A DNA stretch of 64,000 nucleotides, from contig CACAEJ010000008.1 of the NCBI GenBank assembly GCA_902531515.1, positions 1 through 64,000 of the forward strand. Reading direction: 5' to 3'. The first letter of the stretch is position 1; every line of letters begins with the position of its first letter. Shown here piece after piece: positions 1 to 64,000 of the stretch. The notes beneath the pieces were generated by a model. The model searched no databases. It was not told where the DNA came from and was given only the letters and a program-made list of their open reading frames with translations. Made by a program: the position numbers and the translations under genes. This DNA comes from an uncultured Pseudohongiella sp. (GTDB lineage: Bacteria > Pseudomonadota > Gammaproteobacteria > Pseudomonadales > Pseudohongiellaceae).

Positions 1-240
1 CAGCGCTTTACATTGCATAGTTCAGCCACCAGTAAATGCTTTGGGAAAAAAAGCAATCACTACGGGCTTGTCCCCAACAAATTGTGACAGGGAATAGGTT
101 TCCCCATCCGAACCCTGCAAGCTGAAATCAGGCGCTTTATCACCTACTTCAAGTGCCGCAGCAAACTGACTTCCGAGAGCCAAAATTACTGTCAACAAGG
201 GCAGTAGGACTCGAGGCAGCCTATTAGCAAATTGAGACAT
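1..240 (-). CDS. Exported peroxiredoxin (AhpC/TSA family), probable selenoprotein with in-frame TGA at 22..24; truncated by window edge
   Basis: Signal peptide, then [23 protein letters not shown]...[13 protein letters not shown]-[TGA]-TMQCKAL. The reading frame stays open from the TGA to base 1 and the TGA aligns with the peroxidatic Cys of the Bcp-type protein at 36259 ([19 protein letters not shown]). Confidence 0.85.
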
Positions 241-394
241 AATCTCCTCCAGTAAACAATTTTAGATCAACCCTCCTAATCACGCGGGTCGACGGATTCT
301 TTTGTACCTCTTGTAGCAAAAAAATTCCACCAAATTCTCTGAGAATCCGGTTATTAAGTAGTATAAATGTTTTTTACGAAAAATACGCTCTATT

Positions 395-1399
395 TCAGAA
401 CAAATAAGGTCTATCGGAACCACGCAGCAACCGTTCTGATTCCATGACTAGCTCACTGATTTGTATATCTATATTCTGCTTTTCAGCATCAGTTAATTCA
501 GAATTGTTATTTCTTATATTTTCCAACTTACCGATAGACCGAGATACGGCTCTAGTATGCCGACTAACAGCAAAACGCTTGGCCTCTCTTTGAGATTGAC
601 GATATCGAGGATTTTCTACTTGAACTGCATAACATTGACGGACTACCTGGCCGCGCGAGTTTGGTATATTTCGACACCTGGTCTGATTAATGAAGGGACT
701 CGCGGTACCTTGAAAATTGGTATAGGGCACTGAAGCAATATAGCGTGCGAGCGTCATGTCAACTTGAGTCTTAGTATAGAGCACATTTAGTAAGCTCCTG
801 TTCTGAAGCCCAGCTTCTTGCTCAACTTTTCCAATGACGCGGTTATAGAAACTACTTACTTCTCCTGCCGTTAACACGAGGGATTGGCCAGATTGATTGA
901 ACAAATTTTCTCGTATTACTCGCAACTTCCACGCACCGTAAGACTGAACCGAATTGAGATATCCAGTATCCACTGGTGCGAAAACCCTGCTCGAAATTAG
1001 ATACTCTAGCTCATGAAAATCATCAGCTGACCGCCATTCTTCCGTCTTTATTTTATTCTCTATCAGTAACCGCACGAGCGGAATTTGCTCCGCACTGTAA
1101 AGACCCGTATTGATCCGCGCAACTTGAAGAGCATCTAAAAAAAGGGTAGAGGCAGTATCATAATCCTCTATTTCGCTGTGAAGCGCAGCAAGGCTGTAGT
1201 ATGCCTCGATAAGAGACTGATCATAGATTCCTATCGTGCTTTGAATTTCTTCGATGCCAGCTTGATGAGCTCCAATCTCACGGCTGATCTCTAACGCTCT
1301 TTCCTCAGAAATTTCGGATGACTGTTCCTCTTGATCTCTGTTTTGGGCATAGAGACCGGAACACATAAAAAGAGCCAGCGCGAAGCTGAACATCTTCAA
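395..1399 (-). CDS. Secreted TPR-like repeat protein, function unknown
   Basis: 334-aa ORF, signal peptide, helical repeat segment SLIEAYYSLAALHSEIEDYDTASTLFLDALQVA. Confidence 0.6.
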   Translation of the reverse strand: MKMFSFALALFMCSGLYAQNRDQEEQSSEISEERALEISREIGAHQAGIEEIQSTIGIYDQSLIEAYYSLAALHSEIEDYDTASTLFLDALQVARINTGLYSAEQIPLVRLLIENKIKTEEWRSADDFHELEYLISSRVFAPVDTGYLNSVQSYGAWKLRVIRENLFNQSGQSLVLTAGEVSSFYNRVIGKVEQEAGLQNRSLLNVLYTKTQVDMTLARYIASVPYTNFQGTASPFINQTRCRNIPNSRGQVVRQCYAVQVENPRYRQSQREAKRFAVSRHTRAVSRSIGKLENIRNNNSELTDAEKQNIDIQISELVMESERLLRGSDRPYLF

Positions 1400-1466
1400 A
1401 GAAAACCTGGCAAAGTCTTTTCTTTTTTTGATAGGAATCTCTTAGGTACTAAATAATCAATGCTAG

Positions 1467-2474
1467 TTAAAAGGTTGCTATTGGATTCAGCGGAGAACCG
1501 GTGCCTCCGTTGACTCGCAGTGGCGCCGTTGTGAAGAGAAACTCAACCCTTTCGTGGAGATAAGCCTCCTCGGCAACAGCCTTTAGGTCTAGATTATCCA
1601 AAATCGGCATTCCCAACGCTACGAGCACTAATGCATGTACGGGCTGTGGGAAGTTCGGCACACCTGATGGACGAACATCCAGCGCACTGTCACTTCCAAT
1701 TATGGCTATATCGCGTTCTTTGAACCATGCAACTGCCGAAGCATGTAAGCCCGCCGAATCCTGCGAAAGATCCCAAGGGCCAACTGATTCTCGGCGCGAC
1801 CAGCGCCCTGTCCGAATCAGAACAACGTCACCTTTTCCAATTGTAATCCCATACTCTTCTTCCCACTCATCAAGCCATTCGGTTGTAATTGCAGTGCCAT
1901 TTTCCAGCCACTCGACACCTCTAAGCCTCGGAAAATCCATGATAATTCCTCGACCAAAGATTCCGTTCGCGAACGAAGTGATTGCAAGTTGAGCGCAACC
2001 TTCTGCCGTTACCTCATCTTCAGAGTATCCGTTATACATGGTTCCAAACTGGAACCTGTGACAAAGGGCATCTAGATGTGAGTGAGCATATCCATGATAA
2101 CTAACACCTAAAAAATCGCCAGACCAGGGCCCTGGGCTCGAACCCACTGACGTCATTCGATGATCATAAGGGTTTCCGTTGTCTGCAGCCTCTTCGGTGA
2201 GAACTTCATGCGCCATTGAAACAGACACACCTGTCTCGACGAGTCCCGCAGACGCAATCCTTGTCTCGGTGGTAATGTGATTCACTGTCCCCATTTGGTC
2301 GTTATCTCCCCACCTACCCCAGTTCGACAAAGTTTCAAACCACCCATTTACCTCATCCAAAGTTAGGCTTTCTTGACCGGTAGTCGTCCCACTTCCTAAG
2401 CTGAATGATAGATAGAAAATTGTAATAGCGATATTTGGAGGAATTTTGATGATCATTTTTGTACCCTCTATCAA
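1467..2474 (-). CDS. Cyclase family protein (kynurenine formamidase-like), exported
   Basis: NWGRWGDNDQMGTVNHIT and HGYAHSHLDALCHRF metal-site-like motif typical of the cyclase family. Confidence 0.8.
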   Translation of the reverse strand: MIEGTKMIIKIPPNIAITIFYLSFSLGSGTTTGQESLTLDEVNGWFETLSNWGRWGDNDQMGTVNHITTETRIASAGLVETGVSVSMAHEVLTEEAADNGNPYDHRMTSVGSSPGPWSGDFLGVSYHGYAHSHLDALCHRFQFGTMYNGYSEDEVTAEGCAQLAITSFANGIFGRGIIMDFPRLRGVEWLENGTAITTEWLDEWEEEYGITIGKGDVVLIRTGRWSRRESVGPWDLSQDSAGLHASAVAWFKERDIAIIGSDSALDVRPSGVPNFPQPVHALVLVALGMPILDNLDLKAVAEEAYLHERVEFLFTTAPLRVNGGTGSPLNPIATF

Positions 2475-2803
2475 TTTAAATAATTGGTCTTTAGGTGTAA
2501 ATCATAGGCAATCGGAACGTAAAGCTAAATAGGCATTTTAAATTCAACCATGTTGTGAGTGAAGAAAGATTTTCGCTCCGTTCTCAGAAACTTGTGCTAT
2601 TGCATCTTCAGTAACACAGCCGTTTACTCTTAAAATTCGTGAATTAATGAGTAATGCCCATACTAAATTAGTATTTTTCATATAATTTACATAGATATGT
2701 CGACATGACAAAATCGCTTAGCTGGGTTAACCTCGAGACTAAACATATCAAAAAGGCTGACCAATTACTCGGCATAGGCCGAACTTAAACAGGAGCACTG
2801 AAA

Positions 2804-4789
2804 ATGATAAGAAAGGAACAGTTCTCTAATTTCACCTTAAGGGCAGTTAATCATCTAATAGCCTTCAGTTTCGGGCTCAGTCTCACTGGTTTATTGATTG
2901 CACAAGACACTGTGGAATGGACCACACTAGGCAACGATTTCGCCCATACTCGTTCAACTCCAGCAACTCAAATAACGCCTCAGAATTTTGGAGAGCTAGA
3001 AGTTGCCTGGACCTGGGATGGTGCCAGTTTTGAGGCACAAAGCGGGCGCGCTACGCCAAGTTACATAAACGGTCGACTCTATACTGTTGCCGGGGCGCGG
3101 AGACATGTCGTTGCAATCGATCCAAAATCAGGAGCAACAATTTGGTCCTATCGAGAGCCCGATACCGGGCGCTGGGATTACTCGATGCGCGCTGACTACG
3201 GAAAAGGTGTGGGTTACGCAAATATCGACGGACGAGATGTCATTTATATAATATCGCCAGGATTTTTCTTGACTGCACTGGACGCTGAAACAGGTCGTCC
3301 CCTAGAAGGTTTTGGCGAGCCAGTCCCAGTTGAGGGTTTTCCCCAAACTGGGGTCGTCGATCTTCTTAAAGATTTAGGTCATCCTTATGATCCCTATGAA
3401 GGTATTCCTCTCGAGAGAGGTTACATTACATCCTCATCTCCTCCAATAATTGTTAACGATGTTGTGGTAGTCGGCAATTCAGCAGAGCAAGGCTACCACC
3501 AATCACGCATCGAAAACGTCCCCGGTGATATTCTGGGATACGACGCTCGCAGCGGAGAATTCCTGTGGAAGTTCAATGTAATTCCGCAACCCGGAGAGTA
3601 TGGACACGAAACCTGGCAAAACGACTCTTGGCAGTACACCGGAGATATTTCTTCTTGGGCTCCAATTTCAGCGGACCCAGAATTGGGACAAGTTTTTATT
3701 CCAACCAATGGCGTAACAATCGACTACTATGGAGGCCACCACCCTGGCGACAATCTATACGGCACCAGCCTAATTTCTCTAGATGCGAGAACTGGCGAGC
3801 GGGTATGGCATTTCCAAATGGTTCATCACGATATTTGGAACTTTGATACGCCAACTGCACCGATCCTGTTGGATACAGACGCAGGACCCATAGTAGCGCA
3901 AGCAACCAAACAGGGATATGTCTACGTGTTCAATAGAGAAACTGGGGAGCCGATCTGGCCGATTGAGGAGGTAGAAATGCCACCATCAACTGTACCCGGA
4001 GAGCAACTATCCGCGACACAGCCAATTCCTACAAAACCTGACGCCTTTGAGTACACAGGATCGAACGAGGAACTCCTAGTAGATTTTACGCCGGAACTGA
4101 AAAGGCAGGCCCTTCAGGCTGTAGCAGAATTTCAAATGGGCCCGCTGTTTAACCCACCTATGCGCGCCAATGACCCGTCTGGCAAACAGGCAGCCTTGAT
4201 GTGTCCAACAGGTGCCGTCAACATTACTCACCCACCTGTCGCTGACCCTGAGTCTGGAGTAATGTACATTATGTCGCGCTACAGTTGCGGTTCACGGCGA
4301 CTAGTCTCCGGAGAAGAAGCCGACACTTACTACGACGAACCAACGGGAGTGACGCTCTCCCGCTTCGCTGCCGCGAGCGGAGGACCATCTCCGCGCCATC
4401 CTGCGGGAATACCTCTCTGGAAACCACCATACAGTCGCATCACAGCCATTGATCTAAACTCTGGCGAGCATCTTTGGATGAAGCCTGCAGGATACACTCC
4501 TGACCGCATAAAAAACCTACCAGCACTTGATGGTGTGGATATAGGCAATACTGGATCGGGCGCAGTTGGGCAAATGGTGGCTACCGGTAACATGCTGATC
4601 TATAGCAACGTTTCAAGCGACGGAACACCGCACTTGTACGCACTCGATAAAAATACTGGAGAAGAACTTGCGAAAGTGGAAGTCCCGTCTGGAACTCGTT
4701 ACGGTATGAGCTCCTGGGTGCATGAGGGTAAGCAATACGTCATTCTCCAGACAGGAAGCACATTGACTGCCCTAGCGTTAACAAATTAA
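2804..4789 (+). CDS. PQQ-dependent (quinoprotein) dehydrogenase, exported
   Basis: Repeated beta-propeller tryptophan-docking segments (ALDAETGRPL, SLDARTGERVWHFQMVHHDIWNFD, VYVFNRETGEPIWPIEE, ALDKNTGEELAKVEVPSG). Confidence 0.88.
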   Translation: MIRKEQFSNFTLRAVNHLIAFSFGLSLTGLLIAQDTVEWTTLGNDFAHTRSTPATQITPQNFGELEVAWTWDGASFEAQSGRATPSYINGRLYTVAGARRHVVAIDPKSGATIWSYREPDTGRWDYSMRADYGKGVGYANIDGRDVIYIISPGFFLTALDAETGRPLEGFGEPVPVEGFPQTGVVDLLKDLGHPYDPYEGIPLERGYITSSSPPIIVNDVVVVGNSAEQGYHQSRIENVPGDILGYDARSGEFLWKFNVIPQPGEYGHETWQNDSWQYTGDISSWAPISADPELGQVFIPTNGVTIDYYGGHHPGDNLYGTSLISLDARTGERVWHFQMVHHDIWNFDTPTAPILLDTDAGPIVAQATKQGYVYVFNRETGEPIWPIEEVEMPPSTVPGEQLSATQPIPTKPDAFEYTGSNEELLVDFTPELKRQALQAVAEFQMGPLFNPPMRANDPSGKQAALMCPTGAVNITHPPVADPESGVMYIMSRYSCGSRRLVSGEEADTYYDEPTGVTLSRFAAASGGPSPRHPAGIPLWKPPYSRITAIDLNSGEHLWMKPAGYTPDRIKNLPALDGVDIGNTGSGAVGQMVATGNMLIYSNVSSDGTPHLYALDKNTGEELAKVEVPSGTRYGMSSWVHEGKQYVILQTGSTLTALALTN

Positions 4790-4808
4790 CAATACGAGGG
4801 AGAAAAAA

Positions 4809-5462
4809 ATGAAGAAAACCTTAATTTATACATCAGCAGCTCTAGTGACATGCGCCGTTACTTTTTCAACGATCAATTCGCAGCAGAATGAGATGAGCTT
4901 TTTCATAACTAGCATGGGCTCCGGAGACGGTGCTAATTTAGGGGGTCTTGCTGGAGCTGATGCCCATTGCGCTTCTTTAGCAGCAGCGGCGGACTCTAGC
5001 GGGAGGACATGGCGCGCTTATCTGAGTACTCATGCTACAGCCAATTCTCCTGCGGTGAATGCAAGAGATCGAATTGGTTTTGGTCCTTGGTACAATTCCG
5101 ATGGTGTAGAAGCCGCGTCAAACTTGAATGTCCTCCATGGACCAAACAATAACCTGAACAAGCAAGTGTCTTTAACCGAAAATGGCGATGTCGTTTTAGG
5201 TCGCGGGGATACCCCAAACCAACATGATATTTTAACTGGCTCAACCCTGGACGGTCGCACAGTTGATGATGGAACTAACCATACCTGCAATAATTGGACG
5301 AGCAATGGATCAGGTTCAGCTCACGTTGGTCATTTTGACAGAACGGGCGGTGGCCAAAATCCAACCTCCTGGAATAGCGCTCACGGCTCTCGTGGTTGTA
5401 GCCAAGAAGATTTAGTGGGAACTGGTGGAAACGGCTATTTTTACTGTTTTGCGATAGACTAG
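4809..5462 (+). CDS. Secreted protein with C-type-lectin/endostatin-fold-like domain
   Basis: Signal peptide; FFITSMGSGDGANLGGLAGADAHCASLA...GRTWRAYLST...RDRIGFGPWYNSDGV pattern. Confidence 0.6.
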   Translation: MKKTLIYTSAALVTCAVTFSTINSQQNEMSFFITSMGSGDGANLGGLAGADAHCASLAAAADSSGRTWRAYLSTHATANSPAVNARDRIGFGPWYNSDGVEAASNLNVLHGPNNNLNKQVSLTENGDVVLGRGDTPNQHDILTGSTLDGRTVDDGTNHTCNNWTSNGSGSAHVGHFDRTGGGQNPTSWNSAHGSRGCSQEDLVGTGGNGYFYCFAID

Positions 5463-5491
5463 CCGCAGAACTGATCAACTTCAATTTGTAC

Positions 5492-5525
5492 AATGGTGTA
5501 GCTAAACTTTAGCTACACCATTTTT
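5492..5525 (+). terminator. Rho-independent terminator
   Basis: Perfect 14-bp stem AATGGTGTAGCTAA / TTAGCTACACCATT (5492-5505 / 5509-5522), 3-nt loop, followed by T-run. Confidence 0.9.
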
Positions 5526-5546
5526 ACTTTAAGGATTAGCGTAATT

Positions 5547-6170
5547 ATGAAGCTATACGGTATGCAACAATCCAGATCATTTAGATGTCTTTGGGCCCTG
5601 GAGGAAAGTGGATTGGAGTATGACTACATACCAATTAAATTAAGAGTTAGCGAGGAGGAACCCGATAGTGCCCAAAATCCAGCCTATCTTTCCATTAATG
5701 TTCAAGGGAAGGTACCGACTTTAGTTGATGGTGAAATGATACTGACCGAAAGTGTCGCTATACTCAATCATATTGGGCGAAGTGCACCCGAATCGGGATT
5801 ACTCCCACTAGACAACATAAGGATACAAGCAAAGCATGATGAGCTCGTATCTTTTGTCTTGGCTGAGCTTGAGCAACCGCTTTGGAGTAAAGGTAAACAC
5901 ACTTTTGCACTTCCTGAAGAGCAGCGTATACCTGCAATGTTAGAAACCGCTAAATTCGAATTTGCAAAAGCTGTGCACACTCTCGAGCATCTTATTAACG
6001 AGAATGAATTTGCGGTTGCTGAAAAATTTAGTATCGTAGACATCTTACTAGCACAAACTTTTAATTGGGCAATGAGGTTTGAATTCGATGTGCCTAAAAG
6101 GTTTGTTGACCTGAGAGACAACCACTATAAGAGGCCCTCCGCAGAGCGCGCGCTTAAACTAGTGAGCTAA
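5547..6170 (+). CDS. Glutathione S-transferase family protein
   Basis: MKLYGMQQSRSFRCLWALEESGLEYDYIPIKL...GKVPTLVDGEMILTESVAILNHI. Confidence 0.85.
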   Translation: MKLYGMQQSRSFRCLWALEESGLEYDYIPIKLRVSEEEPDSAQNPAYLSINVQGKVPTLVDGEMILTESVAILNHIGRSAPESGLLPLDNIRIQAKHDELVSFVLAELEQPLWSKGKHTFALPEEQRIPAMLETAKFEFAKAVHTLEHLINENEFAVAEKFSIVDILLAQTFNWAMRFEFDVPKRFVDLRDNHYKRPSAERALKLVS

Positions 6171-7198
6171 TGATGAGAATACTGAGTCTAGTTCTCTTTT
6201 ATAGCCTAGTCGTTGGAAATTCTGCAGCGCAGATTGCTTCTTTCGAATTGTCGTCGGACAGCGATCTAGACTACTTCTTAAAACAAGCTTTCTTCGCAAA
6301 GACCAGTGCGGATCGAGTCGCATTGAATCATATAGGGATTGAGAGTAAGAAAGCGGAGAGTGGATACCTAGTCACGGCAGTCCTTGAAGGATATCCAGCA
6401 CACACGCACGATATCCGCAGAGGCGATATTATCAAGCTTGTAGACGGACGCCCTTTTCACCCAATCGAATCGTTCAATTTTGAAAAAGATAATGACGGGC
6501 ATTTTTTACCGACCAATCGCAAACACAAGCTTACCGTTTTTAGGTCGAATGATTCTATAGAGCTTTCTATGGTGCCGGTCTTTGAAAATTTGTTTGACAG
6601 CTATCGGTCTGCAACTTCAAATTCAGTTTTAGAGTTCTCGGCAGGTAATAAAACTATAGGGTACATAAGGTTTTGGGCGCTTAGCCGTTCCACGCACGAT
6701 ATCATTAATTATCAAAATCTGTTAGCTGAGCTCGATGATACTGATGGAATAATATTTGATTTGCGAAATGGCTTAGGTTTTTTGGCCCCCCAACACCTAG
6801 ATTTGATTTTTCCTGACCGCACCAACTACTTCTCCTATTCGAATCCTAGTGGCACTCTAAACGACTTTTCAAAGACCTCACCAAGTTCTGATGTCAACGC
6901 CTACCGCAAACCCATTGCCGTCTTGATTAATGAAGGCACCCGCGGAGGAACTGAGTTATTAGCGTACCAATTGGATAAATTGCAACGAGTTATTAGTTTA
7001 GGTGAGGCAACTCGCGGTGAGATTAGTCATTACTTCCTAGAAGGTGGTGTCCGAAAAGAATCGTTAGAGATAGATGGACAGGTATTTAACAACCATTCAA
7101 TAAGCCCTGAACAAATTATCATTTATCCTTATGAAAATACCGAGCGCGGAGATCCGCAGTTCGACGCAGCAATTAATGCTCTTCTTGGAATCATTTAA
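6170..7198 (+). CDS. Exported PDZ / S41-like (C-terminal processing) peptidase-related protein
   Basis: PDZ-like AVLEGYPAHTHDIRRGDIIKLVDGRPF; S41-like GYIRFWAL...DGIIFDLRNGLG, PIAVLINEGTRGGTELLAYQL. Confidence 0.6.
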   Translation: MMRILSLVLFYSLVVGNSAAQIASFELSSDSDLDYFLKQAFFAKTSADRVALNHIGIESKKAESGYLVTAVLEGYPAHTHDIRRGDIIKLVDGRPFHPIESFNFEKDNDGHFLPTNRKHKLTVFRSNDSIELSMVPVFENLFDSYRSATSNSVLEFSAGNKTIGYIRFWALSRSTHDIINYQNLLAELDDTDGIIFDLRNGLGFLAPQHLDLIFPDRTNYFSYSNPSGTLNDFSKTSPSSDVNAYRKPIAVLINEGTRGGTELLAYQLDKLQRVISLGEATRGEISHYFLEGGVRKESLEIDGQVFNNHSISPEQIIIYPYENTERGDPQFDAAINALLGII

Positions 7199-7206
7199 AA
7201 AAGAAC

Positions 7207-7980
7207 TCAAACGTTTTCCGGAGCCGGGTCTTTCCAAACTATATCTTGATAATTAAAACCCCTTTCGATAGTTGGTTTAATTACACGAAAATAAGGCGAG
7301 AGATCAAAGTCTCTAGGAGTAAAGTGTGTGAAATGACGCTTAGAATATAATTTTTCTCTTAACATTACATTGCCACTATTAGTAATCCTTGGCAATATCG
7401 GATAATCAATTTCTTGAAATGATTCTGCGATCAAGGTAGAGCAAATTGCTTTAGTCGGCTCGCCGCTACCAAGGGTAAGTAACTTCCTCCTGAATCGATT
7501 GGGAACCAGAGGCTTTTGAATTAAATAACGCGCGAGATCCAGAATGTTCTTTAAGTCATACTTATGTCCTAGTTTGGACTTGGCGTAATTGATCAATTTT
7601 GCTCTATCTTCGTTTTCTAGTTCTACCGGGCGACAAATTCGCAGATTATAGCCTGAGTAGTGTTCGAGACTAACCATTCGCACACCTTCCAGAAGGTCCG
7701 CCTCTAGAAGAGTAAGGTCTCTAACCCCCGATTCACTTCCTCCCAAATAAAGACACGCATGAGACCATGAAGACTGGGTAAGGTATTTTATCGCTGTGCT
7801 AATTCGTGTATCACCTTCTACCAAAACAATGTCGCCAGCCTCAAGCACAAAGGCTAAGTCCTCGAGCGGTATGTCGTCAAAACGCTGATAGCTTGGAGGA
7901 GACTTAGATAAGAAAGAGGCGAGTTTCTTGCCCAACCTGTGATTAAACATTGATATCATGGAGTTTCCCTCGCTTAACAA
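7207..7980 (-). CDS. YiiX/YebB-like NlpC/P60-type cysteine hydrolase
   Basis: LEAGDIVLVEGDTRISTAIKYLTQSSWSHACLYLGG; KAICSTLIAESFQ. Confidence 0.65.
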   Translation of the reverse strand: MLSEGNSMISMFNHRLGKKLASFLSKSPPSYQRFDDIPLEDLAFVLEAGDIVLVEGDTRISTAIKYLTQSSWSHACLYLGGSESGVRDLTLLEADLLEGVRMVSLEHYSGYNLRICRPVELENEDRAKLINYAKSKLGHKYDLKNILDLARYLIQKPLVPNRFRRKLLTLGSGEPTKAICSTLIAESFQEIDYPILPRITNSGNVMLREKLYSKRHFTHFTPRDFDLSPYFRVIKPTIERGFNYQDIVWKDPAPENV

Positions 7981-8140
7981 GCCAACCGGACATTATTAGT
8001 CATCGGCGTACATTAATTATCGTCTATTCGTGATAGAGCGGTTTGTCGGTTATACTACGCTTCCCCTTCCAATAGGAAATAACAGCAGCGTGTTTGTATC
8101 ATTAGATACTTATCATCCATAGTAGAGACAGGAGTAGGAA

Positions 8141-9568
8141 ATGAGTGCGGCATATAACAAGTTTTTCATAAACGGCGAATGGATAGAACCTGAGGGTCGA
8201 AAGACCCTTGAAGTTGTTAACCCGGCCACCGAGAAAGCATTTGCAACCATCAGTATGGGAAATAGGGATGATGTTGATCGCGCAGCGAAAGCTGCAAAAT
8301 CAGCCTTTGGTTCTTGGTCTAATTCCAGCATTGAAACACGAAAGGAAGTTATAAGTAAGATTATCGGTGGGCTAAAATCGCGAGGAGATGAAATGGCTAG
8401 TGCAATTTCATCGGAAATGGGCGCTCCAATGGGTCTGGCTAAAACCGCACAGCTAGGCAGTGGACTTGGCCACTTCATGAACGTATTAAACATTTTAGAA
8501 AATTTTGAGTTCGAAGAAGTCAGAGGCACAACGAAAATTGTTAAAGAACCCGCTGGAGTTTGTGGGTTCATCACTCCTTGGAATTGGCCCTTAAATCAGA
8601 TTGCCTGCAAAGTCGGTCCCGCCATAGCGGCTGGATGTACCATGGTTTTGAAACCAAGCGAGATCGCCCCGGTAAGTGCGTATATATTAACTGAAATTAT
8701 AGCTGAATCGGGACTGCCAGCTGGAGTATTCAATTTAGTCAACGGGGACGGGCCAACCGTGGGTGCATCAATTTCTGGCCACCCAGATATCGATTTGGTC
8801 TCGTTTACGGGCTCTACGCGCGCGGGCAGAGAAGTGGCGAAAGCTGCTGCCGATGGAATCAAGCGGGTTACTCAAGAGTTGGGTGGAAAATCCGCCAATA
8901 TAATCCTTGACGATGCCCCAGATTTCTCACGCGCAGTATCGGGGGGCGTCGCTGGCTGCTTTGGAAACAGCGGACAATCCTGCAATGCGCCAACCCGAAT
9001 GTTAGTGCCGCAATCGCGAATGGAAGAAGCAATAGAAGCAGCAAAAGCAGCTGCCGCGAAATCGGTTGTCGGAGACCCTTCTGCTGAAGGAACAAGATTA
9101 GGGCCTGTTGTAAGCGAAGTACAATTCAACAAGATTCAAGCTTTAATTAGAAAAGGTATCGATGAAGGCGCAGATTTGATTGCCGGCGGTCCAGCGCGCC
9201 CTGAAGGCATAGAAGCAGGTTATTTTGTGCGCCCCACAATATTTGCAAATGTCTCAAACGACATGACGATAGCTCGCGAAGAGATATTTGGCCCAGTACT
9301 ATCAATAATTGGATATAAAGACGATGATCACGCTGTCTCTATAGCTAATGATACCGATTATGGGCTTTCAGGTTACGTATCGGGAGAGCCCGACCACGCA
9401 CAAGCGATTGCTCGTAAATTACGTACAGGCAATGTCCATATCAACGGAGCGGGACCGGACTTTTCTGCACCATTCGGCGGCTATAAACAGTCTGGCAATG
9501 GTCGAGAGTGGGGCATTGAAGGTTTTGAAGAATTCTTAGAAACCAAGGCCATGATGGGTGCGGCATAA
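8141..9568 (+). CDS. NAD(P)-dependent aldehyde dehydrogenase
   Basis: VTQELGGKSANIILDDAPD, GNSGQSCNAPTRMLV catalytic Cys, EEIFGPVLSI. Confidence 0.95.
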   Translation: MSAAYNKFFINGEWIEPEGRKTLEVVNPATEKAFATISMGNRDDVDRAAKAAKSAFGSWSNSSIETRKEVISKIIGGLKSRGDEMASAISSEMGAPMGLAKTAQLGSGLGHFMNVLNILENFEFEEVRGTTKIVKEPAGVCGFITPWNWPLNQIACKVGPAIAAGCTMVLKPSEIAPVSAYILTEIIAESGLPAGVFNLVNGDGPTVGASISGHPDIDLVSFTGSTRAGREVAKAAADGIKRVTQELGGKSANIILDDAPDFSRAVSGGVAGCFGNSGQSCNAPTRMLVPQSRMEEAIEAAKAAAAKSVVGDPSAEGTRLGPVVSEVQFNKIQALIRKGIDEGADLIAGGPARPEGIEAGYFVRPTIFANVSNDMTIAREEIFGPVLSIIGYKDDDHAVSIANDTDYGLSGYVSGEPDHAQAIARKLRTGNVHINGAGPDFSAPFGGYKQSGNGREWGIEGFEEFLETKAMMGAA

Positions 9569-9589
9569 GAAATAGAATAGAGGCCAATT

Positions 9590-9994
9590 ATGGGAATGGA
9601 AGTACAAAAACGGGCAATTGATATTGGAATCATTGCTAAAGATATAGAAGCGATGATGACTTTTTATGGCAACGTCTTAAGTCTCGAGCTTGAGGCCTCC
9701 ATACCCATGCCCGGTGGCGGAACCATGAATCGGTTCAAAGTCGGTGATAGCATAATTAAAGTAATTGAACTCGAACCATCGGCGCCTGCTGAGTCTCCCC
9801 CCGGAGGTATTAGGGGCGCCACCGGTTATCGATACTGGACAATTCACACTCCAAACCTGGCAAGTGTGGTTAAAAAAATTGAGGACAGCGGCTATAAGGT
9901 TGTGGTTCCTGCGAAGGTAATACGTGAAGGGATAACTATAGCGATAGTCGCCGATCCGGACGGCAATTGGGTAGAGTTGCTAGAAAGTAGTTAG
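9590..9994 (+). CDS. VOC family (glyoxalase-like) protein
   Basis: DIGIIAKDIEAMMTFYGNVLSLELEAS...AIVADPDGNWVELLE. Confidence 0.85.
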   Translation: MGMEVQKRAIDIGIIAKDIEAMMTFYGNVLSLELEASIPMPGGGTMNRFKVGDSIIKVIELEPSAPAESPPGGIRGATGYRYWTIHTPNLASVVKKIEDSGYKVVVPAKVIREGITIAIVADPDGNWVELLESS

Positions 9995-10009
9995 ATTATT
10001 AAAGTCCCC

Positions 10010-10687
10010 CTACTCTGAGATCGTTCCCAACCAGGCATCTAAAGATTCCCAGTTCATGCGAAACATATGTGGCGCACTGTCGAGAATAGCGGCATCTAAA
10101 TCAACTCCAGCCTCGGTCAGAGCCTCAGCTGTCTCATCAAAACGATCGGCCCACCCCAATTGGTCGGCCCCGCCTATTCTCAAGTAAACAGGAAAGCCGG
10201 CAAGCACTCGGTTATCAACAACCGATGTTGCCAAAGCCGGAACCGCTGCTACCCCCATATAATTATCCGGATTCCTTCGAGCTATTTCTAATGCAGACAT
10301 ACCTCCATTTGATATTCCTGCCAACAAAACTTTTCCATCCAAAATCTCTTCTCTTTTCTGTAACTCGACAATTAACTGTTCAACCTTTTCATTGTTTTCG
10401 TCCCCTCTAAAAGCCCGATTATTCGGAGATACAGGCACTGCAACTATCCAACCTCTTTCCGCAAAGCCGCCACCTAACCAGATCGATGTATCTCTTGAAA
10501 TCGAAGCGTTCCCAGGACCACCTCCCATCAGAATAACGAGCGGCGCGGGTCCCGACAAAGTCTCAGCTGGTTTTACGATATACACACTAAGGCGGGAACC
10601 ATCCTCCAGCGCAATGCGCTCCTGAGCAAAAATCATTGAACAAAATATAATCGCTATCAATATTAGACAAGATTTCAATTTTTTCAT
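10010..10687 (-). CDS. Exported alpha/beta hydrolase; likely start at internal ATG (MKKLKSCL...)
   Basis: Signal peptide MKKLKSCLILIAIIFCSMIFAQ; LLAGISNGGMSALEIA nucleophile elbow. Confidence 0.7.
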   Translation of the reverse strand: MKKLKSCLILIAIIFCSMIFAQERIALEDGSRLSVYIVKPAETLSGPAPLVILMGGGPGNASISRDTSIWLGGGFAERGWIVAVPVSPNNRAFRGDENNEKVEQLIVELQKREEILDGKVLLAGISNGGMSALEIARRNPDNYMGVAAVPALATSVVDNRVLAGFPVYLRIGGADQLGWADRFDETAEALTEAGVDLDAAILDSAPHMFRMNWESLDAWLGTISE

Positions 10688-10719
10688 CGGTTCCTCTATA
10701 AGCATAATTCTTGTTAATT

Positions 10720-11517
10720 TCATTGTTGTCGCTTTTTATAGACCTCTGCAAATCTATCGTATAAACGTCTCATGCCTCCAAGCCATCGGTCATAATCGTC
10801 GGTCTTTCTTCGCATATAAGTAAGCACCTCTGGATGCGGTAATACTAAAAACTGCTCTTGACCTAAAGCATGAATGACTGATGCCGCTAAATCTTCTGGC
10901 TCAAGCATACCGTCCAGGCCCGCAACGCCGCCATCGCTCCCCGCAGTCATGGCTGTTCGCACTGCTTGAGGACAAAGCACTGAAACTTTAATACCTCGAT
11001 TACCATAGGTAATTGACAACCATTCTGCAAAACCAATCGCCGCATGTTTTGTGACAGAGTACGGGGCAGACCCTACTTGACTTAATAGCCCCGCAGCAGA
11101 AGAAGTATTCAATAAGTATCCCTCACCTCTTTCCAACATACTAGGTAGGACAGCTCTGGCTGCAAAAATATGAGACATAACGTTAATATCCCAAATGTTT
11201 TGCCAGCGATCGTTCGAAACCTCCTCACCACCAGCTGTAAATATCCCAGCATTTGAACAGAATAAGTCGATGTGACCAAACTCACGAAGAGTGTCAGATA
11301 CCAAGTTTCTTAGCGCATTTTCATTCGAAACATCACATTGTGCCGCCAGCCCATTTGTATCTTTCTCTATATTTGCCAACGTAGCTTTAGCGCCATCAAT
11401 GTCAATATCCGCAACCACGACTACCTGAGCACCCTCCGCCGCGAATCGCTCGCATAGTGATTTACCAATACCACTCGCCCCACCAGTTACAACAGTAACC
11501 TTACCTTTTACTTCCAT
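10720..11517 (-). CDS. Short-chain dehydrogenase/reductase
   Basis: [43 protein letters not shown]. Confidence 0.92.
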
Positions 11518-11539
11518 AGACTCTAATTCTCGTTTTCAC

Positions 11540-12514
11540 TTACGAAACTGCACTTAACAATCTTTGTTTTATTATCTCTTCTGCCTCGGCAACTATGCGT
11601 GTGATCAGTTCATTACAAGTAGGAATATCATCGATTAGACCAACAATCATACCAGCAGACCAAATGCCTTTATCTAAATCACCAGTGTCAAAAAGCTCTC
11701 TGCCTTTAGCGCCTTGCACTAGCGACTGAATATCTTCAAACTGTGTTTCACCTGGTTCGGACTCAACTTCTACAACCTGTTCTGCCACACTATTTTTAAA
11801 AACACGGGCAGTGTTACGCAGAGTTCTGTAGATCAACGAGGTATCAAGCTCCGTTGCCTCCACCATTTTCCGCTTTACATTTTCGTGTATTGGGGCTTCT
11901 TGGGTCACCATAAATCTTGTTCCCATATTAATGCCATCTGCCCCCATTGCGAGAGAAGCAGCAAGACCCTTACCATCACCCAAACCACCCGAGGCTAGAA
12001 ACGGAATTTTCAATCGTTGTGCTGCAAGAGGAAGCAGTATCATATTAGTAACATCATCTTCCCCTGGATGACCCGCACATTCAAACCCATCCACACTTAC
12101 CATATCGCACCCAATCTTTTCAGCTTTTAACGCATGTCTGATCGAAGTACATTTATGGATAACCTGAATCCCCGCGTTCTTAAACAGTGGCAGAAAAGGC
12201 TCAGGATTACGACCGGCAGTCTCTACAATCTTTATTCCAGAATCTACTATAGCTTGTGCATATTCTTGGTAAGGTATTGGTTTAATTGTAGGTAGGATAG
12301 TGAGATTCACGGCAAAAGGCTTGTCCGTCATTTCTCGACAACGCTTGATTTCGTTAACTAAGTCTTCGGGGCTTGGCTGAGTTAATCCGGTTAGTATCCC
12401 TAAACCACCCGCATTCGATACAGCAGAGGCCATTTCGGCGACTCCTACCCACTGCATACCTCCCTGCACAATAGGAAATTCAATACCCAAAGATTCTGTA
12501 ATTCTTGTTCTCAT
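11540..12514 (-). CDS. Nitronate monooxygenase / 2-nitropropane dioxygenase-like flavoprotein; likely start MRTRITES
   Basis: LGIEFPIVQGGMQWVGVAEMASAVSNAGGLGILTG; LASGGLGDGKGLAASLAMGADGINMGTRFM. Confidence 0.88.
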   Translation of the reverse strand: MRTRITESLGIEFPIVQGGMQWVGVAEMASAVSNAGGLGILTGLTQPSPEDLVNEIKRCREMTDKPFAVNLTILPTIKPIPYQEYAQAIVDSGIKIVETAGRNPEPFLPLFKNAGIQVIHKCTSIRHALKAEKIGCDMVSVDGFECAGHPGEDDVTNMILLPLAAQRLKIPFLASGGLGDGKGLAASLAMGADGINMGTRFMVTQEAPIHENVKRKMVEATELDTSLIYRTLRNTARVFKNSVAEQVVEVESEPGETQFEDIQSLVQGAKGRELFDTGDLDKGIWSAGMIVGLIDDIPTCNELITRIVAEAEEIIKQRLLSAVS

Positions 12515-12684
12515 AACAATAAATACTCTAATCGATTTAGTCCGCAGTATCCCATTCAGCCGCAGAAAAGTCATTAAAGTTCCACGCTCAACTATACTGA
12601 CATTCCCTATACAAAGGCCTAGACCAATACGATAGAAGAGGTTAGCCTTCATATCTAAAGCAAGGTCAATTCAGAGAATATCTA

Positions 12685-14640
12685 GTGATGAAAACCCTAA
12701 AGTCAGCGCCTTGGGATTCACCCATAACCTCAAAGTCCATTTTTGAAAGCAGAAAAACTATTTCAAACCTGCAGCCGTGGAAAGATGGATTACTTTTTCT
12801 TATCACAGAGCCTTTAGAAGGAAATATAAGCGTTTTAATGTATTCTGATACGAATTCTGTAACAAGAAGAGTTTCTCCTGAAGGAATTAACATCCGCAGT
12901 AAAGTGCACGAGTATGGAGGGAGGCCCTTCACCGTGAATGGTAACGACATCTATTACTGTAATTTCGATGATCAAGAGATCTACACGCAATCTTTTCAAA
13001 CGGATTCAAATAATTTTTCCAATCCAACAGCTGTTACTGATTCACTTGGCGATAATTTGAGATACGTCGATCTCACCCTCGATAAGAACCGAAATCGTTT
13101 ATTAGCTGTTAGAGAAGATCACAGAAGAACTAATGGCTATGAAGCTAAAAACTCATTAATTGCCCTAACGCTTAGTAGTAAAGAATTTCCGAAAGGTTTG
13201 GAGGAGCAAACTACGCTTTTTGAAGGCTCAGACTTTGTATCGTCACCAAGTCTATCCGAGGATGGAGAAAATCTAGCATTCATTACTTGGAACCACCCCA
13301 ATATGCCTTGGGATAATACTGAACTCATGGTGGCTAGAATTGACGAAGAAGGTAAGCTCTATGATATCCAAAAGGTAGACGAAAAGAGTGAGTCCTCAAA
13401 AACACAACCTTCCTTTGTAGCAAACAGCCAACTTTTTTTCCTAAGCGACCAATCGGGTTATTGGAATCTAAGAAGATGTGATTTGAGCTCGAAAAAAAAT
13501 GAACAAACGAGCGAAAACATTTACCAAGTCAACGCCGATTGTTGCGGACCTCCATGGGTTACGGGAAAGAGAAACTTCTCCGTGATTGGCCCCAGCGAAG
13601 TCGCTATCTCGGTCATTACTTCTTGTCAGTGGAATCTTCATCTACTCAACTTTCGTCAGAAGACAGAGAAGATAATCCACTCAGAGCTTGGCGCACTAGA
13701 CGATATCGTATCCTCCGATCGTTACCTGTTCTATCTAGCAGCCGACCATAAAAATTATGCAGACATTTATTGTCGGGATGGAAAACAACCAATTTCCTCG
13801 AGCAAAGAACCACTCATTCAAACAAGAATTCCTGCAAATTTTAATGAGTCTATAATATCTGAACCTCAACATTTAACTTTCCAAACCGAGAACGGCAAAC
13901 AAGCTCATGGAATTTACTATGGACCCAAGAACCCTCAATTTAAATTGCCGCAAGATGCATTTCCACCTCTGTTAATCAATGTGCATGGCGGCCCAACCGG
14001 GACTGCACAAACGGCTCTCAACCCTATGCATCAATTCTGGACCAGCCGAGGTTTTGCGGTATTCGACTTGAATCACAGGGGCTCAACCGGTTACGGAAGA
14101 GCTTTTCGAAAAGAACTCTACGGAGAATGGGGTGTCGCTGACGTCAGCGATACAATCCATGCCATAAAACACCTTGTCGAGCATGATTTAGCCAGCGATA
14201 GTCAAATTGCAGTTCGAGGCGGAAGCGCCGGTGGATTCCTAGTGCTAGCCTGTCTCGCAGAATCAAACTTGTTCTCAGCCGGCGTGAGCTACTACGGAAT
14301 CGCCGACCTAGAATTACTGACAAAAGATACACATAAATTTGAGTCTCAATATCTTGAACGTTTGATCGGCCCCTACCCTGAGAAGAGTGAGTTGTATAAG
14401 AATCGTTCGCCAATAAACAAACTGCAGAATATCTCAGCACCAGTTCTAATTTTACAAGGCAAACTTGATAAAATAGTACTGCCGAATCAAGCCGAGCTCC
14501 TTCACACGGAACTTTCAAAAGGTAATTCAAATACTGAGGTTTTGTATTTTGAAGATGAAGGTCACGGCTTTCGGAAGCCGAGCAACCAAATGAGGGCTTT
14601 AAACAGTGAGTTAGCTTTTTACAAGAAGAACTTTTTTTAA
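12685..14640 (+). CDS. S9 family (prolyl oligopeptidase-like) peptidase
   Basis: C-terminal VHGGPTGTAQTALNPMHQFWTSRGFAVFDLNHRGSTGYGRAFR, IAVRGGSAGGFLVLACL, EGHGFRKPSNQ. Confidence 0.88.
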   Translation: MMKTLKSAPWDSPITSKSIFESRKTISNLQPWKDGLLFLITEPLEGNISVLMYSDTNSVTRRVSPEGINIRSKVHEYGGRPFTVNGNDIYYCNFDDQEIYTQSFQTDSNNFSNPTAVTDSLGDNLRYVDLTLDKNRNRLLAVREDHRRTNGYEAKNSLIALTLSSKEFPKGLEEQTTLFEGSDFVSSPSLSEDGENLAFITWNHPNMPWDNTELMVARIDEEGKLYDIQKVDEKSESSKTQPSFVANSQLFFLSDQSGYWNLRRCDLSSKKNEQTSENIYQVNADCCGPPWVTGKRNFSVIGPSEVAISVITSCQWNLHLLNFRQKTEKIIHSELGALDDIVSSDRYLFYLAADHKNYADIYCRDGKQPISSSKEPLIQTRIPANFNESIISEPQHLTFQTENGKQAHGIYYGPKNPQFKLPQDAFPPLLINVHGGPTGTAQTALNPMHQFWTSRGFAVFDLNHRGSTGYGRAFRKELYGEWGVADVSDTIHAIKHLVEHDLASDSQIAVRGGSAGGFLVLACLAESNLFSAGVSYYGIADLELLTKDTHKFESQYLERLIGPYPEKSELYKNRSPINKLQNISAPVLILQGKLDKIVLPNQAELLHTELSKGNSNTEVLYFEDEGHGFRKPSNQMRALNSELAFYKKNFF

Positions 14641-14898
14641 GAATAGATTTGTTGGCGCATCATAATATTATTTAAATCATACGGTCGGATGCTCAATTTT
14701 TAGTAGCTCGGTAATTTTTGTTTTCATCTACGCTAATTTCCCCAGAGAAATTTTTACTTGAGAGGGCCAAAGAAGCTCCGCATTTTTACTTTGCAATGAA
14801 CAATGATTAGCCATCAAGGCAAAACTATAACTAAGAATCATGGCGCATATTCGAATTTGTAAGAGTTGGGCAATCTTCTGTTGGTTGAGACAATTTGT

Positions 14899-14928
14899 CG
14901 CACTTCTGAAGTGCGTGTATGGTATAAT
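14899..14928 (+). promoter_or_regulatory. Candidate extended -10 promoter with 8-bp operator-like dyad upstream of TonB receptor
   Basis: CGCACTTC-T-GAAGTGCG (14899-14915), then TGGTATAAT (14920-14928); no good -35 at 16-18 bp spacing. Confidence 0.5.
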
Positions 14929-15068
14929 TTCTCCCGGTTTTTGAAGGGTTTTTGCCCGCAACCAATTTAAATTTCTAAATTTTTTGCTAATTTACGTCTA
15001 AAATCTAGAAGATTTTTTGATCAATAAGCAGATGAAACGTATAAATTAAAGTAATTTTGGAGAGTGAA

Positions 15069-17153
15069 ATGTTACGTAAATCGCTGGCGCCTTTTGTAGT
15101 AGCCACCACAGTTGTTCTTTCGTGTCAGGCCTTGGGTCAATCTCAAAATGGTCAACAGGCAATCGAAGAAATAGAAGTTTTCGCAGACAGTCGTCGAACC
15201 GAAGGCCTTACCAATACAAACGCTGCGATTAGCGTTTTAGGAGAAGAAGAGCTTGACCTGATTCTCCAGACTCATTACCAAGAGGCGCTAGCAAGAGTTC
15301 CCGGCTTTAGCGGCAACAGAAATAACGGACAAGAGAGTTTAATGGCTCTGAGGTCTCCAGTTTTAACTGGAGCCGGCGCCTGCGGAGCTTTTTTAATAGC
15401 AGAGAATGGTATACCAGTTCGTTCTGCCGGTTTTTGTAATGTAAATGAGATGTTTGATACCCACTCAGAGTACGCCCAAAGCATCGAAGTAATAAGAGGC
15501 CCGGCAAGTGCTTTCTGGGGTTCAAATGCACTGCATGGCTTGGTCAATGTACGACTACCAGATCCGGGTGAAATCGGTGAATTAACTCTTGAGCAAGGTC
15601 CAAGAGGTTCCTATCGAACAAAAGCTGCTATCGGGTCAGACAATGGCAATTTCAAACAGTCTCTGTATTTGACTGGCATCAACGAGGAAGGCTATAGGGA
15701 TGACAGTGGCGTTGATCAACAGAAAGCGTCTTGGTTGTACGAATACACTCTACCAAGCGGAATAACAATGGAAGGTGGTTTCACCTATAACAATTTAAAC
15801 CAAGAAACTGCAGGCTACGTCGCCGGGGCCAAGGCATACGAGGACGGCAATAAAAGAGGAACAAATCCTAACCCAGAGGCCTATCGCGACAGTCAGAGTA
15901 CTCGCATATGGACTCGATTCACCATGGAGTCTGGAGACTGGGAATACATTGCCACTCCTTATTTTCGTGAGGTGAATATGAACTTCGTCCAGCACTTTTT
16001 GCCAGGGCAGCCAATTGAAGACACGGAACACAGGAGCTATGGTATTCAGCTTGCCGCCTTCAGAGATCTGACTGATAGTTCCACCTTCTCCTGGGGCATT
16101 GATGCAGAAAACACTGATGGAAGTCTGAAGCAGGATCAGCCTAATCCAACAACAGGATCGCTTTTCGTTAGAAGGACAATCCCACAGGGTATGCACTATG
16201 ATTATGAGGTAGAGGCAAGTCAGCTCGCTTTATTTGCTAATTACGAAAATTCACTGACAGACAGGCTAGAACTATCTATCGGAGCTAGACTTGAGCGAAT
16301 GGATTATGAGTACGACAACCTAATGATTGACGGCCGTACCGATGCGAATGGCGTTGCTTGCGGCTTTGGAGGTTGTCGTTATAGCAGACCAGCTGACCGG
16401 GACGATGATTTTACAGAAGTCTCTCCCAAACTCGGCCTGAGCTATGAGCTGAATGAAAATCATACTCTTTTTGCGAGAGCTCAGCGCGGCATTCGTGCCC
16501 CACAAGCTACAGAACTCTATAGATTACAGGGAAGCCAAACAGTAGCTGACCTTGATCCCGTTGAGTTGGATAGTTATGAATTAGCATTACAAGGCGGCGG
16601 TAACAACTGGAACTACTCGGCAGCTGTCTACTGGATGGATAAGGAAAACGAAATTCTACAAAACAGCGACCGGATGAACCTAAATGGAAGCGAGACTAAA
16701 CACCAGGGTTTTGAACTGGCGGTAGGCTATGACCTGACCGATTCGCTCTCGGTAAACGGGGTGTTCAATTACGCTGATCACACCTACGACAATGACCTCG
16801 TGTCTGGTGGCCAAAATATCAATGGCAACGATATTGATACCGCACCAGATCAATTTGGCAACCTCAGATTAACCTACCGGCCGATGGACAACTTATTGGC
16901 CGAACTAGAGCTGGTTCACATGGGCGAGTACTACACTAATCCTGAAAACACAGCATCCTATGGTGGTCATGATCTTCTTAACCTTCGCATGCAATATGAC
17001 GTGAGCGACGACTTTATGGTCTACGTTAACGTCATGAATCTTGCAGATGAGGAATATGCTGAACGGGCTGATTTTAGCGGCTGGGTTGGAGATCGCTATT
17101 TCCCAGGCGAACCCATTCGTGCATTTATTGGGTTCACTTGGAAGTATCGGTAG
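15069..17153 (+). CDS. TonB-dependent outer-membrane receptor
   Basis: Plug motifs (SIEVIRGPASAFWGSNALHGLVNVRLPD), C-terminal barrel ending in aromatic-rich FTWKYR; SD GGAG before ATG at 15069. Confidence 0.9.
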   Translation: MLRKSLAPFVVATTVVLSCQALGQSQNGQQAIEEIEVFADSRRTEGLTNTNAAISVLGEEELDLILQTHYQEALARVPGFSGNRNNGQESLMALRSPVLTGAGACGAFLIAENGIPVRSAGFCNVNEMFDTHSEYAQSIEVIRGPASAFWGSNALHGLVNVRLPDPGEIGELTLEQGPRGSYRTKAAIGSDNGNFKQSLYLTGINEEGYRDDSGVDQQKASWLYEYTLPSGITMEGGFTYNNLNQETAGYVAGAKAYEDGNKRGTNPNPEAYRDSQSTRIWTRFTMESGDWEYIATPYFREVNMNFVQHFLPGQPIEDTEHRSYGIQLAAFRDLTDSSTFSWGIDAENTDGSLKQDQPNPTTGSLFVRRTIPQGMHYDYEVEASQLALFANYENSLTDRLELSIGARLERMDYEYDNLMIDGRTDANGVACGFGGCRYSRPADRDDDFTEVSPKLGLSYELNENHTLFARAQRGIRAPQATELYRLQGSQTVADLDPVELDSYELALQGGGNNWNYSAAVYWMDKENEILQNSDRMNLNGSETKHQGFELAVGYDLTDSLSVNGVFNYADHTYDNDLVSGGQNINGNDIDTAPDQFGNLRLTYRPMDNLLAELELVHMGEYYTNPENTASYGGHDLLNLRMQYDVSDDFMVYVNVMNLADEEYAERADFSGWVGDRYFPGEPIRAFIGFTWKYR

Positions 17154-17173
17154 AAACGAGAACCATGATGGAG

Positions 17174-17202
17174 AAAAGCCGGCGAGAGTCGGCTTTTTTT
17201 AT
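17174..17202 (+). terminator. Rho-independent terminator after TonB receptor
   Basis: AAAAGCCG...CGGCTTTTTTT hairpin followed by T-run. Confidence 0.85.
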
Positions 17203-17228
17203 TTAACTCAAACTTTCCTAAACCTCTT

Positions 17229-17867
17229 GTGAATATAACCAGAAAAGATTCCAAATTTTGCAAGCTCTTGCAATTCTTTGAAACAGAGAAAGCCAAGAAT
17301 CCCAAAAGAATCTTTCATCCCGAATTAAAAGTGTATAACTCAATCACGGATGAAAACTCTCTAAAAAAAGCCGCGGTCTTGATTGCTGTTACTAGGCCAA
17401 CACAGAAAGTAGATAGCCACATAATACTGACAGTTCGGTCCCCAGATCTAAAAAGCCACGCTGGTCAAATTAGCTTACCTGGAGGTAAGCGTGAAGATAC
17501 TGACTCAAATGCTATCGCGACGGCTTTGAGAGAAAGTGAAGAAGAAATCGGGTTGGATCCCAATGAGGTCAAAACCATAGGATGCCTGGGAACGCTAGCG
17601 CTACCCTCAGGTTACTTAATTACTCCGATCGTTGGTGTGATAAACTCCGGTATCAAATTTATTCGACAAGAAGACGAGGTTGCAGACATTTTTCAAGCGC
17701 CGCTTGATTTGGTCTTAAACATCTCATCCTATAAGAAATCTAAAGTTGAATTCAAAGGAAAAAAAAGCACTATTCTAGAACTCCAATATGAGGACTATCG
17801 AATTTGGGGCGCAACAGCCGCCATACTTTTTAATCTAGCACAACAAATCGATCAAACATCTCTCTGA
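17229..17867 (+). CDS. NUDIX hydrolase, CoA pyrophosphatase-like
   Basis: Nudix box GGKREDTDSNAIATALRESEEEIGL. Confidence 0.88.
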   Translation: MNITRKDSKFCKLLQFFETEKAKNPKRIFHPELKVYNSITDENSLKKAAVLIAVTRPTQKVDSHIILTVRSPDLKSHAGQISLPGGKREDTDSNAIATALRESEEEIGLDPNEVKTIGCLGTLALPSGYLITPIVGVINSGIKFIRQEDEVADIFQAPLDLVLNISSYKKSKVEFKGKKSTILELQYEDYRIWGATAAILFNLAQQIDQTSL

Positions 17868-17868
17868 T

Positions 17869-19566
17869 TTAAGGCATCGCCCAAGCCGGCAACTGACCAA
17901 GAACATCAAAGGTCAAATGCCCAAGTGTATACACAAAAAAAGTTAGTAAGAACACCGACAATATATCCAACCATATCCCAGCTATCACCATTTTCATTAT
18001 CGGTATCCTGCCTGTCCCGTAAACTATCGCATTAGCCGGCGTGGACACTGGCAACATGAAGGCACAGGAAGCAGCTAGGGTTGTTGGAATCAATAGCAAT
18101 AACGGATGAGCCTCAATTGCCTGGGCAAGGCTCGCCATAATTGGCACAGCTAGGGTGATCGTAGCTGTATTTGAAGCCACCTCGGTCAGACCTGTAATGA
18201 ATGCAACAGTGCTCATCACAATAACGAGCTGCTCTGCATTCCCGAGCAGAGTGGCGAGTTGTGCAGCAATGTAATCTGACAAGCCCGAGGTTCCAAACCC
18301 CTTTGCAATGGCCAAGCCTCCGCCAAAGAGCAATAAAATCCCCCAGGGAACGCGCTTTGCATCTTCCCAATCCATCAATCTTCCACCGTTTTCCTTTGCT
18401 GCTGGAATCATAAATAACGTAAGCGCAACCGCAATTGAAACGCTACCATCATCGATCATAAATCCAACAGGTGATGATCCTATCGATGAAAGAAGTTTGT
18501 CTAAGTAGTAGCTCCAACCAAAAAGATCCACCTCTGGTCCAAACAACCTTTCTTTCCGAGTCATCAGCAGCAAGGCAAAAGAAACAAAGACGGCTGTCAC
18601 ACGCTTTTCCTCAGTTGACATTGGTCCTAACTTTTTAATCTCAGTCTGAATAAATTCTTTGCCACTAAACGGAGTGCTGCTTGGCAGAGGGAAAACCACT
18701 CGCGTTAATAACACCCAAGCAATCATCATATAGATAAAACTCATTGGCAAAGCGAAAAGCATCCAAGTAGCAAATGTGATATCCGGCGCCTCTGGAAACA
18801 GCTGTGACATTTGAGTTATTAGAATTCCGTTCGGCGGAGTACCTATTAGTGTTGCAAAACCACCTATGGAGGCACCATAAGCAATCCCCAAAAGGAGTGT
18901 GAGCGAAAAGTTATCCGCTCTTGGGTCTATCTGCCCTCCCCTCTTCAGGATATCTTTGTTTAACTCTTCATAGAGTAAAACTAATGACATACCCATAGGC
19001 ATTAACATCAATGCCGTTGCCGTATTTGACAGCCACATTGAGAGAAATCCAGTGGCAATCATGAAACCTAACACCAATCGGTGAGGCTGACCGCCAATGA
19101 TTCTTAATATATTCAGCGCTATTCTCTTATGTAAATTCCATTTCTCTACAGCTACCGCGAGAATGAAACCACCCATAAACAAAAGGATGATCCAATCCAT
19201 GTACTGATTAGCAACATTAGGAAAAATGATATCGAAATCTGCTGCGCTGTATCCATCTGAGAATGTCGCAGTTTCGAGGTTAATCCTGTTGCCCGCCGGC
19301 AATTCTCGTCCGCGCATTATCCCCAGGAGCGGAAACAAAATGATAGGGAGCAAGGCTGTAGCTGAGAGAGGAATTGCTTCCGTAATCCACCAAATAGCCA
19401 TCAATAAAATGACAGCGGCCATACGTGTTACTAGAGGATTAGAAGGGTCTAGGTCTACGAAAAGTAGCATCGAGATGAAAACCAAAGGGCCCAGCCAAAG
19501 ACCTACTTTACTTCTGAACGGAATCTCAACTGATTCCGTTGAATGGTTCTCTGCAGCAGTGCTCAT
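17869..19566 (-). CDS. SLC13/DASS family dicarboxylate:Na+ symporter
   Basis: Multi-TM; NTATALMLMPMGMSL; LPVSTPANAIVYGTGRI. Confidence 0.9.
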   Translation of the reverse strand: MSTAAENHSTESVEIPFRSKVGLWLGPLVFISMLLFVDLDPSNPLVTRMAAVILLMAIWWITEAIPLSATALLPIILFPLLGIMRGRELPAGNRINLETATFSDGYSAADFDIIFPNVANQYMDWIILLFMGGFILAVAVEKWNLHKRIALNILRIIGGQPHRLVLGFMIATGFLSMWLSNTATALMLMPMGMSLVLLYEELNKDILKRGGQIDPRADNFSLTLLLGIAYGASIGGFATLIGTPPNGILITQMSQLFPEAPDITFATWMLFALPMSFIYMMIAWVLLTRVVFPLPSSTPFSGKEFIQTEIKKLGPMSTEEKRVTAVFVSFALLLMTRKERLFGPEVDLFGWSYYLDKLLSSIGSSPVGFMIDDGSVSIAVALTLFMIPAAKENGGRLMDWEDAKRVPWGILLLFGGGLAIAKGFGTSGLSDYIAAQLATLLGNAEQLVIVMSTVAFITGLTEVASNTATITLAVPIMASLAQAIEAHPLLLLIPTTLAASCAFMLPVSTPANAIVYGTGRIPIMKMVIAGIWLDILSVFLLTFFVYTLGHLTFDVLGQLPAWAMP

Positions 19567-19598
19567 ATATTCTTCTTATTTTAACCGCTTGTAGATTC

Positions 19599-20309
19599 CT
19601 AAAATATTTCATCCAAAAAATTGCCAAGAGACTGATACGTTCTCTTCTCAGCAACCTCTTTATACATCGTGCCGAAATCTGGATTATTAGCGTGAGGGTT
19701 GGTAAACGCATGCATAGTATTCCCGTATGCATGAACTTGCCAGTCGGCTCCGGCTTCTGTCATCTCAGTTTCAAAGGATAGAACTTGTTCAGGGGGCACC
19801 ATTGGATCGTCGTGACCATGCAAACATAGAACTTTTGCTTTGACATCCTCATTAGCGATGTCACCTGGAGCAAAAATCCCATGAATGCTCACAACCCCGG
19901 CGACATCAGCACCCGATCTTGCCAACTCGAGCACGCACATACCCCCAAAACAGTAACCCATCGCAGCTACTTTACTAGCATCCACTTGGGACAAGTTTCG
20001 CCCTGCGATCAAAGCGGCTGTAATTCTATTCCTTAACATGCCTCGGTCAGACGCAAAAGGATTCATAAGAGACGAATTTAGCTCTACGTCATCATCACTA
20101 CCGAAGACACCTTTACCGTACATATCAACGGCCATGCCGACATATCCCATACTAGCAACCCGCTCCGCAGCGTTGCAGGCAAACTCCCTACGTCCACTCC
20201 AGTCGTGAACCACCAACACTAGAGGTTTTGGAGAGTCAGCATCTTCATAAGCAACAAAAGCCTCTAGCTCCGTGCTGCCATCTTTATAATCTAATAGCTC
20301 TTTTTTCAT
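19599..20309 (-). CDS. Dienelactone hydrolase family protein
   Basis: VAAMGYCFGGMCVLELARSG; LCLHGHDDPMVPPEQ; YGNTMHAFTNP. Confidence 0.9.
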   Translation of the reverse strand: MKKELLDYKDGSTELEAFVAYEDADSPKPLVLVVHDWSGRREFACNAAERVASMGYVGMAVDMYGKGVFGSDDDVELNSSLMNPFASDRGMLRNRITAALIAGRNLSQVDASKVAAMGYCFGGMCVLELARSGADVAGVVSIHGIFAPGDIANEDVKAKVLCLHGHDDPMVPPEQVLSFETEMTEAGADWQVHAYGNTMHAFTNPHANNPDFGTMYKEVAEKRTYQSLGNFLDEIF

Positions 20310-20359
20310 CTCTTAACCCGTATCTTCTCAAGTTTTTGAAGACTTCTGTTAGATCTGCC

Positions 20360-20839
20360 TCACAACAGCTCTAATATAGCCTCGGCTGAGCTAACCTTGA
20401 TTTCACCTGGAGCTTCTATAGCCAAATGGGAGACAACACCATCATCAACAATCATTCCGAACCTCTGGGCTCGTTTACCCATTCCAAATCCGCTGGCGTC
20501 CAGCTCTAGCCCTATAGCTTGGGTGAATTCTGCATTGCCGTCCGCTAACATAAGAAGCTTTTCTGCGTTTTGAGCCTCTCCCCATGCGCCCATGACAAAG
20601 GCATCGTTAACAGCCATACAAACAATCTCATCGACACCCTTACTTTTAATTTGATCAGCATTGACTACGAAGCCTGGCAAATGTGTCATCGAGCACCCCG
20701 GCGTAAAAGCACCTGGCACAGCAAAAAATACCACCTTTTTCCCTCCAAAAACTTCGTCGCTGCTTACCTCCTTAGGGCCCCCATCTGCCAGCGTTTTGAA
20801 ATTAACTGACGGCACCTTATCTCCAACCTGAATTGTCAT
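20360..20839 (-). CDS. Peroxiredoxin (Prx5-like)
   Basis: VVFFAVPGAFTPGCSMTHLPGFV. Confidence 0.92.
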   Translation of the reverse strand: MTIQVGDKVPSVNFKTLADGGPKEVSSDEVFGGKKVVFFAVPGAFTPGCSMTHLPGFVVNADQIKSKGVDEIVCMAVNDAFVMGAWGEAQNAEKLLMLADGNAEFTQAIGLELDASGFGMGKRAQRFGMIVDDGVVSHLAIEAPGEIKVSSAEAILELL

Positions 20840-20985
20840 GCATACTCTCCTAAAATTCTAAGACGTGAAAAGTCCACACAGATATTAGCAAATTCGGTGG
20901 GGCTTGCCAGAAAATCACAAAAAAATTACAGCATCGTTGTTCCATACTTCGCGGAGACCGAAATCATAATTCTATCTCTAGACGC

Positions 20986-21786
20986 TTAATAGTCGGAATT
21001 GATCACACCGCTTATCCACTCGATATGCAAGGATAAACGCTCAAAAACAGCAATAGAGCCGTACTGTCCCTGAGTTTCTTCAGAAAACCGAGGTCCCTCG
21101 ATCTGACCCACGGAAACACCGGCAATAAGTAACCCTGCAGGTGTTTCTAAAAAGGCTGGACCGCCACTATCCCCCAAGCTCAGAGTCCCTTCGAGTGGCA
21201 AAGCTGCGCTTCCCGGAAGACGAGGGTCATCAAAAAAGGTGCGCAGTTGCTGATCTGCGTGACTAATTCTATTTTCGGCTTGGCGTTTCGTGCCATCATC
21301 GTATTGCCTGCCTGTAGTTCCGAGACCAAAATAACCCCAGCCAACCAAGGTAACCACTTCTCCTAACTCCTTCGGCTGAGTATTCACAGGAATTGGTTCT
21401 GGGTAGTTTACCTCTTGCGAAAATCGTAAGAGAGCAAGGTCGACTTCAGGGGTATTAGGGGATACGAAATCTGGATGTAAAACCACAAGATCAATGCTTC
21501 GCTCAGTGTTAGCTATCTCTACCTCAAATTCCTCCCCTCTTTGGATAACGGAACCAAGTGATGTCTCTCCAACGCAATGCGCCGCAGTGAGAGCCCAAAG
21601 ATCTGAAACTAAAGTCGCTCCACATACTTTTCTCATACCTTGTTGTTCGAGGAAAAAGACCTGAGGAAAGTCACTTGAGCGCAAAGAGTATTCGCCCGGA
21701 CCAACATCATGTCGAATTACAATACCGTGACTGCTTCTCGCAAATAAACTAAGTAAGTAAACTAGTATAACGACTCGTATTTTCAT
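20986..21786 (-). CDS. Exported trypsin-like serine protease
   Basis: Catalytic triad: LTAAHC, DLALLRF, GDSGGPAF. Confidence 0.9.
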   Translation of the reverse strand: MKIRVVILVYLLSLFARSSHGIVIRHDVGPGEYSLRSSDFPQVFFLEQQGMRKVCGATLVSDLWALTAAHCVGETSLGSVIQRGEEFEVEIANTERSIDLVVLHPDFVSPNTPEVDLALLRFSQEVNYPEPIPVNTQPKELGEVVTLVGWGYFGLGTTGRQYDDGTKRQAENRISHADQQLRTFFDDPRLPGSAALPLEGTLSLGDSGGPAFLETPAGLLIAGVSVGQIEGPRFSEETQGQYGSIAVFERLSLHIEWISGVINSDY

Positions 21787-21989
21787 GGTTCTTTGTTGAG
21801 CTTTCTACCCATTTTAGCCCGTCGTAACGGCCTCAACCTGGGTTGGTAGTTAGATTGAGCTGCAATTCTAAATATTTTAACTATACGGTGAGCGACTACA
21901 ACGAGAGTAACGACAATAAAGGCAAGAATAGTAGCTGCGAGCCATTGCTCTGCTGTCCAACCACTAACATCTATTAACCTTGAAAGCAC
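21783..21989 (-). CDS. Small single-TM membrane protein, unknown
   Basis: 68 aa, TM segment ATILAFIVVTLVVVAHRIV, basic C-terminus; ends in 4-nt overlap with the protease start. Confidence 0.5.
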   Translation of the reverse strand: MLSRLIDVSGWTAEQWLAATILAFIVVTLVVVAHRIVKIFRIAAQSNYQPRLRPLRRAKMGRKLNKEP

Positions 21990-22056
21990 AATGATTCCCT
22001 CACACTCGATTTAAGCTGTAACTTTGAAAGTTGTACCGGTTAATCTAAAAAGAAAG

Positions 22057-22677
22057 CTAGGAATTATTTGCCATGTCCGAAACAAGCTTTTCAATTTTAG
22101 ATAACCGCTCCAAAGGATCATTCATCTCCAGAAGTTCCTGCCTTACATTAATCCCAAGAGGTATCAGCTCGCTAAGGCGCCATCCTAGCTGTCTTAAATC
22201 ACTGTAGTCTATAGTGAGCTTTCTTTCGGCAACCAACGGATGATCCTCTAAATTTCGTAGCAAGTCAGATAGTGCCGTAAATTGATCGCCTGAGGGGATA
22301 ACTTCAGCTTCAGTGGACTCGATGTCGCTGAATTCGACTGAAGCGTGGAGAACGTCGTCATCTTCCTGCCAGAAATCCTGTGCGACAAATTTCACAGCAC
22401 CCTCAATCGTAATACCCAAAAGCCCGCTATCTAGTTGGTCCCAGTCAACAATGTTTGCATAGGTTCCCGTGTTATGAACCGTCTGATGCAAGTTTTTCTT
22501 GCTGGTTTCCTCCCCTGACTTTAACAAGCAAATGCCAAACCCTGTACCTGTTCTCATACAATGGCTAACTAAATCTATATAACGCCTCTCAAATATCTGG
22601 AGATCAAAACGTCCTCCGGGAAATAAAACAATATTCAGCGGGAATAAAGGAATGTCATTAGAGATTTTGTTAAGCAT
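22057..22677 (-). CDS. LON peptidase substrate-binding (N-terminal) domain protein
   Basis: IPLFPLNIVLFPGGRFDLQIFERRYIDLVSHCMRTGTGFGICLL. Confidence 0.88.
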   Translation of the reverse strand: MLNKISNDIPLFPLNIVLFPGGRFDLQIFERRYIDLVSHCMRTGTGFGICLLKSGEETSKKNLHQTVHNTGTYANIVDWDQLDSGLLGITIEGAVKFVAQDFWQEDDDVLHASVEFSDIESTEAEVIPSGDQFTALSDLLRNLEDHPLVAERKLTIDYSDLRQLGWRLSELIPLGINVRQELLEMNDPLERLSKIEKLVSDMANNS

Positions 22678-22730
22678 AAGGTTGATAATTAAATAGTAAG
22701 TAAAATTCTCGTAACGACCTAACCAAATAT

Positions 22731-24185
22731 TTAGTTTTGCGTCATTTCAATTGATTTTAGTGAGGTAAGCAACTTTTCATGGATTCCCTCAAAACCACCG
22801 TTACTCATGATGATCACATTATCCCCTGAACTACATGTCTCTGCGAGAAGAGTGACAATTTCATCCACAGAGTTAAAAACTCGACTTGGTACCCCAAGAG
22901 AAGAAGTCAAAAGCTCAAAATCCAAACCCATATCATCACTTTTATACCAAACCACTTCGTCAGCAGAGTGACATGCCTGACTTAATTTATCCTGATGAAT
23001 TCCAGACTTCATTGTGGCAGATCTAGGCTCGATGACCGCGACTAGCCGTTGGGAATTTTTGCTAGACCCCAATTTCGCCGCAAAACCATCGAGTGTTGTT
23101 TTTATAGCGGTTGGGTGATGAGCAAAATCATCGTAGACATTAACCCCGTTACCAGTCCCGCAAAATTCCATTCTCCTTTTCACTCCCTCAAACTTTTCGA
23201 GGGCTTTTGTAGCCAAGGATAAATCCACTCCAACATGATTTGCTGCCGCAACAGCGGCCATAGCATTTCTCACATTGTGCTGACCACTCTGATTCCATCT
23301 GACCAATCCCTCTGATCTGGTGATCTCTCCTGAAGCCTCCACATACTTAAACAACTGGAACTCATTACCTTGCTCCCCGTCAAGTAGCGCATTCCATAAT
23401 TTCCCCGTTTCAAGGGCAATTTTTTCACAGCTCGATTCCGGAAGATTTACTCCAAACAGCTGCCTTTTGGACCAGCAGCCCATGCCCATAACCTTTTCTA
23501 TCTCAGAATCTTCATAAGGGCTTATAATTGCTCCATTCCCGGGAATAGTGCGAACCAAATGATGAAACTGTTTTTCTATCTCTTCGAGATTCTTAAAAAT
23601 ATCTGCATGGTCAAACTCCAAATTATTTAAAACCGCTGTTCTAGGGGCATAATGAATAAATTTTGACCTCTTATCGAAAAAAGCACTGTCATACTCGTCT
23701 GCTTCTACTACAAAAAATTGCGAACCTCCTAAACGAGCAGACTCAGAAAAATTTTTAGTGACCCCTCCAATTAAAAATCCGGGTCTTAATCCCGCAAATT
23801 CGAGAATCCAAGCTAGTATTGCACTTGTCGTAGTCTTTCCATGTGTTCCGGCAACCCCTAACACCCACTTGTCACGAAGAACAGACTCAGCCAGCCACTG
23901 AGGTCCCGATATATAGGAGAGCCCTTTCTCAATTACATATTCTACTGCAGCATTTCCTCTAGAAAGTGCGTTTCCTATGATCACTTGGTCTGGCGTCGGC
24001 TCAAGATGTTTAGCACTATAGCCCTCCAGAATTTCAATGCCCTCCGCTTCTAATTGCGTACTCATCGGCGGATAAACATTCACATCACTTCCTGTTACCC
24101 TAAAGCCCATCTGTTTTGCCAGAACGGCTAAGCTGCCCATAAAGGTGCCGCAGATACCAAGAATATGTATATGATTTGTGTTGAT
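22731..24185 (-). CDS. mpl: UDP-N-acetylmuramate:L-alanyl-gamma-D-glutamyl-meso-diaminopimelate ligase; start codon apparently non-canonical
   Basis: Frame continues upstream of the ORF-track Met as ...HIHILGICGTFMGSLAVLAKQ; GTHGKTTTSAILAWIL; DDFAHHPTAIKTTLDG. Confidence 0.9.
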   Translation of the reverse strand: MNTNHIHILGICGTFMGSLAVLAKQMGFRVTGSDVNVYPPMSTQLEAEGIEILEGYSAKHLEPTPDQVIIGNALSRGNAAVEYVIEKGLSYISGPQWLAESVLRDKWVLGVAGTHGKTTTSAILAWILEFAGLRPGFLIGGVTKNFSESARLGGSQFFVVEADEYDSAFFDKRSKFIHYAPRTAVLNNLEFDHADIFKNLEEIEKQFHHLVRTIPGNGAIISPYEDSEIEKVMGMGCWSKRQLFGVNLPESSCEKIALETGKLWNALLDGEQGNEFQLFKYVEASGEITRSEGLVRWNQSGQHNVRNAMAAVAAANHVGVDLSLATKALEKFEGVKRRMEFCGTGNGVNVYDDFAHHPTAIKTTLDGFAAKLGSSKNSQRLVAVIEPRSATMKSGIHQDKLSQACHSADEVVWYKSDDMGLDFELLTSSLGVPSRVFNSVDEIVTLLAETCSSGDNVIIMSNGGFEGIHEKLLTSLKSIEMTQN

Positions 24186-24266
24186 AATTATCTCCAGACT
24201 CTTAAACTTCGATTGAGCATTTGACTAGGATTGCTCGAAACTTCCAGTTCGGTATTTTGAATCATT

Positions 24267-24776
24267 ATGGCATTGCATTCGACAAAATTCTGGGATTTCT
24301 CCAATCAATTATACGATAAGGACGGTGTTGCTGAGATTTGTCTCAAGTTGCAAGAAGAATTAGGGGTTGACGTAAATCTCTTCTTATTCTGTTACTGGAT
24401 TGCTCATTTCAAATATGCGCCATCGGAAATTGAGTGGGCACAGATTTTAGAATTTTCCAAAAGCTGGAAAACTAAAGTCGTCCAGCCTCTCCGAAATACT
24501 CGAAAGTCACTTAAAAAACTGCTTAAAAATCACCCGCAAAATTCAGACTTTGCCGAGCTCCTCAAGAAGCTGAAGAGCGATGAGTTATTAGCTGAAAAAA
24601 TACAACAGGAAGCTATGCAATCTTTGCTAAAAACTAGAGAAGCCGATGCGCAAGCGTTCTCGTCTAAAGATGCCATGATAAATCTCTCTTATTATTTTTC
24701 TACACTTGACATCGCACAGACAGAGGAACTGAAAAGCGGTCTCCTGAAGGTCGCTGAATCAGTCATCTACTCCTAA
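24267..24776 (+). CDS. TIGR02444/DUF2390 family protein
   Basis: FWDFSNQLYDKDGVAEICLKLQEELGVDVNLFLFCYWIA. Confidence 0.75.
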   Translation: MALHSTKFWDFSNQLYDKDGVAEICLKLQEELGVDVNLFLFCYWIAHFKYAPSEIEWAQILEFSKSWKTKVVQPLRNTRKSLKKLLKNHPQNSDFAELLKKLKSDELLAEKIQQEAMQSLLKTREADAQAFSSKDAMINLSYYFSTLDIAQTEELKSGLLKVAESVIYS

Positions 24777-24801
24777 AAATAATTAGTATGACCAATGTTC
24801 A

Positions 24802-26211
24802 CTACTCGCTTACAGCAATGTCGATCACTAAATCCCAGTTGAAACGCACAAACCTATTCATTTCACTGATCAATATTCTTTCTTGATCACTGTGAGCTCC
24901 AAAACCCAAAGCCGCATCTTCTCGATCGATTGCCGGGCCAATTCCATAACATTGAACACCTCGTGCTCGTAAGTACGCCATATCAGTAGCTCCAGTTGAC
25001 ATAGTAGGGAGCGTAATTACACCGTAGTGCTCTTGTAAATTCTGTTCGATTGCTGAAAACGCCGTCGTATTAATACTGGTCTGCCCCGCCGGTCGGGTAT
25101 TGCGCTGGCCAAGACTCACATCGATCGAATCATCACCAATAACCTCGCGGATCTGTTCCAGGTAGTTCTCGATGTTTTCGTCAGGCAACGCACGAAAATC
25201 AACCGAAGCTCTCGACTCCGATGGAATAACATTGATTCGATAACCTGCATCAAAGATAGTAGGCGAAAGAGAAGATCTAAGCATAGATGCATGTCTGGGT
25301 TCATAAGCGAGAAAATACTCGTCTGCTTCACTGGCGCGTCCAGAGTCAAGCACAGCCAGATATCGCTCACCTGCATCTGGTGGTGAAATCGACGCCAGGC
25401 GCTCAAAATACGTATAAGTTGTCTCGTTCAAGCGAATAGGAGAGCGCCAATCAGCGATTGCCGATATCGCTTTAGCGAGGCGCACCACCGAGTTGTTCTG
25501 TAAGGGCACTGAACCGTGACCTGCAATGCCTCTTGCCGCCAACTCGAGTCGATAGGGGAGCTTCTCGACTGTTTGCACACCGCCATACACAACTTCACGA
25601 TTCACACGTGCCACACTGCCACCCTCGGCCAAACAGAACTCAGCTTCGATCTTATCGAAATGTTCATTCACCATGAACTCGATTCCATATTCCGTTGCAC
25701 CTTCCTCACCCGATTCGGCCAGAAAAATAACATCTCGCGACAAGGGTACATTCTGACGCTTGAGTTCTAGCATCACCATGAGCCCAGCTGCTAGATTATC
25801 CTTATCATCTACGGCTCCGCGCCCGTAGACGTAGCCTCCATCGACTGTTGCGCTGAAGGGTGGAAACGTCCATTTTTCGGGATCGACATTTACTACATCG
25901 GTATGGGCCATAATTAAAAGCGGTTCCTGGCTTCCATCACCTTTAAGTCGAGCTACCACATTTGGGCGCTCTGGATCCACCGAAAGCATTTCTACTGAAA
26001 TACCTTCGGTCTCCAGCACGTCTCTTAAATATTCCGCAGCCGGCAGCTCTCGGCCTGGTGGATCACTAGTATCAAATCTCAATAAAGCTCGAAAATGCTC
26101 TAGAGTTTCCTCTTCAACCGCTTCCCAGTCAGGTTCATTTATTTGTGTATGCGCGTAACCGGCAATCCAGAGGAATGTCAGTAACAAAAATCGTGATCTC
26201 AGCATAACCAT
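24802..26211 (-). CDS. Exported M20/M25/M40 family metallopeptidase
   Basis: LLIMAHTDVVNVDPEKWTFPPFSA, YGRGAVDDKDNLAA, ESGEEGATEYGI. Confidence 0.92.
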   Translation of the reverse strand: MVMLRSRFLLLTFLWIAGYAHTQINEPDWEAVEEETLEHFRALLRFDTSDPPGRELPAAEYLRDVLETEGISVEMLSVDPERPNVVARLKGDGSQEPLLIMAHTDVVNVDPEKWTFPPFSATVDGGYVYGRGAVDDKDNLAAGLMVMLELKRQNVPLSRDVIFLAESGEEGATEYGIEFMVNEHFDKIEAEFCLAEGGSVARVNREVVYGGVQTVEKLPYRLELAARGIAGHGSVPLQNNSVVRLAKAISAIADWRSPIRLNETTYTYFERLASISPPDAGERYLAVLDSGRASEADEYFLAYEPRHASMLRSSLSPTIFDAGYRINVIPSESRASVDFRALPDENIENYLEQIREVIGDDSIDVSLGQRNTRPAGQTSINTTAFSAIEQNLQEHYGVITLPTMSTGATDMAYLRARGVQCYGIGPAIDREDAALGFGAHSDQERILISEMNRFVRFNWDLVIDIAVSE

Positions 26212-26261
26212 TTACCCTGATATTATAATTCGCGTAGCCAACTTAATTTTCGCTCCAATTC

Positions 26262-26843
26262 CTATTCAATTGAATTCTTATTCTGCGGTCCCTTCCACCT
26301 CTGCACAAAACCGCAATCAATACCGAATAGATCCAAAATTCTACCAACATGATGGTTCACTAAATCGTCAACGGTTTGAGGCTTTATATAATGTGCAGGC
26401 ATGGGTGGCGCAATAATAGCGCCCAACTGACTGGCTCTGTATAGCAGCTCACAGTGCCCCGTATGAAGAGGGGTTTCCCTCGGAACTAGCACCAGCCGTC
26501 TGCATTCTTTAAGCACCACGTCAGCGGCACGGACGATAAGTGAGTCCGCGTAAGAATTAGTGATTGCGGATAATGTCTTTATCGCGCATGGAGCAACAAT
26601 CATGCCGTCGGTTCCAAAAGAACCGCTGGCAATAGACGCCGAAATATCTCTGTTAGAGTGCAAGTGATCCCCAAGCGCTTGCACATCCTTAACTGACCAG
26701 TCAGTTTCCAAATTTATATTCATTTTGGCAGAATCGGACATTACCAAATGGGTCTCGACATCAGACTCTTCTTTTAATGCTTCTAGCAATCTTATGCCAT
26801 AGATCACTCCACTTGCTCCTGACATTCCAACTATCAACCGCAT
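26262..26843 (-). CDS. ubiX: Flavin prenyltransferase UbiX
   Basis: MRLIVGMSGASGVIYGIRLLEAL; VLVPRETPLHTGHCELLYRASQLGAIIAPPMPA. Confidence 0.93.
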   Translation of the reverse strand: MRLIVGMSGASGVIYGIRLLEALKEESDVETHLVMSDSAKMNINLETDWSVKDVQALGDHLHSNRDISASIASGSFGTDGMIVAPCAIKTLSAITNSYADSLIVRAADVVLKECRRLVLVPRETPLHTGHCELLYRASQLGAIIAPPMPAHYIKPQTVDDLVNHHVGRILDLFGIDCGFVQRWKGPQNKNSIE

Positions 26844-26960
26844 AATTTGCCTTCCAAAGTTTATCTAAAAGGGATTGTTACACCACTTATCCACACTAGC
26901 AAGCGCCGGCGTCTCGCAGTAACATTAAACACTTCAACTTTAAACCATTGTAAGCATGCT

Positions 26961-28223
26961 ATGAATAAAGCAAATCTGTTCTACGCTCAATCAGGCGGAG
27001 TTACCTCTGTAATCAACGCCAGCGCCTGCGGTGTAATCGAGACTGCACGTAAACACAAAGATAAAATAGGGACTGTTTATGCAGGGCGAAATGGAATAGT
27101 CGGCGCATTAAAAGAGGAATTGATAAACACAAACAAGGAAAGTGCACGATCGATTGCTGCATTAAGATCGACTCCTGCTGGCGCATTCGGTTCATGTCGA
27201 TACAAATTGAAATCTTATGCTGAACACAAACAAGAGTATGAGCGACTAATGGACGTTTTTTATGCTCACAATATTAAGTATTTTTTATACAACGGTGGCG
27301 GAGATTCTCAAGACACGGCAAACAAACTATCAAAATTGAGTATCGACAAAGGGTTTCCAATCAAATGTATCGGCATACCTAAAACAGTCGACAACGATTT
27401 ACCAAAAACGGACAACTGCCCCGGATTCGGGTCGGTAGCAAAATACGTAGCTGTCTCAATCAGGGAAGCTGGTCTAGATGTTGCCTCTATGAGCGAAAGT
27501 TCAACTAAAGTATTTGTACTTGAGGTTATGGGACGGCATGCCGGATGGATAGCAGGAGCTTCTGGTTTAGCTTCAGAGCACGAAGGAGACGCCCCTCACA
27601 TAATTTTATTCCCTGAAATCGCTTTTAATAAGAAAAATTTCTTAGCCAAAGTGAGAACAAGCGTTAAGAAATTTGGTTACTGTGCAATCGTGGTTTCCGA
27701 GGGCGCTCAATATCGAGATGGCCGATTCCTTGCCGAAACGGGTGGGAAAGATGCCTTTGGCCACTCGCAGCTTGGTGGGGTAGCACCATTCGTTGCAAAC
27801 ATGATCAAAGAATCTCTAGGTTACAAATATCACTGGGCTGTTGCTGATTACCTTCAGAGATCTGCACGGCATGTGGCGGCGGCCACAGATGTTGAGCAAG
27901 CTTACGCGGTGGGTAAAGCCGCCGTAGAGTTCGCATTGAAAGGCAAAAATGCGGTGATGCCAATCATAATTCGAGGCAAGGGCCAAAGATACACTTGGAG
28001 TATTGGTGAAGCGAAGTTATCTGACGTTGCTAACATCGAGAAGAAAATGCCTCGCAATTACATATCCAAAGACGGTTTTCATATTACCGAAAGAGCAAAG
28101 AAGTATTTCTCTCCGTTGATCAAAGGAGAGGACTATCCTCCATACAAAAACGGTTTACCTCGATATGCGAGGTTAAAAAATATTCTGACAAAGAAAAAAT
28201 TAGAGCCTTGGAAACAAACTTGA
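26961..28223 (+). CDS. 6-phosphofructokinase, probably pyrophosphate-dependent; start likely 26961
   Basis: YAQSGGVTSVINASACGVIE; PKTVDNDLPKTDNCPGFGSVAKY (Lys after Pro typical of PPi-type); EVMGRHAGWIAGASGLA. Confidence 0.88.
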   Translation: MNKANLFYAQSGGVTSVINASACGVIETARKHKDKIGTVYAGRNGIVGALKEELINTNKESARSIAALRSTPAGAFGSCRYKLKSYAEHKQEYERLMDVFYAHNIKYFLYNGGGDSQDTANKLSKLSIDKGFPIKCIGIPKTVDNDLPKTDNCPGFGSVAKYVAVSIREAGLDVASMSESSTKVFVLEVMGRHAGWIAGASGLASEHEGDAPHIILFPEIAFNKKNFLAKVRTSVKKFGYCAIVVSEGAQYRDGRFLAETGGKDAFGHSQLGGVAPFVANMIKESLGYKYHWAVADYLQRSARHVAAATDVEQAYAVGKAAVEFALKGKNAVMPIIIRGKGQRYTWSIGEAKLSDVANIEKKMPRNYISKDGFHITERAKKYFSPLIKGEDYPPYKNGLPRYARLKNILTKKKLEPWKQT

Positions 28224-28228
28224 AAGTC

Positions 28229-28864
28229 TTAGGGAGCTAATCTATCAATACGCCAAGATTGGTCATCTCTAAGATAACGAAACCTGTCGTGCAGACGATC
28301 CGCCCCTCCCTGCCAGAACTCAATTTCCGATGCCTGCACACGATAGCCTCCCCAGAAATCAGGAAATGGTGGCTCTTCATCTTTGTATTCCCGACTCAAT
28401 GCTTCAAATTCATCCATTAGTGCCGCACGCGACCCTATGACTGAGCTTTGTTTTGATGCAATAGCAGCAATTTGGCTTCCCTTAGGGCGCGAAACAAAAT
28501 AATCGCGAGACTCCTTAGTCGAGAGTTTCTGTGCCTCTCCACAGATTTTAATCTGGCGATCAATCTGATTCCACGGAAAAAGAAGGCTAACTTTTGGATT
28601 ACCGATTAGTTCCTTCGCTTTACGACTTTCATAATTGGTGTAAAAGACAAAACCTCTCTCATCAAAATTTTTGAGTAAGACAATGCGCTGACTCGGCTGA
28701 CCATTCGATGCTACGGTGGAAAGCGTCATTGCGGTGGGATCACTAATTCCCAAGCCCAAAGATTGCTGCATCCAAAGCGAAAATTGTTCAATCGGATCTT
28801 CTTGGAGATCTTTCCTATGTAAACCCCCAAACAGATATTCTCTTCTGAAAGATTCAAGATCCAT
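28229..28864 (-). CDS. pdxH: Pyridoxamine 5'-phosphate oxidase
   Basis: DPTAMTLSTVASNGQPSQRIVLLKNFDERGFVFYTNYESRKAKEL; EFWQGGADRLHDRFRY. Confidence 0.95.
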   Translation of the reverse strand: MDLESFRREYLFGGLHRKDLQEDPIEQFSLWMQQSLGLGISDPTAMTLSTVASNGQPSQRIVLLKNFDERGFVFYTNYESRKAKELIGNPKVSLLFPWNQIDRQIKICGEAQKLSTKESRDYFVSRPKGSQIAAIASKQSSVIGSRAALMDEFEALSREYKDEEPPFPDFWGGYRVQASEIEFWQGGADRLHDRFRYLRDDQSWRIDRLAP

Positions 28865-28964
28865 AAATTATTTTCGTTTGCCTCGAATAAAAAATCTTCT
28901 GAAAAACGCGCACACTGGAAGCTATTTAAGACTCAGAAAACTTCGCCTTCCCGTTCAATACAGA

Positions 28965-29594
28965 TTAACGTAGCAAGTCACCATAATTCCAAAATTGCTT
29001 GCGAGAGGTTCCAGTCGTGTAATAGAAAGTTCCCTCACCATGCTTATCGCTTGCGAAGAAACCTCCTTCATATCTCTGGCCATCTGGCCAGCGATAAATA
29101 CCCTTCCCTTGGAAATGATCTTCCACAAAATCGCCAGTGTAATTCTCAAAATTATCTTTTAGCCAGAATTCAGTGTGCTCATTTTCTTTCCAGCTGGGGA
29201 TATTAAAAAAGTAAGACCCGGCCCCATGACGCATGTCATTTCTCCACTCGCCAATGTACAATTTCCCTTCACCATTCCAATGCGTGCCTCTCCCTTCTCT
29301 TATGCCGCGGACCCAATTCCCGGCATATATCGCGCTCTGAGTAAAGGATATTGGTATCTCAAGGCGCCCATAACCGTGAAACTCTCCGTTCCGAAAATCC
29401 CCAATGTATTCACCGCGACCCCACGGCGTTTTTAAGTGTAAAGTACCCCTGCCGGCATCGCAGTCACCGTAAACACATTCCTCCTCTGTAACATCCTTTA
29501 AGGACTGGGCCGCAAGCTCTGCAAAAAACTGTATGCTGAAAAAAAACACCGCGGTCTTGAGAAAAAGAAAATCTCTGATTGGCTTTTTACACAT
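28965..29594 (-). CDS. Exported MORN-repeat protein
   Basis: Repeats GEYIGDFRNGEFHGYGRL, YAGNWVRGIREGRGTHW, YIGEWRNDMRHGAGSYF, YTGDFVEDHFQGKGIYRWPDGQRYEGGF. Confidence 0.88.
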   Translation of the reverse strand: MCKKPIRDFLFLKTAVFFFSIQFFAELAAQSLKDVTEEECVYGDCDAGRGTLHLKTPWGRGEYIGDFRNGEFHGYGRLEIPISFTQSAIYAGNWVRGIREGRGTHWNGEGKLYIGEWRNDMRHGAGSYFFNIPSWKENEHTEFWLKDNFENYTGDFVEDHFQGKGIYRWPDGQRYEGGFFASDKHGEGTFYYTTGTSRKQFWNYGDLLR

Positions 29595-29702
29595 AAAGGA
29601 TTTAGTGAGTTATAGAGACAACAGTATAATTATAACCTAAGATCGTTGTTCATACACTCAAGTCTTCTTTTTTTAAAATTATCAATCGCTTAAGCTAGTA
29701 GA

Positions 29703-30551
29703 ATGACACAACTAAAAAATGATTTTCTCGTCCCTTTTGGCTACGGAGAGATAGTTCAAAAAAAACGAGTGAACGGCGGATGCATTAATGAATGCTGGCG
29801 AATACTTCTCGACTCTGGGAAGTCTTATTTTCTAAAGTTGAACAACTCCGCACCGACTGACTTTTTTGTCGCTGAATCAATAAGTTTAGAAGCCCTGACC
29901 GAGCAAGAGTTACTTCGAATTCCAACTGTAATGCTAGCAGGAGAGAACTTTATCTTAATGGAGGATCTTGGGGTCGGCTCTCCAAATTCAGATTACTGGA
30001 CAACTCTCGGTGAGGGACTAGTGAGTTTACATGCGTGTGAGCGTAGCAATTTTGGCTTTTTGATCGACAATTACTGTGGTTCAACACTACAACGAAACCC
30101 AACTATAAAAGAAGGTTTCGAGTTTTTTAAAGAGCATCGCTTAATGAGCCTCGTGTCAAAAGCTTTTGACGAACAGCTCCTTGAAAAGGAAGATGTAAAG
30201 CAAATCGAGTTTATAGCTTCAAATCTACCCAATTTGATTCCCGCCCAAAGTCCGGTACTAATCCATGGTGACTTGTGGTCAGGAAACGTGCATTGCGACA
30301 ACAAAGGGAACCCCTGCTTGGTGGATCCCGCCACATACTGGGGTTGGGCGGAAGCAGAGCTTGCAATGACCGAATTATTTGGGAGTTTCAATAGAGAATT
30401 TTACGAATCCTACGAATCGGCCTCTAATATCGAAAAAGATTGGAGAGAGCGTAGCCCTCTATACAACCTTTACCATTTGTTGAACCACCTAATTTTATTC
30501 GGGCCGAGCTACCTTGGACAGATTAAGTCGGTTACTGAACGTTTTACCTGA
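29703..30551 (+). CDS. Fructosamine/ketosamine-3-kinase family protein
   Basis: RVNGGCINECWRI; LIHGDLWSGNVHCDNKGNPCLVDPATYWGWAEAELAMTELFG. Confidence 0.9.
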   Translation: MTQLKNDFLVPFGYGEIVQKKRVNGGCINECWRILLDSGKSYFLKLNNSAPTDFFVAESISLEALTEQELLRIPTVMLAGENFILMEDLGVGSPNSDYWTTLGEGLVSLHACERSNFGFLIDNYCGSTLQRNPTIKEGFEFFKEHRLMSLVSKAFDEQLLEKEDVKQIEFIASNLPNLIPAQSPVLIHGDLWSGNVHCDNKGNPCLVDPATYWGWAEAELAMTELFGSFNREFYESYESASNIEKDWRERSPLYNLYHLLNHLILFGPSYLGQIKSVTERFT

Positions 30552-30560
30552 TTTACGCAA

Positions 30561-33245
30561 TTACAATACACGCCTCAACACGTTTAACGGGCTCGTACTC
30601 ACCACTTCACGGGTTGAATTCATTCCGAGTCCCGCGATGATCAGCATTCCTAGCGCCGGCCCAGCAATCCATATCCAAGTATGGAATGAAAACTCCTGTT
30701 CAAAAATCTCTTCTTGTAAATAATAAACACTGGCTTCTGCGCCCAAGGTCGCAATCAACCCCGCAACCACTCCAATGCTCGCAAACTCAATTAACAGACT
30801 GCTAAGAATCAATTTGCGCCCGGCACCAAGAGTCCTCAATATAGCGTTCTCATGAAACCTCTCATCTAAGCTAGCGTTAACGCATGCCACAAGGACGAGT
30901 GCACCACAAAGCAGTACAAGAATAGAAATAAGCTCGATGGCTGATGTTACCTGAATAATTATTGTTTGGATTTGTTCTATTAGAGCATCAATCTCAATTA
31001 CAACAACCGTCGGAAACACCCTTACTAAATCATTAAGTAAAATTTTCTGCTCTCTTTCCATCAAAGCTGTTGATAGAAAGGTAGCACCTAAATGATCAAT
31101 TGTCCCAGGCGAAAAAATAATGAAAAAATTTGGCTGCATATTGTCCCATCGCACGCTCCGAAAACTCGAAACTTCAGCCGAAACTATTTGTTGATTCACT
31201 TCAAATTCGAGTCGGTCACCTAACTCAAGATCTAACCAATCTGCATATTCCTGTTCGATGGAAACAAAACCCGGTTCGGATTCATCTCCCCACCAAATTC
31301 CTTCCGTTATCATATTGTCGTTTGGAAGATTAGTTGCCCAAGTAACTTGGCGTCGACTTAAGCGCCCTCGAACTCGGCGCCCCCCAGTCGTTGCATCTTC
31401 GGTGTTTACAGGCGGCGCATCGGTTTGAGGATTCGTCTCCAATCCACCGGTAGCCGTTTGACTCTCCGGCTCCTCACTTTCAGATCCTTCGGTAAGAGTC
31501 GCTCTGCTGACCGAAACCTCACTCTCATCCCCGGGGTTGGGTAAGTCACCATTCACACGAGTAACTCTTGCGCTAACAAGAGGAAAAAACTGATTACCTT
31601 CAATACCATTTTGTGCGAAGAAACTTTCAATCCCGGGGATTTGACCTTGCGTGATATTCATCATGAAGTGGTTAGGTGTATTCTCAGGCAACTGCGCTTG
31701 CCACTCTTCAACCAAGTCAGTGCGAAGAAGCGTTAGTATAAGCAACGACATTATGGTAATTGAAAACACCATGACCTGAAGTACGTTTTGCTTTCTTCGC
31801 CTTCGAGTTGCGGTCATAGCGAGCAACCAAGCACTTCCTGCTTTCATTCCCGTTGAACTTGAGGTACGTAGAATAAAATAGGATATTACTGACAAAATTA
31901 GAGCGATCGCTGCAACCGCTAAAACTAAAACTGAGGTGAGAATCAGATCTTGGCTATACCAGTAAATCAACAATAAAGCACCAAGAGCTCCAAACACATA
32001 AGGAACATTATCCGCTATTTTTTGCTGACTGATGTCCTTGCGCAAAACTCTGAGTGGCGGCGTTTCTCTTAAAGCAAGCAAAGGAGGTAAGGCAAAAGAC
32101 AGCAAACAAATAACTGCCGTTAACCCGCCAACGACGAAAGGCTGGAGACCCGGCTCCGGCAGATCGACAAATAATAGCCTCTGTAGAACCGCCAGTATCA
32201 CTCCATGGATAAACCAGCCCAATAACCAACCGATCGCAACTGCAAGAGACGCAAGTACCAACTGTATATTCAAATATATGAACGAAATTTGCGATGATGT
32301 GCATCCAAACGTTTTTAGGATTGCCACGTAGTCATAATGCCTCTCGCTATAACGCTTGGCCGTTAGTGCTATTGCAACACCGGCCAGCAAGACAGCAAAG
32401 AGCGAGCTTAAGAGCAAAAAACTCTCTGCTCTTTCCAATGCCTCCCTTACCTCTTCACTTTCGTCGCGAATATCTCTGATATAGTAACGTCCTCGCCACT
32501 CCTCTCGCGAGCGAAACCACTCCTCGAAAGAATCTAGTTCTGCGATATTATCTGCCGCAAATAAATAACGATTACTTATACGACTTCCAAGTTGGACGAC
32601 ATTAGTAGACTCAAGGTCATCCATGTGTAACATGAGTCGCGGGCCCGCATTATCCATCATACTGCCGCCGCCTCGATCTGGCTCCGCCACAATGATTTTG
32701 CCCACGCGCAACTCTGCCTCTCCTACAGAAACAGAGTCTCCTATATCAATACCAAGTGCTGCTAATGCTCGAGCCTCAAGCCAGACTTCTCCTGGCATGG
32801 GTCCGCTTTGAATGGGCGTCCCCCTCACAAAGGCTTGTTCCGACACTATCACCTCTCCTCGAAGAGGATAGGAATCAGTCACCGCCTTTGCTGCAACAAG
32901 AATATTACCCGTGTCTGAAAATGCCATTGAAGTGAAAGACACAATTTCGGCGGTGGAAAGCCCTCTCGTCTGCCCCTCGACTAACACCTCTCTCGGTAGG
33001 TCACCTCGTCCGCTCACGATGCGATCTGCAGCCAACATATTCGCAGATTCTAACAGTAGAGCTTTTTCGAGACGATCGGTGAAAAGTGCGATTCCAGTTA
33101 TAGAAGTCACGGCCATGATCAAAGCAAGAAACAATAAGCGCAGTTCTCCACCTTTCCAATCCCTCCGAAGTAGTCTAAGAGATATTAAAAAAAGGTTTCC
33201 AATTGGCTTATTGTCTTTTAGTGTCGCTGAGGTTTCTTCTTCCAT
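30561..33245 (-). CDS. FtsX-like ABC transporter permease (YbbP-type)
   Basis: Multi-TM; SLRLLRRDWKGGELRLLFLALIMAV; C-terminal FtsX domain ILRTLGAGRKLILSSLLIEF. Confidence 0.88.
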   Translation of the reverse strand: MEEETSATLKDNKPIGNLFLISLRLLRRDWKGGELRLLFLALIMAVTSITGIALFTDRLEKALLLESANMLAADRIVSGRGDLPREVLVEGQTRGLSTAEIVSFTSMAFSDTGNILVAAKAVTDSYPLRGEVIVSEQAFVRGTPIQSGPMPGEVWLEARALAALGIDIGDSVSVGEAELRVGKIIVAEPDRGGGSMMDNAGPRLMLHMDDLESTNVVQLGSRISNRYLFAADNIAELDSFEEWFRSREEWRGRYYIRDIRDESEEVREALERAESFLLLSSLFAVLLAGVAIALTAKRYSERHYDYVAILKTFGCTSSQISFIYLNIQLVLASLAVAIGWLLGWFIHGVILAVLQRLLFVDLPEPGLQPFVVGGLTAVICLLSFALPPLLALRETPPLRVLRKDISQQKIADNVPYVFGALGALLLIYWYSQDLILTSVLVLAVAAIALILSVISYFILRTSSSTGMKAGSAWLLAMTATRRRRKQNVLQVMVFSITIMSLLILTLLRTDLVEEWQAQLPENTPNHFMMNITQGQIPGIESFFAQNGIEGNQFFPLVSARVTRVNGDLPNPGDESEVSVSRATLTEGSESEEPESQTATGGLETNPQTDAPPVNTEDATTGGRRVRGRLSRRQVTWATNLPNDNMITEGIWWGDESEPGFVSIEQEYADWLDLELGDRLEFEVNQQIVSAEVSSFRSVRWDNMQPNFFIIFSPGTIDHLGATFLSTALMEREQKILLNDLVRVFPTVVVIEIDALIEQIQTIIIQVTSAIELISILVLLCGALVLVACVNASLDERFHENAILRTLGAGRKLILSSLLIEFASIGVVAGLIATLGAEASVYYLQEEIFEQEFSFHTWIWIAGPALGMLIIAGLGMNSTREVVSTSPLNVLRRVL

Positions 33246-33249
33246 TAAT

Positions 33250-33948
33250 CTAATCCTTAGTAACATTCCCTGAAACAACTTCACCGGCAACTAGCCGCAC
33301 TTGACGATCGCAACGAGCTGCCAAACGCTCGTCATGTGTCACCAAAACCAAAGTTGTAGAAAACGCCTTATTCAAATCAAACAGAAGATCTACGATCTTT
33401 GCACCCGTAGCGGTATCGAGATTACCGGTTGGCTCATCAGCGAATAATATACGAGCCTCAGTTGCGAACGCTCTGGCAATAGCAATCCTTTGCTGTTCTC
33501 CCCCAGAGAGTTGGTTCGGATAATGGTGCCATCTTTCTGATAGACCAACTCTATCCAACAAATCTATCGCTTTTTCTTTCGCTGCCGCGTCACCTTTGAG
33601 TTCAATGGGCAGCATCACGTTCTCCAATGCAGTTAAACTTGGAAGCAACTGAAAAGATTGAAAAACAAACCCTACCAACTGACCTCTAAGAACTGCACGC
33701 TCTTCCTCATCAAGAGAAGAAAGTTCATGTCCATCAAGAATGATTTCGCCCGAAGATGAAACATCTAGTCCAGCCATCAGTCCCAAAAGGGTCGATTTCC
33801 CGGACCCAGAAGCGCCCACGATGGCGACTGCTTCACCGGCCTCAAATTTTAGACTAATTCCCTTCAGAATCGTCAGAACGCCTTCACTAGTGTCTACGGA
33901 TTTAACAAGATCCCGTGTCTCGATCATACTTGCCTTCGTCCCCGCCAA
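33250..33948 (-). CDS. ABC transporter ATP-binding protein (YbbA/LolD-like)
   Basis: Walker A GASGSGKST, LSGGEQQRIAIARAF signature, Walker B ILFADEPTGNLD. Confidence 0.93.
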   Translation of the reverse strand: MAGTKASMIETRDLVKSVDTSEGVLTILKGISLKFEAGEAVAIVGASGSGKSTLLGLMAGLDVSSSGEIILDGHELSSLDEEERAVLRGQLVGFVFQSFQLLPSLTALENVMLPIELKGDAAAKEKAIDLLDRVGLSERWHHYPNQLSGGEQQRIAIARAFATEARILFADEPTGNLDTATGAKIVDLLFDLNKAFSTTLVLVTHDERLAARCDRQVRLVAGEVVSGNVTKD

Positions 33949-34085
33949 ATTCCTCGCATTATAGTCTAATTCTATCGAAGAGTATTAATCGCTATAAATT
34001 GATTCGTGGCTTGATTACCCGATTAACACTGTAATCTGGCTTATCTATCAATTAAGATATTCTTACGCTGTAGGGAAATTTTAGG

Positions 34086-34715
34086 ATGACATCGAAATTA
34101 ATCAGGAAATTGCTGATATTTTCAGTCTTCATACCACTGCATGCTGTAAGTGCTGACAGCAATCTACCCTCGATTCTTGTGTTCGGAGATAGCCTGAGTG
34201 CGGCTTATGGTATTGAAGAGGAAGAAGGCTGGGTGAACCTGTTAGAGGAAAGGGTAAAAGGAGAGGGTTTATCCTTTCGAATCATCAACGGGAGCGTCAG
34301 CGGAGAAACCTCTACTGGTGGGGTGGAGCGTTTACCAGGTATGTTGAGTGCGTACAGTCCCAAGGTGGTAATTATAGAATTGGGCGGCAACGACGGCCTG
34401 CGAGGTTTACCTTTGAACCTACTCAATGACAACCTTAATAAAATGGTAGATATGATTCATGAAAGTGGTTCTTTAGCCCTCTTGGCTGGAATTCAAATTC
34501 CCCCAAACTATGGTCCTCGATACACGGTGCCTTTCACAGAACTATATTACGAAATCGCTGAGACTAAGCAAATAGCATTTATCCCATTTCTCATCGAAGG
34601 TATCCCTCAACAACCCGAACTCATGCAGGATGACGGTATTCACCCAAAAGCCGAGGCACAGTCCTTGATCCTTGACAATGTTTGGCCGTATCTACTGCCA
34701 TTGATAGAAAAATAG
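34086..34715 (+). CDS. tesA: SGNH arylesterase / thioesterase I
   Basis: ILVFGDSLSAAYGI, ELGGNDGLRGLP, DDGIHPKAEAQ. Confidence 0.9.
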   Translation: MTSKLIRKLLIFSVFIPLHAVSADSNLPSILVFGDSLSAAYGIEEEEGWVNLLEERVKGEGLSFRIINGSVSGETSTGGVERLPGMLSAYSPKVVIIELGGNDGLRGLPLNLLNDNLNKMVDMIHESGSLALLAGIQIPPNYGPRYTVPFTELYYEIAETKQIAFIPFLIEGIPQQPELMQDDGIHPKAEAQSLILDNVWPYLLPLIEK

Positions 34716-34721
34716 ATTTAT

Positions 34722-35468
34722 TTAAACGCCCCGGCCTGCCCTATTCGCCGCAATAGCAAGATACTTTTCGATTACAAATTCCAAGCCGTATTGAATCGAT
34801 TCCACAACAAGCGCATGGCCAATTGAAACCTCTAAAATGCTATCGATTTCTAGAAAACGAGCTAAATTCGACAGATCAAGGTCATGGCCAGCGTTAACGC
34901 CTATATTCAATTCTAATGCCCGAATTGCAGTCTCGGCGTATGTCAGCCAGCATGCAGACTCGGCCTCTGTTCCGTATCTTGACGCATATTCTTCGGTGTA
35001 CAACTCGATTCTGTCGGAACCTACCTCCGCAGCCTCATTCACTTGATCGGGAACAGGATCAAGAAACAAACTACTTCGGATTTTTTCTTCCCGAAGCATT
35101 GTATTAGTCTCAAGCAATAATGATCTGTTTTCTGGTATATCCCACCCATGATCAGAAGTTAATTGTCCAGGTTCATCTGGAACTAAAGTACATTGATCAG
35201 GAGCAACATCTTTGATTAAGTTAAGGAAATGTTGGCTTGGATAACCCTCAATATTGAATTCAACATCAGAATACGATCTCAGACAGTTACTGATATCGTA
35301 AACATCCTGTCTCGTGACGTGTCGTTCATCTGGACGAGGATGGACTGTAATTCCCTTAACGCCTAAAGTAATTAGTTTTTCAACATGCTCTACGACATCA
35401 GGAAAATTTCTACCCCGTGAATTCCTCAACAAAGCAATCTTGTTTACGTTAACACTCAACTTCGTCAT
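34722..35468 (-). CDS. pdxJ: Pyridoxine 5'-phosphate synthase
   Basis: LSVNVNKIALLRNSRG; GVKGITVHPRPDERHVTRQDVYD; VNAGHDLDLSNLARFL. Confidence 0.95.
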   Translation of the reverse strand: MTKLSVNVNKIALLRNSRGRNFPDVVEHVEKLITLGVKGITVHPRPDERHVTRQDVYDISNCLRSYSDVEFNIEGYPSQHFLNLIKDVAPDQCTLVPDEPGQLTSDHGWDIPENRSLLLETNTMLREEKIRSSLFLDPVPDQVNEAAEVGSDRIELYTEEYASRYGTEAESACWLTYAETAIRALELNIGVNAGHDLDLSNLARFLEIDSILEVSIGHALVVESIQYGLEFVIEKYLAIAANRAGRGV

Positions 35469-35481
35469 TCTTCTGTATCCT

Positions 35482-36255
35482 TTAGGTAAGAAAATCTATT
35501 GCAATTTTCTGGAATACCTGAGGTTTTTCGGCATGAAGCCAATGGCCAGCACCCACGATAGACTTGACCCTAGCGTTAGGAAACAATTTTAGCGTTTCCA
35601 ACTGATAGTCGTTTCTAATATAGTTTGACAAGGCTCCTTTCACGAACAAAACTGGCTTTCTAAAAACGCCAGAATCGGACGGTTTATCTCGCAGGGCTGC
35701 ATAGTTATGCTCAATAGATTGCAGATTTAAGCGCCATCGAAAACCATCGCCGTTACCACGGACTAAATTTGTCAATATGAACTTACGGGTAACCTGGTCA
35801 GCTATATAATCTTCCAGACAGGATTCTGCCTCACTGCGACTCTTTAAGGTACTTAATTTCAGTGCCTTCATTCCTTCTATAACATCAAGATGACCATCAC
35901 CACTATCCGGATATGACACTGGCGCAATATCTACTACGATGAGCTTTTTAATATAGTCGGGCCAACGGAGCGCTAACTCCATTGCAACCTTACCGCCCAT
36001 CGAATGGCCAATTACAGAGGCGGAGCTGATTTCTAAATCATCAAAAAGTTGAACAACATCTTGTGCCATAACGTCATAATTTAGAGTATCGTCATGAGGC
36101 GATTCTCCATGATTGCGAAGATCCACCCCATAAACCGAAAAATTTTCTGAAAATTGCTTGCTGTGCCAATTCCAGTTATTGAGGCTCCCAAACAGTCCGT
36201 GCAAAATAAATAGCGGCTCACCGGAGGTAGAATAATTTTGAAAATGAAGCCTCAT
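35482..36255 (-). CDS. Alpha/beta hydrolase (YbfF-like esterase)
   Basis: LFILHGLFGSLNNWNWHSKQ; VIGHSMGGKVAMELAL; VGAGHWLHAEKPQVF. Confidence 0.88.
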   Translation of the reverse strand: MRLHFQNYSTSGEPLFILHGLFGSLNNWNWHSKQFSENFSVYGVDLRNHGESPHDDTLNYDVMAQDVVQLFDDLEISSASVIGHSMGGKVAMELALRWPDYIKKLIVVDIAPVSYPDSGDGHLDVIEGMKALKLSTLKSRSEAESCLEDYIADQVTRKFILTNLVRGNGDGFRWRLNLQSIEHNYAALRDKPSDSGVFRKPVLFVKGALSNYIRNDYQLETLKLFPNARVKSIVGAGHWLHAEKPQVFQKIAIDFLT

Positions 36256-36258
36256 CCT

Positions 36259-36732
36259 CTAATCGAGCGATTTCAAGACATTTAGAACGTCTTCATGGTG
36301 AGTCTTTGTGTTTACCTTCGGCATCACAAATGCGATCCGGCCTTCTTTGTTTACAACAAAAGTGGAACGAATAACTCCCATAAATTCTTTACCCATAAAT
36401 TTTTTCAGTCCCCACACTCCATATTTTTCTGCCACACTGTGATCTTCATCAGACAGTAATGTGAAATTCAACGATTCCTTATCCTCGAATTTTTTTAATC
36501 GAGGAACCGGATCCGGACTGATACCCAGTGTCACCGTATCTAGATTGCCTAGTGTTCTTTTTGAATCTCTCATTCCGCATGCTTGAACCTTACATCCTGG
36601 AGTCATGGCCTTTGGATAAAAGTAGATCACAACATTCTTTTTATCTCGAAAATCTTTAATACTTACTGTCTTACCATTTTGGTCTTGTAGTGAGAAGGCA
36701 GGCGCCAAATTACCAAGTTTTATTGATGTCAT
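36259..36732 (-). CDS. bcp: Thioredoxin-dependent peroxiredoxin, Bcp type
   Basis: VVIYFYPKAMTPGCKVQACGMRD. Confidence 0.92.
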   Translation of the reverse strand: MTSIKLGNLAPAFSLQDQNGKTVSIKDFRDKKNVVIYFYPKAMTPGCKVQACGMRDSKRTLGNLDTVTLGISPDPVPRLKKFEDKESLNFTLLSDEDHSVAEKYGVWGLKKFMGKEFMGVIRSTFVVNKEGRIAFVMPKVNTKTHHEDVLNVLKSLD

Positions 36733-36849
36733 TTACCGTTCCTCTGTTGGGTTACAAATTGACCAAAAGTGAATTGTAGGAGTTTATCGCAAATACACTG
36801 AGTATTCATGTTCGTACTCTAAAGCGAGTTCATTTGCTAAGATGCGCAG

Positions 36850-37554
36850 ATGAAAAATTCTATATCAGTGGTAGTTCTGACTGGTGCGGGTATCTCAGCA
36901 GAATCGGGCATCAGAACTTTTCGGGCTGCAGATGGTTTGTGGGAGAATCACTCGATTGAAGAGGTAGCAACTCCTGAAGGTTTTAACTCAAGCCCAAAAC
37001 TGGTCTATGAATTTTATAACCAACGTCGACGACAATTAATCTCTGCGGAGATTCAACCCAACCTTGCCCACATTGCATTGGCAAAATTCGAGCATATGCA
37101 TGAAGGGCTTTTCCTTTTAGTCACCCAAAATATAGACAACTTGCATGAACGGGCCGGCAGTAAAAACATCCGGCATATGCATGGAGAATTATTGAAAATG
37201 CGTTGCATTCAGACAAATCAAATTTTTGAAATGCAGTACGATTTTAATGCACAAACTAATTGTGAATGTTGTCAGCAATCGGGAAACCTTCGGCCTCATG
37301 TTGTTTGGTTTGGGGAGATGCCGCTTTACATGGACGAAATACATTCGGCTTTAGCCAGCTGCGATTTATTTATTGCGATCGGTACTTCAGGAAACGTATA
37401 CCCTGCCGCCGGCTTTTACCACACGGCAAAAAGTGGTGGCGCTCAGACGGTGGAGTTGAACATTGAGCCGACAGAATCAGCTTTTGACAAAAGCATAAGG
37501 GGCGAAGCTACTGAAATTGTTCCTCGATATTTCGAAGGATTACTATCCAAATGA
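36850..37554 (+). CDS. cobB: NAD-dependent protein deacylase (sirtuin), CobB-like
   Basis: [46 protein letters not shown]; YxxR (FYNQRRRQL) associated with desuccinylase-type sirtuins. Confidence 0.93.
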
Positions 37555-37582
37555 TTATCTAAGAGAGCCAAACCACCTTCTT

Positions 37583-39910
37583 CTATATACGAAAGCTGAT
37601 CTCGCAGGGCAACAAACATTCTTGATCGTTACATAATTGCAAGCCGATTTTCAATGATGCGCTAAAACTATCCGAATCACCTCTGTCGTGTTTTTTCCGC
37701 AACTTAGCAATTATCTGAAAACTATCTTTATACACGGGCACTTCAGAACTATCTGCAGTATCAATCGCACCCGAAGCAGGGGGGTAGTCGGCAGATAAAA
37801 CTCGCCACTCCTGCTCGTCTGAACTAACCTCTAGTGACAGTGGTGAATAGCTCCCTTCATCCGTTTGTGCTGCCGTGACATGCCATCCTGCGGCAATTTC
37901 AAACCCAACCCTTAATGCCTTCTGTGATGCGTGCTCGCTCTCACAGAGTTGGGCACTAATCTTTGCTAACCCTTGATTTGCATACTGAATTAGACTGAAA
38001 TCTTCCCTCCCAGCTGAATCGATTTGCCTCAGTATACTTGTATGGCTAATCGTATTATCGTTGACATCACCTGCAATTGAGTCCAATAATTTTTCAACCG
38101 TACTCTTATAATCAATTTCAGACTCAAATAGCGCGCTCCGATTATGAAGCTTATATAAACAACCTATCGCAGCGCTAATTGGTGACAATATTGCCCCATC
38201 TGTTGCGCTAAGTGATCGCGTGAGCTGCGGACCAACTTGATTAGACGGGCTTAAATATAGAATTCTTTTTTGAGAATCCCAAAATTCCTCGAGACATTTA
38301 TGCATGAGAAAATTTGCCTGCTGTAAATAGCTATATTTGCCCGTCAAATCGTATACGCAAATTAAAGCTTCTATAAGATTCACATAATCCTCAAGCTGGC
38401 CCTCTATTGATGCTTTCTGATTCAGATAAATTCGACTTAATCTGAAGTTTTTATCTACACATTTCTGGACAATTAGGTTTACCGCCTTTTCAGCCGATTC
38501 TATCCACTCAATTTCCGAAAAGTAGAACCCTGCTTGGCCGAGGGTGGATATAAACGCCGAGGCCCACGCAACAATAAGTTTGTCATCGCGCAAAGGATGC
38601 ACTCGCTGCTCGCGAAAATCGTATAACTTATCCAAAATGCTATCTAGCTTGCACTCAAAGTCCCTTCCATATTTACCTTCAAAATGTGCGAAAGAGTTCG
38701 TAAGGTAGAGGATATTTGATCCCTCAAAATTCCCATTCTCGCTTATTCCAAAAGCATCAACAACCAACTCGAACTCTTGTCTTTTCAATATATGATTTAG
38801 CTCATCATTGTCCCATGTAAAAAACAGACCTTCTCGGCCCTCACTATCAGCATCGGTAGCAGAATAAAAACCTCCCTCCGGAAGCTGCATGTCTCTGAGA
38901 ACATATCTTATGGTTTGCTTACAGACGCGCGCAAAATATCGATCGCCAAAAAATCGATAAGCCAACAAATACAAAAGCGTCAGTTGTGACTGGTTATAAA
39001 GCATCTTTTCAAAATGAGGTACGAGCCACTCTGAATCAACACTATATCGATGGAAACCACCAGCGACTTGATCATATATGCCGCCTCTCGCCATCGCCTC
39101 AAGAGCTCTCTTAACAAAACCGGCCGCGTTAGAATTGTTATCCCTCATTGCTCTTTCCAGCATGAAAAACAAGAGGGGCTCCTGTGGAAACTTTGGAGCA
39201 CCAGCCAAGCCGCCATGATTTCGGTCCTCTCTTTGAAACATAGCCTGCGTGACGGTGCTGGACAGACCATCAGCTATTGGTACCGATCGCTTCTCAGTTG
39301 CTATCATCCGGCCAATAGAGTCGCTGATCTTATTTGCACTGTCTTCTAATTCAGAGTACTTATTTTTCCAGTGATCCGAGATTTGTAGCAGTAGTTTGAC
39401 AAAGTTAGGAGGTGGAAAATATGTCCCTGCAAAGAACGGCTTACCGCTTGGTAGCAGAAAATTTGACATTGGCCAGCCCCCGTGACCCGATATCAGTTGC
39501 AAACCCGTCATATAAATCTCATCGATATCCGGGTACTGCTCTCGATCCATCTTTATACTAATAAAACTCTCATTTAAGACCTTCGCGACTTCTACATTAT
39601 CAAAACTTTCAACTTCCATAACATGACACCAATGACAAGTCGAATATCCTATCGATAAAAATATAGGACGGTTCGACGAGCGCGCAACTTCAAAGGCTTC
39701 TGTCCCCCAAGGAAACCAATTAACTGGGTTATGAGCATGTTGCAGGAGATAAGGAGAATCTTCATGAATCAGACGGTTAATGAATACAGTAGTCCCATCT
39801 GAATGGAAATGCTCAGTCCTCTTCTCATAGGTTCCCTCTTTGTCTCGCTCGGCCACGCGCAGCCGATCTTCCAACATACCTTCTTCATTTTTAGGGGTAA
39901 GGTCCGACAT
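37583..39910 (-). CDS. DUF255 thioredoxin-domain protein (YyaL/SPATA20 family)
   Basis: [68 protein letters not shown]. Confidence 0.93.
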
Positions 39911-40085
39911 AGTGTGTTTTGACTACTCCAATAAAGTTGAGCGCTTTGGTAAATCCTTCAAACCAATTGGGACATTGAAGAAGAAGTGTACCGCGCATAC
40001 ATTCTACATTTTTTTAAAGGTATTATTCTGGTTAAAATCTTCGAGTAATGTTAGTTTGAAGGTCTAACCAGTTAGGGGAAAGTTT

Positions 40086-41939
40086 GTGAGCACGAAAGCA
40101 AAGAATTCAAGACGTTCATTTTTAAAAAATTCCGCAATGGCATCTGGAGCGGCCATCGTTGCTTCTTGTGCCAGTAACAATCAGCCCTTATTAACACAAC
40201 CACACACTCCTAATTTTTACCCAACACATAATGAACGTACTAAAGGTTGGTTGCGGTTTCTCTGGCAGAAATCGACCTTCCCCGACGACTGGAGCTACAC
40301 AGGCGAAGAAGAACTACCTTGGGGCATAGGCCTACCCCGAGACGAAATAGATTGGAACTACGATGGTAAAGGTCCACATCCGTGGTGGGACCAATACACC
40401 AGCGCACCCATGTTGAGCTACCCTCGCTTTGACCTTGTGGATTCAAGTTATGCTGTTATGCTTATGGCGGATCAGACCCCCGCTTGGCGAGAAGTTTACA
40501 CTCGCATCATGGACGAACTAGCTACAAGACATACAGCCTACTGGGCGGCCATTGACTGGAATACATTCATTGGCCCAAGTCCCAATAGAATGAAATTATC
40601 GGACTACCCTGAGTTAGCTCCTGGCTTTCAAGCTTGGCCCGAACGTGTGCGGGGCAATTATGATCGACCTGGCTGGACCGCTAACGGCGTTGAACCCTGG
40701 GGTCTACAACCCGACCCCATAGGTGCAGACGGCAATCTTTTCTTCCGAGGTTGGTTAAATCTCCTCCTATCAATATACAAGTACGTTTCCGGAGACAATA
40801 AGTGGGAACAACCATGGATGATTGCCGGCTACGAGAACGAACAGTTCGAATGGACCCAGCCCAGAATCGTTGAACACTTGTATAGACAATATACAGATCA
40901 CCCGGAGGGGCCCCAATGTGAGAACACCAAGATCTGGCCCATTTGCAACTCCTCAGCTGGACTGGGTATTTATCTCTCGGATCAACTCGGCACCTCTAAT
41001 GCGCATGGTGTTTTTGAAAATTGGATCGAGTTCATGAAGGATAACTACATGAACATAAATCCGCAGAATCAAATTGAATCAATTACCTTGTACTACGACC
41101 CGTTGGCCGACTTTAAGGTAAATTTCCCTGGAGTTGGTGCTGGTACTGGCTTAGCGTTTTACTTGATGCCGCAGTCACCAGAAATAGCGACGCATATCTA
41201 TGACTCACTGGCAAACACGCTAGGCTGGCGCGACCCCAAACGAGCGATACAACCCAGCGCTCAAGGTCTTGTGCTCGCCAAGGCGCTCGGTGACCATACC
41301 GCAGTTGCTCGACTCAGTGCGGCCGCTGAACGTTATTCGGAGCCGAAGTGGTTTGGTGAGAACATGGATAAGTTTGGTTGGTGGTTCAATAACGGAGAGC
41401 CTTGGCCTCGCGGACAAGGTTCGGCTCAGATGATGATTACCGAAATTACTGAGGGAAACTGGGTTGACGCTTTTAAAGTGAAACACCTCGATAAGTATGC
41501 TGCCCCTACCGTAGAAGGTATAGACTTTCCTGCACTGGGGGTTGACCAAGCTTGGAACGACAAAGAGAGCGGAGTCCTGCATGTAGGCACCTACGCTGCG
41601 GATAGAAATCGCTTAGGTGCGGAAACTTCCTGGCGGGTAACCGGTTTACCTAATACTAGGGATGTGTTCGTTCTCGCGGATGGGTCACCATTTCAGAACA
41701 TCGAAGTGATGAACGACAATTCAATTTTAATACGCTCTGATATCAATCATCACCGCTTCCAGATTTTCACCGGTTATCACGGACAACAAACTGCTCAGAC
41801 TAACGCTCCCGCTTCTCCAGAGGCGGACTCCGGCAATTTTACGGCCAGGCAACGCACCGCGGCTGAGAATGCGAAAGCTGCCGAGACCGTTATGCTTAGT
41901 GGATCTGCGAACTGTCCGTGCTGCGCAGGCGCAGCATGA
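40086..41939 (+). CDS. Tat-exported, possibly lipidated protein resembling linalool dehydratase/isomerase family
   Basis: GTG start; Tat motif RRSFLK, lipobox-like VASC; Trp/Tyr-rich; GPQCENTKIWPICNSSAGLG with two Cys 9 residues apart; C-terminal SANCPCCAGAA. Confidence 0.55.
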   Translation: MSTKAKNSRRSFLKNSAMASGAAIVASCASNNQPLLTQPHTPNFYPTHNERTKGWLRFLWQKSTFPDDWSYTGEEELPWGIGLPRDEIDWNYDGKGPHPWWDQYTSAPMLSYPRFDLVDSSYAVMLMADQTPAWREVYTRIMDELATRHTAYWAAIDWNTFIGPSPNRMKLSDYPELAPGFQAWPERVRGNYDRPGWTANGVEPWGLQPDPIGADGNLFFRGWLNLLLSIYKYVSGDNKWEQPWMIAGYENEQFEWTQPRIVEHLYRQYTDHPEGPQCENTKIWPICNSSAGLGIYLSDQLGTSNAHGVFENWIEFMKDNYMNINPQNQIESITLYYDPLADFKVNFPGVGAGTGLAFYLMPQSPEIATHIYDSLANTLGWRDPKRAIQPSAQGLVLAKALGDHTAVARLSAAAERYSEPKWFGENMDKFGWWFNNGEPWPRGQGSAQMMITEITEGNWVDAFKVKHLDKYAAPTVEGIDFPALGVDQAWNDKESGVLHVGTYAADRNRLGAETSWRVTGLPNTRDVFVLADGSPFQNIEVMNDNSILIRSDINHHRFQIFTGYHGQQTAQTNAPASPEADSGNFTARQRTAAENAKAAETVMLSGSANCPCCAGAA

Positions 41940-41970
41940 CATTGATAGCAGAGACCAAGTTACTTGCAAG

Positions 41971-42582
41971 TTAAAGTTTAGCGCTATGCTCAGCGAGGTA
42001 TTCAGCCACGCCCTCCGTGGTCGCTTTCATACCTGAATCACCTTTTTCCCAACCAGCTGGACAAACTTCTCCATGCTCTTCAGAGAATTGAAGCGCATCG
42101 ACTAGTCGTAGCATTTCGTCGACATTTCTGCCCAGAGGCAGGTTATTAACAGTACTATGCTGAATTACTCCTTCCTTATCTATGAGAAATGAAGCTCTGA
42201 AAGCCACTCCATCTGAATGAGAAATCCCATAAGATTTGATGATTTCATGATTAGTATCTGCAACTAAAGGGAAACCAACTGGACCTATCCCGCCTTGCTC
42301 GACAGGTGTTTTTCTCCAAGCGAGGTGAGTAAATTGAGAATCGATTGAGACACCAATTATTTGAGTATTCCTGTCTTCAAATTCTTTGACGCGGTTATTG
42401 TGCGCGATAATCTCAGAGGGACACACAAACGTAAAATCTAATGGATAAAAAAACAGGACGACATATTTACCCCTGTAATCTGATAACTGAAATTCCTCTT
42501 TGATCTCGCCATTAGCCATGACGGCGGCAGCCTTAAAGTTTGGCGCCTCTGAACATACTGTAATCTGCATATTGCTATCCAA
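41971..42582 (-). CDS. Typical 2-Cys peroxiredoxin (AhpC/Prx1)
   Basis: FFYPLDFTFVCPSEIIAHNNRV; resolving-Cys region GEVCPAGWEKGD. Confidence 0.95.
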   Translation of the reverse strand: MDSNMQITVCSEAPNFKAAAVMANGEIKEEFQLSDYRGKYVVLFFYPLDFTFVCPSEIIAHNNRVKEFEDRNTQIIGVSIDSQFTHLAWRKTPVEQGGIGPVGFPLVADTNHEIIKSYGISHSDGVAFRASFLIDKEGVIQHSTVNNLPLGRNVDEMLRLVDALQFSEEHGEVCPAGWEKGDSGMKATTEGVAEYLAEHSAKL

Positions 42583-42595
42583 AAATAATTAACGG

Positions 42596-42802
42596 TTAGT
42601 GTTTCTGATGTAGCACGGTATTGATTGTTGCTACCGGCTTTTTCCCAAGTGAGTAATCAGTAAACATGGCAGCCACTTCCTCGAGGATGTCTTCTTCTAA
42701 CCGAAACGACATGGGTCCTATATGAAGTACATAAACGTTACACTTTCTGCAGACGGTGACCGAGCAAATACTTCGCTTTACTACAACCTCTGTTTTGCAC
42801 AT
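42596..42802 (-). CDS. Small Cys-containing protein, unknown
   Basis: 68 aa; CSVTVCRKCNVYVLHIGPMSFRLEEDILEEVAAMF; co-directional between 88-aa ORF and peroxiredoxin. Confidence 0.6.
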   Translation of the reverse strand: MCKTEVVVKRSICSVTVCRKCNVYVLHIGPMSFRLEEDILEEVAAMFTDYSLGKKPVATINTVLHQKH

Positions 42803-42817
42803 AAATTTCGGACCAAA

Positions 42818-43084
42818 CTAATGAATATTCGTATCGACAGATTTGAGAGCGCGGCATTGCGTCCTCGCACGATCTCTAATGGATAAAGTGCCACGCCAAT
42901 GCTTGCATAAGCGTTCACAGGTGTTGACTAAACTCGATTGTGATGACTTCGGATGAGTTTGAAGCATTTCTAGATGCTGCAAAATCGCTTTTCCCACTAG
43001 CGGATCTTGATCCATGGTGTATCTAGTTAACAAGAACAGGAGTGTTGATACGAGAACATCGTTGTCTTCTGATTGCGGCTTCAC
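42818..43084 (-). CDS. Small unknown protein downstream of a Fur-box-like site
   Basis: 88 aa ORF beginning about 44 bp downstream of the box; co-directional with 42596..42802. Confidence 0.6.
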   Translation of the reverse strand: MKPQSEDNDVLVSTLLFLLTRYTMDQDPLVGKAILQHLEMLQTHPKSSQSSLVNTCERLCKHWRGTLSIRDRARTQCRALKSVDTNIH

Positions 43085-43127
43085 TGTATATCACGCGCTT
43101 TAAGGTTGAGTTCGGCTTCATACTAAT

Positions 43128-43146
43128 GCGAATGATAATCATTTGC
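43128..43146 (-). promoter_or_regulatory. Fur-box-like operator
   Basis: GCGAATGATAATCATTTGC on + strand, core AATGATAATCATT close to the GATAATGATAATCATTATC consensus. Confidence 0.8.
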
Positions 43147-43175
43147 AATGTTAAGTTACCAACACTTCCTCAGAC

Positions 43176-44132
43176 TTAATGAGAGCGCTGAGCGGTAAGA
43201 CGGAGCAATTCGACTTGGTTTGCAACCCAGAGGTTAACATTTTTATGGGGTAACAGCCCCAATTTGTCTGCTCGGTAGTCCAAACCTTCTAATACTCTGG
43301 CATAGGGTCCGAAACCATGCACTCTGAAAGGTACTACCAATGTCTTCAGCCCATCGCTGCTGGCAGCTTCCATAAACGATCGAATATTACTCTCGGCCTC
43401 ACCTCTTTTCGCAAACCAATCCTCACGCAGTGTGAACACTTTAATTTCATTCAATCCTAGGATGGACTTTGCCGTCTCTGTGCGCTCCGCTATTTTCTCA
43501 ACCCACCTAGCATCTTCCTCGTCAGAACCTGTACCGTGGGCAATCACAATAGCGACTTCGCTCTCAGGATCTCTACTCAAGCCCGCAATTCTGCTTACCA
43601 AAACATCATCCATTTCAGCGGCATCCGCCAAGCCATCTTCGCTTATAAAAAAGTTCAAGTCTGTTTCAATTTTCCAAAATCCCATGGGCATAAACATTCC
43701 AGGCTGCGAAGTTTTATCAACTTCCTCCTTGTTTGGCGCACCTTCTGCTGTTCCGAGTATTTGCTGGGTCCTCTCATACCAACTTTCACCAGACACAAAC
43801 ATTCTCACAACACCGACATCCTCCACGCCCCGACTCTCGAGTCGTCTCACTGACTCTTCAATACTCCCCGCATCAGCCATACCAAATGCTATTTCAACTG
43901 GGTACTTATCGCCTATCTCCGAGGTCGCCTGTTGCACAGCCTCATTCCACTCCGAGGTACCACCATGCGCCATTAATAGTAATCCAAATTTAGACCCGTT
44001 AGCCTGAAATTGGTCCGGCGCGGTATTCTGTGTCGTCGAACACGACTGAATCAAAATTAAACAGGATATTAAGAGGGATAACCGATACCTTATTTGATTC
44101 TGAAAATACTGAAATATTGGGTTCTTGTTCAC
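43176..44132 (-). CDS. CbiX/SirB-like (class II chelatase fold) lipoprotein
   Basis: Lipoprotein signal ...LLISCLILIQSCSTTQ; duplicated xxAHGxxxxxx segments (FGLLLMAHGGTSEWNEAV, VAIVIAHGTGSDEEDARW), VVPFRVHGFGPYARVLEGLDYR. Confidence 0.7.
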   Translation of the reverse strand: MNKNPIFQYFQNQIRYRLSLLISCLILIQSCSTTQNTAPDQFQANGSKFGLLLMAHGGTSEWNEAVQQATSEIGDKYPVEIAFGMADAGSIEESVRRLESRGVEDVGVVRMFVSGESWYERTQQILGTAEGAPNKEEVDKTSQPGMFMPMGFWKIETDLNFFISEDGLADAAEMDDVLVSRIAGLSRDPESEVAIVIAHGTGSDEEDARWVEKIAERTETAKSILGLNEIKVFTLREDWFAKRGEAESNIRSFMEAASSDGLKTLVVPFRVHGFGPYARVLEGLDYRADKLGLLPHKNVNLWVANQVELLRLTAQRSH

Positions 44133-44143
44133 AGTGCATATAC

Positions 44144-46387
44144 TCAGAATTCAATATTTAACCCGACGCGGATATTGGTTCCGGGCTGGTGGTTGTTTAG
44201 AATAGTATCCGCCGAGGAAACCTTATTCAAGCCCTGAATACTTTGCCATATGGCATATTCCTCGTCGAATATATTAAAGATACCTGCCCGGAGAGATACT
44301 GCGCTCCCTAGCTGCAAGTCTCCAACCACATCAACGATCGCATATCCCTCGGCGTCAGTAACAGTATCCGATGATACTTTATCCTTATCAGCAATGACCG
44401 TCCACAGAAGTTCTCCTCCCCAATTGCCACTGCTATGATCGTACCTAAGCCCGGTCACTATATTGAGTGGATCTATCGTATCAAGGTGTGCGCCTGTACC
44501 TGCATTTTCACCGCGCGCATAGGCCACGGAAGACCTTATCCTCCATTGATTCGTTAAATACAAGAAGGCAGTCAATTCCGCGCCCTGAATCTCAACGTCG
44601 CTTATATTCTGGTTTTGGTAAAGCGAGAGGCTTCCACTACGTCCAATAAAATTGCTCGATATGAAGTCATCATAATAATTCTTGAATACAGATAAGCTAA
44701 GGAAGGCATTTTCATAATCAGCGCGCACTCCCAACTCGAAACTGTCGCTGGTTTCAGCATCAATATCTGGATTCGGCACCACAGCGTATCTATAACCGAG
44801 GTTGACGAACGCCTGATTGGACTCGTTAAAATTAGGTGGACGGTAACCTTCTGCATATTGAGCAAAAAGGGAATAAGTTTCATCAATATCGTACAGAGCA
44901 CCCAAACTGAGTGATACTTCTCCTTCTTCAAAATCTTCAACCGGATAACCAAATCCAGCTACCTGATTGGTTCCATCAAGCAGAGCATCTACTGTAGCAT
45001 CCATCTCATAACGGTCATACCGGACTCCAGGAATGAGAGTGAGCGGGCTATCGCCTATTTGAATTTCATCCTGGAAGTAAATTCCCAATCTTCTAGTGCT
45101 CGTATCAGGGAAGGTCTTGTTTGGAAAGACTTCAGAAGGCGCCATAGGGAATGCTGAAATACGCCGCGAAATTGTGCCTGTTGACACTTCTGTATCAAAC
45201 CGGTCCCTCGGTCTCTCTGTTTCAGTTTCGTCCAGATTGAAACCATAAACAAAATTATGAGTTAGGTACCCTGAGTTGAGAGATTTCCTAAAATTGAGAT
45301 TTACCGCGACTGTCTCCTGATTGAAGCCAAAGGTAGTATCTCGGATAGCTGCTGCCCCTCCCATAGAACGTGGGTTTCGAGGGTTGACGAAAGAAAAGCT
45401 TGTCCTATCCTGAAGAGTTCTCTGCGTAGAGTCGGTATCATGGAAATTTACCAAAACCTGCAAGTCATCAAAGAGTCCTGACTCACGCTCCAACTGATAT
45501 TCTAGACCTATCCTTTCGCGATCCACCTCATCAAAACCAAGAGACTTTGATACTGAGCGCCCCAAGTCTGATAGAAGGTTAAAATCTCTCTCCTCAACAA
45601 ATGATTCAAAACTGACTGCCAAGCTTTGACTGTCTGAGATGTCCCAAAACCCCTTAAGGAGAATCCCTTGGGTATCACCATCCTGCGGATTCACACGTCC
45701 GCGACCATTGACCTCATGCTCCTCGAAATTCCGTTGGGTGACCTGTGCTACAAGGCCAAAATCTCCGTTTTGAAAGGCAGCGGTAGCCCCGCCTTTGACT
45801 TGGTCATCCGCGTCTGAAGCCGAGCTTCGAAGACCAAAATAACTGCCGCTGTCACTCCCAACGTAGTCGCGCGCATTCTTAGTTGTAAAAATTACCGCGC
45901 CACCCATGGCATCAGCACCATATAGAACAGAGGAAGGCCCTCGCACAATTTGGACGCTCTGCAGGTTATCCATCTCAAAGGAGTCTTTTCCATTCCCGTA
46001 GTAAATGTCGCTGCCACGCACGCCATCAACAACGTGGAGGACTCTGTTGCCGCCTATACCACGGATTGTGAAGCCCTGGTTGCCACCTCGAGCATTTGTA
46101 GTCATGGATACCCCGGGCTGAAAGCGGGCGAGGTCGTCTAAGTCATCAACCATTTCCTTTTCAATATTTTCCACGGTGATTATTGACACCGTCCCAGCAA
46201 TATTCTCTATAGTCCGCGGCTGACGAGTCGCTGAAATCGTTAGCTCTTCGATACGATTAGTAGAAGCTTCTTGGGCAGCAATCCAAGAGGGAATTAAAGA
46301 CAGTCCGCTAACCAGAAAAATATTTCTTAAATTTTTAAACGCGCAAAAAAGTCTTACTTCTATATTAGAAATAGATTCAAAGAACAT
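44144..46387 (-). CDS. TonB-dependent heme/hemoglobin-type receptor; likely start MFFESIS
   Basis: TonB box-like EELTISATRQPRTIENI; plug VQIVRGPSSVLYGADAMGGAVIF; YRPPNFNE...VVPNPDIDAETSDSFELG equivalent to FRAP/NPNL heme-receptor region; hemP directly upstream. Confidence 0.9.
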   Translation of the reverse strand: MFFESISNIEVRLFCAFKNLRNIFLVSGLSLIPSWIAAQEASTNRIEELTISATRQPRTIENIAGTVSIITVENIEKEMVDDLDDLARFQPGVSMTTNARGGNQGFTIRGIGGNRVLHVVDGVRGSDIYYGNGKDSFEMDNLQSVQIVRGPSSVLYGADAMGGAVIFTTKNARDYVGSDSGSYFGLRSSASDADDQVKGGATAAFQNGDFGLVAQVTQRNFEEHEVNGRGRVNPQDGDTQGILLKGFWDISDSQSLAVSFESFVEERDFNLLSDLGRSVSKSLGFDEVDRERIGLEYQLERESGLFDDLQVLVNFHDTDSTQRTLQDRTSFSFVNPRNPRSMGGAAAIRDTTFGFNQETVAVNLNFRKSLNSGYLTHNFVYGFNLDETETERPRDRFDTEVSTGTISRRISAFPMAPSEVFPNKTFPDTSTRRLGIYFQDEIQIGDSPLTLIPGVRYDRYEMDATVDALLDGTNQVAGFGYPVEDFEEGEVSLSLGALYDIDETYSLFAQYAEGYRPPNFNESNQAFVNLGYRYAVVPNPDIDAETSDSFELGVRADYENAFLSLSVFKNYYDDFISSNFIGRSGSLSLYQNQNISDVEIQGAELTAFLYLTNQWRIRSSVAYARGENAGTGAHLDTIDPLNIVTGLRYDHSSGNWGGELLWTVIADKDKVSSDTVTDAEGYAIVDVVGDLQLGSAVSLRAGIFNIFDEEYAIWQSIQGLNKVSSADTILNNHQPGTNIRVGLNIEF

Positions 46388-46478
46388 AGACACCTCTTCC
46401 AAAGAGAGTCTGGCTTGCTGCCTGGATCGTGCGTGGGTGGCTGGCGTGACTCGGGACTAAATGGAACCTTATAAAGGT

Positions 46479-46643
46479 TTATTTCGTTAATATAAGCTTG
46501 TTATTAGCTGTAATTCTGAGCGTGTATTCGCTGCCGGCATGTTGAATGAACAATTTTTTAGGCTCACCAAGTAATTGCTTACTCGAGATCTTCTGCGGTA
46601 AGCGCTTGCGCAGAGTCAACTTTGTTTGACCTGGTTCATTCAT
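46479..46643 (-). CDS. hemP: Hemin uptake protein HemP (54 aa, not in the supplied ORF track)
   Basis: Translation MNEPGQTKLTLRKRLPQKISSKQLLGEPKKLFIQHAGSEYTLRITANNKLILTK with the HemP C-terminal signature (I-x-H-x-G-x-x-Y-x-LR-x-T-x-x-x-KLILTK). Confidence 0.92.
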   Translation of the reverse strand: MNEPGQTKLTLRKRLPQKISSKQLLGEPKKLFIQHAGSEYTLRITANNKLILTK

Positions 46644-46740
46644 TACAGTCTGCCAACAAACCTAGCTTCATTGAAGCGAGAACTAAAAACTAAGCCTATA
46701 GTTAATTAAGCCCTTATTGTAAATCCATCTAGCTTTTAAC

Positions 46741-46759
46741 GCAAATGATAATTATTTGC
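46741..46759 (-). promoter_or_regulatory. Fur-box-like operator upstream of hemP
   Basis: GCAAATGATAATTATTTGC, imperfect palindrome; TATAAT on the - strand immediately upstream (46772-46767). Confidence 0.8.
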
Positions 46760-46867
46760 ATTTAAAATTATACAAATTTTGACATTTGTAGATTGCTTTC
46801 CTCGTTCATGCCAGAATCTAAACATCTGAATTCTTTAGAACTAGTTGACCCGAAGGCAAATCAATAG

Positions 46868-47704
46868 ATGTTGAATCTGATCTTAAAAGCCATGCTCACT
46901 GCTGGAGTTTGGGCTTCTGTTTTCTTGACACCCTTCTCTTTCGCGGACAATCAAGAGCCTAAGGCGCTGTCACTCCAGCAAATTTTAGAGGGACAGCATC
47001 GCAATCCACAAAGCATAGCCAGGAATGGTTCGCGGCATCCATTTGAAACGCTTGGTTTTTTTGGCCTACGGCGCAACATGACACTAATTGAAATCGGGCC
47101 CTCAGGAGGCTGGTATACTGAAATCCTGGCTCCCTATATGCGCGATCATGGCCGCTACTACGGAGCTCATTTTTCTCCCAACACTACAAATAGTTTTCAG
47201 AGAAGAAACCTTGAAGAATTCGAAACCAAACTTACCGCTAACCCCTCACTATATGGCCGAGCTGTAATTCGTCACCTGCAGCCACCTAACGAAATAGCCA
47301 TAGGACCAGAAGGCGGGGCCGACATAGCCCTTACCTTTCGCAATGTTCATAACTGGATGTCTCGTGGGTTAGAGCAAGAATTCTTTGATGCATTTTTTGA
47401 AAATCTCAAGCCAGGTGGAATCTTAGGCGTAGTCGAACATAGGGCTCCCGACACTGCAGTTCGTCAAGAAATGATCGACACTGGATATGTTAGTGAGGCC
47501 TATGTGAAACAAATTGCTAAATCTGCAGGCTTTGATTTTGTTGCTTCCTCAGAAATAAACGGAAACCAAAAGGACACCAAAGACCATCCCGAAGGTGTCT
47601 GGACTCTTCCTCCTAATTTTCGGGCAGGTGAAGTCGATCAGGACAAATATGCTGCAATCGGCGAATCCGACAGAATGACTCTAAAATTTAGAAAACCCGA
47701 GTAA
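46868..47704 (+). CDS. Exported class I SAM-dependent methyltransferase-like protein
   Basis: Signal peptide; FFGLRRNMTLIEIGPSGGWYTEILAPYMRDHGRYYGAHF; GGADIALTFRNVHNWM. Confidence 0.75.
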   Translation: MLNLILKAMLTAGVWASVFLTPFSFADNQEPKALSLQQILEGQHRNPQSIARNGSRHPFETLGFFGLRRNMTLIEIGPSGGWYTEILAPYMRDHGRYYGAHFSPNTTNSFQRRNLEEFETKLTANPSLYGRAVIRHLQPPNEIAIGPEGGADIALTFRNVHNWMSRGLEQEFFDAFFENLKPGGILGVVEHRAPDTAVRQEMIDTGYVSEAYVKQIAKSAGFDFVASSEINGNQKDTKDHPEGVWTLPPNFRAGEVDQDKYAAIGESDRMTLKFRKPE

Positions 47705-47823
47705 AAGGTTACAGTTGTAATCCTCTAGATCCAGCGAATTATCGCTAATAAAGAGTTTCTACTTTTCTGTCCGTTTCATACGCTAACTGTATTAGTTTTT
47801 AACACGTTAAGAGAATTACTCTG

Positions 47824-50100
47824 TTGATAACCGAGAAGAATAAAGTACCGAGAAACAGATCGCGCTCCTTTTGCGTTATTTTTTTTCTATCTAGCCTAGT
47901 AATTGGATCAAGCCTTGCACAAGAGGTGGTTGTTGGGGAAGACGTAGATGGGAGGAAATCAATAAGAGCTACCCGGTTTAATGAGGATGTTCGCATCGAT
48001 GGAATTCTTGACGAGTCAATTTACGAGTCGGTCGAGCCCATCGGTGACTTTGTCCAGCACCTCCCTGTCTCAGGAGCTGTCGCAAGCGACAAGACAGAGG
48101 TATGGGTTTTTTACAATGACCGGAGCATCTATGTTACTGCAAAGGTGTATGAATCAGTTCCCGAGGAAGACTGGGTTGCCAATGAGATGCGTCGGGATGT
48201 CGGTCGACTTCGCTCGAACGATTCTTTCTCTGTGATGTTTGACACTTTCTTGGATAGAAGAAACGGTGTCGCATTCCTCGTGTCACCAATAGGCGGGTTT
48301 TCGGACTTCACAATTAACAATGAAGGAATGGCAACAAGGCCTGTAAATTTCGATTGGAACGTCGTTTGGAATTCGCGTGTCGGTCGATTTGATGGTGGAT
48401 GGACAGTTGAAATGGAGATTCCCTTTCGCTCACTGCGGTACGAACCTAATAGCGAACAAGAGTGGGGAATACAATTTCGAAGGGTACAGATACGTTTGAA
48501 TGAAGCTACCTATATCACCGATATACCCATTTCTGCTGCTAACATCGGACCTCCCATGGTTGCTGGAATGTGGCGAATATCTGAAGCTGCAACGCTCACT
48601 GACTTAGAAGTTCCACCAAGAAATTTTAATCTTGAAATCAAGCCTTATGGGCTAGGCACTGTCACAACAAATAGGATCGCAAATCCACCGATAAGCGGCG
48701 AATTTGCCAACGAGGCCGGAGTCGACGTAAAGTTTGGTATAACAAATAATCTGACCGCAGACTTTACCTACAACACAGACTTCGCTCAGGTCGAAGTTGA
48801 TGAAAGACAAGTAAATCTAACCCGCTTTAATTTATTTTTTCCAGAGAAAAGGGAGTTCTTCCTTGAGGGCGCGGCGAACTTTGATTTCACACAGCCTAGA
48901 AATCTTGACGTCCCGACAATGTTTTTTAGCCGTCGTATTGGATTGGAGAGGGGCCAAGTAGTCCCAATTGAAATTGGAGGCCGGGTTACGGGTAAGGTCG
49001 GCGATTTTGATATTGGTGCACTTAATATAGGAACAGATGGCAGTGGTCTAAATAGCGTTGAATCGACTGACTTCTCAGTCTTGAGAATAAAACGAGACGT
49101 GTTGAATCGCAGCAGGATAGGAATGATCTATACTGATCGATCAGATTCTCTAGTAGGAGAGGGGGCAAATACACTTTATGGTGTTGACGGGACGTTTAAT
49201 TTTTTAGACGACATACAAATCAGCACCTTTGCTGCAAAAAGTGAATCTCCGGGATTACATGATGATGACGAAAGCTATATGGCTAATTTTAATTACAACG
49301 GCGACCGGTATGGATTTAGGTCTGGTTATTTAGTGGTTGAAGATAATTTCAATCCCGAAGTTGGGTTTAAGAGACGCAATAACTTTAAGCAGTACGAAGG
49401 CAATCTGCGATTCAGTCCGCGACCAGCGTCAATCGAATCAGTCAGACAATTTAGCTTTGAAGCTCAAACACGTTCGTATTGGTCAGCAACATCTGGTGAG
49501 CTTGAGACTAGGAGACATGAGCTTATATTCAATACGCAGTTTGAGAGCGGCGATCAATTCCGTTTCACTAGTCGCGATGAGTTTGAGATGCTGACAAGAG
49601 CTTTTCGAATTGCACCAAAAGTATCACTGCAGCCTGGTACTTATGATTTTCGCAGTTCTGAGATTTCATACTCATTAGGGCCGCAACGGAATGTCAGCGG
49701 AAGACTATCTTATCGCTTTGGTGACTTCTGGAGCGGCACGAATTCTGCCATCGGAATCAGTGGTGGTAGTATCGAATTATCTCCACAATTGTCAGTTGAG
49801 CCCAGCTACTCTTTCAACGAGGTAAAACTCCCAGAAGGAAACTTTAGAACAGAGCTAGGAAGATTCAGGGTCACCTATACCATATCGCCACGTATGTACT
49901 TTAGCGGACTCGTTCAATATAACTCTACCCAGCACTCATTAAGCAGCAATTTGAGATTCCGCTGGGAATGGTCTCCAGGAAGCGAGCTCTTTATAGTTTA
50001 TAGTGATGATAGGGATACGAACCCTTTCGACAGGCCGGATAGCTTTGAGTTACGAAATCAGGGATGGGCAATTAAATTTAACAGACTATTTCAAATTTAA
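47824..50100 (+). CDS. DUF5916 / CBM9-like outer-membrane-associated protein
   Basis: IRATRFNEDVRIDGILDESIYESVEPIGDFVQHLPVSGAVASDKTEVWVFYNDRSIYVTAKVYES; PEKREFFLEGAANFDF. Confidence 0.85.
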   Translation: MITEKNKVPRNRSRSFCVIFFLSSLVIGSSLAQEVVVGEDVDGRKSIRATRFNEDVRIDGILDESIYESVEPIGDFVQHLPVSGAVASDKTEVWVFYNDRSIYVTAKVYESVPEEDWVANEMRRDVGRLRSNDSFSVMFDTFLDRRNGVAFLVSPIGGFSDFTINNEGMATRPVNFDWNVVWNSRVGRFDGGWTVEMEIPFRSLRYEPNSEQEWGIQFRRVQIRLNEATYITDIPISAANIGPPMVAGMWRISEAATLTDLEVPPRNFNLEIKPYGLGTVTTNRIANPPISGEFANEAGVDVKFGITNNLTADFTYNTDFAQVEVDERQVNLTRFNLFFPEKREFFLEGAANFDFTQPRNLDVPTMFFSRRIGLERGQVVPIEIGGRVTGKVGDFDIGALNIGTDGSGLNSVESTDFSVLRIKRDVLNRSRIGMIYTDRSDSLVGEGANTLYGVDGTFNFLDDIQISTFAAKSESPGLHDDDESYMANFNYNGDRYGFRSGYLVVEDNFNPEVGFKRRNNFKQYEGNLRFSPRPASIESVRQFSFEAQTRSYWSATSGELETRRHELIFNTQFESGDQFRFTSRDEFEMLTRAFRIAPKVSLQPGTYDFRSSEISYSLGPQRNVSGRLSYRFGDFWSGTNSAIGISGGSIELSPQLSVEPSYSFNEVKLPEGNFRTELGRFRVTYTISPRMYFSGLVQYNSTQHSLSSNLRFRWEWSPGSELFIVYSDDRDTNPFDRPDSFELRNQGWAIKFNRLFQI

Positions 50101-50188
50101 TTGCCCTAACTCGGTAAATGGACACTTGAACTTAGACCATGGACTAGGATTTAATCTAACTTATGAACCAAACAATGAGGAATTTTTC

Positions 50189-51217
50189 ATGAAACCCAAG
50201 AGAATCCGGACTTTAGTTCTTTTATTAGTGTCGAACATTTTAGCCATCGGTGGCTATGCGCAACAAAACATCGTACTCCCAGATTATCCGAATAATTACA
50301 CAATGTATGAAAATCTCGTAAATATGCCAGACGGCCGAAGAATGGGCTCCGGCAACGCAATAGACATCGATTCTCAGGGTAACATTTGGGTCTTTGAGCG
50401 ATGCGGAGGCAATCAGGGGGCATGCTCAGAAAACAATGTGGATCCGGTGTTAAAATTCAGCCCCGACGGCGAGGTTTTAACCAGCTTTGGAGCGGGCATG
50501 TTCGTCTGGCCTCACGGAATTATTGTCGACGACGAGGATAACCTCTGGATAATAGACGCAGGTGTAATTGACGGTGAAAAAGGCAATCAAATTTTTAAGT
50601 TCAATCAGCGTGGAGAAATTCTTATTGAGCTGGGACAACCTGGAATTAGAGGCGATAGTCGAGATTTATTTAATGAGCCATCAGATCTTGCAATAGGACC
50701 AGATGGCTCACTTTATGTTATCGACGGTCATATCAGCCCAGACTCTAATCATCGTGTTCTTCATCTAACAGCAGAGGGTGAATACATAGAAGAATGGGGA
50801 TCTCAAGGCTATGGCCCGCTCGAATTTGAAGGCCTTCATGCGATTGCGGTAGATTCTCAAGGAAAAATCTATGTTGGTGATCGGACAAATAATCGCCTGC
50901 AGGTTCTTTCACCATCGGGAGAACTGCTCGCCATTTGGGCCCACTGGGGAAGACCCAGCGGTATAAGAATCCACGACGATATGCTCTATGTGGTCGACTC
51001 AGAGTCAAGAGCTGCAATGGGCCAATATGGGTTTAATCCCGGCTGGCATCGTGGCATTTATGTCGGCACCTTAGACGGAGAAATTACCGACTTCATCCCC
51101 GACCCCAATCCACATGGTGGAACAAGTTTCCCGGAGGGCATTGGCATTGATAATAACGGTGTCATCTGGGGCGCATCTGTGGGTGATCAGAAAGTCACAA
51201 AGTACATGAGAAACTAA
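50189..51217 (+). CDS. Exported NHL-repeat beta-propeller (peptidylglycine alpha-amidating lyase-like); likely start 50189
   Basis: NAIDIDSQGNIWVFERCGGN, PHGIIVDDEDNLWIIDAG, PSDLAIGPDGSLYVIDGH, AIAVDSQGKIYVGDRTNNRLQVLSPSGE. Confidence 0.85.
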   Translation: MKPKRIRTLVLLLVSNILAIGGYAQQNIVLPDYPNNYTMYENLVNMPDGRRMGSGNAIDIDSQGNIWVFERCGGNQGACSENNVDPVLKFSPDGEVLTSFGAGMFVWPHGIIVDDEDNLWIIDAGVIDGEKGNQIFKFNQRGEILIELGQPGIRGDSRDLFNEPSDLAIGPDGSLYVIDGHISPDSNHRVLHLTAEGEYIEEWGSQGYGPLEFEGLHAIAVDSQGKIYVGDRTNNRLQVLSPSGELLAIWAHWGRPSGIRIHDDMLYVVDSESRAAMGQYGFNPGWHRGIYVGTLDGEITDFIPDPNPHGGTSFPEGIGIDNNGVIWGASVGDQKVTKYMRN

Positions 51218-51232
51218 AGAGGTTTCAGCTCG

Positions 51233-51841
51233 ATGGCAGTTATTGCAGAATTTCATTATGACTTTGGTAGCCCCAATTCCTATTTCTGTCATCGGGTAAT
51301 TCCGCAAATTGAGAGAAGAACGGGTATAAAGTTCCAATACGTTCCCATACTCCTGGGCGGTGTTTTCAGATCAACTAATAACAAATCACCAATGGAACAA
51401 TTCGCCGAAGTACTTAACAAGAAAGAGTACTTCGCCCGGGAGACCGAACGTTTTATCCATAAGCACAACATAGATAAATACGTTCGTAACCCCCACTTTC
51501 CCGTTAACACCTTAGCCATCATGCGTGGAGCTTGCTATTCTGCAGGGAAAGATTTCGAAGAAGATTACATAGAGGTAGTCTACCAATCAATGTGGGAGGA
51601 AGGTCTCAAGATGGACGATCCCACTATCATACAAGAAGTATTAAACAAGCACGGCCTTCCTGCAGACGAAATTGTCTCTGGCAGCCAAACTCCCGAGATT
51701 AAACAATTACTCATAGAAAGCACATCTAGCTCTGTTGACAAGGGAAACTTTGGCTCGCCAACATTTTTCGTTCAAGGGGAGATGTTCTTTGGAAAAGATC
51801 GACTAGAACAAGTAGAGGAAGAAATAATACGACTCAGCTAG
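51233..51841 (+). CDS. DsbA-family / 2-hydroxychromene-2-carboxylate isomerase-like protein
   Basis: FHYDFGSPNSYFCHRVIPQIERRTGIKFQYVPILLGGVFRSTNNKSP; GNFGSPTFFVQGEMFFGKDRLEQVEE. Confidence 0.88.
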   Translation: MAVIAEFHYDFGSPNSYFCHRVIPQIERRTGIKFQYVPILLGGVFRSTNNKSPMEQFAEVLNKKEYFARETERFIHKHNIDKYVRNPHFPVNTLAIMRGACYSAGKDFEEDYIEVVYQSMWEEGLKMDDPTIIQEVLNKHGLPADEIVSGSQTPEIKQLLIESTSSSVDKGNFGSPTFFVQGEMFFGKDRLEQVEEEIIRLS

Positions 51842-51842
51842 A

Positions 51843-52454
51843 TTATTGTGTTCGATCAAAATACCGAACCAACTCAATAGGCTCCCCGAATGATAGCGGC
51901 TGGATGATCATCTCTATCCGAAGGCGATCACCTCCTTCGACTAGACTATAAGTCTCGATTGTGTAGCCCCCGTCTCGCGGACGGGCTTCTACTACTAACG
52001 TTTGATCTTCAAAGCTTCCCTCCGACCAATCAGTTCCACCACCTTCATAAAAATCGTTTGCCGTGCTCCTTCTTCGCCGTCCATCTGTATGAAAAACTCG
52101 AAGATAACTATCTTCATAAGTGAACCTAATTTCAGGGTCGGAATACTCTATGGTCAAAACGTCGTCGTATGATAAGCGATCGTAAAGCTCATGCTCAGGA
52201 GGACCTCCGCGATAAAAATCTTCTTCTCTGTTAAAGAAACCTCGGCCTCCCTCACCCCCGGCGGCCTCTATGGCTTCCTCTACTTGGTCGTCTGTGTCAT
52301 CACTCAAATCGTCATTTATAAGCCAGTGTCCAACAAAATTGACTTGAATTGATGACTCCTGAGAGGAACTGGCAGTCGAAAATCCTTCGAGTATTAGCCA
52401 CGTTGTGACTGCCAAAGCCGAGACAACTTTGAGGGTTCCAAAAACAGTACGCAT
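51843..52454 (-). CDS. Exported hypothetical protein
   Basis: Signal peptide; VNFVGHWLINDDLSDDTDDQVEEAI. Confidence 0.6.
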   Translation of the reverse strand: MRTVFGTLKVVSALAVTTWLILEGFSTASSSQESSIQVNFVGHWLINDDLSDDTDDQVEEAIEAAGGEGGRGFFNREEDFYRGGPPEHELYDRLSYDDVLTIEYSDPEIRFTYEDSYLRVFHTDGRRRRSTANDFYEGGGTDWSEGSFEDQTLVVEARPRDGGYTIETYSLVEGGDRLRIEMIIQPLSFGEPIELVRYFDRTQ

Positions 52455-52459
52455 GATCC

Positions 52460-53353
52460 CTAACCCTTAACTTCTCGTCGCCACGCCGCTATCGCTCGAC
52501 CAATCTCGTCTGGAGAGTCTTCTTGAAGAAAGTGGTTACCTTTAACAGTTACTTCTTTTTGATTCGGCCAAGATCGACAAAACTCTCTCTGTTCGCCTAT
52601 AAGAATCGCCCCCGGATCCGCATTGACAAATAACTTAGGGATATTGGATTGAGAAAGCCATTTAGCGTAGTCGCCCACCAATTCTTCAACTTCGGCGGGT
52701 TCACCTTCGATAGGGATCTGTCTAGGCCAAGTCAAGGTAGGACGCCTGTCTTCTCCCTCTTCAACAAATGGCTTTCTATAAACATTCATTTCTTCTTCGG
52801 ACAACTTACGAAGAATAGAGCCAGGAAGAACTTTTTCGACAAAGACATTTTTATTGAGAACCATTTCTTCTCCGGCTTGAGATCTAAACCCTTGAAACAC
52901 TCCTCGAGCGGCATCAGGCCACTGATCCCAAGTTACCGGCATGACGATGGCCTCCATATAAGCAATTCCCACCACAGATTCTCGATGACGGTTAGCCCAA
53001 TCAAAACCTAATGCTGACCCCCAGTCATGAATCACAAATGTCACATTTTTTTCAACGCCAATAGCCTCAAGGGCAGCATCCCAATAAGTCCGATGTTCCA
53101 AAAGGGTATACCGATCAGGTCCTGAATTTTCCAACTTGTCTGAATCACCCATCCCTATCAGGTCAATAGCAATGCACCGACCCTGATCGGACAGGTGGGG
53201 CATTATATTTCGCCATAAATAGGATGAGGTCGGATTTCCATGCTGAAATATTATGGGATCCCCTTCCCCCATTTCTACATAGCTCATTGTTTTCCCTTTC
53301 ACAGAAACTGTTTTTTTTGCATGCTCAAGCGCACTGATCATCTTCTTCCCCAT
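52460..53353 (-). CDS. Haloalkane dehalogenase (LinB/DhaA-like)
   Basis: [19 protein letters not shown] (halide-binding Asn), [17 protein letters not shown] (nucleophile Asp followed by Trp), [22 protein letters not shown]. Confidence 0.88.
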
Positions 53354-53568
53354 TCAAAATACAAAGAGCGAAGAGAATAAACCTCCCTTTTGGCGCTGTC
53401 TAGCTTAAAGCCCACCAGCTGCTGAAGGGAATATTGTGCATTTATCTTATTCAGTAAAACTTGCCAGGCTTAGGGACTGATTTTCGATTTGATCATCCAC
53501 CTAATTATCCGATATGCTCCTCTTCCGCTTTACTTGCAGAACTAGTCCAAAATATGGGGGAATAATCC

Positions 53569-55203
53569 ATGACCATGCAGAATACACCTCTACTGATGTC
53601 CCGTATCTTAGGCCGTGGCGCCCTCCTAGATCCAGAGGTCGACGTCGTCACTCAGCAAATTAACGGCACTCATCGACAGACCTTAGGGAAAACCTGGGTC
53701 AGGGCAAACCAAGTCGCTAACGCTTTGCATGCTCATGGCATCAAAATCGGAGATCGAGTTGGTAGCTTTATGTGGAATAACTATTACCACTTAGAGCTCT
53801 ATCAAGGGGTGCCTTCTATGGGCTCTGTCCTTCATACTTTGAATATCAGACTGTCTACAGCTGACTTGGAATACATAATAAACCATGCGGGGGATAAAGT
53901 TATCTTCGCTGATGAAGATCTCCTGCCGCTTTTAGAACCTCTATGGGGGAAAATTCCATGTGTGGAATTATTGGTAATTTGTCGACACGGCGAAAATGGT
54001 GAAAGTTCATTTGAGAATCAGATTGATTATGATGACTTCATCAGGGGTCAACCAGAGAGTTATGACTGGCCGGATATCGATGAAACAGCACCGATGGGCC
54101 TTTGCTACACCTCTGGCACTACAGGCAAACCCAAGGGAGTCATGTATACTAACCGATCAACATACCTCCACACTCTTGTAGAATCTTTACCGGATGCTTT
54201 AGGTCTTTCTAGCTTAGATTCCCTTCTTGGCATTGTGCCAATGTTCCACGCAATGGGATGGGGTCTCCCTTACGCCGCCTCTATGCTCGGTTGCAAGCAA
54301 GTGATGCCCCACCGTTTCATGGTGCCAGAGGTATTCCTGAACTTAATGCAGGACGAGGAGGTAACAATTTCTGCAGGGGTTCCAACAATTTGGCAAGGCG
54401 TCCGGGCAGAGCTTGAAGCCAATGAGGGTAAATATGATCTAAGCAAACTTGGCCGACTTACTTGCGGCGGATCAGCTCCCCCGGTTGAGATGATGCGCTG
54501 GTACTGGGAAAGTTACAAAGTCGAGATGATTCAGGGATGGGGGATGACCGAGACGAATCCACTTGGAACTGTTTCTCGAAAAGTGGCAAAACACTCACAT
54601 CTTGGCACTACCGAAGACGAGCAATTTGAGAATATTGCTAAAGCCGGTCTCGCGATGCCAAGCCTAGACATAGAAATTTTTGACGAAAACTGGAATGCGT
54701 TACCCCACGACGGTGAGGCAGTCGGTGAGCTTTGCATAAAAGGGCCATGGATCGCATCCGAATATTATAATGATCCGCAACCGGATAAATTTCATGATGG
54801 ATGGTTGGTAACAGGCGATGTTGCGAAAATCGATTCGCAGCAGTACGTCATGATTGCCGATAGATCAAAAGATCTTATTAAATCTGGCGGGGAATGGATA
54901 TCATCAGTTGATTTAGAAAATCATATCGTTGCCATGCCGGGCGTTGCGCAGGCTGCGGTAGTAGCTCGACCGCATCCAAAATGGGATGAACGCCCTGTAG
55001 CTTTAGTCATAATGAATGAAGGCTCCGAGCTCAATCCAGAGGCCGTGATCGACCACTGCAGCAGTATCTTTGCGAAATGGCAACTTCCAGACGAAATCAT
55101 TGAGGCAACGAATATACCATTAACTTCGACGGGTAAAATCGATAAGAAAGCGATAAGAGCGCAGCTAGATGAAGAGGGTTATCAACTACCAGACTTGAGA
55201 TAA
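53569..55203 (+). CDS. AMP-binding acyl-CoA ligase
   Basis: LCYTSGTTGKPKGVMYTNRS; GWGMTETNPLGTV; DRSKDLIKSGGEWISSVDLEN. Confidence 0.95.
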   Translation: MTMQNTPLLMSRILGRGALLDPEVDVVTQQINGTHRQTLGKTWVRANQVANALHAHGIKIGDRVGSFMWNNYYHLELYQGVPSMGSVLHTLNIRLSTADLEYIINHAGDKVIFADEDLLPLLEPLWGKIPCVELLVICRHGENGESSFENQIDYDDFIRGQPESYDWPDIDETAPMGLCYTSGTTGKPKGVMYTNRSTYLHTLVESLPDALGLSSLDSLLGIVPMFHAMGWGLPYAASMLGCKQVMPHRFMVPEVFLNLMQDEEVTISAGVPTIWQGVRAELEANEGKYDLSKLGRLTCGGSAPPVEMMRWYWESYKVEMIQGWGMTETNPLGTVSRKVAKHSHLGTTEDEQFENIAKAGLAMPSLDIEIFDENWNALPHDGEAVGELCIKGPWIASEYYNDPQPDKFHDGWLVTGDVAKIDSQQYVMIADRSKDLIKSGGEWISSVDLENHIVAMPGVAQAAVVARPHPKWDERPVALVIMNEGSELNPEAVIDHCSSIFAKWQLPDEIIEATNIPLTSTGKIDKKAIRAQLDEEGYQLPDLR

Positions 55204-55230
55204 TCGATAAAAGAGGTAAGGGAAGATTTA

Positions 55231-56397
55231 CTAAATCTCTCTTGCAATAAGCATCTTCATGATCTCATTACTACCACCATAGATTTTTTGCACCCGACTA
55301 TCGGCGTACATTTTCGCGATTGGATACTCCATCATGTACCCATAACCACCAAAAAACTGGAGACACTCGTCAATAATTTCGCATTGCTTTTGAGTAGTCC
55401 ACCACTTAGCCATCGCAGCCGTTGCTCCATCCAATTTACCATCAGCGAGTTTCATAGCGCACTGGTCTACGAAGGTTCGAGCAAGCTTTGCTTCAGTAAA
55501 TCTTTCAGCCAACTTGAATTGCGTATTTTGAAAGTCCAGAATCCTCTTTCCAAACGCTTTACGCTCTTTGACGTATTCAGAAGTAATTTGCAAAGCAGAC
55601 TCTATTACAGCGCAGGCGCCCGCAGCAATAATCAAACGCTCCTGAGGAAGTTGTTCCATTAACTGAATGAAACCTTTCCCTTCACCAACACCTAAGAGAT
55701 TTTCTGGTGGAACGGCGACATCGTCAAAAAATAATTCTGCAGTGTCTTGTGCCTTCATACCTAACTTTTCTAGATTGCGGCCTCGCTTAAAACCGCCAGC
55801 CTCTTCAACATTCTCTGTTTCAAGCATTATGAGTGATACGCCTTTAGCTGCCTCACTCGGGTCAGTTTTTGCGACAACACAGATCAAGTTAGCCGTCATT
55901 CCGTTTGTTATAAACGTCTTCTGTCCATTTAATCGATAGTCACCACTTCCATTTTTTATCGCCGTTGTTGCTACGGATTGCAGATCTGAACCTGTTCCTG
56001 GTTCAGACATCGCAATGGCTGAAACAAGTTCACCACTAGCCATTTTCGGTAGCCACTTTGCCTTTTGTTCCTCGGTTCCATATGAATTGATGTAGTGAGC
56101 AACTATTCCCGAGTGCACCCCATTACCAAACCCGGTTACATGAGCATAAGCTAACTCCTCAACGAGGACCATTTCGTGTTTAAAATTACCTCCGCCGCCA
56201 CCCCATTCCTCAGGAATCGATGCGCAAAGTAATCCCGACTCTCCCGCTTTTAACCAGGCATCTCGGTCAACAAAACCCTGCTTTTCCCATTTTTTTGTAA
56301 CTGGCGAGAATTCCTTTTCAATAAATTTACGTACTGCATCGCGCATGATAGAGAGCTCTTCGTCCATCCAAGGCGACTGTTCTTTTTCTAGTAACAT
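55231..56397 (-). CDS. Acyl-CoA dehydrogenase
   Basis: IAMSEPGTGSDLQSVATTA; LPQERLIIAAGACAVIESAL; FFGGYGYMMEYPIAKMYADSRVQKIYGGSNEIMKMLI. Confidence 0.95.
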   Translation of the reverse strand: MLLEKEQSPWMDEELSIMRDAVRKFIEKEFSPVTKKWEKQGFVDRDAWLKAGESGLLCASIPEEWGGGGGNFKHEMVLVEELAYAHVTGFGNGVHSGIVAHYINSYGTEEQKAKWLPKMASGELVSAIAMSEPGTGSDLQSVATTAIKNGSGDYRLNGQKTFITNGMTANLICVVAKTDPSEAAKGVSLIMLETENVEEAGGFKRGRNLEKLGMKAQDTAELFFDDVAVPPENLLGVGEGKGFIQLMEQLPQERLIIAAGACAVIESALQITSEYVKERKAFGKRILDFQNTQFKLAERFTEAKLARTFVDQCAMKLADGKLDGATAAMAKWWTTQKQCEIIDECLQFFGGYGYMMEYPIAKMYADSRVQKIYGGSNEIMKMLIAREI

Positions 56398-56408
56398 TAT
56401 CCCCCCTT

Positions 56409-57596
56409 CTACTTAGGTAGTTGGTCCATCCGCTCTATGATCATTGCATTTGCTGTACCACCACCCTCACAAATTGCGACAAGCCCGTACCGAGCAGATC
56501 TGCGCTCTAGCTCGTTAACCAGGGTTGTCATCAGTTTCGCGCCTGTTCCTCCTAATGGGTGTCCCAAGGCCTGCGCGCCGCCATTAACATTCAACTTCTC
56601 TTCGTTCGCATGCATGGCTTTTGCCCATGCGAGCGGCACTGAACCAAATGCCTCATTGATCTCATACAAGTCTATATCATCAATCTCTAGCCCTGCTTTT
56701 TCCAAAACCTTTGTGCTCGCCGGAATTGGCCCCTCCAACATCATCACTGGGTCAGAGCCCACAACAGCCAAAGAATGAATTTTGGCGCGCACTGGTAGAT
56801 TATATTTTTCAATAGCATCTCGGTTAGCAACCATAACTGCAGCAGCTCCATCACTTATTTGACTCGCAGTTCCGGCGGTAATAACTCCACCCTCTCTCAA
56901 AGGATTAAGTCCTTGCATATTCTCTAGAGAAGCATCAAACCGAATACCTTCGTCAATTTTATGGACATCCGAGGTTCCATCTTCAAGTTTGATATTCAAG
57001 GGCACTATTTCCTTTTCAAATAATCCACTATTCGTGGCCTGAGATGCCTTTTCATGACTCTTGAGTCCGAAAGCGTCAAGTTCACCTCGGGTAATGCCAT
57101 ACTTTTCTGCGAGCAACTCTGCACCATCAAACTGCGAGAACTGAATCCCTGGATACTGCAGCTCTAATCTCTCCCCCTTTGGAGTTCCTCTGCCATGCTC
57201 TAGTCCGTCTCGGATGTTTGAACCAATTTCGACGGTACTCATGGCCTCAACCCCGCCACAAATAATGACATCCTGAGTACCTGACATTACAGCCTGTGCA
57301 CCAAACTGGATGGCTTGCAGTGATGAACCACACTGACGGTCTACCGTAGTTCCGGGTACTTCCAAATCCAACCTGGAAGACATTGCAACATTGCGGCCAA
57401 GATTACCGGCCTGAGCCCCTATCTGACTTACAACTCCAAAAATAACATCATCAACTCCATTTGATGGTACTCCCGTTTGATCTAGCAACTCGTCAACGAC
57501 AATAGCACCCATATCGACTGGATGAAGACCACTTAGTCTTCCCTTCTTTCTTCCGGTTGCCGTCCTAATCGCACCTACAATATACGCTTCACTCAT
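56409..57596 (-). CDS. Thiolase / acetyl-CoA C-acetyltransferase
   Basis: TTVDRQCGSSLQAIQFGAQAV; NVNGGAQALGHPLGGTGAKLMTTLVNEL; AICEGGGTANAMIIER. Confidence 0.95.
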   Translation of the reverse strand: MSEAYIVGAIRTATGRKKGRLSGLHPVDMGAIVVDELLDQTGVPSNGVDDVIFGVVSQIGAQAGNLGRNVAMSSRLDLEVPGTTVDRQCGSSLQAIQFGAQAVMSGTQDVIICGGVEAMSTVEIGSNIRDGLEHGRGTPKGERLELQYPGIQFSQFDGAELLAEKYGITRGELDAFGLKSHEKASQATNSGLFEKEIVPLNIKLEDGTSDVHKIDEGIRFDASLENMQGLNPLREGGVITAGTASQISDGAAAVMVANRDAIEKYNLPVRAKIHSLAVVGSDPVMMLEGPIPASTKVLEKAGLEIDDIDLYEINEAFGSVPLAWAKAMHANEEKLNVNGGAQALGHPLGGTGAKLMTTLVNELERRSARYGLVAICEGGGTANAMIIERMDQLPK

Positions 57597-57654
57597 TCAA
57601 AATCACCTCGATAAATTCTTTGTTCTATACTCAAGATCAACCATTTTTTAAACC

Positions 57655-58425
57655 CTAAATTGCTGGCATACGAATACCTGCATCTAATCGAATTACTTCT
57701 CCATTTAAGTAACTACAATTGACGATGTGAGCTACTTCCTCAGCAAATTCTTTTGGATTACCTAATCTTTTCGGAAATTGCGTTATGGCGATCAGTGGCT
57801 CTTTCACCTCGTCTGGAGCACCAGCAAGGAGAGGAGTTTCAAAGATACCTGGCGCTATAGTAACAACCCTTATACCTCTTTTCGCTAAATCCCGTGCAAT
57901 AGGCAAAGTCATCGATACGATACCTCCTTTGCTTGCAGCATATCCTGCTTGGCCTGTTTGACCATCAAAGGCCGCAATCGAAGCAACGTTTACAATGACA
58001 CCCCTCTCTTGATCTTCGGTTTGTGGTTCATTGAGTTGCATAGTCTCTGCGCATAGCCGAAGCACATTAAAAGTCCCAATTAGATTGACTCTGACTATGT
58101 GCTCAAACTTTTCAAGAGGCATAGGCCCTTCACGACCAACGGTCCTAGCGGCACCGCCAATCCCTGCAGAATTAACATTGATATGAATCGAGCCAAAAGC
58201 AGAAATGGCTGCTAGGATTCCTTTCTTTACAGCAACTTCATCCGACACATCTCCCGTATGCCATCTCGCTTTATCTCCGAATTCCTTGGATACCGACTCT
58301 AGTTCTGCTCCATTCATATCGAACAGAAAGACATTTGCGCCAGCTGCGACAAAGTTGCGTGCAGTTGCCAATCCTAAACCCGATGCTCCACCTGTGATAA
58401 AAGCTGTTTTATTGGACAGTTCCAT
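57655..58425 (-). CDS. SDR, 3-hydroxyacyl-CoA dehydrogenase type-2-like
   Basis: AFITGGASGLGLATARNFVAAGANVFLFD; VNVASIAAFDGQTGQAGYAASKGGIVSMTLPIARDLA. Confidence 0.92.
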   Translation of the reverse strand: MELSNKTAFITGGASGLGLATARNFVAAGANVFLFDMNGAELESVSKEFGDKARWHTGDVSDEVAVKKGILAAISAFGSIHINVNSAGIGGAARTVGREGPMPLEKFEHIVRVNLIGTFNVLRLCAETMQLNEPQTEDQERGVIVNVASIAAFDGQTGQAGYAASKGGIVSMTLPIARDLAKRGIRVVTIAPGIFETPLLAGAPDEVKEPLIAITQFPKRLGNPKEFAEEVAHIVNCSYLNGEVIRLDAGIRMPAI

Positions 58426-58606
58426 AATTGTAACGTCACCTATAATCTTTAGCCTGTGCTGCTAGAATAATCGATCGCTATTTAAAAGTGAAACAGAGCC
58501 TAAAACAGAGAGAGTCTAGTCTACTAATTTCACTATGCTGAATCCTATATTTTATTCATCCGATACACTATGATTTCGACTACAAGAAACTTTGAGGGAA
58601 TGATTT

Positions 58607-59734
58607 ATGGGACCTTTAGCGGGAATGAAAGTGGTTGAAATGGCTGCCATCGGACCAGTGCCATTTTGTGCAATGATGCTCTCCGATATGGGAGCTGACG
58701 TAATACGAATCGATCGTTTAAAGCAGAAAGGGTCGGGTCACCGAGCTAATGTCCTTTACCGGGGAAGGAAATCAATCGCAGTTGATCTCAAAGACCCGCA
58801 AGGAGTAGATATCGCAATGAAATTAATAAACAAATGCGATGCTGTCATTGAAGGGTTCCGTCCAGGGGTAATGGAGCGTTTAGGTCTAGGGCCCGAAATA
58901 TGCCTTAACCAAAACCCAAAACTTGTGTACGGCCGAATGACCGGCTGGGGTCAACAAGGCAAACTTTCTCAAGCTGCAGGTCACGACATCAACTATATCT
59001 CTCTTGCCGGAGCGTTAGGTTCTATGGGTTACCCGGACCGACCACCAACTCCTCCTCTTAATTTAATTGGAGACTTTGGAGGTGGCGCAATGTATTTATT
59101 AAGTGGCGTCCTAGCGGCCCTTCTGGAGAGACAGTCCTCTGGAAAAGGACAAGTCATCGACGCTGCCATGACCGATGGAACGGCAAGTCTGCTCAGTGGC
59201 TTTTATGGAATGATGGCTATGGGTATGTGGACTACTGATCGCTATAAAAACCGACTTGACGGTGGTGCATTTTATTATGGTAGTTACGAATGCGCAGACG
59301 GTAAGCATATATCATTGGGGTCCCTGGAGCCTCAATTCTACGCACTTCTCCTTGAAAAATGCGGCATTGAGGACGAAAGTTTCGACGAACAGTTGGACCA
59401 AGAAACTTGGCCCCTAAAAAGACAGAAAATGGAAGCGATATTTAAAACAAAAACGAGAAATCAATGGTGTGGGATTCTAGAGGGGACAGACGTATGTTTC
59501 GCTCCTGTACTAGATCTTAAAGAGGCGCCAGATCACCCACACAATAAAGAAAGAAATACGTTCGTAAATTTTGAAGGTATCACTCAGCCAGCGCCCGCCC
59601 CTAGGTTTAGCCGTACACAAGGCACTATTCAGTCTTCAGCAAATTTAACTGGTGAAAATTCTGAAGAAATACTTGAGAAATGGGGCTTCACAAGCGACCA
59701 AATCAGTAATCTGCGCAAAAAATGCGTAATTTAG
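58607..59734 (+). CDS. CaiB/BaiF CoA-transferase family (alpha-methylacyl-CoA racemase-like)
   Basis: MGPLAGMKVVEMAAIGPVPFCAMMLSDMGADVIRIDR; GRKSIAVDLKDPQG; GHDINYISLAGAL. Confidence 0.93.
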   Translation: MGPLAGMKVVEMAAIGPVPFCAMMLSDMGADVIRIDRLKQKGSGHRANVLYRGRKSIAVDLKDPQGVDIAMKLINKCDAVIEGFRPGVMERLGLGPEICLNQNPKLVYGRMTGWGQQGKLSQAAGHDINYISLAGALGSMGYPDRPPTPPLNLIGDFGGGAMYLLSGVLAALLERQSSGKGQVIDAAMTDGTASLLSGFYGMMAMGMWTTDRYKNRLDGGAFYYGSYECADGKHISLGSLEPQFYALLLEKCGIEDESFDEQLDQETWPLKRQKMEAIFKTKTRNQWCGILEGTDVCFAPVLDLKEAPDHPHNKERNTFVNFEGITQPAPAPRFSRTQGTIQSSANLTGENSEEILEKWGFTSDQISNLRKKCVI

Positions 59735-59876
59735 AAATCTTGTAGCTGAGCAGTGTAATAATTTTGATGGATAGGCCTTGCAAATTTTATTGAAAGCTGC
59801 GTCGTAAGCGTTGAATAATTGGTGTTCGACCCTATATCTGTATATGATGTACAAAATTTAAGGAGTAGTCCTAAGC

Positions 59877-60221
59877 ATGATAATGGTACAAAGCACCTTT
59901 AAATTGAATCTAGAGAACAAAGAGTCGGTCATGGATCTTATGAAGGAGATGGTGCGTCTGTGTCGGAAAGAACATGGGTGTATGAGTTATGAGTACTATG
60001 AGGGTATCACCGATTCTTGCCAAGTAATATTGCTTCAAGAGTGGAAGAACGCAGACTGCCTTCAAGAACATTATAGAACCGAGCATATGGCTGATTTTCT
60101 TGAAAAGTTGAACGATTATTTGGCCAGTCCTGTGACCACAAGATCCTACGTGTCTCCAGAGTCAAAAATCTCGACTCCAACTGTGAGTGAGAAGCGAAAA
60201 CCTGAACAAACCCTCCACTGA
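59877..60221 (+). CDS. Antibiotic biosynthesis monooxygenase (ABM)-type protein
   Basis: FKLNLENKESVMDLMKEMVRLCRKEHGCMSYEYYEGITDSCQVILLQEWKNADCLQEHYRTEHMADF. Confidence 0.85.
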   Translation: MIMVQSTFKLNLENKESVMDLMKEMVRLCRKEHGCMSYEYYEGITDSCQVILLQEWKNADCLQEHYRTEHMADFLEKLNDYLASPVTTRSYVSPESKISTPTVSEKRKPEQTLH

Positions 60222-60233
60222 AGGAAAATACTC

Positions 60234-61286
60234 TTAAAGCAACGCGTCAAGAATGAGGTTAGTTGAATCTACAATCCTCTCGTCTCTACTGCGCAAATCC
60301 GGTTCAAATTGTTCGCCCGTGAGATGCTGAAGTCCCTGAATGTATCTTACCGCAATTTCGTTTGATTGGTCTTCGTTGAATTGTTGATCTTTCTCTTTAA
60401 CCATTCCTCGGGCGAACTCTTTCGAAAACGATGCCGGCTTACCATCTCTTGTCACCAACTTACCGTCGCCATCTAGCTTCCAAAATCTCGATGAATCCAT
60501 CGTGTAAAGCTCGTCCGCCGAAACTATCGCACCTGACGCATTAACACCGTGTTCCGTTTTCGTATCTACTAGTACCATACCTTTTGCATGCAGGTAATTG
60601 GAAATTACTCCGAATGCCATTATGGATGAGTTCCTAATTTGGGCGTACTGTTCTGCGCTGCAAACGCCACTTTCAATTAAATACTTCGCGTCGATCGTTC
60701 TATCTACCTTTTCTTTGGTGCTAGGTGTATCCATTAGGTAAGGAAGCACACCGTTGGGATGTAACTCCTTTACATCTATTTTATGTCCAGCATAACTTAA
60801 GAATTCTTCCCCCCGATCTTTGGCCGAGACCCAGTGTTGATATAGTGAAGTGGAAGTAGAACTCTCAGCCATGTATAAGCGAAGTACGTTTTCCAACATA
60901 ATTAAATTGAGATTCTCAGCTGGAATTACCGTGGAACTTGGCTGCAATCCTTGCACTGTAAATTGTGAAGATCCAAGAACATCCTCTACCAGCCGAAGCA
61001 TATGATCGTGATTGAAAGCTAACACTTGGTCTTTGAAAGGAATTGCTCCCCTATTAACATCATGTGTCGAAATTCGGTTATTTCGGAACATTAAACGAAT
61101 TGGTGCTCGATCTCTTGAGAGTAATGTATCTGCAAAAACAGAATCAGAGACCTTGCCTTCTAGGATTGTGCAGCCTGATAAACGCGGGAGGTCACCGTCA
61201 GCAATTATCTGTTTGATCGGTCTTCCTTGATTAACCGCTGGGCCATAGATTGAAACTAACTCGCGAATTTGTTGTTCGTCTAACAT
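60234..61286 (-). CDS. purC: Phosphoribosylaminoimidazole-succinocarboxamide synthase (long form); likely start MLDEQQ
   Basis: LPRLSGCTILEGKVSDSVFADTLLSRDRAPIRLMFRNNRIST; VLVDTKTEHGVNASGAIVSADELYTMDSSRFW. Confidence 0.88.
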   Translation of the reverse strand: MLDEQQIRELVSIYGPAVNQGRPIKQIIADGDLPRLSGCTILEGKVSDSVFADTLLSRDRAPIRLMFRNNRISTHDVNRGAIPFKDQVLAFNHDHMLRLVEDVLGSSQFTVQGLQPSSTVIPAENLNLIMLENVLRLYMAESSTSTSLYQHWVSAKDRGEEFLSYAGHKIDVKELHPNGVLPYLMDTPSTKEKVDRTIDAKYLIESGVCSAEQYAQIRNSSIMAFGVISNYLHAKGMVLVDTKTEHGVNASGAIVSADELYTMDSSRFWKLDGDGKLVTRDGKPASFSKEFARGMVKEKDQQFNEDQSNEIAVRYIQGLQHLTGEQFEPDLRSRDERIVDSTNLILDALL

Positions 61287-61478
61287 AATTACTAAAACTT
61301 TTTTTTGTTTGTCTGTACGGGACGGAAGCATAATTGAATCGGGAATTGACTACAAGCCAATCAAGACCTCTTTGACAAAAGCTAGATAAAATTTCAGCTC
61401 TAGTTATAAAATAAGCTGTCTGCACTCTATTATCGATAATTTGATCCTTAAAAAAACCTCAGGTGGAGCGGTGATATC

Positions 61479-62234
61479 TTGAAGAAACTTATTGTTGTAT
61501 TAATGATGGTTCTACATTTCAAAGTTATTGCTGACTCAGAATCAGAAAATAACAACTCTGAAACGTCGGCTGACACCTTAAGTTCTGGTGTCGCTATGGC
61601 AGGCAGATTATCCAATCAAGACGATTGGGACTATTTTAAACTCGACGTTAGTTCCACCGAAAATTTCAACCTGCTTTTTGAATCTCCCAATTCAAAAACC
61701 GGCGAGAATCAATGGTTGGTTGCCATCCAAGAGCCTCGCAATAATTATATTATTTTTCAAGAGGCGCTTAGCCCCTCAGATGGAAATCCTGTAGATCGGA
61801 CTATTTCCGTAGAAGACAACGGTACTTTTATTGTTTTCATCGCACCGGTTTTGGGTGCGACTGCGGTGCCAAGTGTGCAATATAAATTAACGATAACACC
61901 CAAAAACTTCCAAACTCCCCCAGGGACCCATAATGGCGTATGGCAAGACGACAAAGGTTTATCTTTTTATTCTCTACATGAAAGTCTAGAAGGCCTGCTC
62001 TACCTTGAGTTAAAACAAGATGGAACGGCTTGGAAAGCATATTACGGAGGAAGAATCGGCAATAAGGCTACGTTAGAGCAAGTTATAGGACCTGGCAGCG
62101 CATCACTCGACCTGACTTTTATTTCTGAAGAGAAAGTTGAGGCCCGATACAGAGCCTGCCTTACCAGTGCTGGCAAAAATTGTGATGCTAATGGTCAGCT
62201 ACTGTATACAGGAAGCAGAGTGTTCCGACAATGA
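61479..62234 (+). CDS. Exported hypothetical protein with PPC-like (pre-peptidase C-terminal) region
   Basis: Signal peptide; SSGVAMAGRLSNQDDWDYFKLDVSSTENFNLLFE...GTFIVFIAPV. Confidence 0.55.
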   Translation: MKKLIVVLMMVLHFKVIADSESENNNSETSADTLSSGVAMAGRLSNQDDWDYFKLDVSSTENFNLLFESPNSKTGENQWLVAIQEPRNNYIIFQEALSPSDGNPVDRTISVEDNGTFIVFIAPVLGATAVPSVQYKLTITPKNFQTPPGTHNGVWQDDKGLSFYSLHESLEGLLYLELKQDGTAWKAYYGGRIGNKATLEQVIGPGSASLDLTFISEEKVEARYRACLTSAGKNCDANGQLLYTGSRVFRQ

Positions 62235-62235
62235 A

Positions 62236-63423
62236 TTAAGCAGTCTGCGATATCGTTTTTGCTTCGATCAATTCAGCAATTGCTTCTTGATCAAAACCCA
62301 GCGAAGTCAATATCTCAGCGCTGTGCTGCCCCAATTTAGGTGCAGGCGAACGAATTTCGCTCTCTGTTAACTGAAACCTTGCCGCCGGCCTAGCTTGCCG
62401 AACTTCACCAAATCCTTCGAAAACTAATCTTTGAATAGTCTGGCTTTCAATTATTTGGGGATGATCCATTAGCTCCATTCGATCCAGAAGCGGAGCGCAA
62501 GGCACATCATTCTCGTCAAGACTTTTAAGCAACTCCTGACTCGTCCACTTCTCGACCATTTTCCCTATTACGGACCTCCTCTCATCCGCATGTTGTCTTC
62601 GTGCCCTGGATGTTGCAAATCGCTCATCTTGAATTAGTTCCTCACATTTTAAAACCTTACAGATACCACTCCATTCTTTATCAGATATCACGCTAATCGT
62701 TATATAACCATCCTTAGTTTCATAGATAAGATCAATTGAGGAAAATGTTTTTTTTACATCAGTCTCTTTCTCAGCAAACGTGAGTCCAGTCATTCCCTCG
62801 GGCCAAAAAAACGCGACAGTAGCATCTAGCATTGACAGCTCTATGTGTTGTCCTTCTCCTCTTCTTTCGCGGTGGAATAGCGCGCTGCTAACCGCTTGAG
62901 CGGCGGTCATCGCTGAAACCTTATCCGCTAAAATAATTCTAAACATATTGGGACGCCCGGTATTTCTATCCGCTTGTATATCTGTCGCACCAGATAGACC
63001 CTGAATAATTGGATCGTATACTCTCTTGTGGGCATAAGGCCCTTTATCGCCGAAACCACTGATAGATACATAGATAATTTCCTTGTTTTTTTGTCGAACC
63101 TCAGATTCAGCGAACCCCATGCGAGCCATCGCGCCAGGCCTAAAATTTTGCAGTAAAACATCTGCTGATCCGATCAATTTCCAAAGTATTTCTTTTCCTG
63201 CTTCTTTTTTGAGATCAACTGCTAGTGATTTTTTGTTGCGATTACAGGAAAAGAATGATGCAGGGACACCGTTGTGTGGTTCACCCAAATGGCGAAGTTG
63301 TTCTCCGTGAATTGGCTCTACCTTTATGACATCAGCGCCTTGGTCTCCCAATATAGTTGCTGCAAGTGGACCGGAAACCATGCTAGTGAGGTCTAAAATC
63401 TTGATGCCGCTGAGTGGACCCAT
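62236..63423 (-). CDS. CaiB/BaiF CoA-transferase family protein
   Basis: MGPLSGIKILDLTSMVSGPLAATILGDQGADVIKVEPIHGEQLRHLG; NRNKKSLAVDLKKEAGKEIL. Confidence 0.95.
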   Translation of the reverse strand: MGPLSGIKILDLTSMVSGPLAATILGDQGADVIKVEPIHGEQLRHLGEPHNGVPASFFSCNRNKKSLAVDLKKEAGKEILWKLIGSADVLLQNFRPGAMARMGFAESEVRQKNKEIIYVSISGFGDKGPYAHKRVYDPIIQGLSGATDIQADRNTGRPNMFRIILADKVSAMTAAQAVSSALFHRERRGEGQHIELSMLDATVAFFWPEGMTGLTFAEKETDVKKTFSSIDLIYETKDGYITISVISDKEWSGICKVLKCEELIQDERFATSRARRQHADERRSVIGKMVEKWTSQELLKSLDENDVPCAPLLDRMELMDHPQIIESQTIQRLVFEGFGEVRQARPAARFQLTESEIRSPAPKLGQHSAEILTSLGFDQEAIAELIEAKTISQTA

Positions 63424-63439
63424 TATTTAACTCCCTTTC

Positions 63440-64000
63440 TTAACTCCAACTTTTCTGATTCTTTCTAATTGCGGTTTTATATTGCTGTCTTTGGATTATT
63501 CTATCTCTATACCTAGTTAGATTATCTGGTAAGGCTATTCCGTAGCTTTCTGCCCAATTAAGGCATGTTACGAGAAATATATCTGCGAGACCAAAAGACT
63601 CAAAAAGCAAGTAACTGCGGCCCTTAAGATAGTCCTCGATTACTCCGATATGCCTCATCGCATAGGTGCGAGCTGCGTCCACAGCGACAGGTGCTTCACC
63701 ATATACGTCAGGCAAACCCTGATGTCTCCGCATTACGTAAAGACTTGTCTCATCTAATTCTCCATAGAGATAGCATAACCACTCATCCTCCTTTGCGAAA
63801 TCTTCAGATGACTGCGGTCTCATCAGCGCGGAGTTGGCTCCATAAGCGCTAATTAAATACCGACAAATTGCCAAACTCTCGGAAAGTTTAAGATCGCCAT
63901 CCTCGCAAAAAGGAACTTTAAGTTTTGGGTTCAGTTTGCTGTACTCTTTAGTCTGAGTCTCTCCTGTCCTGGGACCAATGGGTTTCAGCTCGTAACTTAA
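63440..64000 (-). CDS. Glutathione S-transferase family protein, N-terminus beyond window
   Basis: Frame stays open to base 64000: LSYELKPIGPRTGETQTKEYSKLNPKLKVPFCEDGDLKLSESLAICRYLISAY. Confidence 0.88.
   Translation of the reverse strand, partial: LSYELKPIGPRTGETQTKEYSKLNPKLKVPFCEDGDLKLSESLAICRYLISAYGANSALMRPQSSEDFAKEDEWLCYLYGELDETSLYVMRRHQGLPDVYGEAPVAVDAARTYAMRHIGVIEDYLKGRSYLLFESFGLADIFLVTCLNWAESYGIALPDNLTRYRDRIIQRQQYKTAIRKNQKSWS

Follow-up and report, generated by a model that had tools for sequence, protein, structure and literature searches.

The closest described relatives of the locus reported here belong to the HemP/HmuP/ChuP family (PF10636), represented by ChuP of Chromobacterium violaceum and HmuP of Ensifer meliloti. 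In operons of the ChuP/HmuP type hemP comes first, under a Fur box, and is followed by a TonB heme receptor gene whose leader contains an HmuP-responsive element (HPRE), the presumed site at which HemP/HmuP proteins act on the mRNAs of heme receptors (PMC9131926). ChuP, a heme-binding protein, increases the transcript abundance of two HPRE-bearing receptor genes, has no action on the promoter of its own operon and showed no DNA binding in EMSA (PMC9131926). How HemP acts is disputed between species, both as to sign (an activator in most versus a repressor) and as to target (DNA versus RNA): HmuP of B. japonicum and HemP of B. multivorans figure as DNA-binding activators among the works cited in PMC9131926, and HemP of Stenotrophomonas maltophilia has been reported as a repressor (PMC9241770). 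The latter protein is encoded in the operon hemP-hemA-smlt0796-smlt0797, in which no HPRE has been recognised (PMC9241770). In Porphyromonas gingivalis the TonB receptor IhtA is paired with a chelatase-fold lipoprotein, IhtB, which is thought to take iron out of heme and is reported not to be Fur-regulated (PMC10913741).

The window, by which we mean the whole 64,000-nucleotide stretch of DNA analysed here (contig CACAEJ010000008.1 of an uncultured, probably marine Pseudohongiella sp.), contains a locus that shares traits with each of these systems (Table 1). Its HemP matches the same profile as ChuP and HmuP over the whole model, and the layout of the operon is also theirs, with hemP first, a Fur box, and then a TonB heme receptor gene with an HPRE leader; it differs in the short N-terminus of the protein (54 aa in all) and in having, instead of hemSTUV, a gene for a chelatase-fold lipoprotein. 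With the S. maltophilia operon it has in common, at the level of operon layout, the gammaproteobacterial host, the Fur-boxed hemP-receptor arrangement, the absence of ABC importer genes from the operon and the presence of periplasmic products downstream, whereas the reported repression by HemP and the lack of a recognised HPRE set the S. maltophilia operon apart. The pairing of a TonB receptor with a chelatase-fold lipoprotein recalls IhtA/IhtB, although the window operon, unlike IhtB, is proposed here to be under Fur control. Together with sister genomes that have neither hemP nor HPRE, the locus offers a clean comparative handle on the disputed action of HemP.

Table 1. Features of the hemP-receptor-lipoprotein locus, with coordinates in the window and the basis of each assignment
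Feature	Position	Strand	Basis
Fur-like box, palindrome GCAAATAATTATCATTTGC	46741..46759		14/19 to the 19-bp consensus; predicted
Promoter-like pair TTGCGT-N17-TACAAT	46716..46744	-	read by eye; putative
hemP, 54 aa	46479..46643	-	PF10636, YdiE 4ynx, pN/pS
GAGTC, 5' arm of a putative short closing stem around the HPRE	46448..46452	-	pairs with GACTC 46410-46406
HmuP-responsive element (HPRE), GCCAGCCACCCACGCACGATCCAGGCAGCAAGCCAG, two CCAGCCA-type half sites	46410..46445	-	motif match
GACTC, 3' arm of the possible stem closing the HPRE	46406..46410	-	pairs with GAGTC
AGAGG, Shine-Dalgarno-like	46393..46397	-	5 bases before ATG 46387
TonB-dependent heme/hemoglobin receptor (PhuR/HemR type)	44144..46387	-	TIGR01786, TIGR01785, PhuR 8the
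Lipoprotein, class II chelatase (CbiX/SirB/CbiK/ferrochelatase) fold	43176..44132	-	structure model; PF01903 sub-threshold

An earlier note on this DNA had read the 54-codon ORF as an unannotated hemP gene; the coordinates and the translation were both as it gave them, and the search against the Pfam HemP profile that it called for returned PF10636 with 60.5 bits (E 1.4e-16, cut-off 25), the match running over residues 19-54 and over positions 2-37 of the 37 in the profile. A phmmer search with the protein recovered the solved E. coli-type HemP homologue YdiE (4ynx, E 5.8e-6) and also 2loj and 2jra. Against the related loci L009, L010 and L011 the gene has 6/3, 19/8 and 18/9 synonymous/non-synonymous codon changes respectively, with start and stop conserved; since pN/pS is 0.14-0.16, indicative of purifying selection, and the changes fall mostly at codon position 3, it is a selected coding sequence. 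On sequence grounds the ORF is a true hemP gene, and it illustrates that short regulatory genes beside heme receptors can go unnoticed. As gene calling this finding is correct and ordinary; what is added lies in the HPRE in this group, the joint loss of HPRE and hemP, and the use of the HPRE outside heme uptake. The gene is the single hemP copy in the 1.92-Mb draft genome, a count that is provisional because the genome is about 67% complete. One contig, PBXX01000012.1, apparently present as both L006 and L010, keeps hemP and the HPRE intact, but its receptor breaks off after about 56 codons and runs on into the end of the peroxiredoxin gene; this is either a natural deletion or a join made during assembly.

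The order Fur-like box, hemP, TonB receptor given by the same note is also borne out: the receptor ORF comes next on the same strand, and a palindrome matching 14/19 consensus positions stands where the predicted box had been placed, 97 bases upstream of hemP. It is one of six Fur-like sites in the 64-kb window that reach at least 14/19; the canonical Fur consensus with up to 3 mismatches gave no match, the box being a shorter palindrome. A Fur-like box is kept 93-152 bases upstream of hemP in L009, L011, L015 and L018, and a 13/19 site is found upstream of hemP in L012, L013 and L023, which makes seven relatives with a box altogether; the hemP-receptor-lipoprotein order is kept in the same seven. 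The -35 of the promoter-like pair overlaps the Fur box; the pair agrees with 8/12 consensus positions, falls under the threshold of the promoter scan and is kept in L149. It is from the Fur-like box that iron regulation of the receptor is predicted.

Between hemP and the receptor the leader contains an element that the earlier note had missed, namely the bipartite repeat GCCAGCCA-N19-GCAAGCCAG, which ends 22 bases before the receptor ATG. Judged by its two direct repeats of the CCAGCC type and its place in the receptor leader, it matches the HPRE known from E. meliloti and C. violaceum (PMC9131926). The HPRE of chuR (CCCGCAAGCCAGCCGACAGCCAGCCAGCG, at -26 from the ATG; PMC9131926) likewise has direct CCAGCC repeats in the receptor leader, both elements lying about 20-25 bases before the start codon; in the window the half sites are farther apart (19-base spacer) and the host group is gammaproteobacterial. 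The element is unique in the window, with 0 occurrences in 100 shuffles, and is the sole match to the exact pattern in the 1.9-Mb draft genome, where no other uses of the HPRE were found with that pattern. We propose that the locus is probably a Fur-controlled heme-uptake operon of the order hemP - HPRE - TonB heme receptor - chelatase-fold lipoprotein, with HemP acting on the HPRE. Under iron shortage Fur would leave its box and a single transcript would be made from the promoter before hemP; HemP, translated first, would then act on the HPRE in the receptor leader, most likely at the RNA level and perhaps in a heme-bound form, and expression of the receptor would rise. Heme taken in by the receptor would reach the periplasm, and there the lipoprotein may retain it or remove its iron. 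That HemP would activate, as ChuP does, is suggested by the HPRE that the locus carries; homologues have been reported as DNA-binding activators or as a repressor, so that both the sign and the level of the action proposed here are putative.

The association of the HPRE with hemP extends beyond the window. Among 119 hemP loci, a set that includes some contigs present in two collections, an HPRE directly follows hemP in 66, the counts for the reversed leader and for the opposite strand being 0/119 each. The loci L179-L196 (several genomes, same order) are mostly without an HPRE, several of them having terminator-like sequence next. In L020, L040, L056, L071 and L081, and likewise in the class-sample loci L111, L120 and L123, the strand opposite to hemP carries an HPRE-like element that lies upstream of hemP and before a divergent gene; for L056 and L081 that strand encodes a TonB receptor. 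Across 232 sampled genomes of the class, 14 exact HPREs lay no more than 3.5 kb from hemP against about 0.06 expected. The class as grouped by GTDB also includes the former betaproteobacteria, so that the firm gammaproteobacterial evidence is that of this genus and family and of named gammaproteobacterial MAGs. A passage of a 2022 paper, citing Amarelle 2019, gives the HPRE as absent in gammaproteobacteria (PMC9241770), an absence that our sequence data contradict as stated.

Where it was said to be missing, the HPRE in fact co-varies with hemP. Within the genus it stands before the receptor in 6/6 genomes that have hemP and a receptor orthologue and in 0/4 of those without hemP; these four genomes are 92-98% complete, their receptors show about 55% identity, and in 4/4 a Fur-like box lies directly upstream of the receptor. 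The three hemP-less receptors that were placed on the tree form one clade, and the joint loss of hemP and HPRE therefore counts as one event, suggestive as it is. The loci are moreover related by descent, and both circumstances would suit a reading in which the HPRE is no more than a conserved signal of the leader or for processing, HemP acts elsewhere and the association reflects descent of the operon. We consider this improbable, as the motif persists across Alphaproteobacteria, Gammaproteobacteria and Desulfuromonadia although the spacer and the downstream gene change, and as it is found before divergent neighbours of hemP too.

HemP could also activate transcription by binding DNA, either at the promoter that precedes hemP or at one within the HPRE, and not act on the message. 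Such activation is what has been reported for the B. multivorans and B. japonicum proteins in the works cited by PMC9131926, our motif search would be the same for a DNA as for an RNA motif, and a general RNA structure was not found. We regard this as unlikely on account of the position of the HPRE, downstream of hemP and just before the receptor start, of its occurrence in one orientation only, as RNA would predict, and of the behaviour of ChuP in EMSA. The single orientation favours the proposed action of HemP on RNA, without proving it.

As to structure, an Rfam search of 46300-46900 gave no match, and neither the spacer, the tail nor a closing stem provided a general RNA structure that holds across elements. 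A hairpin after the HPRE, hiding the receptor Shine-Dalgarno, was seen by eye in several relatives and was rejected as a general mechanism; the 40-base tail after the HPRE folds no better than shuffles in 62 elements (mean z +0.18). A hairpin in the HPRE spacer was rejected as a general feature, having a mean z of only -0.9 over 52 and of about 0 in the window; it is strong in L109 (z -6.8), L111 (z -4.5) and L088, unlike the window. The window leader folds with z +0.67. The arms of the possible closing stem vary compatibly in close relatives, and in the discovery set pairing in the fixed register scored 1.35 against 0.65-0.89 for slid registers and 0.98 for shuffled sequences (p 1e-4); an independent Desulfuromonadia set gave no support (0.89 versus 0.84, p 0.43). 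The GAGTC/GACTC stem is at most a feature of this family only, and the HPRE is most aptly regarded as a linear bipartite motif with a fixed orientation.

The receptor passes the curated cut-offs of two NCBIfam heme/hemoglobin receptor models, with 378 bits for TIGR01786 (cut-off 324) and 344 bits for TIGR01785 (cut-off 317), and by far its best solved relative is PhuR of Pseudomonas aeruginosa (8the, E 2.9e-74). Its start is likely to be the ATG at 46387, with its AGAGG, rather than the TTG at 46402. In a genome of the same genus (G002) genes for HemS, HmuT, HmuU and HmuV (HmuT and HmuV assigned by reading) stand directly upstream of hemP-receptor-lipoprotein, which ties the locus to heme. It had been claimed in the note that the hemP context identifies the ligand of the receptor; this was too strong, given that hemP occurs in Desulfuromonadia without a TonB receptor and that the hemP copies L179-L196 mostly have terminator-like sequence and no HPRE behind them. 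The receptor models, PhuR and the HemS-HmuTUV neighbours make a better basis for assigning heme than hemP does. At what we take to be the axial heme-ligand positions of PhuR (His, Tyr) and ShuA (H86), the receptor has Tyr135 aligned with ShuA H86 and Gly and Asn at the PhuR positions, in loops of uncertain alignment; because the aligned residues are not histidine, heme coordination may differ. A canonical heme oxygenase (PF01126) was found in none of ten genomes of the genus. Both observations would fit a ligand other than heme, for instance a siderophore or a different metallated tetrapyrrole, hemP then being a general regulator of iron, and so would the presence of hemP and HPRE beside feoB and the control of a siderophore receptor by ChuP (PMC9131926). 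We give little credence to such a ligand in view of the two models over cut-off, the distance by which PhuR leads the solved relatives and the HemSTUV cluster of G002, and we retain heme as the predicted ligand.

The lipoprotein gene follows the receptor both in relatives with hemP and in those without it. Its product has a lipobox, LIQSC, read by eye. A single-sequence structure model was too poor for use (pLDDT 49) and was replaced by an alignment-based one (pLDDT 85), which matches SirB, periplasmic CbiK, ferrochelatases and FetB of P. gingivalis, the last being, we presume, the same protein as IhtB. The fold match to FetB (9b86) is distant (E 4.6e-5, about 10% identity, TM 0.47); sequence searches with the lipoprotein gave no FetB/IhtB match and only weak matches to CbiX-type chelatases. 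Because PF01903 reached 19.4 bits, under its cut-off of 22, and the similarity is one of fold only, we call the protein chelatase-like and not a member of the class II chelatases. His56, His199 and His296 are invariant in 13 sequences. The modelled fold makes it a candidate for a periplasmic heme-iron handling partner of the receptor. In a Nitrosomonas MAG (L038) a distant relative of the lipoprotein adjoins a TonB receptor and hemP.

The combination of hemP and HPRE is also found outside heme uptake. In the class of Desulfuromonadia (L203-L224 with L021 and L057 among the loci) 19/25 hemP loci have an HPRE, and the controls 0. In the two of these loci that were read in detail a DUF3793 gene comes first, then hemP, then a gene for an outer-membrane-type protein of PF13557, which is not of the TonB type; one locus has a Fur-family gene close by, the other feoB. 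As hemP and its HPRE here precede a gene for a non-TonB outer-membrane protein, the pair is not enough to name a heme receptor, and in another phylum the element turns up again ahead of a gene that does not encode a receptor. This raises the possibility, for and against which we hold our judgement evenly balanced, that HemP and the HPRE belong together as a single ancient module controlling genes for iron uptake at the outer membrane in more than one phylum, beyond heme receptors and beyond alpha- and betaproteobacteria, the controlled genes being here those of a heme receptor and a chelatase-fold lipoprotein and in Desulfuromonadia that of a porin-like protein in a feo cluster.

The best match to the Fur box in the window is a different site, GCGAATGATAATCATTTGC (15/19, 43128-43146), upstream of an 88-aa ORF (42818-43084). 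This ORF has no Pfam or NCBIfam match, is conserved in L009 and L011 and weakly in L151, and possibly encodes a new iron-regulated small protein.
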